Shown: in pieces, positions 1 to 25,519 of the stretch
How the letters are laid out: every line of letters starts with the position of its first letter
Position numbering within the stretch: position 1 is the stretch's first letter
Virus record (IMG/VR): IMGVR_UViG_3300006929_000111
Location: 1-25,519 of that record
Source of the DNA: a virus
DNA: 25,519 nucleotides
Reading direction: 5' to 3' (one strand)
Translations under genes and position numbers: made by a program
Notes under the pieces: model-generated
The model's database searches: none
Told to the model about the DNA's origin: nothing
Seen by the model: only the letters and a program-made list of their open reading frames with translations

Positions 1-123
1 GGTTCAGCAGGTTCAGCAGGTGCTTCAGCATATGAAGGTGATGAGGGTACTGGCTCTGGCGGTGGAGCAGGAAGTGCAGGAACAGCAATAGACAATAACG
101 GATTTACAAGGACAGGAGATTAA
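1..123 (+). CDS. C-terminal end of an unidentified late protein (partial)
   Basis: An open frame enters from the left edge and stops at TAA 121-123, giving the last 40 residues of a longer protein. It is low in complexity: GSAGSAGASA followed by GTGSGGGAGSAGTA, ending NNGFTRTGD. Gly/Ser/Ala-rich tails of this kind are common at the ends of tail-fibre or other virion proteins. It sits one base upstream of the next late gene, which suggests a shared structural operon. Its function cannot be named from this fragment. Confidence 0.65.
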   Translation, partial: GSAGSAGASAYEGDEGTGSGGGAGSAGTAIDNNGFTRTGD

Positions 124-124
124 A

Positions 125-970
125 ATGGCAAGAGATTTTTATGCTGATATGGCAATAGGTATGACTCCTAGAAACCAAGTTTCAGCTCAACAATTAGTAG
201 ACCGAAATTTAGGTGAGAATTTTGTAAATTCTGCTGTTGGCTTTGGCAAAGGTTTATACGGTAACAAACTTGCTAATGACAATGTTGCAAATATGCAAGG
301 CTTGTATGATAAACAAATAGCTGCTGCTAGACCGGGAAGTATCGCAGGTGGTATTTACGGTGATACAAGCTACAATGCTGATACCAATACTTTGAACTAC
401 GGAACTAATGCTCAGACACAGGGCATGTTAAATTCTTTGTATGACCAACAAACAGGTTATGCTAATCAATTAGCAAACTTTAATAAAGACCCTATGGCTC
501 TTGGTCAGTATATGTATGACCTTAAAAGACCTGCTATGCAGCAAGCACAAGACATACAAACAAATCAAGCACTAGAGCGTTTACAAGCCACAGGCATGCT
601 TAGTTCATCTTCTGGTAACCAGTTACAAGGTCAGTTAGCACAAAGTCAAATGTTAGCCAATCAAGAGGCTTTAGCACAAGATATGATGAATGCACAAAAT
701 ATAGCAAATGCTATACAAGATAGACAAACTGCATCTATGGCTGGTATAGGCGACATTAATTCAGCTATGAACTCACAAGCACAAAATGCTATAAACATGG
801 GTAAGAATATTACACCACCAACAGGTATGAACACAGCTTATCAAAACCAGATGAACACTAAAGCTAAAACAGGTGGTGGCTTGGCTGATATTTTAGGAAT
901 GGCAGGAAATGCAATTGCACCGGGTATTGGTGGTTTTCTCGGTAAAGCAGTTGGCGGATTATTTAGTTAG
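125..970 (+). CDS. Putative virion/ejection protein, Gln/Ala/Met-rich
   Basis: 281 aa. No named family is recognised. The middle (about residues 100-225) is rich in Gln, Ala, Asn and Met and looks helical. The last 35 residues are Gly-rich and hydrophobic (GGGLADILGMAGNAIAPG...). That composition is typical of podovirus internal or DNA-ejection proteins and of some tail-associated proteins, which are delivered through the cell envelope at infection. It begins one base after the preceding stop and is followed after 8 nt by another late gene. The virion role is inferred from composition and from position between the tail region and the endolysin. Confidence 0.6.
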   Translation: MARDFYADMAIGMTPRNQVSAQQLVDRNLGENFVNSAVGFGKGLYGNKLANDNVANMQGLYDKQIAAARPGSIAGGIYGDTSYNADTNTLNYGTNAQTQGMLNSLYDQQTGYANQLANFNKDPMALGQYMYDLKRPAMQQAQDIQTNQALERLQATGMLSSSSGNQLQGQLAQSQMLANQEALAQDMMNAQNIANAIQDRQTASMAGIGDINSAMNSQAQNAINMGKNITPPTGMNTAYQNQMNTKAKTGGGLADILGMAGNAIAPGIGGFLGKAVGGLFS

Positions 971-978
971 GAGATATT

Positions 979-2115
979 ATGGGAATGTATGACAACTTAC
1001 TTGCACAAGAAAGACAAAGAGTAGCTACAGAAGCAGCAAATATGCAAGGAAGCGGTAGTGTTTATCTTGCTGCTGAAGGTGCTGAACAAATGCGACAAGG
1101 TATGCGAGGTATGCTTGGCATGGAAGAACCTGTAATTGCACAAGAACAAGCAAGAATGGCACAAGAACAAAAATTAAAATCTTTATTGCAAAAATACTCT
1201 TCTATGAATACTCGTGAAGATTATATGAATGCTATTAATGAATTGTTTGCAAATGGCTTTACAGAACATGCTGCTAAAGTACAAGAAATGATGGCTAATC
1301 TTCCAGAAGAGGAAAAAGAACCAGAACTTAGCACTAAAGAAAAAACTATGGAAATGGCAGAACAATTTCATCAATGTGCTATTGATGCTGGTGGTTGGAG
1401 AAAATCTGATGAAGCATGTAAGGCTGCTGTTAAAAAGACATTTATTGAGATGCAAAGAGGTACTGCTGATGAAGCAGGAATGATAGAGGCTTCTAAATTA
1501 AATTCTAAAGCAGTTCAAGGAACACAAACTAAAATTTATTTAGATGCTGGTAATGCCGAAGAATCTTTATATTCTATAAACCAATCTATAGATTTGTTAG
1601 ACGATATTTATGCTGGTAGTGCTGGCGAAGGGTTAAGTAATTTTAAGAAATTTATGGTTAGTATTGGATTTGCATCTAAAGACGAAAATATGTCAGAAGA
1701 AATGTATCGTGTAAATTCCATGAAAGCTGTTTCTCAATGGATTCAAAAAACTAAAGGCTCAATATCAGATACAGAAATGCAAGCGTTTCTTGATGCCTCA
1801 CCTAGTTTAGCTAATACTAAAGCTGGTAATTTACTTATTTTGCAAACTATGAAAAATTGGGCTGAGTTTCAGCGTGATTTAGCAATTGAGTGGAATAGAT
1901 GGAAAACTGATGCTGATAAAGTTGCTAGAGCATCTGGCATACCTGTTTCTGAAGTTGATTGGCAAACACATTTACATCTTTGGTATAACACAAGCGGTAA
2001 AAAACCAAAAGCCCCTACTGGTTCTGAAATTAAAGCTGCTTTAGAAAATGATGACAATAAAAACATTAGTGATAATGAAGGCGAAGATATATATGCTTAC
2101 GAGGTCGGAGGTTAA
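979..2115 (+). CDS. Putative internal virion protein, coiled-coil rich
   Basis: 378 aa with a good Shine-Dalgarno (GGAG 7 nt before ATG). The N-terminal 110 residues are rich in Gln, Met and Glu (for example QEQARMAQEQKLKSLLQK) and likely form long helices. The rest is mixed helical, with W-containing segments around residues 290-335 and an acidic tail (DNEGEDIYAYEVGG). There is no signal peptide or transmembrane segment. It lies between two other large late proteins in a tightly packed unit, consistent with a set of three ejection proteins. The role is inferred from context; no family was recognised. Confidence 0.6.
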   Translation: MGMYDNLLAQERQRVATEAANMQGSGSVYLAAEGAEQMRQGMRGMLGMEEPVIAQEQARMAQEQKLKSLLQKYSSMNTREDYMNAINELFANGFTEHAAKVQEMMANLPEEEKEPELSTKEKTMEMAEQFHQCAIDAGGWRKSDEACKAAVKKTFIEMQRGTADEAGMIEASKLNSKAVQGTQTKIYLDAGNAEESLYSINQSIDLLDDIYAGSAGEGLSNFKKFMVSIGFASKDENMSEEMYRVNSMKAVSQWIQKTKGSISDTEMQAFLDASPSLANTKAGNLLILQTMKNWAEFQRDLAIEWNRWKTDADKVARASGIPVSEVDWQTHLHLWYNTSGKKPKAPTGSEIKAALENDDNKNISDNEGEDIYAYEVGG

Positions 2116-2117
2116 TA

Positions 2118-4208
2118 ATGGCAGAAACTAAAACGCATAATTTCACACATCCAATATCAGGTTTTACACTTAAATTTCCGTGGAACAATGGTCAAAAACC
2201 ACCTGTAGAGGTAGTAAATAATGCTTTTGCAAACATGGATTTTAATGGTGAATTAGTTTTTGATGATTTGACTAAAAATTATAGTTTTAGTAAAAGATAC
2301 AGTAATGACCTACGACAGCATTATGACGATATTGAAACGCCTGTAGAAGATTTACAAGAAAAAGACTTTGAGTATTGGAATCAGATTGAGTACAACTTAA
2401 CTAGAGGTGGTAACTTTGCTTTAAAAGATATGTCGCAACTGCCTTTAGCTGAAAGACAAAAAATATGGAGAAGGTTTAACGCATACGATAGAACCAATCC
2501 TAGAGGAGATGGTTCAAGGGATTTAGTAGAGCAAGTAAAAGGGGTGGCTGCTGCTTTTGGAACTGACCTTACTAATCTTGCTGGTGGTGGTATTTTTAAA
2601 AATGTTTGGCAACAAACAGCAGGTAAAGGTGCTTTACGCTGGATGGTTAGAAATGTATTGTTTCCGGGTACAGCAGGTGCAAGCTGGGCTTCACTTTCAG
2701 ATGCAGAAAGACAAATTATTGAAAGAAACCTTGTTGATGAGCCATACAAAGAAGATTTTGATTACAGCAGATTAGGTATGAACGCTGTTTTAGGTTTTGC
2801 TACTGGACCTGCAGCAAAGCCTTTAGTTTTAGGAGCATCAAAATTTTTCCAAGTTGTAAAAAGCCCAATTAAAACTGGAAAACAAGGTTATGAATCTATC
2901 CTTGATATTTTAGGTGCTTCTACAGTTGCTAAAAAAGGTGTAGTGGACGAAGCTGCTGCTGAGTTTGGATTTTCACAGCCAAGTTATATTGGAAGAATAC
3001 AAAAAAGTTTAGAAGATATTGTTAAAGGGAATAAAGACAATACGCCAAGTGGAGCAGATGCAGCTAGAGCAGCTAATATTTCTTTAAAAAAAGAGTTAGA
3101 AGAAGTAGATGAAGTATTTAAAACTAGATACAGGGAAATTGGTGAACTAGATATTAGTGCCAGAAATGTACAGGATTTATATAATAATCTAATAAAAAAT
3201 GTACCTAAAAATCAATTAGCAAATTTAACATTTTTAATGACTCGATTAAAAACAACACCAAAAAATATTGCTATAAAAGGAGACCAACTAACACCTACAC
3301 AAGTCATAAGAAGAATGCGTAGAATTATTGGAGATGCTACTTATGACCCTAATAATGCAAATATTAAAACAATCCTTGAATTCCATAATAAAAAAGTTAG
3401 ACAAGAATTTGCTAAATGGGCTAAAAAAGCTGGTAAAGGTGAACAAGTTAAAGTATTAGATGATGAATTTAGTCAATATGCACAATTAAGTGGTTCTATT
3501 AAAAATGCAGCAGAAGAAGAAAGCAAAGCACAAAACTTAATTTACAATTTAGTCAACAACCCTGCTAAATCCTCAATTCTTATAGATGATTATTTTAAAG
3601 ACATTAAAAAGATTGCTTTGCATTCTGGAAATAAAGACCTTGTAGAAAATCATAAAGAATTATTAAGAAATACTTTGAACGAAAAGCTATTTGAAAGTGA
3701 TGGGTTTCTTAGATATTTTAAAACTGAATCTGGCAGACAAACTTTGCAAAAACTTTATCCCGGTGCTAATGATATAAATATGAATAGATGGGCTACTATT
3801 CTTGAAAATGCAGATGGTAGAGGAAGTGCTGCTGTATTTTGGGGAAGATTAATTGCAACCAGTATTGGCGGTAGCGGTGGTTTTGTGTTAGGTGGTCCAA
3901 TTGGTGCTGGTGCTGGAATTGCAGCATTAAATAGTTTTTTGAGTAGTCCTGTATTCACAAATCTTGTAATGAAAGCATATTCTAAGAGTGGCATAGATGA
4001 AAAAGCTATAGGTAGAATTGAAAAAATGCTTAGAAACAAGAAAGTACCCGAAGAGCAAATACCAATTGTTTTAAGAGCAATAAGAGGTGATATTCCTGCT
4101 GCTCAATTAACAAAGCAAAGCGTTTCTAATATGCCTGAAGATACACCGCAAGCTATCGAAGATATGATTGGCTTTGGTTTACCACTAACTGAAAGGACAA
4201 GCGATTAA
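2118..4208 (+). CDS. Large putative internal virion / DNA-ejection protein
   Basis: 696 aa, the largest protein in this half of the window, preceded by a strong GGAGG Shine-Dalgarno. The N-terminus (about 1-130) is charged and aromatic. A Gly/Ala segment near 140-165 (VKGVAAAFGTDLTNLAGGG) and a long hydrophobic glycine-rich stretch near 580-625 (IGGSGGFVLGGPIGAGAGIA) could insert into membranes. The centre (about 250-550) is Lys/Glu-rich and helical. Large size, late position, helical core and membrane-active glycine segments match ejection proteins that form a conduit through the cell envelope, but no specific homology is recognisable by eye. It could also be a membrane-puncturing tail protein. 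Confidence 0.6.
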   Translation: MAETKTHNFTHPISGFTLKFPWNNGQKPPVEVVNNAFANMDFNGELVFDDLTKNYSFSKRYSNDLRQHYDDIETPVEDLQEKDFEYWNQIEYNLTRGGNFALKDMSQLPLAERQKIWRRFNAYDRTNPRGDGSRDLVEQVKGVAAAFGTDLTNLAGGGIFKNVWQQTAGKGALRWMVRNVLFPGTAGASWASLSDAERQIIERNLVDEPYKEDFDYSRLGMNAVLGFATGPAAKPLVLGASKFFQVVKSPIKTGKQGYESILDILGASTVAKKGVVDEAAAEFGFSQPSYIGRIQKSLEDIVKGNKDNTPSGADAARAANISLKKELEEVDEVFKTRYREIGELDISARNVQDLYNNLIKNVPKNQLANLTFLMTRLKTTPKNIAIKGDQLTPTQVIRRMRRIIGDATYDPNNANIKTILEFHNKKVRQEFAKWAKKAGKGEQVKVLDDEFSQYAQLSGSIKNAAEEESKAQNLIYNLVNNPAKSSILIDDYFKDIKKIALHSGNKDLVENHKELLRNTLNEKLFESDGFLRYFKTESGRQTLQKLYPGANDINMNRWATILENADGRGSAAVFWGRLIATSIGGSGGFVLGGPIGAGAGIAALNSFLSSPVFTNLVMKAYSKSGIDEKAIGRIEKMLRNKKVPEEQIPIVLRAIRGDIPAAQLTKQSVSNMPEDTPQAIEDMIGFGLPLTERTSD

Positions 4209-4209
4209 T

Positions 4210-4740
4210 ATGGACATAATGAAATATCTTTCTGGCATGTTAGATTACAATCCAAATGTAGATTATGTAGACCAACAACAATTTACTGCTGATGGAACAC
4301 CAATACCTATAAGTGGCTATCCTTTAGTACAAACTGAGGCAGTACCCAGAATGATGACACCTCCTGAACCTGATAGAGTCTATGAGGCTAATGATGTTGG
4401 ACAAGAACTTAAAAAAGCACTTATAGCAGGAGCAAAAGAGTTCTTAGGTGGCGGTATGTTTTCTCAGCCTAAAAGAGATACTGGTGGTAGAAATACACCT
4501 ATAAAAAAATTACCAAGTTTTAAGACTTCTGAAAAACCCGGATGGATGATGGCTGAAGGTACTAATTTCTGGAGTGTTAATGAGAAAGACCCATACTGGC
4601 AGACTAAACAGGGTTACGATGAAGCTGTGGCTTTATATGGTTTTAAGCCTGCTTGGGTCAACAACCCTGTAGAGCAAGAGAATACATTTGCTAGTCTTGA
4701 GCCTACAGTTATGGTTTCTAACTTAAAGAAATACTTTTAA
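4210..4740 (+). CDS. Unknown late protein upstream of endolysin
   Basis: 176 aa, not recognised. It is Pro-rich around residues 30-55 (GTPIPISGYPLVQ...MMTPPEPDR), with a Gly patch near 75-82 and a Trp-containing C-terminal half. There is no transmembrane segment, so it does not look like a holin. The start is ATG 4210; an internal ATG at 4219 is an alternative, and neither has a strong ribosome-binding site. Its stop overlaps the endolysin start (TAATG), implying translational coupling. It is probably a minor structural or lysis-associated protein. Confidence 0.55.
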   Translation: MDIMKYLSGMLDYNPNVDYVDQQQFTADGTPIPISGYPLVQTEAVPRMMTPPEPDRVYEANDVGQELKKALIAGAKEFLGGGMFSQPKRDTGGRNTPIKKLPSFKTSEKPGWMMAEGTNFWSVNEKDPYWQTKQGYDEAVALYGFKPAWVNNPVEQENTFASLEPTVMVSNLKKYF

Positions 4741-5213
4741 TGGAAGGTATGCTATCAAACCCAATGTCTTTAATACAAGACTTTGAAGGTTATAGAGATA
4801 CAGGCTACTACGCTACCGATGATGAAAAAGCTAGAGGTATAGTGACTGTGGGTTATGGCTCTACTCACCGAGTAGGTGAAGGTGAAAAAATAACCGAAGA
4901 ACAAGCCAATCAGTTTCTTATGGAAGATATGATGGAAGCTGAAGAAGCGGTAAATAGATTAGTTAGTATTGACCTTAACCCTAATCAGAGGGCAGCATTA
5001 ACATCTCTAATATTTAATGTAGGACAAGGTAACTTTGCTAAGTCTAAGGCTTTAGTTGCACTTAACTTAGGTGACTTTGATACATTTAAGAGAGAAGCCT
5101 TTGGTGAGAATGATGGCTTTGTCTATAGCGGTGGTGTTAAGCTAGATGGACTCATCAATAGAAGAGCCAAAGAAAGAGATGTATTTAGTGGTGGTATGTT
5201 AAGCGTAAATTAG
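4740..5213 (+). CDS. Endolysin, T4-type lysozyme (glycoside hydrolase family 24)
   Basis: 157 aa. The N-terminal catalytic region is plain: E16 in DFEGYRDTGYYATDD, Asp27/Asp28, and T36 in GIVTVGYGST supply the E-D-T arrangement of GH24 muramidases. These cleave the MurNAc-GlcNAc bond of peptidoglycan. The central NPNQRAALTSLIFNVGQG and C-terminal GLINRRAKERDVF are also typical of the family. Length is normal. There is no signal peptide or signal-anchor, so release should need a holin; the only holin-like protein in the window is on the opposite strand at 6068-6307. The start overlaps the preceding stop (TAATG). Confidence 0.9.
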   Translation: MEGMLSNPMSLIQDFEGYRDTGYYATDDEKARGIVTVGYGSTHRVGEGEKITEEQANQFLMEDMMEAEEAVNRLVSIDLNPNQRAALTSLIFNVGQGNFAKSKALVALNLGDFDTFKREAFGENDGFVYSGGVKLDGLINRRAKERDVFSGGMLSVN

Positions 5214-5386
5214 ATTTTAGGTACTCTTAACTGCTCCTGCATACTGACTGTTATCTCTCCATTAAGGGCAAGCACTTTAATCATACGAGAGCGTGACATT
5301 CCTAATCTTTTAGCTTTAGCAGATAGATATTCTGCATCCTCTTCATCAACCTTAAAGTTGATAACTGTATATTTTTTTTCTTCCAT
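5210..5386 (-). CDS. Small ribbon-helix-helix (CopG/Arc-like) regulator
   Basis: 58 aa, short enough to be missed by ORF callers. The N-terminus alternates like a beta-strand (YTVINFKVD). Two helices follow (EEDAEYLSAKAKRLG and SRSRMIKVLALNG), with the turn GMSRSRM between them. This is the usual arrangement of ribbon-helix-helix DNA-binding proteins, which dimerise and insert the strand into the major groove. The gene converges on the endolysin and overlaps its stop by 4 nt. It has its own promoter with an internal dyad (5387-5421), which suggests autoregulation. It might control lysis/late genes or the minus operon; the target is unknown. Confidence 0.65.
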   Translation of the reverse strand: MEEKKYTVINFKVDEEDAEYLSAKAKRLGMSRSRMIKVLALNGEITVSMQEQLRVPKI

Positions 5387-5421
5387 CCCACAAGTATATC
5401 GTATAGTATACTCAAAGTCAA
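5387..5421 (-). promoter_or_regulatory. Promoter with overlapping dyad for the RHH gene
   Basis: Reading the minus strand, TTGACT (5421-5416) is followed after exactly 17 nt by TATACT (5398-5393). The spacer and -10 contain GTATA...TATAC inverted repeats and a second TATACT (5410-5405), a plausible operator. Only 6 nt separate the -10 from the ATG at 5386, and there is no Shine-Dalgarno, so a transcript from here would be leaderless. Confidence 0.5.
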
Positions 5422-5454
5422 ACTAAAAGGAATGAAAAACTTGTAAACCCTTGT

Positions 5455-5829
5455 TTACTCTATCTTTCCGTAGATTGCAACCTTATAATCTTCGGTATGT
5501 GGAAGTGTTATACCATGCTCTGCAGCGAGCATATCTATATCACACAAAAAATCTACAAACTCAGATACATTCAAGTCTTTAGTAGACTCAATGCCAAACT
5601 TCTCTTTTAGTGTCTTGTGCATTTCTGGTTTAGAATTACCTACCTCCTCTGCGAATATATCTCTCCAGAGAAAGTATAATCGACTCTGAGCATCTGACCT
5701 TTTAGGTTTGCCCTCATAGATACAAACTGTTGCTATATCTACTTGTGGGTTTTCCCTGTAAAAGTCTTGTACTAAAGTTTTAAAAATAGCTTCTTTAGGC
5801 TCATCTCTTTTTATAACTCTATTAATCAT
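5455..5829 (-). CDS. NinB-like recombination protein (putative)
   Basis: 124 aa. The pattern PKRSDAQSRLYFLWRDI at about residues 42-58, then a C-terminal VSEFVDFLCDID...AAEHGITLP, resembles NinB-family proteins of lambdoid phages. These bind single-stranded DNA and assist recombination. The match is by motif only and could instead indicate an unnamed phage family. It is the last gene of the minus-strand operon and overlaps the DUF3310 gene by the ATGA motif. No terminator is obvious behind it before the RHH gene promoter. Confidence 0.5.
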   Translation of the reverse strand: MINRVIKRDEPKEAIFKTLVQDFYRENPQVDIATVCIYEGKPKRSDAQSRLYFLWRDIFAEEVGNSKPEMHKTLKEKFGIESTKDLNVSEFVDFLCDIDMLAAEHGITLPHTEDYKVAIYGKIE

Positions 5830-6059
5830 TTAATTTTTTTGTCCAACATACTATCAATTTGGATTTGTATCATTTCTTTTGCTTTACGCAAATCAGTTAT
5901 TTGCCCCTCACCTTGATTAGCATTTTTCCATCTATATCTAACAAGATATTTAACAGCATTACCAATCGCCCAAGTCATATCTTGGTCAACAATAAAATCT
6001 TTAGCTTCTATCGTGCCTTGAGTGTAATGTGAGGGGTTTCTTACTATGTCTTTACTCAT
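5826..6059 (-). CDS. DUF3310 family protein
   Basis: 77 aa consisting almost entirely of a DUF3310-type domain: NPSHYTQGTIEAKDFI at the N-terminus, GNAVKYLVRYRWK in the middle and DLRKAKEMIQIQI at the C-terminus. The domain is common in phages and forms part of T7 gp1.7, a nucleotide kinase, but stand-alone copies have no proven activity. It is coupled to the downstream gene by an ATGA overlap and lies 8 nt from the upstream holin-like gene. Confidence 0.8.
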   Translation of the reverse strand: MSKDIVRNPSHYTQGTIEAKDFIVDQDMTWAIGNAVKYLVRYRWKNANQGEGQITDLRKAKEMIQIQIDSMLDKKIK

Positions 6060-6067
6060 TAATAACC

Positions 6068-6307
6068 TTATTTCATGTGGTTAGTAATGTCTTTATCTAA
6101 TAATTTCCAAACAATACCAGCAGTAATCAGTCCAGCTAAACCTGCACCGCCTAGAGTCCATACAATATCTAATATAGAGCCTACAACATTGCCAGTTAAA
6201 AACGCTACCTTTGAACCAAAGATAATTTGTAAAACAATAGATAAGCTGATTAACTTAATACCAACATCTATTGCACCATCTGCACCATTTTTCATCTTTT
6301 CAAACAT
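6068..6307 (-). CDS. Small membrane protein, holin-like
   Basis: 79 aa with two clear hydrophobic segments, about residues 15-31 (VGIKLISLSIVLQIIFG) and 52-70 (LGGAGLAGLITAGIVWKLL), and a possible amphipathic stretch between them. The ends are charged (MFEKMKNGADG and LLDKDITNHMK). Size and topology fit a class II-like holin, which would release the cytoplasmic endolysin at 4740. It lies on the other strand within the replication operon, unusual for a holin, so it could equally be a superinfection-exclusion or other membrane protein. The ATG is preceded by AAAGGAGAAAAA, a good ribosome-binding site. Confidence 0.5.
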   Translation of the reverse strand: MFEKMKNGADGAIDVGIKLISLSIVLQIIFGSKVAFLTGNVVGSILDIVWTLGGAGLAGLITAGIVWKLLDKDITNHMK

Positions 6308-6536
6308 TTTTTCTCCTTTATTAGAAAAAGCACATAATTAAAGCCGACCGGTCTAAATAGCTTTAATATGAGTTATGTGCTAAAAACACCAACTAAACTC
6401 ACTTTAGTTTTAAAACATTTTTTTATAATCTTTTACATTTGTTATAAAAATTTAGGACACAGACCTAGCACACTAAATAGTTAAAGCACAATTGGTAGTG
6501 GGGCATCTCGCCCGTTAAAATAAGCTTTGCTATGCC
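6308..6536. other. Non-coding gap with inverted repeats inside the minus operon
   Basis: 229 nt with no convincing gene. It contains the large hairpin at 6329-6381, a second dyad AACTAAA/TTTAGTT (6391-6397 with 6403-6409), and GGGCAT/ATGCCC (6501-6506 with 6532-6537) that touches the stop of the YbcO-type gene. The structures may separate transcription of the nuclease gene from the holin-like gene. Confidence 0.5.
6329..6381 (-). terminator. Long interrupted hairpin, possible terminator or attenuator
   Basis: AGCACATAA (6329-6337) pairs with TTATGTGCT (6373-6381), and TTAAAGC (6338-6344) with GCTTTAA (6360-6366). The loop carries the palindrome GACCGGTC (6346-6353). On the minus strand the structure ends in GTGCTTTTTC, just before the ribosome-binding site of the holin-like gene. 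It could act as a terminator, an attenuator or an mRNA processing site. Confidence 0.4.
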
Positions 6537-6824
6537 CTAAAGTTTTAAAACACCCTCCTTAATCATTATTTTTTGTGTACATATAACTGCTCTAAGTGCC
6601 TCATTGTCTAGCCATTCTCTAAGATAAGGCGGACTAACTGACTTTCTACCATCATAAATATCATGACAATTCATACAGGCATACATTATGTGTATATCAC
6701 TTTGCTTAGTTCCCATGCCACCACCATTAAGGTGTGCTGCCACGACAGTTTCAGTTCCCGGCAAGCACCCTTCTAACCTTAATTGGCAGACTTTATATTG
6801 TGCTGACTTGGTATATTTACTCAT
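6537..6824 (-). CDS. YbcO-type putative nuclease (DUF1364)
   Basis: 95 aa from the ATG at 6824; an in-frame ATG at 6839 gives 100 aa. The chosen start places the first Cys at residue 13, as in E. coli prophage YbcO, and overlaps the upstream stop as ATGAGTAA. Seen: C13 and C20 (CQLRLEGC), the ETVVAAHL segment with H31, and YACMNCHDIYDGR with C50, C53 and H54. The C-terminal TQKIMIKEGVLKL is also like YbcO. This zinc-binding HNH-like family is thought to act as a DNase in phage recombination. Activity is inferred from family resemblance. Confidence 0.8.
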   Translation of the reverse strand: MSKYTKSAQYKVCQLRLEGCLPGTETVVAAHLNGGGMGTKQSDIHIMYACMNCHDIYDGRKSVSPPYLREWLDNEALRAVICTQKIMIKEGVLKL

Positions 6825-6945
6825 CTTCTTCATCTTCACTTACCAAATCGCAATGCTCACCACAAGCCATGCAAATATCACTCCACTTTACTCTAGCACC
6901 ACAACAACTACTAACATATCCATATTCTAATTCAAATTCACCCAA
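6817..6945 (-). CDS. Small Cys-rich zinc-finger protein, TTG start
   Basis: 42 aa. Start TTG at 6945 with a strong GGAGG 6 nt upstream, overlapping the end of the phosphoesterase gene. The core is SSCCGARVKWSDICMACGEHC, with cysteines at 14/15, 25, 28 and 32 and His31, which would bind one zinc ion. The tail is acidic (SEDEEDE). The stop overlaps the YbcO-type gene start, so the three genes appear translationally coupled. Proteins with CC...CxxCxEHC are frequent small phage ORFs of unknown function. Confidence 0.65.
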   Translation of the reverse strand: MGEFELEYGYVSSCCGARVKWSDICMACGEHCDLVSEDEEDE

Positions 6946-7693
6946 TTAATTCCTCCCCATTAAGCACAGCTTTACCTTTAACAATTTCTACAATCTGCAC
7001 AGCAAAATTACCATTCTTCCAAAAATCTACTATGGCACAAGCATGATTCCAATTGTGGAGTCTGCCTCTAAGCCAAGTATTCTTTTGAGCATTCATGTTT
7101 TTAAGACAACCTAAAGACCAAGACGATATAGCACCATCCTGTAATCGAGTCATAGAGTATCTCTGGAGGTCGTGACTGTGTCCGTACATGAGATTACATC
7201 CATAGCTTTCTAAATGTTTCTTAGCGTGTGTAGGAGTTACATAAGCCCCATGAATAAACGAGAGTTTGCCTATTGTTAAAACCTCATTGTATTTCTTATA
7301 AACAAAACCACGCTCATCCCATTTACAGGCTTCACGAAATCTTAATTCTTCAAGATAGGGATTTTCATCAACAAAAAAATCAAGCCATTCATCATGGTTG
7401 CCTTGACATATATATTTTTCTTTACACCCTACTTTAGCAAGTGCCTCATCTACCCTGTCCAGTTCTTTATTTACCTGTGCTATTTCTTTCTCGATTAATG
7501 GAAGCTGATATTCTAAAGGTGGTCTTTTTCGTCTTTTCCACCTATGACCAGATACGCTTTCCCATTCACCCACATCTCCGAGGTTGATGAATATGTCTGG
7601 CTTGGCTTCTTCTATAACTTGTAAAGCAACATTGACTGCTTTAACACTATGAAGGGGGTAATGTTGGTCTGGAAAAACTACTGCTCTTCTCAA
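6938..7693 (-). CDS. Calcineurin-like metallophosphoesterase
   Basis: 251 aa with the ordered metal-binding motifs of the family: D9-x-H11 (FPDQHYP), G39-D40, G98-N-H-D101, H148-G and G171-H-S-H174. These bind two metal ions and hydrolyse phosphoester bonds. In lambda the nin region carries a protein phosphatase of this fold, and its position here among recombination genes is similar. The substrate (protein, nucleotide or DNA) cannot be told. There is no signal peptide, so it is cytoplasmic. It starts 1 nt after the stop of the 161-aa gene. Confidence 0.85.
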   Translation of the reverse strand: MRRAVVFPDQHYPLHSVKAVNVALQVIEEAKPDIFINLGDVGEWESVSGHRWKRRKRPPLEYQLPLIEKEIAQVNKELDRVDEALAKVGCKEKYICQGNHDEWLDFFVDENPYLEELRFREACKWDERGFVYKKYNEVLTIGKLSFIHGAYVTPTHAKKHLESYGCNLMYGHSHDLQRYSMTRLQDGAISSWSLGCLKNMNAQKNTWLRGRLHNWNHACAIVDFWKNGNFAVQIVEIVKGKAVLNGEELIG

Positions 7694-7694
7694 A

Positions 7695-8180
7695 TTAATA
7701 CTCCAATAAAATTGCTATTTGTTCATCTTCTAAACCTTTGCCACGATAAAATTCTTTAGCCCAATATTTAGTAGCAGAAGATACTTGTTGTGCATCATTA
7801 CGCTCAAAGAAAGTCATTTTCTCTTCATCACTTGCAGAATCCCACATACCTGCATAATCTTTCTTTTCATACTCTAGTTGTGGTGTAAGTCTTTCTGACT
7901 CTCTTTTTTTTCTGTCTATTTCACACACCTGTTTAACTGTTGAAACAAACTCAACAACATTAGGTGGTCTATCATGTTCATCATCAACCCATTTTCTTTT
8001 TGCTTCTTCAATAAAATTAATTTGGTGATTGTTTAATTGCTCTAACTCTCTAGCTAATTCTAAAGCTATTTGTTTATCACTAATTTTTGAACTAATAAAC
8101 CAACCATATCTAGCTTGTGACCACATAGCCACCCCTGCTGATAGTGCTATTAATTCTGGTGTTATTTCTTTTTGATACAT
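7695..8180 (-). CDS. Possible helicase loader (lambda P-like by position)
   Basis: 161 aa, helical, soluble, with no recognised catalytic motif. A segment at about residues 62-80 (RKWVDDEHDRPPNVVEFVS) resembles the proline-phenylalanine patch found in some replication P-type proteins. It follows the O-like initiator gene after 4 nt, the same order as lambda O-P. On that basis it may recruit the host replicative helicase to the phage origin. This is mainly a positional inference; it could be an unrelated replication accessory protein. Confidence 0.4.
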   Translation of the reverse strand: MYQKEITPELIALSAGVAMWSQARYGWFISSKISDKQIALELARELEQLNNHQINFIEEAKRKWVDDEHDRPPNVVEFVSTVKQVCEIDRKKRESERLTPQLEYEKKDYAGMWDSASDEEKMTFFERNDAQQVSSATKYWAKEFYRGKGLEDEQIAILLEY

Positions 8181-8184
8181 TAGG

Positions 8185-8877
8185 CTACCTCAATGCTTTT
8201 TTTTCTTCTATGGCTTGTTGTGCAACAAAACCTAGATACTCATAACTATCTTTGTCAATTTCCTCTCTGTCCAAAACTTCATTCCAACGCTCTTGTTCTA
8301 AATATTTAGTTGGACTGATAATAATTCCTTTCTTCCACTTCTTGCTTTCTTCTATCCTTAATAAGACATCAGCAACCAATTCATCAGCCATAGGCTCTAG
8401 TTTTTGTTTTTTCCATTTAACAAATGCACCCTTCTTATCTGTTTTGTGTTTTGGGTAAACTTTCCACCATTTTTCAAATCCATCTGTATATGTATTAACT
8501 TTATGATTGTTTAAAGTGATAGTATTGGGTGACATTGTGTCACTAGGGGGTGTAACTGTGTCACTAGAGTCAATGCTGTCCTTGTCACTAGGTGGTGACA
8601 TTCTGACACTAGGTCTATTTATGGTATAAACATTCGATTGGTTATCATTATTAGATAACTTTCTTCTCTCTATTGAAATAAGATTTAACTTGTTTAGAGT
8701 ATTAATACTTCTAACAGTAGTTCTTCTTGAGCAGTTGGCAAGTTTGGCTATCTTGTCATAAGATGGAAAGCATTTATTGTTCTCATCAGCATAATTTGAT
8801 AACAATATTAATATTAGCTTGTTGATTGGAGATATGTCCTCAACTGTAACTACCATTGCCATTGCTTCAAAACTCAT
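8185..8877 (-). CDS. Replication initiator, O-like, with N-terminal winged HTH
   Basis: 230 aa. The N-terminal 90 residues form a helix-turn-helix of the HTH_36 type found in phage replication proteins: ISPINKLILILLSNYAD, then CFPSYDKIAKLANCSRRTT, then SINTLNKLNLISIERRK. A Ser/Pro/Thr/Asp-rich linker follows (about 91-122). The C-terminal half has FEKWWKVYPKHKTDKKGAFVKWKK, common in such proteins. The linker-coding DNA holds four spaced repeats that look like iterons, so the gene probably carries its own origin, as lambda O does. The start overlaps the RusA stop (ATGA). Confidence 0.75.
   Translation of the reverse strand: MSFEAMAMVVTVEDISPINKLILILLSNYADENNKCFPSYDKIAKLANCSRRTTVRSINTLNKLNLISIERRKLSNNDNQSNVYTINRPSVRMSPPSDKDSIDSSDTVTPPSDTMSPNTITLNNHKVNTYTDGFEKWWKVYPKHKTDKKGAFVKWKKQKLEPMADELVADVLLRIEESKKWKKGIIISPTKYLEQERWNEVLDREEIDKDSYEYLGFVAQQAIEEKKALR
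8529..8612 (-). other. Candidate replication origin: iterons within the O-like gene
   Basis: On the plus strand the 10-mer GTGTCACTAG occurs at 8537-8546 and 8558-8567, with variants TTGTCACTAG at 8582-8591 and CTGACACTAG at 8603-8612. Start-to-start spacing is 21, 24 and 21 nt, about two helical turns. Perfect or near-perfect dyads GTGACA-3-TGTCAC (8529-8543) and GTGACA-3-TGACAC (8595-8609) overlap them. The repeats encode the MSPPSD / VTPPSD linker of the initiator. Confidence 0.6.
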
Positions 8878-9203
8878 TCTAGTCCTCTTATTTCAAAGTT
8901 AAAATAACCATCGCCCTTCTTAACCACTTTCTTTATCACCTCTGCCTTCATAATTCGTCTATCATCGAAGTCATACTTTTTTTGTAAGATGTCTTGTAAA
9001 GGCTTCACAGGGTTATCCCAGTCTGCCATTGTGTTAAGACCAAATTCATACCTCACCTGTAAATCCCCTTCTGGAATTTCGTATTTGTCTGGCAGTAATT
9101 CAAGTATTTCTTTCTCATATTCCTTATAAAGTGGTGTTTTAAACCTCTTACCTTGCCAACAAGCATTTACACTAAGAGGCTTTCTATGAATCTGTATCGT
9201 CAT
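8874..9203 (-). CDS. rusA: RusA-family Holliday junction resolvase
   Basis: 109 aa from ATG 9203; a TTG at 9209 would add two residues. It has the RusA active-site pattern ADWDNPVKPLQDIL (acidic residues D61 and D63, then N64, K67) followed by KYDFDDRRI (D80/D81). This matches the D-x-D-N-x-x-K plus DD arrangement of E. coli RusA. The N-terminal PLSVNACWQGKRFKTP is also typical. The enzyme dimerises and cuts four-way DNA junctions, here for phage recombination and for resolving replication products before packaging. It overlaps the upstream Cys-rich gene by 20 nt. Confidence 0.88.
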   Translation of the reverse strand: MTIQIHRKPLSVNACWQGKRFKTPLYKEYEKEILELLPDKYEIPEGDLQVRYEFGLNTMADWDNPVKPLQDILQKKYDFDDRRIMKAEVIKKVVKKGDGYFNFEIRGLE

Positions 9204-9360
9204 CTTCAATATAAACTTCTATATAGCCTTTACAATTTTTTTTTAATTTTGGTGTATATTTTTGTTGTCTAGTGTTCCTCATTTTTGGTGATGGATTATT
9301 AATCCTATGCCTTGCACATTCTCTTGCTAGAGAACAAGTGGATATACAGGTTTGAAGCAT
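9184..9360 (-). CDS. Small Cys-rich phage protein
   Basis: 58 aa, the promoter-proximal gene of the minus operon. ATG 9360 has AGGA 6 nt upstream. Sequence features: C5-x3-C9-x5-C15 followed by ARHRINNPSP, a basic middle, then CKGYIEVYIEDDD at the end. Four cysteines plus a histidine suggest a zinc- or metal-binding fold. Small proteins with CxxxCxxxxxCxRH...NPSP are familiar in marine and lambdoid phages, but I know no function. It overlaps the RusA start, suggesting coupled translation. The frame passes through a run of nine A residues, so a sequencing error there would change the C-terminus. Confidence 0.65.
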   Translation of the reverse strand: MLQTCISTCSLARECARHRINNPSPKMRNTRQQKYTPKLKKNCKGYIEVYIEDDDTDS

Positions 9361-9497
9361 ACAATTCCTACTATTACAAGTCTGGTTTTTGTGTTATAAT
9401 TATTCATGTAAGGATTGTGTACTATAACGGATTTATATAAAATTATGTTTTTAATTATATACACTTTTTTTAATAACGCAACTTGTTTTTAATAAAA
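9361..9497. promoter_or_regulatory. Divergent control region between repressor and replication operon
   Basis: 137 nt, very AT-rich, between the divergent starts at 9360 (-) and 9498 (+). A plus-strand -10 TATAAT lies at 9395-9400 with a weak TTACAA 15 nt upstream (9374-9379). GTGTA (9417-9421) and TACAC (9460-9464) form a spaced dyad. This is where the lysogeny operators would be expected, but no repeated operator is clear enough to call. Confidence 0.45.
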
Positions 9498-9869
9498 ATG
9501 AATATATTAGGACAAAGAGTTAAGGAATTACGCTTAAAACAGGGCTTTACTCAGCAAGAGTTAGCTGATAAGTTGTCAACCTCTAACATGAATATTGCAA
9601 ATATTGAGTCTGGTCGTGTCAAAAATCCTAGAAACTTATCTGAATTAGCTGAGATACTTAAAAGTTCTCCAAACTACCTTCTTGGTGGTGAAAGTGATAT
9701 TCTTAAACTAGATGCTGAAATACATTTATTAGCTACAGACAATGAAGTTAAAAATGATTTTGAGAAAGACTTTTATGTCGTTTCTATAGATAAAGATGAG
9801 AAGTTATTTTTGACTGATAATGCAAAAATTGTTGCTAGAGTAAAAAAATCTTTTACTGAGTCAAAATAG
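9498..9869 (+). CDS. XRE-family repressor, short form
   Basis: 123 aa from ATG 9498; the TTG at 9483 would add five residues but cuts into the non-coding leader. The N-terminus is a Cro/CI helix-turn-helix: LGQRVKELRLKQGFTQQELADKLSTS and NIANIESGR, then LAEILKSSPNYLLGG. The C-terminal 55 residues are acidic and too short for an S24 self-cleaving peptidase domain, so RecA-triggered self-cleavage is not expected. Position and orientation, divergent from the replication operon and upstream of the early plus-strand genes, suit the lysogeny repressor. There is no good Shine-Dalgarno. Confidence 0.8.
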   Translation: MNILGQRVKELRLKQGFTQQELADKLSTSNMNIANIESGRVKNPRNLSELAEILKSSPNYLLGGESDILKLDAEIHLLATDNEVKNDFEKDFYVVSIDKDEKLFLTDNAKIVARVKKSFTESK

Positions 9870-9904
9870 GTTAATTCAATTCCTTTTTTTATAGTATTAT
9901 AGTT

Positions 9905-9923
9905 CATAATGATAATGATTATT
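9905..9923. promoter_or_regulatory. Fur-box-like sequence
   Basis: The 19 nt CATAATGATAATGATTATT agree with the Fur consensus GATAATGATAATCATTATC at 16 positions. It lies just before the structured RNA region. The stretch is AT-only apart from three bases, so chance resemblance in an AT-rich genome is quite possible. Confidence 0.25.
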
Positions 9924-9924
9924 A

Positions 9925-10362
9925 TTTAGATTCGACAGGTGAGAGGCTCTAGACATCTTTAAAAAGCGAGGGCAAATCGACTGATTCTGCAAGCAGCGAT
10001 TAACAAATAAATACAGAGGATGTAAATCTTACTAGCAGCAAGGGAGAGGTCTCCCAGTTCGCTGCTTTTTTAACAGCTGACTAACAACCCACGAGAGGTT
10101 AATCCTAACTACCCTCTTTGAAATGAACATGGAAGATAGGTTTGGATGCGAAACCAGTTTGCTATCTAAAATTAAACAAAAAAAAGTCGTTATGGGGAAT
10201 GTGTTTTTGATCTTAATAGAAATGCGACACATTCATTTTAGGCTTTGTCGAAGAAGCCACTATAACAAAGTGTGAACAACCACACTTTAAATAATACATA
10301 TGAGATGGTACTGGTATGAGTAGGGATTCTTTTTTAAGGATTCGATGCCCCATCTATAAGTA
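9925..10362 (+). ncRNA. Large structured RNA with partial tmRNA-like architecture
   Basis: About 440 nt without a plausible gene but dense in helices. Seen in order: GATTCGACAGG (9929-9939), identical to the D-domain core of tmRNA; AATCG-CTG/CAG-CGATT (9975-9983 with 9994-10001), whose loop TTCTG (9985-9989) can pair with CAGAG (10014-10018) as a pseudoknot; AGCAGC/GCTGCT (10034/10061) enclosing GGGAG/CTCCC; AGAG-GTTA/TAAC-CTCT (10094-10117); AGATAG/CTATCT (10134/10162); GAATGTGT/ACACATTC (10197/10227); GGCTT/AAGCC (10241/10254); AAAGTGTG/CACACTTT (10267/10281). ATCTTTAAAAAG (9955-9966) can pair with CTTTTTTAAGGAT (10329-10341), a long-range closing helix, next to a T-loop-like TTCGATG. Against tmRNA: no convincing acceptor stem, T-stem, CCA or tag frame ending in Ala-Ala. 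A divergent tmRNA, an unnamed phage RNA or an antitermination leader all remain possible. Confidence 0.45.
10034..10071 (+). terminator. Hairpin plus T-run inside the structured RNA region
   Basis: AGCAGC (10034-10039) pairs with GCTGCT (10061-10066). Inside it GGGAG (10042-10046) pairs with CTCCC (10051-10055) across AGGT. Six Ts follow (10066-10071). It may end the repressor transcript or a 140-nt small RNA, or be a helix of a longer RNA that is read through. Confidence 0.45.
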
Positions 10363-10381
10363 CAAACCTACGGAGAAAAAT

Positions 10382-10480
10382 ATGTTTAACAGTAAGATTA
10401 AAGACAGCTACCTAGTAGGTGTTCCTTGGTGGATGTGGTTTTTTGACATCGACCATTTAGAAGAGGGGGTGCTATGTTAG
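10382..10480 (+). CDS. 32-aa leader peptide or small protein
   Basis: ATG 10382 follows a strong Shine-Dalgarno (GGAG, 6 nt spacing), the best in this area. It encodes MFNSKIKDSYLVGVP, a Trp-rich WWMWFF patch, then DIDHLEEGVLC. The stop is inside the next gene's start (ATGTTAG), so translation of the next gene is probably coupled to it. The aromatic patch could lie on a membrane surface. No family was recognised. Confidence 0.5.
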   Translation: MFNSKIKDSYLVGVPWWMWFFDIDHLEEGVLC

Positions 10481-10767
10481 ATACTCCTGAAAAAACAACT
10501 ACAATTTCAACAGCAAAATTTACAGCTTGGTCAAAACATTGTGGTAAATATTATGATTCTTTGACAAATTTGCTAGTTGAAAGTAAGTACATATTATCTA
10601 AAGACATAATGACAGCACATGCTCTTGTGACTGATATTCAATTAAAAAGTGAAAAAGTACCTTTTGAGGGTAAGAGTGTTGATATGTCAGATGACCTTTT
10701 TCATTGGGTTTCTATGTCTATCAGAGGGCGTGAATTGAGAGATTTATTTGCACCTATAGAAAGATAA
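10474..10767 (+). CDS. Unknown early protein
   Basis: 97 aa, not recognised. Thr-rich N-terminus (PEKTTTISTAKFTAW), then helical segments including SKDIMTAHALVTDIQLKSE and an amphipathic C-terminal end (SMSIRGRELRDLFAPIER). It is soluble and of mixed charge. It starts within the stop of the 32-aa ORF and is followed 18 nt later by a strong terminator, so it closes the first early transcript downstream of the repressor. A lysogeny or early takeover role is possible from position only. Confidence 0.6.
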   Translation: MLDTPEKTTTISTAKFTAWSKHCGKYYDSLTNLLVESKYILSKDIMTAHALVTDIQLKSEKVPFEGKSVDMSDDLFHWVSMSIRGRELRDLFAPIER

Positions 10768-10785
10768 TATATTTTTAATTAGTAC

Positions 10786-10818
10786 AAGCCAGAGTTTAAC
10801 TGCTCTGGCTTTTTTTTG
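10786..10818 (+). terminator. Strong intrinsic terminator
   Basis: AAGCCAGAG (10786-10794) pairs perfectly with CTCTGGCTT (10803-10811) around an 8-nt loop, followed by a run of Ts. It ends the transcript from the repressor/RNA region. Confidence 0.92.
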
Positions 10819-10861
10819 TCTACTCTCTTTCATTTAATTAAGGCTTTTTATAAAATATTAT

Positions 10862-10890
10862 TTGACTTTTGTATTTTGATACTGTATCTT
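10862..10890 (+). promoter_or_regulatory. Early promoter with palindromic spacer
   Basis: TTGACT (10862-10867), 17 nt, TATCTT (10885-10890), located 36 nt before the ATG at 10927. The palindrome GATACTGTATC (10878-10888) overlaps the -10 and could be an operator for the repressor. Confidence 0.5.
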
Positions 10891-10926
10891 GTATTTAATG
10901 TTAATTGAAATAGAGGGTAAAAGAAT

Positions 10927-11247
10927 ATGAATATGAGTTTTAGAACAGTCTTTGATACACCGGCTTATATGGATGAGCCAGAGCCTTCTGGGGAAAAATG
11001 GGAATTAGAGGCTTTTGATGATTTTTGTGACCGATACAAAACAGAGATTGAGTTTTTGGTTGAGGCTAAACAAGGTACAAAAAAATTTATTAAAGACAAA
11101 TCATTTACTGAGGATAAATGGACAACATTGATTAGTAAAATTCGTAATGTTGAAGAAGAAGTTTATTATCACGCAGAAACATATACCTACAAAGGATGGG
11201 ATATAGACCTTTGTAATATGTGGCATAAGTTCTGGTATTCAGCATGA
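10927..11247 (+). CDS. Unknown early protein
   Basis: 106 aa, first gene after the promoter at 10862. Ribosome-binding site AGAGGG lies 9 nt before ATG; M3 (10933) is an alternative start. It is acidic and aromatic: WELEAFDDFCDRYKTEIEFLVEAK, and a C-terminal YYHAETYTYKGWDIDLCNMWHKFW. It is predicted helical, with no transmembrane segment. No family was recognised. It overlaps the next gene by ATGA. Confidence 0.6.
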   Translation: MNMSFRTVFDTPAYMDEPEPSGEKWELEAFDDFCDRYKTEIEFLVEAKQGTKKFIKDKSFTEDKWTTLISKIRNVEEEVYYHAETYTYKGWDIDLCNMWHKFWYSA

Positions 11248-11438
11248 TAGTTTTGCCAGAAAATCGTAAGGCGTACCTCAAATCTAAGCCAATGGCATAC
11301 CAAAGTGGTTGGTTGGCTTGTGAGTCTGGAGTAGCACATAAAAAATTAAATGTTCCAGAGTCAGTTAATCAGCTTTATACACAAGGTTATAGCGATTGTT
11401 TCGCCAATACTGAATGTTTACAACAGGAGATAGCATGA
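11244..11438 (+). CDS. Small protein resembling ribosome modulation factor
   Basis: 64 aa. The core AYQSGWLACESGVAH...NVPESVNQLYTQGYSDCF has the spacing of RMF-type proteins: aromatic-x-G-x-x-A-x-x-x-G, then P, then W/Y-x-x-G-Y. RMF binds ribosomes and drives their dimerisation into an inactive state. The resemblance is weak and by eye only. The gene overlaps both neighbours by ATGA, giving tight coupling in the early operon. Confidence 0.4.
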   Translation: MIVLPENRKAYLKSKPMAYQSGWLACESGVAHKKLNVPESVNQLYTQGYSDCFANTECLQQEIA

Positions 11439-11638
11439 AACTAGCATTATTCGGTACTAAATACCAGATGATACAACAAAGATATAAACAACATAAGTAC
11501 AAGGCAGATAGACGACCTTATGTACAGATGATGGTTGAAAAATACCATTCAACACGATATGACCATAAGTTTTTTGTATTTGGACTTGGGGTAGGTTTAC
11601 TGCCTTATATAGTTCACATGAACCAATGGCTTAGATGA
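11435..11638 (+). CDS. Small basic protein with one hydrophobic segment
   Basis: 67 aa from ATG 11435, chosen because AGGAG lies 6 nt upstream and the start overlaps the previous stop (ATGA); an upstream in-frame start at 11414 would overlap that gene more. The first 40 residues are basic (QQRYKQHKYKADRRPY). A hydrophobic stretch FFVFGLGVGLLPYIVHM near the end may be a membrane anchor. Function unknown. Confidence 0.55.
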   Translation: MKLALFGTKYQMIQQRYKQHKYKADRRPYVQMMVEKYHSTRYDHKFFVFGLGVGLLPYIVHMNQWLR

Positions 11639-11805
11639 CTATAAATTTATATGTGTCACTTAATGGCACATCAAATGACACCTTTATTTGCGAGATAGAT
11701 GGTGAAAAGGTTGAAGAAATGATGATGGCTTACATAGAAGAAAACCATCCTGAACTTCAGCCAATGAATGATGATGTACTAATAATCGTTCCTAATGATT
11801 TTTAA
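11635..11805 (+). CDS. 56-aa unknown early protein
   Basis: Starts in the stop of the previous gene (ATGA) and ends 15 nt before the ERF gene. The sequence begins MTINLYVSLNGTSNDTFICE and continues acidic (IDGEKVEEMMMAYIEENHPEL), ending DDVLIIVPNDF. It looks like a small beta-alpha-beta protein. It is too short for most ORF cut-offs but fills the gap exactly, with conserved coupling on its left side. Confidence 0.55.
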   Translation: MTINLYVSLNGTSNDTFICEIDGEKVEEMMMAYIEENHPELQPMNDDVLIIVPNDF

Positions 11806-11819
11806 CGAGGGAGATAGAA

Positions 11820-12458
11820 ATGGAAATAAAAAAAGAAAAAAGAACACTAGCACAAGCAATGCTAGATTTCAGAGTTAATGTGGACTCTGTAACAAAGGAC
11901 TCAGACAATCCTTTTTTTAAAAGTAAATACGCTTCATATAACAATGTTCAAGAAGCGATAAATCCTACTTTAGATATGCTAGGTATGTGTGTTGTACAAG
12001 CACCTATGATTATTGATGGTGTAAATGTTTTAAACACTAAGATATATTTGGCAGACAGTCCGTCCGACACGATTGAGTCTAATTTACCTTTATTAATGCC
12101 TAAAAATGATATGCAAGCACTAGGTAGTGCAATTACTTACGCAAGAAGAATATCTTTGGTTTCATTATTTGGACTAGCGGCTGAAGATGATGATGGTCAT
12201 GAAGCATCACAACATCCTTCTGTACCTACTTGGGAAAACCTAAAGGAAAAACAAGATTATGTTATTGATGCAAAAATGTTTATTGATGATGGAGAGATGC
12301 AACAGGCTCAAAATTTATTAGCAAAAGCAAAAAAACATAAGGACAAATCTATTGAAAGCAAAAGAGAGTCTAGTTTGTGGAGTGGTATTGGTAAAGAATA
12401 TCAAGTCAAATTAAGAATGTTTGACAAAGAGAAAAAGAAACAACAACAGGTAGCCTAA
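11820..12458 (+). CDS. erf: ERF-family single-strand annealing protein
   Basis: 212 aa. The N-terminal 125 residues match the ERF recombinase core: ALAQAMLDFRVNVDSVTKDSDNPFFKSKYAS, then YNNVQEAINPTLDMLGMCVVQ, and QALGSAITYARRISLVSLFGLAAEDDDG. ERF, Redbeta and RecT-type proteins anneal complementary single strands during phage recombination and genome circularisation or concatemer formation. The C-terminal 85 residues are charged and helical and may mediate oligomer or partner contacts. The start has GAGGGAG 8 nt upstream. A terminator follows at 12543. Confidence 0.9.
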   Translation: MEIKKEKRTLAQAMLDFRVNVDSVTKDSDNPFFKSKYASYNNVQEAINPTLDMLGMCVVQAPMIIDGVNVLNTKIYLADSPSDTIESNLPLLMPKNDMQALGSAITYARRISLVSLFGLAAEDDDGHEASQHPSVPTWENLKEKQDYVIDAKMFIDDGEMQQAQNLLAKAKKHKDKSIESKRESSLWSGIGKEYQVKLRMFDKEKKKQQQVA

Positions 12459-12542
12459 AAATTTCTCAGTAGTTGTCTGTTATCTACATTGTTGAAAAAC
12501 AGTCAAGGCAAGGGTGAAAGAAACATCCTATATTGCAAGTCT

Positions 12543-12580
12543 AACCTGTACTTGTGCTAAGAAAACAGGTTATTTTTTTT
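12543..12580 (+). terminator. Intrinsic terminator downstream of erf
   Basis: AACCTGT (12543-12549) pairs with ACAGGTT (12565-12571), with inner CTT/AAG pairing in the loop, followed by eight Ts (12573-12580). The next gene begins 23 nt later and has no obvious promoter of its own, so read-through may supply it. Confidence 0.75.
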
Positions 12581-12602
12581 AATAACTATGGGAGTAGTAA
12601 AA

Positions 12603-12848
12603 ATGGAATACGATAATACAAATCGTGGCAGTATATGGATGAACGATAAGAAAGAAACAGAAAATCATCCAGACTTTAGAGGCAGTTTAAATGTTAATGG
12701 ACAAGACTTTTGGGTATCAGCTTGGAAAAGAAAAGAAGGTGCTAATCCAAAATCACCAGCTTTGTCTTTTAGTATACAACCCAAAGAAGAAAGTATTGGT
12801 CAAATAGCTGACACAAGCCAAGAACCTAATGACTCTATACCTTTTTAA
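12603..12848 (+). CDS. ssDNA-binding-like small protein
   Basis: 81 aa from ATG 12603, chosen because GGGAG lies 8 nt upstream; the ATG at 12588 has no ribosome-binding site. N-RGSIWMNDKKETENHPDF, then RGSLNVNGQDFWVSAWKR and PALSFSIQPKE, form a beta-rich pattern seen in phage proteins that resemble OB-fold ssDNA-binding or DUF736-type proteins. The tail ends NDSIPF, like the acidic/hydrophobic DDDIPF-type tails of SSB. Its place just after erf supports a role in handling single strands. Biochemical function is not proven for this family. Confidence 0.6.
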   Translation: MEYDNTNRGSIWMNDKKETENHPDFRGSLNVNGQDFWVSAWKRKEGANPKSPALSFSIQPKEESIGQIADTSQEPNDSIPF

Positions 12849-12850
12849 TT

Positions 12851-13150
12851 ATGGAAACTAATGTAGCAAACTGGACTAAAGAGCAAGGTAAATATGTCAT
12901 TACCCTTTCCAATGGCAAGAAGATTACTTCTAAAATCTTATCTGATAAGGTAAAGATAAGCAAATTAAGTGCTAATGGAAGGATTAAAGAGTTTATTGAA
13001 ACTGGCAATGAAAAAGATTTATTAAGGGCTAAAGGCGATAGACGGACTGTCAAAAAAATAGAAGAAGTATTTGACGAAAGATATTATTTAGAGGGTGATA
13101 TTAGAATGCTCTTTGATAAACATTGGAAAACAATAGCATCAGCGACATGA
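12851..13150 (+). CDS. Unknown basic protein
   Basis: 99 aa starting 2 nt after the previous stop. Lys-rich, with alternating strand-like N-terminus (GKYVITLSNGKKITSKILSDKVKISKL) and a helical, charged C-terminal half (KKIEEVFDERYYLEGDIRMLFDKHW). No family was recognised. It is coupled to the excisionase gene through an ATGA overlap, so the two may be expressed together at induction. Confidence 0.55.
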   Translation: METNVANWTKEQGKYVITLSNGKKITSKILSDKVKISKLSANGRIKEFIETGNEKDLLRAKGDRRTVKKIEEVFDERYYLEGDIRMLFDKHWKTIASAT

Positions 13151-13341
13151 AAGAATATCTAAACAAAAATGAAGCCTCAGAGTATATGTGTATGTCTTTA
13201 TCTGGCTTTAAAAAATTAGTTATAGATTGGAAAATACCTTCTGGTAAAGTTCCTGGTGGAAGAATTATATATAGAAAGTCTGACTTAAAGAAATTGAATG
13301 AGCGTTTTTTTAATGCCCCAGATATGAAATTACAAGTTTAA
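13147..13341 (+). CDS. xis: Excisionase (Xis), HTH_17/MerR-like
   Basis: 64 aa from ATG 13147, which overlaps the previous stop. The sequence KEYLNKNEASEYMCMSLSGFKKLVIDWKI is the helix-turn-helix of small excisionases, followed by the wing VPGGRIIYRKSDLKKLNERF. Such proteins bend DNA at attP arms and steer integrase towards excision. It lies immediately beside int, on the opposite strand, and the two 3' ends overlap by 12 nt. It is transcribed with the early/lytic operon, which suits use at induction. Confidence 0.82.
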   Translation: MKEYLNKNEASEYMCMSLSGFKKLVIDWKIPSGKVPGGRIIYRKSDLKKLNERFFNAPDMKLQV

Positions 13342-14337
13342 ATTACCCATAGAGTCTTTTAAATATTCAGGCGATAGATGTGCATATTGTTCTGTTGTCT
13401 GAATACTAGCGTGTCCTAACAAAACTTGAACTGTTCTAATAGGTACTCCGTCCATAACTAAGTGTGAAGCAAAAGTATGTCTTAGACAATGAACACCCCA
13501 TTTTCCACGCTTAATACCTACTTTTTTACATATCCTTCTAAACCTAGTTTTTGGCATATCTTTATGTACCCTAGGCAATACATATTCTTTAGTTAAATCA
13601 AATCTATTAAGTGATGCTTGGGCTTCGTCAGTAATCCTGACAAACCTCCATTTACGACTTTTAGTCCTATTACCTGCGGTTGATATAATATAAATAGAAT
13701 TATTTTGTATATCTTCTACTTTTAAATTATAAAACTCTCCCATTCTTAGTCCAGTATTGGCAAGAAATTTCCACCAATGGCTATATAAAGTATCTTCTTT
13801 ATATATTAATTGTAACTCATCCGTTGTAAAGTATTTAGGTGGTCTGCTTTCTTCATTTGGTATTTCTTTAATTTTAAAATTAGGAATTTTATATCCATCT
13901 GCTTTAGCTTGATTAAGTAATGCTCTTAATATAGAAAGTTTTCTATTAATCGTTGCAGTTTTTATTTGACCTTTTTTTAAACCTATAAAACCATTAACAT
14001 CATTAATCGTTATCTCATGTAGCATTAGGTTTTTAAATAGTGGCTCAAAATCAAATAACAAAGTATGTTGACTGGTTTCATAACTGCTTGGGTACTTTAA
14101 TAGGAACTGTATAAGATATGTATTAACATAATCTGAGAAGTGAATTTCTGGTGTTTCGTGGTCATTTTTGAGATAAGTTAATTCATATTCTTTCTTTCTC
14201 ATTTGGGCTTGTGCTTCACGCTTAGAAATATCCCCTAATGACTCTCTTTGTCTTCCAGTAGGGTTAGACTGTGTAGCTAGTCTTAAATCAGAGTAATCTA
14301 GGTAATAATACTTGCCTCTACGATATATCCTAGCCAT
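13330..14337 (-). CDS. int: Tyrosine integrase
   Basis: 335 aa from ATG 14337; a TTG at 14382 in the same frame would add 15 residues, but MARIYRRGKYYYLDYSD is a typical integrase N-terminus. There is an N-terminal arm/SAM-like region, then the catalytic domain with R198 (NTGLRMGE), Lys226/Lys229, H283-x-x-R286 (HCLRHTF), H309 (LLGHAS) and nucleophile Y318 (TEQYAH). This is the full catalytic set. It recombines attP with a host tRNA-Val gene; the attP core lies about 140 nt upstream of the gene. There is no good Shine-Dalgarno, so translation may be weak. Confidence 0.95.
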   Translation of the reverse strand: MARIYRRGKYYYLDYSDLRLATQSNPTGRQRESLGDISKREAQAQMRKKEYELTYLKNDHETPEIHFSDYVNTYLIQFLLKYPSSYETSQHTLLFDFEPLFKNLMLHEITINDVNGFIGLKKGQIKTATINRKLSILRALLNQAKADGYKIPNFKIKEIPNEESRPPKYFTTDELQLIYKEDTLYSHWWKFLANTGLRMGEFYNLKVEDIQNNSIYIISTAGNRTKSRKWRFVRITDEAQASLNRFDLTKEYVLPRVHKDMPKTRFRRICKKVGIKRGKWGVHCLRHTFASHLVMDGVPIRTVQVLLGHASIQTTEQYAHLSPEYLKDSMGNLNL

Positions 14338-14342
14338 AAAAC

Positions 14343-14359
14343 TGTGCCAAATTGTGCCA
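14343..14359. repeat. TGTGCCA direct repeats, candidate integrase arm sites
   Basis: TGTGCCA occurs at 14343-14349 and 14353-14359, 10 nt apart, and again at 14569-14575 on the other side of the tRNA-derived core. This left/right arrangement about the core is what arm-type binding sites would show. Confidence 0.45.
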
Positions 14360-14437
14360 TAATTATCCCCAATTATAGCCAATAAAGACTATTTATGTCA
14401 AATAAGGAATTATAGAGATATAAGTCTTACATACTGA

Positions 14438-14460
14438 AAACCCCTCTATACAAGGGGTTT
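14438..14460 (-). terminator. Hairpin terminator between attP and int
   Basis: AAACCCCT (14438-14445) pairs perfectly with AGGGGTTT (14453-14460) around 7 nt. On the minus strand it is followed by a short T-run. It would end the minus-strand operon that starts at 16940 before it reads into int. Confidence 0.5.
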
Positions 14461-14473
14461 AAAGCGTATTATT

Positions 14474-14526
14474 TGGTGGGCACTATTGGACTTGAACCAA
14501 TGACCTCCGCCTTGTAAGGGCGAGAC
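14474..14526 (-). other. attP: attP core: 3' half of tRNA-Val(UAC)
   Basis: Read on the minus strand, this has an anticodon arm TCGCC-CTTACAA-GGCGG (anticodon TAC = Val), variable loop AGGTC, T-arm ATTGG-TTCAAGT-CCAAT, and 3' acceptor strand ending GTGCCCACCA. The sequence upstream (14527 on) has no D-arm or 5' acceptor strand, so it is not a complete tRNA. Such half-tRNAs next to an integrase are the identity block that rebuilds the host tRNA after integration. Phage genes continue on both sides, showing the unintegrated attP form. Confidence 0.85.
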
Positions 14527-14565
14527 AAACCCTAAAGCACAAGGCTTAATTGGGAAATGAGCCAA

Positions 14566-14814
14566 TTATGTGCCATTTCCTATATCATTTAACTCTTTTT
14601 CTGCATCTTCAAATGCAAATTCTTGAGCCATAGAAATTACTTTATTAACTTCCTCTTTTGGCTGATGAACATACAGCAAATTAAACAAACACGATAATAT
14701 ACCAGCAAAATGTTGAGGAGTAGGATTATCTTGAGTCTTAAAACCTAATTCCTCAATTAAATCTAAAGACAAATCATATCCTTCTTGATAATTTTTTTGT
14801 GTAAATTTACTCAT
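14566..14814 (-). CDS. Unknown small protein next to attP
   Basis: 82 aa from ATG 14814 (an adjacent ATG at 14817 is possible). Helical: NYQEGYDLSLDLIEELGFK and FAGILSCLFNLLYVHQPKEEVNKVISMAQEFAFEDAEKEL. No transmembrane segment is long enough to be certain. It overlaps the upstream 53-aa ORF by up to 11 nt and is last in the minus operon. It lies between attP and the hypothetical genes, where accessory functions often sit. Function unknown. Confidence 0.6.
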   Translation of the reverse strand: MSKFTQKNYQEGYDLSLDLIEELGFKTQDNPTPQHFAGILSCLFNLLYVHQPKEEVNKVISMAQEFAFEDAEKELNDIGNGT

Positions 14815-14968
14815 CATCTAACCTCTCAAAAATTTCATATTGAATTAATTTAACTCTTTCAGCAAATTCTCTCTGCTCATATTTAGATATATCTATCTCA
14901 GATATAAGTTCTGCAAAACGATTAATTTTATTTTGTATATAATAATCTATTACTCCAAGTCTATTCAT
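14807..14968 (-). CDS. 53-aa unknown protein
   Basis: ATG 14968 has AAGGAG 7 nt upstream. Sequence: MNRLGVIDYYIQNKINRFAE, then LISEIDISKYEQREFAERVK and an end LIQYEIFERLDDE. It is predicted to be all-helical and amphipathic. The stop overlaps the next gene start, and the strong ribosome-binding site makes it a real gene despite its size. Function unknown. Confidence 0.6.
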   Translation of the reverse strand: MNRLGVIDYYIQNKINRFAELISEIDISKYEQREFAERVKLIQYEIFERLDDE

Positions 14969-14979
14969 TTTTCTGCTCC

Positions 14980-15219
14980 TTAATCAAAATGTATATGGCC
15001 ACTTAAATGGAAACTTGAACCCCAATCCATGAGCCATCTATCCCAATCATTTCCATCATCAGGTATGACATTAATAAAATCAATATCACTTTTGTCTAAA
15101 TAATCCCCAGTATCTTTAAATATAGCTTCCTCTAATATATACATTTCACCTTCTTGTATAACTGAGGTTGCCTTTACATTTCTAGGTACTAATTCTTCAA
15201 TTTTAGTTTTTTTAATCAT
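14980..15219 (-). CDS. Unknown acidic small protein
   Basis: 79 aa. Basic first ten residues, then acidic: EEAIFKDTGDYLDKSDIDF and VIPDDGNDWDRWLMDW, ending SGHIHFD. The start overlaps the previous stop (TAATG). No family was recognised. Its size, charge and tRNA-adjacent location are compatible with a small inhibitor or DNA-mimic type protein, which is speculative. Confidence 0.55.
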   Translation of the reverse strand: MIKKTKIEELVPRNVKATSVIQEGEMYILEEAIFKDTGDYLDKSDIDFINVIPDDGNDWDRWLMDWGSSFHLSGHIHFD

Positions 15220-15653
15220 TAGTCATCCCCATATTCATAAACAATAAAATCACTGTTGTAACCATCTTCGGGGTCACCTACTAGTGTATGTGTAAATTTT
15301 CTAGGTTTTAATTGGCTTGATAAAAAGTCTGCTATATCTTCAAACACTTCATCATCAACAAACCAAAACTCAATAAAATCTTCAAAACTATTAACCTCAC
15401 AACTGTCTGTTTCACAAGTGCTTTGGTAAATCCATTTATTCGTTTTATTGTCGTATCGAAATTCTGTAGGATTATTTCTAGCAAAATTCTTAAAACTATC
15501 TTGCCAAAAATCACCATTAGGAAACTTTAACGCTGAATTAACATAAGGCTCATCATAATAATCAACATCCCCTGTAGGGGCATCATATTTATCATGAGCA
15601 CCAGTCACCACAGAATATTCAACTGTTCCTGTATGTTCTTCAATTTTTGCCAT
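15219..15653 (-). CDS. Unknown acidic protein
   Basis: 144 aa, strongly acidic and aromatic: TGDVDYYDEPYVNSALKF, NSFEDFIEFWFVDDEVFED, and a C-terminal GDPEDGYNSDFIVYEYGDD. Two cysteines (CETDSC) lie near residue 80. There is no transmembrane or signal segment. It is coupled to neighbours on both sides (overlap with the 75-aa gene and TAATG to the 79-aa gene). Function unknown; the high negative charge is the main feature. Confidence 0.6.
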   Translation of the reverse strand: MAKIEEHTGTVEYSVVTGAHDKYDAPTGDVDYYDEPYVNSALKFPNGDFWQDSFKNFARNNPTEFRYDNKTNKWIYQSTCETDSCEVNSFEDFIEFWFVDDEVFEDIADFLSSQLKPRKFTHTLVGDPEDGYNSDFIVYEYGDD

Positions 15654-15867
15654 TTTTCTGCTCCTCTATTAAGTCTTTAAAAATTTCTCTAAATTGCACA
15701 TCTACACGCCTAGCAAATTCATCTTGATTAAAAACATCAATATATATGCCTTGAACGGCCTTTTTAAATTCTTGTGTCCTATCTTCATATTCAGACACAA
15801 TACATTGGGCAACTGATAAGTCACCCCTTAAATCATCAATAATATTTGCTTCATAAACTTTACTCAT
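15640..15867 (-). CDS. Unknown small protein
   Basis: 75 aa, starting MSKVYEANIIDDLRGDLSVA, then a helical middle (SEYEDRTQEFKKAVQGIYIDVF) and a charged end (FRARR-type DEFARRVDVQFREIF). Its 3' end overlaps the next gene start by 14 nt. It is similar in size and style to other genes in this cluster; several of these helical proteins may be distant paralogues. No function recognised. Confidence 0.55.
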   Translation of the reverse strand: MSKVYEANIIDDLRGDLSVAQCIVSEYEDRTQEFKKAVQGIYIDVFNQDEFARRVDVQFREIFKDLIEEQKNGKN

Positions 15868-16085
15868 TAGTAATCTCCTGTATCACTTAAAAAACCTTCT
15901 AGCTTTTCAACTATGTCTAATTTGCCACAAGCATGACCATATTGAAAAGGTAAATTTGCAGATGCAAGTTCTTTTATTTCTTCCTTGCATTCCTCTTGCC
16001 AAATAGCCACAAAATCATGTAATTTATCAACTATGGTTTCGTTATCCATATTTGGCCAAACTTCAATCTTATGATTAATAATCAT
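15867..16085 (-). CDS. Unknown small protein
   Basis: 72 aa from ATG 16085, which overlaps the stop of the 48-aa ORF (TAATG); an internal ATG at residue 13 is an alternative. Sequence runs MDNETIVDKLHDFVAIWQEE, then CKEEIKELASANLPFQYGHACG and an end KLDIVEKLEGFLSDTGDY. It is helical and acidic. No function recognised. Confidence 0.55.
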   Translation of the reverse strand: MIINHKIEVWPNMDNETIVDKLHDFVAIWQEECKEEIKELASANLPFQYGHACGKLDIVEKLEGFLSDTGDY

Positions 16086-16231
16086 TATTCATCCCCCTCA
16101 TCTTCTACAATTTCAACATTGTAATTATTAAAAAACTTTTCTAAACTAACTCTATCTTGTTGGACAATCCATTCAATGCTTAAATTGTCATCATAAGAAT
16201 AGATAATAAATTTCTTGCTATAAACTCTCAT
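16085..16231 (-). CDS. 48-aa unknown protein
   Basis: ATG 16231 overlaps the upstream stop (ATGA) and has GGAGG just upstream. Sequence MRVYSKKFIIYSYDDNLSIE, then WIVQQDRVSLEKFFNNYNVE, ending IVEDEGDE. A strand-then-helix arrangement with an acidic tail. The overlaps on both sides (ATGA and TAATG) support a real, coupled gene. Function unknown. Confidence 0.6.
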   Translation of the reverse strand: MRVYSKKFIIYSYDDNLSIEWIVQQDRVSLEKFFNNYNVEIVEDEGDE

Positions 16232-16428
16232 TCTTCCTCCTTAATTCCATTTACAATCGCTTCCCTTTTATGTAACTTTTTTGGAAATTCATAAAAAGCA
16301 TATAAAGGCGTAATCAATTTATCTTTTTCTTGTCTAGTTAAATTGTTATTCTGCTCTATACAATCTTCAAGATTGTTAATGTAGTCATTATGAAAAATCT
16401 GATTAGTTTTAAAATAATTTACAATCAT
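16228..16428 (-). CDS. Unknown small protein
   Basis: 66 aa, MIVNYFKTNQIFHNDYINNL followed by EDCIEQNNNLTRQEKDKLI and a basic/aromatic end (AFYEFPKKLHKREAIVNG-IKEEE). Ribosome-binding site AGGAGG 8 nt before ATG. It is coupled to the downstream 48-aa gene by ATGA. No family recognised. Confidence 0.55.
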   Translation of the reverse strand: MIVNYFKTNQIFHNDYINNLEDCIEQNNNLTRQEKDKLITPLYAFYEFPKKLHKREAIVNGIKEEE

Positions 16429-16439
16429 ATTTTTGCCTC

Positions 16440-16940
16440 CTATAATTCAGCTTGATAAAACAATTCATCTGTATTTGGGTTTTTATCAAAAAAACTTTGC
16501 ATTTTTTCACCTAGATACATTCGTGCAATCCATTCATGAATGTCATACATACCACCATTCCACTCTGGAATAAAATCTTCTCGACTTAAAGTGTCAACAT
16601 CACCATCACCAATGTTGTATGTTTCTTTAAGCCATTCTGGAAAAGACTTATATGGTAAGTAGTTATTATTTTTAAAATTATGAGTTTTATGCCATTTTTC
16701 AAGACAATCTTCCCATTCAAAATGTAAGTCATACCAGTTATAGTCTTTATTCTTAATTTTGAAGTCTAAAGCTTTTCTACAAATCTCTATACCTTTAGTT
16801 TTTTCAAAATTCTCTTTACTCAAATAGTATGGAATATAATCAGTTTCTTGAGGCTCTGCCCCAAAAAACTCACCATCATCACTTGATTGTATAGCGAACC
16901 AAAATTTACCTTCTATATCACCATCATAATATCTACCCAT
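16440..16940 (-). CDS. Conserved-looking hypothetical protein (MGRYYDGDIEGKFWF type)
   Basis: 166 aa, first gene of the minus-strand cluster. It starts MGRYYDGDIEGKFWFAIQS, with SDDGEFFG next; proteins beginning this way recur in phage and bacterial genomes without known function. It is rich in Trp, Tyr, Asp and Glu: NWYDLHFEWEDCLEKWHKTH, and WNGGMYDIHEWIARMYLGEK. There is no transmembrane segment. It probably drives the cluster from a promoter in the AT-rich gap at 16941-17268. Confidence 0.6.
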   Translation of the reverse strand: MGRYYDGDIEGKFWFAIQSSDDGEFFGAEPQETDYIPYYLSKENFEKTKGIEICRKALDFKIKNKDYNWYDLHFEWEDCLEKWHKTHNFKNNNYLPYKSFPEWLKETYNIGDGDVDTLSREDFIPEWNGGMYDIHEWIARMYLGEKMQSFFDKNPNTDELFYQAEL

Positions 16941-17268
16941 TTTTACACCTCATTTAATTATATTATTATTATTATTTAATTATATTACTATTATTAAGTT
17001 TATGCAAACCCTTAACAATTATAGGCATCTTATCATCTTATTATTGGTATGTCAAATTAATATACCATTATTATCAATTAACTACTATTATGAATATCTA
17101 TTAAAAGTCAATTACCTTTCTATTACCCTAGTTATTACACTATTAACAATGTATTACAACTTTTTGTATTTTTTTGAGCCTTAAATATTTTTTTTAAATA
17201 AAAGTATATTATCATGGTATATCATGGTATTATATAAACTCATTAAATAAAAACAGAGGTATAAACAA
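16941..17268. other. AT-rich divergent intergenic region
   Basis: About 330 nt, over 80% A+T, with TTA/ATT-type low-complexity sequence (16955-16995). It separates the minus cluster from the plus-strand genes and must hold both promoters. An open frame of 60 codons at 17002 has no ribosome-binding site and only U-rich hydrophobic codons; I do not call it. The plus promoter is given separately. Confidence 0.55.
17205..17233 (+). promoter_or_regulatory. Promoter with tandem ATCATGGTAT repeat
   Basis: TATATT (17205-17210), 17 nt, TATTAT (17228-17233) with an extended TGG before it; the GGTATTATATAA block resembles the late promoters at 18999 and 21136. The spacer is the exact tandem repeat ATCATGGTAT (17211-17220, 17221-17230), a possible operator. 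Confidence 0.4.
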
Positions 17269-17466
17269 ATGGAAAAATATAAAATAATTCGCATGTATTT
17301 CAATGATGAATACCCAACTAGAACTATTAAAAAGGGCTTGACTAAAGAAGAGGCTATGGCACATTGTAATGACATAGAGACATCTTCATCAACTTGCACT
17401 AATTATAGTGGCATAGCTAGAACCAAAAAGAAGGGTGCATGGTTTGACGGCTTTACAACTCAATAA
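17269..17466 (+). CDS. Small conserved phage protein
   Basis: 65 aa. KIIRMYFNDEYPTRTIKKG, then LTKEEAMAHCNDIETSSSTC, ending KKKGAWFDGFTTQ. The layout, an N-terminal strand, a GLT-x-EEA-x-x-HC helix, Ser/Thr-rich turn and W-F-D-G end, recurs in many phage small proteins whose role is unknown. Ribosome-binding site AGAGG 8 nt upstream. First gene of the rightward accessory set. Confidence 0.65.
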   Translation: MEKYKIIRMYFNDEYPTRTIKKGLTKEEAMAHCNDIETSSSTCTNYSGIARTKKKGAWFDGFTTQ

Positions 17467-17489
17467 AGGGGGATATTATGAAAGATTAA
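17467..17489 (+). other. Orphan ribosome-binding site with three-codon minigene
   Basis: AGGGGG, then ATATT, then ATG-AAA-GAT-TAA (17478-17489) encodes Met-Lys-Asp-stop. The same block (GGGGATATTATGAAAGA) starts the real gene at 17863, and close variants start those at 17561 and 18117. It is either a decayed gene start or a functional minigene. Confidence 0.45.
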
Positions 17490-17560
17490 AAGCGGAGAAT
17501 ATATACTTAAAAACCTAAACTAATAATAGATATACTTAAAACAATATAATAGAGGACATT

Positions 17561-17851
17561 ATGAAAAACTTTACAGTAAGATTAAACATATCAATAGAGT
17601 CAAATTTTGATGTAGAGATTGAGGCTGACAGCCATGAAGAGGCAGAACAAATCGCTAAAGATATGATATGGGATGATGAGTTAACAGGTGATATTACTGC
17701 TAACTCTGAGATAACAGATGAAAGGTATGATGCGACTCAAGAATTTGTTTGTTCTAATTGCAATCATCACTTTACAGAGCGTCAAATGACAGATAAAGAA
17801 GCCTGTCCAAAGTGTGATACACCAATACCAGATAATGAGTTACTATACTAA
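17561..17851 (+). CDS. Small protein with C-terminal zinc ribbon
   Basis: 96 aa. N-terminal 50 residues: TVRLNISIESNFDVEIEADS followed by HEEAEQIAKDMI, a strand-strand-helix module common in small phage/plasmid proteins (DpnD/PcfM-like). C-terminal 40 residues: FVCSNCNHHF and EACPKCDTP form a C-x2-C...C-x2-C zinc ribbon. It is probably a nucleic-acid- or protein-binding accessory protein; its target is unknown. It has a good ribosome-binding site (GAGG). Confidence 0.65.
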   Translation: MKNFTVRLNISIESNFDVEIEADSHEEAEQIAKDMIWDDELTGDITANSEITDERYDATQEFVCSNCNHHFTERQMTDKEACPKCDTPIPDNELLY

Positions 17852-17862
17852 TAGGGGATATT

Positions 17863-18105
17863 ATGAAAGAATATAAACTAGAGCCAAAAGAATGGGTAAA
17901 GGAATACGCTCAAAATATTATGGAAGATAAAAATATAAAAATACTTAAAAGATGGAAAGATAATAAAGACTGGTTTTCTGTTAGTCTTGATGATTGCCTT
18001 GATAAACTTGAAGGCAATATCAATCTGTCTAATACTGAAATCATAGAGGCTTTAAAAGAAGGGGCGACTTTACAAAGTTTTAGCGCTCTTTATAAAGCTG
18101 AATAA
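17863..18105 (+). CDS. Unknown small protein
   Basis: 80 aa, MKEYKLEPKEWVKEYAQNIM then helical charged sequence, SVSLDDCLDKLEGNINLSNTE and EALKEGATLQSFSALYKAE. Starts after AGGGGATATT, the shared ribosome-binding block of this set. No family recognised. Confidence 0.6.
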   Translation: MKEYKLEPKEWVKEYAQNIMEDKNIKILKRWKDNKDWFSVSLDDCLDKLEGNINLSNTEIIEALKEGATLQSFSALYKAE

Positions 18106-18116
18106 AGGTGGACATT

Positions 18117-18329
18117 ATGAACTTAGAGCAATTTTTAAAAACTGAATACGATATAAAACCATACTCAAATCTTTATGACTTATCTATGGATATACATTGT
18201 GATGTTGGTTATTCAGAATTGTATGATGATGACTTGCTTAAAGCAATCTCAAACATACAGGGAAAGAAACTATCATCACATGATAAAGAGGAATGGTTCA
18301 ACGCTAAAAATGACTGGGAAAATTCCTAA
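18117..18329 (+). CDS. Unknown small acidic protein
   Basis: 70 aa from ATG 18117, preceded by AGGTGGACATT; a GTG at 18108 lies inside that ribosome-binding block and is less likely. Sequence MNLEQFLKTEYDIKPYSNLY, then acidic DVGYSELYDDDLLKAISNIQ and SSHDKEEWFNAKNDWENS. It is the last gene before a strong terminator. No function recognised. Confidence 0.6.
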   Translation: MNLEQFLKTEYDIKPYSNLYDLSMDIHCDVGYSELYDDDLLKAISNIQGKKLSSHDKEEWFNAKNDWENS

Positions 18330-18347
18330 CAACACCCAAACAATAAG

Positions 18348-18372
18348 CCCCCTTTTTAGGGGGTTTTTTTTC
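18348..18372 (+). terminator. Strong intrinsic terminator
   Basis: CCCCCT pairs with AGGGGG (18348-18353 with 18358-18363) around four Ts, followed by nine Ts (18364-18372). It ends the small-gene operon and isolates the late operon. Confidence 0.92.
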
Positions 18373-19011
18373 GTCCTTAATACTTTGCTTTATTCCATCA
18401 ATTAAAGCCCCTTAAATAGAAGATATAAAGCCCTCAAAAGTAAAGCTATAACACCCTAATAATAGAAGTGTTTGGAGGCTCGCTTAAATCCCCCGTATGT
18501 AGATAAGTAATATAATAGAAGTAAAATATATAGTAATAGAGTAATCGTTCATTATTGGGCGTATTTGATACTTTGAAATGGATAAATATTTACTATCCCA
18601 CGCTCATTTATTCTCATTCTGATTGATTAATACTAGCTATAATGCTTATAAGCCCTTGATATATAGGCGTATTGGTATATATACAAAGCCCCTTTAAAAT
18701 ATTATTGATATGATTACAGACACGGGGGGAGGCTCATTGCTATACTGTGTATAAATTTCTATACCCCTCCCACAAAAAACCAAATTACAAAAATAACCCC
18801 AGAAATTAAACCTATTTACTCATTGTATTAGTCTATATAGCCTTTATAGTATACTTATCTAATATACTTTAGCCCCTATAAGCACTTTTTATAAAATAAA
18901 AAAAGCCTGATTTAAAAGGAAAAAATGAACTTCCCTCACGGGTAATATAAAAAGTGTTATTTTGGTATACCCAGTCTAATTAAATAGTGTAAATCTGGTA
19001 TAATATAAGGC
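18373..19011. other. Long non-coding region before terminase; candidate packaging (cos/pac) site
   Basis: About 640 nt with no plausible gene on either strand. It is AT-rich but dotted with short G/C runs: GGAGGCTC at 18474-18481 and 18728-18735 (the latter inside ACGGGGGGAGGCTC), CCCCTCCC at about 18764-18771, and repeated AAGCCCCTT at 18406-18414 and 18686-18694. In many phages the packaging start lies just before or in the small terminase gene, which starts at 19012. The terS promoter is at the right end. Confidence 0.45.
18976..19004 (+). promoter_or_regulatory. Late promoter for terminase
   Basis: CTAATT (18976-18981), 17 nt, TATAAT (18999-19004), with TCTGG directly before the -10. The same motif stands before portal at 21113-21141. 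Only 7 nt lie between the -10 and the ATG at 19012, so the transcript should start at or just before the AUG. Confidence 0.7.
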
Positions 19012-19431
19012 ATGTCAAAAAAAGAGAAAAGTAAAAGAAAAGGTAATCCTGCTCTTTATAAAGGGATGCCTTCTTTAAACCCTGCGGGTAGACCTAAAGG
19101 CTCGGTTAATAAATATACTGCTTTGGCTCAAGCGTTAATGAGTGAGAATGCTGAAGAGATTGTAGCTACTGTTCTTCAAAAAGCAAAGGATGGAGATGTG
19201 CATTGTTTAAAGATGTGTATGGATAGGATTTTGCCTGTTCATAAAGCAGTAGACCCTAATCGTATGAAGAACGATGCTCAAGTGATTATTAATGTGGCTT
19301 CTATCGAGTCTATAGAGCAGAAGGCTAGTGAGTTTGATAAAGCTGAACTCGTAGAGCCAGAAGAACAAAGTGATGATGAAGTAATTGCTAAGATAGATAC
19401 TTCACCCATGACAGAGAAATTTGTTTCTTAA
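19012..19431 (+). CDS. terS: Terminase small subunit (DUF5681-like)
   Basis: 139 aa. The basic N-terminus KKEKSKRKGNPALYKGMPSL leads into NPAGRPKGSVNKYTALAQAL, the NPAGRPKG signature of DUF5681-type proteins found before large terminases. A helical middle (EEIVATVLQKAKDGDVHCLKM) and an acidic tail follow. Small terminases bind the packaging site and hand DNA to the large subunit. The assignment rests on the motif and on position before TerL. It has no Shine-Dalgarno because its promoter lies 7 nt away. Confidence 0.75.
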   Translation: MSKKEKSKRKGNPALYKGMPSLNPAGRPKGSVNKYTALAQALMSENAEEIVATVLQKAKDGDVHCLKMCMDRILPVHKAVDPNRMKNDAQVIINVASIESIEQKASEFDKAELVEPEEQSDDEVIAKIDTSPMTEKFVS

Positions 19432-19587
19432 ATGAATTGCTGGCATTGTACAACAGAGTTGATTTGGGGTGGCGACCACAGTTTGGAAGAAGATGAATGT
19501 GAGGAATATAAATTGGTAACTAATTTATCGTGTCCAAATTGTGAGGCTTTTGTAGAAGTGTATATGCCAAGAATAGAAGATGGCTGA
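19432..19587 (+). CDS. Small zinc-ribbon protein between TerS and TerL
   Basis: 51 aa. CWHC near the N-terminus (C3, C6), then TELIWGGDHSLEED, and SCPNC near residue 34-38 give a C-x2-C...C-x2-C zinc ribbon. Short proteins starting with CWHC-x-TELIWGGDH are found in phage structural regions, function unknown. It starts immediately after the TerS stop and overlaps TerL by 8 nt, so it appears coupled to the packaging motor genes. Confidence 0.7.
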   Translation: MNCWHCTTELIWGGDHSLEEDECEEYKLVTNLSCPNCEAFVEVYMPRIEDG

Positions 19588-20830
19588 ATTAAATATAGAT
19601 TTGCACCCTGCTCAACTGCAAATCTTTCATTCCGATAAGCGTTTTAAGATAGTTGCTGCGGGTCGTAGATTTGGTAAGTCTTATTTATCTGCTTGGATTC
19701 TTCTGATTAAAGCAATACAGTCTGATAGTAAGGATGTGTTCTATATTGCCCCTACCTTTCAGCAAGCTAAAGATATTATGTGGGCTATGCTCAAGGAATT
19801 GGGTAAAGACCTGATTGTCCAAGCCTATGAGAATACAGCAGTCCTCACTTTGGTCAATGGTCGTAAAATATATCTCAAGGGAAGTGACCGACCTGAAACA
19901 CTTCGTGGCGTTGGGCTTTCATATGTCGTGCTTGACGAATATGCTTCTATGAAACCCGTAGTGTGGGAACAAATCATTCGCCCTACTTTAGCTGATGTTC
20001 GTGGTGGTGCTTTGTTTATAGGAACGCCTGCCGGTAAAAATCATTTTTTTGATTTGTATAAAGATGCACAAGATGATGAAGATTGGGATGCTTTTCAGTT
20101 TACCTCGACAGATAATCCTTTTTTACCAGCAGAAGAAATTGAGGCTTCTAAAAAAACAATGTCCTCTATGTCTTTTAGACAAGAATTTGAGGCATCTTTT
20201 GAGACCAGTTCTGGAGGTATATTTAAGGAAGAGTGGTTTAAATTAGAAGATGAGCCAGAAGAAGGTAATTATGTTATAGCTATAGACCCTGCTGGTTATG
20301 AAAGCGTAGAACAAGAAAGAAATTTAAAGCGTTCTCGTTTAGATGAAACAGCAATTGCTATAGTTAAGATAGATAGAGACAAATGGTGGGTTAAAGATAT
20401 ATTGCATGGTCGCTGGAACATCAAAGAAACTGCTAAAAAAATTTTAAAGTCTGCTTTGCTTGTAGAGTCAGCTACAGTAGGCATAGAAACAGGCTCATTA
20501 AGAAATGCTATCTTGCCCTATTTAGAAGATGAAATGCGAACTGAGGGTAAATGGGTGTCAATTATTGAACTTAGACACGGTGGCAAAAAGAAGAACGACA
20601 GAATTACATGGGCTTTACAAGGTCGCATGGAACATGGTCAAATTACTTTTAATCCTGACAAAGATTGGCGTACTTTTACTAATCAGATGCTTGATTTTCC
20701 TAATCGTTTAGCACATGACGATTTGCTGGATGCTCTTGCCTATATTGACCAAGTATCAGTAGCAGATTTTGCTCACAGCATAGAATTAGATGACGATTGG
20801 CAACCTACAGATGCTATAGCAGGATATTAA
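19580..20830 (+). CDS. terL: Terminase large subunit
   Basis: 416 aa. ATPase domain: Walker A GRRFGKS (residues 28-34), then FYIAPTFQQAKDIMW and Walker B VVLDEYASM at about 115-123. Nuclease domain: IAIDPAG at about 233-239 with its metal-binding Asp, and HDDLLDALAYID near 377-388. The full set is present, so it should translocate DNA into the prohead and cut it. Length is at the short end for phage large terminases (Terminase_6-like). It is tightly coupled to the upstream Zn-ribbon gene. Confidence 0.95.
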   Translation: MAELNIDLHPAQLQIFHSDKRFKIVAAGRRFGKSYLSAWILLIKAIQSDSKDVFYIAPTFQQAKDIMWAMLKELGKDLIVQAYENTAVLTLVNGRKIYLKGSDRPETLRGVGLSYVVLDEYASMKPVVWEQIIRPTLADVRGGALFIGTPAGKNHFFDLYKDAQDDEDWDAFQFTSTDNPFLPAEEIEASKKTMSSMSFRQEFEASFETSSGGIFKEEWFKLEDEPEEGNYVIAIDPAGYESVEQERNLKRSRLDETAIAIVKIDRDKWWVKDILHGRWNIKETAKKILKSALLVESATVGIETGSLRNAILPYLEDEMRTEGKWVSIIELRHGGKKKNDRITWALQGRMEHGQITFNPDKDWRTFTNQMLDFPNRLAHDDLLDALAYIDQVSVADFAHSIELDDDWQPTDAIAGY

Positions 20831-20831
20831 T

Positions 20832-21077
20832 ATGGATGTAGATGATATAAATTTTGATGATATGAGCGAAGAAGAAATAGATGAGATACTTGTTTACTCT
20901 GAAATGGGTGAAGATTTAGACACTAGATACCAAATTGCTTGTCAAATAATTGCTAATATGATTGCAGATATAGAATACAACAATTATTCTAATTCTGAAA
21001 TGGTAGATATGACTATTTGCAAGATGTTAATTGATAATATGGTCGATGTAGAAAAAAAACCTCGTAAATATCATTAA
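20832..21077 (+). CDS. Unknown acidic protein between TerL and portal
   Basis: 81 aa starting 1 nt after TerL. Very acidic N-terminus (DVDDINFDDMSEEEIDEIL, then EMGEDLD) and a helical remainder (QIACQIIANMIADIEYNNYS), with a basic tip (KKPRKYH). No family recognised. The next 99 nt hold the portal promoter, so it ends the first late transcript unit. Confidence 0.6.
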   Translation: MDVDDINFDDMSEEEIDEILVYSEMGEDLDTRYQIACQIIANMIADIEYNNYSNSEMVDMTICKMLIDNMVDVEKKPRKYH

Positions 21078-21112
21078 TTGTAAAATATTTTTCTATTCTA
21101 TACTTATAAAAC

Positions 21113-21141
21113 CTAATATTATGCTTATTTTCTGGTATAAT
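21113..21141 (+). promoter_or_regulatory. Late promoter for portal/capsid genes
   Basis: CTAATA (21113-21118), 17 nt, TATAAT (21136-21141), with TCTGG before the -10 and ATA after it. It shares the block TCTGGTATAATATA with the terS promoter. The portal ATG is 35 nt downstream, with AAGGA as ribosome-binding site. Confidence 0.7.
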
Positions 21142-21176
21142 ATAGGAAAACTTTTCTAAGGACATTTTAGACCTTC

Positions 21177-23129
21177 ATGGATAAAGAAACCAAATATCAA
21201 GCACTTGCCAGTTGGCTCAATTATCGCCTTGAAACATGGCGTACGCATAGAGATATAAATTATATTCCTATGTGGGATGAGTATTATCGTCTGTGGAGAG
21301 GTATATGGGATGTTTCTGATAGAACTAGACAATCGGAAAAGTCTAGATTAATCGCTCCTGCTCTTCAACAAGCAGTAGAGTCATCTGTAGCAGAACTAGA
21401 GGAAGCAACTTTTGGAAGAGGAAAATGGTTCGACATTAAAGATGATATGTTAGACCAAGACCCTAGTGAAGCTGAATTTATTCGCAATCTTCTTCAGGAG
21501 GACTTGGAAAAAACAGGATGTAAGGATGCTGTTTGCGAAGTCTTTTTGAATGGGGCAATCTATGGAACGGGAATTGGTAAGATAGTTGTCGATAAAACAA
21601 TCGAACGCTCCCCATCTGAAGTGCCAGTCGCAGGCACGCTTACCACCACTCGTCAGTTAGTGGAAATCCCGTCCATTGATGTGCGTGTAGAACCTATAAG
21701 TCCTAAAGAATTTCTTATAGACCCTACTGCTAATTCAATAGATGAGGCTTTAGGAGTTGCTCACGAAGTTATTAAGCCTAGATACCATGTTGTAGAAGGA
21801 ATACGCTCTGGTATATACAGAGATGTACCCCTTGATGGTGATTATCAAACTGCAAGAATTAGCTATGACCCTGAGACAAAAAGTGCTGATGAGTCTGACT
21901 CAGTCAAAATTACTGAATATTGGGGTAAAGTACCTAAACGATTCTTAAAACCAAAGGCAGATAAAGACGATTTTGAATATACTAAATCTGACGAGTTAGT
22001 TGAAGCTGTAGTTACTATATGTAATGACGAGTTTATTCTTAGAGTAGAAGAAAACGCATTTATGATGGTTGACAGACCATTTATATCTTACCAACACGAC
22101 ATTGTGCCTAATAAGTTTTGGGGTAGAGGCGTTTGCGAAAAAGGGTATAACCCACAAAAGGCTTTAGATGCTGAAATGCGAGCAAGAATAGACTCTTTAG
22201 CACTTACAACTACACCTATGATGGCTGCTGATGCTACACGTTTACCAAGAGGCATCAAATTTGAAGTTCGTCCGGGCAAAACTGTACTAACTAATGGCTC
22301 TCCAAGAGAAGCAATAATGCCTTTGGATATGGGAACTACAGACCCATCTACTTTTAACCAAGTAGCAAGCCTACAAAACATGATTCAAATGGGTACTGGT
22401 AGTGCTGATAGTGGTGCTGGACAGCAAGATACTGCTTCTGGGATGTCTATGATGCAAAGTGCAGCAATAAAAAGACAAAAACGCACTTTAATGAACTTCC
22501 AAAATACATTTCTTATTCCTATGATTAACAAATGTATGTTTAGAAAAATACAATTTGATGTAAATAGATACCCTGTAAGTGATTACAAGTTTATCCCTTA
22601 CTCAACTATGGGCATTATGGCTAAAGAGTTAGAAATGACTCAAATGGTACAAATGTTACAAGCTATACCTAAAGATTCACCTGCTTTTAATGTTATTTTA
22701 TTAGCAATGTTTCAAAACTCTTCTATTCACAATAGAGACCAAATTGTTAATGCTCTTATGCAAGGTAATGAGCCTAATCCAGAAATGGAACAGATTCAAC
22801 AAATGGCACAACAGCTTCAAATGCAGCAATTACAAGCTAATGTACAAAAAACTATGGCTGAAGCAGAAGAAGAACAAGCTAAAGCTATGAAATGGCAATC
22901 AGAAGCTATGATGAATCAACCTAATGAAATAGATTTTCAACAAAAAATAGTTAAATTACAAAAAGAAGCTATTAGTATAGAAAAAACTGCTGCTGATATT
23001 GAAAATAAACGCTCTGAGACAGCAAGAAATATACCTGAAGTAGACCATCTTCAATCAGAAACTATTCTTAACCTAGCTAAAGCTAGAGAAGCTGGTCAAA
23101 AAGCAGTAGTAAACTCAAATATTCAGTAA
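21177..23129 (+). CDS. Portal protein (P22-type head-tail connector)
   Basis: 650 aa. N-terminal WDEYYRLWRGIWDVSDRTRQ and SRLIAPALQQAVESSVAELEEATFG, then YGTGIGKIVVD, DRPFISYQHDIVPNKFWGRGV and QKALDAEMRARIDSLALTT are the usual portal landmarks. The C-terminal 130 residues are Gln/Met/Ala-rich and helical (QQMAQQLQMQQLQANVQKT), as in P22-like portals with an extended barrel. It forms the dodecameric vertex ring through which DNA passes. It precedes scaffold and capsid genes as expected. P22-like assignment is by appearance. Confidence 0.88.
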   Translation: MDKETKYQALASWLNYRLETWRTHRDINYIPMWDEYYRLWRGIWDVSDRTRQSEKSRLIAPALQQAVESSVAELEEATFGRGKWFDIKDDMLDQDPSEAEFIRNLLQEDLEKTGCKDAVCEVFLNGAIYGTGIGKIVVDKTIERSPSEVPVAGTLTTTRQLVEIPSIDVRVEPISPKEFLIDPTANSIDEALGVAHEVIKPRYHVVEGIRSGIYRDVPLDGDYQTARISYDPETKSADESDSVKITEYWGKVPKRFLKPKADKDDFEYTKSDELVEAVVTICNDEFILRVEENAFMMVDRPFISYQHDIVPNKFWGRGVCEKGYNPQKALDAEMRARIDSLALTTTPMMAADATRLPRGIKFEVRPGKTVLTNGSPREAIMPLDMGTTDPSTFNQVASLQNMIQMGTGSADSGAGQQDTASGMSMMQSAAIKRQKRTLMNFQNTFLIPMINKCMFRKIQFDVNRYPVSDYKFIPYSTMGIMAKELEMTQMVQMLQAIPKDSPAFNVILLAMFQNSSIHNRDQIVNALMQGNEPNPEMEQIQQMAQQLQMQQLQANVQKTMAEAEEEQAKAMKWQSEAMMNQPNEIDFQQKIVKLQKEAISIEKTAADIENKRSETARNIPEVDHLQSETILNLAKAREAGQKAVVNSNIQ

Positions 23130-23142
23130 ACGATAATCATCT

Positions 23143-23376
23143 ATGCCAAAAACAGATGACCGTTTTATCGAAGATAGATTAGCAATGATGGAGTCAGAAG
23201 GATGGCTCGACCTTGTTGCTGATTTAGAAACTATTCAGGAAAATGTGGTTAATATTGACACAATGACTGATGAAAAAGACCTATGGGAAGCCAAAGGTCA
23301 GTTGAACATTTTAAGGTTTTTATTAACTTTAGAAAATACAACAAAAATCACAATGGAACAATCTGACAAAGATTAA
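23143..23376 (+). CDS. Small protein between portal and scaffold
   Basis: 77 aa, acidic and helical: RFIEDRLAMMESEGWLDLVA, then DLETIQENVVNIDTMTDEKD and LWEAKGQLNILRFLLTLENT. Small helical proteins in this position are widespread in podovirus head modules, function unknown. It starts 13 nt after portal. Confidence 0.65.
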   Translation: MPKTDDRFIEDRLAMMESEGWLDLVADLETIQENVVNIDTMTDEKDLWEAKGQLNILRFLLTLENTTKITMEQSDKD

Positions 23377-23430
23377 CTCTTTGTAAGACTCCACTTTTAT
23401 CACTTCATAACCCTCACGGGCGGAGAAACC

Positions 23431-24255
23431 ATGTCAAGTATAGTAGTAGATGAAGCATCTTCAACGGATGCACCAATAACAAACGAACAGGAACAAGTAA
23501 CAGAAGCAACAACAGAAGAAGTTACACAAGAAGCACAGGCGGAAGAAACTCCACAACCTAAGTTTGAAATTCCTGAAAAGTATGCTGGTAAAACGACTGA
23601 AGATTTAATAAAAATGCACCAGAACTTTGAAAAACTCCAAGCAAAGCAAACTGCTGAAGTTGGAGAACAAAGAAAATACATTCAAAGCTTACTGGAGGCA
23701 CAAAATAAAGCAACAAAAACTACTCCAAATGTAGAAGAATCAGTTAATTTTGATGATGATTTTTATACAGACCCTACTAAAGCGGTCAATAAAGCTATAG
23801 AAAATCATCCAGAATTAATTGAAGCAAGACAAGAACGAAAAATCCAGCAACAACAACATCAAGTAGGTGTTTTGGAAAAAGCATACCCAGACTGGCAAGA
23901 AAGAATAGCCACAAAAGCGTTTCAAGATTGGGTGGGTTCTTCTGAGATACGAACTGAAATGTTTAGGAAGGCAGATAGTGATTATCGCCCTGATTATGCA
24001 ATAGAACTCTTTGATATGTTCGATAAGGTCAATATGATTGACAAAACTAAAGAGGTACAAAAGCAAGAGACAGCTAAAAGGGATAAAGCACTTAAAGCAA
24101 CTTCAACTGAGACTCGTTCTACTTCAGATTCTATAGGCGGAAAGAAGGTTTACCGTAGAGCTGATTTAATCAATCTACAGGTAACAGACCCAAACCGATA
24201 CGCATCTTTAGCTGATGAAATTGAATCAGCATATGCGGAGGGAAGGGTTAAATAA
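23431..24255 (+). CDS. Scaffold protein (putative)
   Basis: 274 aa, immediately before the capsid gene. N-terminal 50 residues are Glu/Thr/Ala/Gln-rich and disordered. KFEIPEKYAGKTTEDLIKMH is a typical scaffold segment, followed by a helical, highly charged body and a C-terminal end with KKVYRRADLINLQVTDPNRY and SLADEIESAYAEGRVK. The latter RRADLI...DP-x-RY...I-x-x-AY-x-EGRV pattern is common in phage scaffold C-termini, which contact the capsid protein. Start ATG 23431 with GGAG 5-6 nt upstream. Confidence 0.82.
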   Translation: MSSIVVDEASSTDAPITNEQEQVTEATTEEVTQEAQAEETPQPKFEIPEKYAGKTTEDLIKMHQNFEKLQAKQTAEVGEQRKYIQSLLEAQNKATKTTPNVEESVNFDDDFYTDPTKAVNKAIENHPELIEARQERKIQQQQHQVGVLEKAYPDWQERIATKAFQDWVGSSEIRTEMFRKADSDYRPDYAIELFDMFDKVNMIDKTKEVQKQETAKRDKALKATSTETRSTSDSIGGKKVYRRADLINLQVTDPNRYASLADEIESAYAEGRVK

Positions 24256-24278
24256 TAATACTATAAAGGAGAAGTAAA

Positions 24279-25208
24279 ATGGGTTTAGGAACAAACCAAG
24301 TAACGACTTCCGTAGCCAATAACTTCATCCCCGAACTATGGAGTGATGAAGTAGTAGGCGCATATAAGTCAAATCTAGTGGTTGCTAACTTAGTTACTAA
24401 GCTATCTCACAAAGGTAAAAAAGGCGATACTATCTATATCCCTGTGCCAGCGAGAGGTTCAGCTAGTGCTAAAGCAGCAAACACAGAAGTAACACTATCA
24501 GCAGCAACTAATACTGCTATCACAATATCTATTAATAAACATTATGAGTATTCAAAGCTCATTGAGGATATTGCAGAAGTGCAGTCGCTCTCGAGCATGC
24601 GAAAATTTTATATTGAAGATGCTGGATATGCTTTAGCAAAACAAGTAGATACTGATTTATTTGCTTTAACTGAAGGTTTACAAGGTGGTACAGTAGGTGG
24701 TTCTGGAGCAGCATCTTTTGAGAAGGCTGTTATTGGGTCAACTGGTGCTACTGACTATACTGGTAACTCTTCTAACGCTGCCGACATTACAGATGCAGGT
24801 ATTCGTAGAATGTTGCTAACACTTGATGATGCAGATGTGCCAATGGACAATCGTGTTCTAGTAGTACCACCAATTGCAGCTAATGATATGCTCGGAATCA
24901 ACAGGTTCACAGAGCAACAGTTTATTGGCAACGGTGATGCGATAAGATCAGGGAAAATTGGTCAAATCTACGGTGTTGATGTGTTTATTTCATCTAACTG
25001 CCCTTCAGCTTCAGGTAACTCTGGTGCTGATAGAGTTGGTGTATTAATGCACAAAGATGCTCTAGTTTTAGCAGAGCAACTAGGTGTTCGTACACAATCA
25101 AGTTACATTCAACAACATCTTGGTGACCTCTTTACAGCAGACACAATCTACGGTGTTGCAGAGATGCGTAACGATGCTGGTGTAGCGTTTGTTGTACCGG
25201 GAACTTAA
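24279..25208 (+). CDS. Major capsid protein
   Basis: 309 aa with an optimal ribosome-binding site (AAAGGAG). Seen: FIPELWSDEVVGAYKSNLVV near the N-terminus, KGKKGDTIYIPVPARGSASA, the EVTLSA...ISINKHYEYSKLIED strand region, and DDADVPMDNRVLVVPPIA with GQIYGVDVFISSNCP later. These are the usual landmarks of HK97-fold capsids of this phage group (P22 coat-like/phage_capsid). There is no N-terminal cleavage region to suggest processing; a separate scaffold is present instead. Length is normal. Confidence 0.92.
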   Translation: MGLGTNQVTTSVANNFIPELWSDEVVGAYKSNLVVANLVTKLSHKGKKGDTIYIPVPARGSASAKAANTEVTLSAATNTAITISINKHYEYSKLIEDIAEVQSLSSMRKFYIEDAGYALAKQVDTDLFALTEGLQGGTVGGSGAASFEKAVIGSTGATDYTGNSSNAADITDAGIRRMLLTLDDADVPMDNRVLVVPPIAANDMLGINRFTEQQFIGNGDAIRSGKIGQIYGVDVFISSNCPSASGNSGADRVGVLMHKDALVLAEQLGVRTQSSYIQQHLGDLFTADTIYGVAEMRNDAGVAFVVPGT

Positions 25209-25224
25209 TAGTTAATTAAGTTGT

Positions 25225-25246
25225 AACCCCCTTTAACGAGGGGGTT
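25225..25246 (+). terminator. Hairpin after the capsid gene
   Basis: AACCCCC (25225-25231) pairs perfectly with GGGGGTT (25240-25246) around 8 nt. Only two Ts and then ATTC follow, so termination is probably partial. It may adjust capsid level against downstream tail genes, or stabilise the capsid mRNA. Confidence 0.75.
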
Positions 25247-25270
25247 ATTCTGAATTAATTAGGAGTTTAT

Positions 25271-25492
25271 ATGCCCTTCTACGATTTTAAATGTGCAGAT
25301 AATCATATACATGAAGAATTACGTTCCTATGATGAAATGCAAAAAGGCATAGAATGCCCTAAATGTGGCAAACCTGCCAAAAGAATATACTCAATAAACG
25401 ATGTTAGACCTAGTTATGGATATGAAATGACTAGATTTGCTATGAGAGAAAAGAAAAGACTAAGCAAGGATAAATTTAATGGACATATTTGA
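25271..25492 (+). CDS. FmdB-like zinc-ribbon protein
   Basis: 73 aa. MPFYDFKCADNHIHEELRSY followed by IECPKCGKPAKRIYS is the layout of FmdB-type regulatory zinc ribbons. The usual first C-x2-C pair is replaced by C8 plus a nearby H12, while the second pair CPKC is intact. The C-terminal third is basic (REKKRLSKDKF). Its role in the head module is unknown; it may bind nucleic acid. AGGAG ribosome-binding site upstream. Confidence 0.7.
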   Translation: MPFYDFKCADNHIHEELRSYDEMQKGIECPKCGKPAKRIYSINDVRPSYGYEMTRFAMREKKRLSKDKFNGHI

Positions 25493-25519
25493 AGATACTA
25501 CAGGCTCAGACTCTACAGA
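25479..25519 (+). CDS. Start of next late gene (partial)
   Basis: ATG 25479 opens a frame MDIFEDTTGSDST that runs off the window and overlaps the previous gene by 14 nt. By order it should be a head-completion or tail connector protein, but 13 residues cannot show this. The ribosome-binding site AAGGA lies 8 nt upstream. Confidence 0.5.
   Translation, partial: MDIFEDTTGSDST

Follow-up and report, generated by a model that had tools for sequence, protein, structure and literature searches.

A double-pseudoknot RNA family of temperate phages and gammaproteobacterial chromosomes, possibly a mobile 5′ leader

GOLLD, ROOL and IMES are large structured noncoding RNAs that came from metagenomes, belong to phages and marine bacteria, and have no known role. 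In phage HK022, antitermination is the work of the put RNA. Among the type III antitoxin RNAs, the ToxI monomers are H-type pseudoknots, and ToxI repeats have been acquired by phages, as in the pseudo-ToxI of phage TE (PMC5086642). The RNA described here resembles GOLLD, ROOL and IMES in being a structured noncoding RNA of phages and marine bacteria, but it is smaller, ends at a start codon and gives no Rfam match over threshold. With the type III antitoxin RNAs (ToxI, antiQ, CptI) it shares an apparent chain of H-type pseudoknots of ∼35–45 nt before an ORF, in phage as well as host; unlike them, it has no tandem near-identical repeats of ∼35 nt, its 5′ core is conserved by itself, no ToxN-like endoribonuclease gene was recognised beside it, and the families and folds of its neighbours match no toxin. 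Riboswitch-type and other structured leaders, such as the Cobalamin riboswitch of phage contig L008, have in common with it a conserved aptamer-like 5′ core, a variable expression part and a pseudoknot or hairpin by the Shine–Dalgarno sequence, whereas here the downstream genes are unrelated and the RNA is exchanged between phage and host. tmRNA (RF00023) likewise has a 5′ pseudoknot followed by a chain of further helices, yet the present RNA has no tRNA-like domain, tag frame or CCA, its D-motif is found in a single copy of the family, and the host genomes carry an ordinary tmRNA. While structured leaders and pseudoknot antitoxins are already known as kinds, this element is not, either in Rfam or in the literature that we found, and its passage between phage and host, ahead of genes that are not related, is out of the ordinary.

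The DNA analysed here (the window) comprises all 25,519 bases of one IMG/VR record, and its copy of the RNA is the reference for all coordinates. It carries temperate-phage genes, namely an integrase, an Erf-type annealing protein and a CI-like repressor, as well as a large-terminase-like gene recognised by eye, and its portal protein is ∼25% identical to portals of marine phages. A first-pass annotation had proposed a divergent phage tmRNA in a gene-free, unusually structured region at 9925-10362. The gene-free and structured character of the region held up: it lies between the repressor (9498-9869) and a 97-aa ORF (10474-10767), and over 9925-10375 its fold has a stability of z = −2.74, with 0/100 shuffles equally stable. 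The RNA is best bounded at about 9937 and about 10375, adjoining the ATG at 10382. The features of the locus are as follows.

9498..9869, + strand: CI-like HTH repressor gene, directly 5′ of the RNA (PHROG transcriptional regulators, E 1e-16; Pfam HTH_3/HTH_19; synteny)
9905..9936, + strand: AT-rich, tentatively promoter-like stretch in the gap between repressor and RNA, holding most of the window-private GATTCGACAGG
9937..9973, + strand: pseudoknot PK0, with helices S0a AGGUG/CAUCU (9937-9941/9954-9958) and S0b GCUCU/AGGGC (9946-9950/9969-9973); swap test and hand-registered counts
9975..10018, + strand: pseudoknot PK1, with helices S1a AAUCG/CGAUU (9975-9979/9997-10001) and S1b UUCUG/CAGAG (9985-9989/10014-10018); covariation, swap test and covariance model R1
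10018..10029, + strand: small hairpin after PK1, GAU/AUC (GGC/GCC in L086 and L089), read from the sequences
10035..10071, + strand: hairpin GCAGC/GCUGC with a T run, a possible attenuator by sequence reading
10072..10302, + strand: variable run of hairpins and possible pseudoknots, not conserved in L087, L086 or L003
10303..10363, + strand: 3′ module, AGAUG/CAUCU (10303-10307/10351-10355) and GUAC/GUAC (10308-10311/10360-10363), with inner stem GGUAU/AUGCC (10313-10317/10345-10349)
10370..10375, + strand: Shine–Dalgarno-like ACGGAG, the end of the conserved leader (CUACGGRG before the start codon in L089, L092 and L101)
10382..10480, + strand: 32-codon ORF by direct reading, overlapping the start of the 97-aa gene
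10474..10767, + strand: gene for a small helical protein of 97 aa (alignment A10; AlphaFold pLDDT 86)
10786..10817, + strand: intrinsic terminator ending the unit of RNA and ORFs, also in L087, L086 and L090

Promoter-like matches within 9905..9936 number 7 against 3.6 in shuffles, which is not clearly higher, and in relatives −10-like boxes lie 12–28 nt 5′ of GTGAG. At the other end of the unit, homologues of the 97-aa protein stand behind the RNA in most phage relatives; the AlphaFold model is confidently helical, and PDB, BFVD, Pfam and PHROGs yield nothing over threshold for it. The family shows a conserved ‘VP(F/Y)..(I/V)DM’-like motif and a C-terminal ‘L..(F/Y)F’ motif. The 32-codon ORF right 3′ of the RNA's Shine–Dalgarno sequence, for which no family match was found, overlaps the 97-aa gene in ATGTTAG, an overlap that suggests that translation may be coupled or that the ORF may encode a leader peptide. 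The leader and ORF unit ends with an intrinsic terminator in each of the four phages scanned (the window, L087, L086 and L090).

The conserved core of ∼80 nt (9937-10018) consists of two consecutive H-type pseudoknots, PK0 and PK1. The first-pass annotation had seen PK1, right behind its supposed D-domain motif, and compensatory changes in the relatives bear this pseudoknot out, while PK0, just 5′ of it, had been overlooked. The core loops AGAC, AAGCG and UAACAAAU are conserved, and PK1 has a conserved A-rich loop, UAACAAAUNAAUA. In the PK1 alignment, 96.7% of the cells pair, compared with 24–46% in slid controls, and covariation reaches a score of 0.195, shuffles giving 0.031 (0/500); the second subgroup scores 0.141 against 0.069 (2/500). 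Because MAFFT misaligned PK0 across subgroups, PK0 was tested with hand-registered strands and with a swap test in which strands are exchanged between sequences, free of any alignment. Permutations reached the helices' own pairing 13 times out of 20000 for S0a, 6/20000 for S0b, 0/20000 for S1a and 300/20000 for S1b. Hand registration of PK0 gave 22 doubly changed cells and a score of 0.414 against 0.176 (0/500), values that carry the bias of a register set with knowledge of the structure and that come from related sequences. S1b is statistically the weakest of the four core helices, and it may be less invariant in the first phage copies than it looks, since the search pattern fixed UCUG/CAGA; full replacements are UCUG/CAGA, ACUG/CAGU (L102), AACUG/CAGUU (L110), GACU/AGUC (L109) and AACCUU/AAGGUU (L125). 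Compensatory changes support all four core helices, the fourth most weakly.

Seen against this fold, the traits that had pointed to tmRNA look different. The proposed D-domain core GATTCGACAGG is indeed present, once in the window at 9929-9939 (0.25 chance matches expected at ≤1 mismatch), but its tmRNA meaning does not survive its absence from the relatives, the ATTCGACAGG part occurring in 0 other loci fetched. Since in L087 and L086 an AT-rich −10-like box runs directly into the conserved GTGAGAGGC, most of the motif is placed 5′ of the conserved RNA, in what is likely the promoter spacer. A 12-bp closing helix (9955-9966/10329-10341) exists in the minimum-energy fold of the window, but it cannot coexist with PK0 and was therefore rejected. 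Bases 9955-9966 are already taken up by the 3′ strand and loop of this supported pseudoknot, bases 10329-10341 fall within a local hairpin's loop, and the 3′ part has no homologous counterpart in L087, the closest relative. What had been read as a T-loop, TTCGATG, is the 3′ strand side of a local hairpin (10313-10317/10345-10349). Neither ARAGORN nor reading of the sequence found an acceptor stem, a T-stem or CCA, as the annotation itself had conceded, and neither found a tag frame. ARAGORN gave 0 matches in the window and in five relatives, and the Rfam tmRNA covariance model gave no tmRNA match even at permissive thresholds, whereas the same model scores 106–217 bits, above cut-off, in 62/83 genomes of the host order. 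Genomes that carry the RNA have an ordinary tmRNA at another place, namely G001 (C10 vs C30), G013 (C12 vs C3/C22), G022, G031 and G032.

Relatives of the core were collected by pattern and by covariance model. An exact pattern led to L086, a relaxed one to L089/L098, L090 (=L008=L099), L091, L092, L093/L100 and L096, and a second pattern with one helix left free to the viral L102 and to L101, a contig of the single-cell genome ‘uncultured gamma proteobacterium AG-313-C04’. The early matches L088, L094, L095 and L097 were dropped because they look like coding false positives. The core occurs in nine other IMG/VR contig groups, and an HTH/CI-like repressor gene stands beside it in every phage relative with sequence on that side; in L087 (=L002) this repressor is 93% identical. 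No phage of the searched public collection matches the locus at the DNA level. Covariance model R1, built from seven copies, recovers L090 (34.7 bits, E 6e-5), L091/L096 and L102, none of which was in its training set. In the 83 genomes of L101's order it finds eight copies in seven genomes, seven of the copies being new; in a sample of 369 class and 398 phylum genomes, searched with stricter filters that lose weak matches, it finds the starting genome only. The name AG-313 denotes the plate of bacteria sorted from one sample, and the data set to which this sample belongs has 16 SAR86 genomes in it (PMC6122165); the gammaproteobacterial carrier order is therefore probably SAR86, a likely rather than a proven assignment. 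The window's portal protein has no match in the 83 genomes of this order, its nearest phages being ∼25% identical, so the host of the window's phage is known by inference only.

No family of Rfam release 15 matches the RNA region at the gathering cut-off, a permissive search with three copies gave chance-level matches for the window and none for L106 or L090, and our literature search found no paper on this RNA. Protein-coding conservation was rejected as well: no frame is open across the core copies (stops were counted in ten phage-side copies) and near-identical phage and host copies differ by 1–2 nt indels in loops, so the conservation is not that of a coding sequence, and translations of the 3′ module (IYKYKPTE-like) have no match in PHROGs. 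With an overlooked frame excluded in this way, the stretch belongs to a structured-RNA family not described before, with copies in phages and chromosomes. An alternative offered by the first-pass annotation, a new phage RNA class, thus stands as far as a new, covarying and noncoding structured RNA goes; the restriction to phages does not. One close phage relative, L003 (1920-2266; repressor 85% identical), has other pseudoknot-like modules in place of PK0-PK1, and its 3′ modules match host copy L106 at 85% over 200 bp.

Past PK1 the RNA continues for ∼70–380 nt in a modular part that differs between phages. The window's tail after PK1, which includes the variable run, has an MFE z of −3.0 and a pseudoknot-chain z of −1.2 against shuffles. 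Pooled over 11 copies that share modules and so are not independent, the variable part reaches Stouffer z values of −5.9 for nested folds and −5.4 for pseudoknot chains. L090 can form six pseudoknots in a row (whole RNA z −5.7), and L104 has a second module of PK0 layout, AAAGUGG/CCACUUU with CCUA/UAGG. For pseudoknots beyond PK0 and PK1, the support is statistical. Terminator-like hairpins stand inside the leader in L087 and L086; the hairpin at 10035..10071 is not scored as a terminator in the window. The 3′ module is common to the window, L089, L092 and L101, directly 5′ of CUACGGAG and the start codon, and is also present in L091/L096, where that Shine–Dalgarno sequence is missing. L101 has compensatory pairs in it (GGUC/GACC and UGCAU/AUGCA), but the first stem, AGAUG/CAUCU, is broken in L092, so the module is plausible and not proven. 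In the window, L087, L086, L089, L092, L093, L101 and L106 the structured element adjoins the ribosome-binding site of the downstream gene, and in long copies the conserved similarity reaches the Shine–Dalgarno sequence and stops at or near the start codon.

The surroundings of the RNA differ between phages and chromosomes. In phages the order is a divergent Cro/YdaS-like gene (in most, by eye), the CI-like repressor, the RNA, a protein of 94–129 aa from one diverged family, and an intrinsic terminator; the downstream gene differs in L091, and in L102 it falls outside the available sequence. The chromosomal copies, apart from a second copy in one genome, occupy a fixed non-phage locus, with genes named by eye: a PfkB-type kinase, a 94-aa winged-helix protein, the RNA, a 191-aa membrane protein and a convergent mfd. 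Several host copies begin ∼20 nt behind the winged-helix (wHTH) gene, in an apparent operon. Where readable, the genes behind the RNA are co-directional and of unrelated kinds (the phage helical protein, the 191-aa membrane protein, an ABC-transporter binding protein). Among more remote members of the order the winged-helix and membrane genes also lie close together but no core was detected there, which makes the locus a chromosomal one and the RNA probably something added to it. The second copy just mentioned, L110 in genome G013, has a GMP reductase/IMP dehydrogenase-like gene on one side and an ABC-transporter binding protein gene on the other.

Despite these unrelated flanks, phage L093 and host L106 are 86% identical over 276 bp, and phage L089 and host L101 77% over 332 bp, with the similarity confined to the RNA and ending about at the start codon. 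Such pairs show that the RNA is exchanged between phage and host as a unit.

The best explanation of these data, to which we assign a probability of roughly 0.45, is that the RNA is a mobile multi-pseudoknot 5′ leader that controls, in cis, the gene behind it. Cis control is favoured because of the position of the RNA and its co-transfer with the Shine–Dalgarno sequence, and the covarying core, the recovery by R1 of copies outside its training set and the co-directional genes behind the RNA speak for it too. We infer that the next gene would be controlled by a factor recognising the core. PK0-PK1 would be the first part of the nascent transcript to fold and would capture a cellular factor, either a protein or another ligand; the bound state would then be passed to the 3′ part, where the elements concerned are attenuator-like hairpins and, next to the Shine–Dalgarno sequence, the final pseudoknot or hairpin, and this part would set the output of the downstream protein. 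Against such a leader, the core lies up to ∼450 nt from the gene that it would control, and the short host copies L107 and L109 have no clear 3′ module. The downstream genes, moreover, do not have a function in common, as genes behind most metabolite riboswitches do, which weakens the mechanism and leaves it a little short of even odds.

The main rival, unlikely in our judgement, is a trans-acting RNA of pseudoknot modules, an antitoxin or decoy like ToxI or antiQ that is kept by the host, copied by the phage, and neutralises or titrates a host protein. The apparent chain of H-type pseudoknots of ∼36–46 nt, with the six that L090 can form in a row, would suit this, as would the second PK0-layout copy in L104, the order of promoter-like box, pseudoknots, terminator-like hairpin and ORF in L087 and L086, and a movement between phage and host that is independent of neighbouring genes. 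However, the modules are not sequence repeats (0 repeats in the window RNA), no ToxN-like neighbour was recognised, a ToxN search of the 83 order genomes, run without a positive control, came back empty, and the downstream phage protein is helical with no toxin fold match. Rather doubtful, too, is a new trans-acting class of non-identical H-type pseudoknot modules, at a fixed locus in abundant ocean bacteria and captured by phages as a mimic in an RNA-based conflict or superinfection system.

It is improbable that the nascent RNA, in the manner of put, modifies RNA polymerase for read-through of a downstream terminator into early genes. The core does lie close to where a putative early transcript begins, with a terminator behind the small ORF in 4/4 phages scanned, but the placement of several host copies in an apparent operon behind the wHTH gene does not fit, hosts offer no obvious read-through target because mfd behind the membrane gene runs convergently, and put hairpins have a fold other than PK0-PK1. 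A recombination or integration site, with attP/attB within the RNA in place of a functional RNA, would explain both the exchange and the confinement of phage–host similarity to the RNA; with the integrase gene (13330-14382) 3 kb off, no prophage seen at the host site, and helices kept by compensation that a DNA site does not need, we think this quite improbable. A divergent or derived phage tmRNA, suggested by GATTCGACAGG with a pseudoknot behind it in the window, has hardly any probability left, being refuted by the motif's absence from relatives and the missing tRNA-like end, along with the lack of Rfam or ARAGORN matches and the normal tmRNA in the same host genomes.

If this account is right, a fast-evolving pseudoknot RNA not described before is common to small-genome marine gammaproteobacteria and the temperate phages that infect them, and in phages it lies right behind the lysogeny repressor. 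It would offer an entry point to gene regulation in uncultivated bacteria and phages, might serve as a marker tying metagenomic phages to hosts, and would supply structural studies with naturally occurring pseudoknot variants. By-eye reading of a 25-kb fragment can thus lead to an RNA family missing from Rfam.

Two further observations concern other structured RNAs near these loci. At host loci L121-L127 and L129 the gap between the winged-helix and membrane genes measures 139–310 nt, and some such gaps (e.g. L122-L124) are filled by other structured-looking sequence with no R1 match, so the chromosomal locus seems home to several related RNA types; L121 ends in the same terminal module, GGGGCAUCG..GCGUAGGAG. 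Phage contig L008/L090 (3078-3210, + strand), and also L009/L099, carries a cobalamin (B12) riboswitch aptamer (RF00174, 48.6 bits, cut-off 31.5) directly behind the stop codon of the CI-like repressor and 5′ of the double-pseudoknot RNA, an unusual place for such an aptamer, in a phage immunity region.
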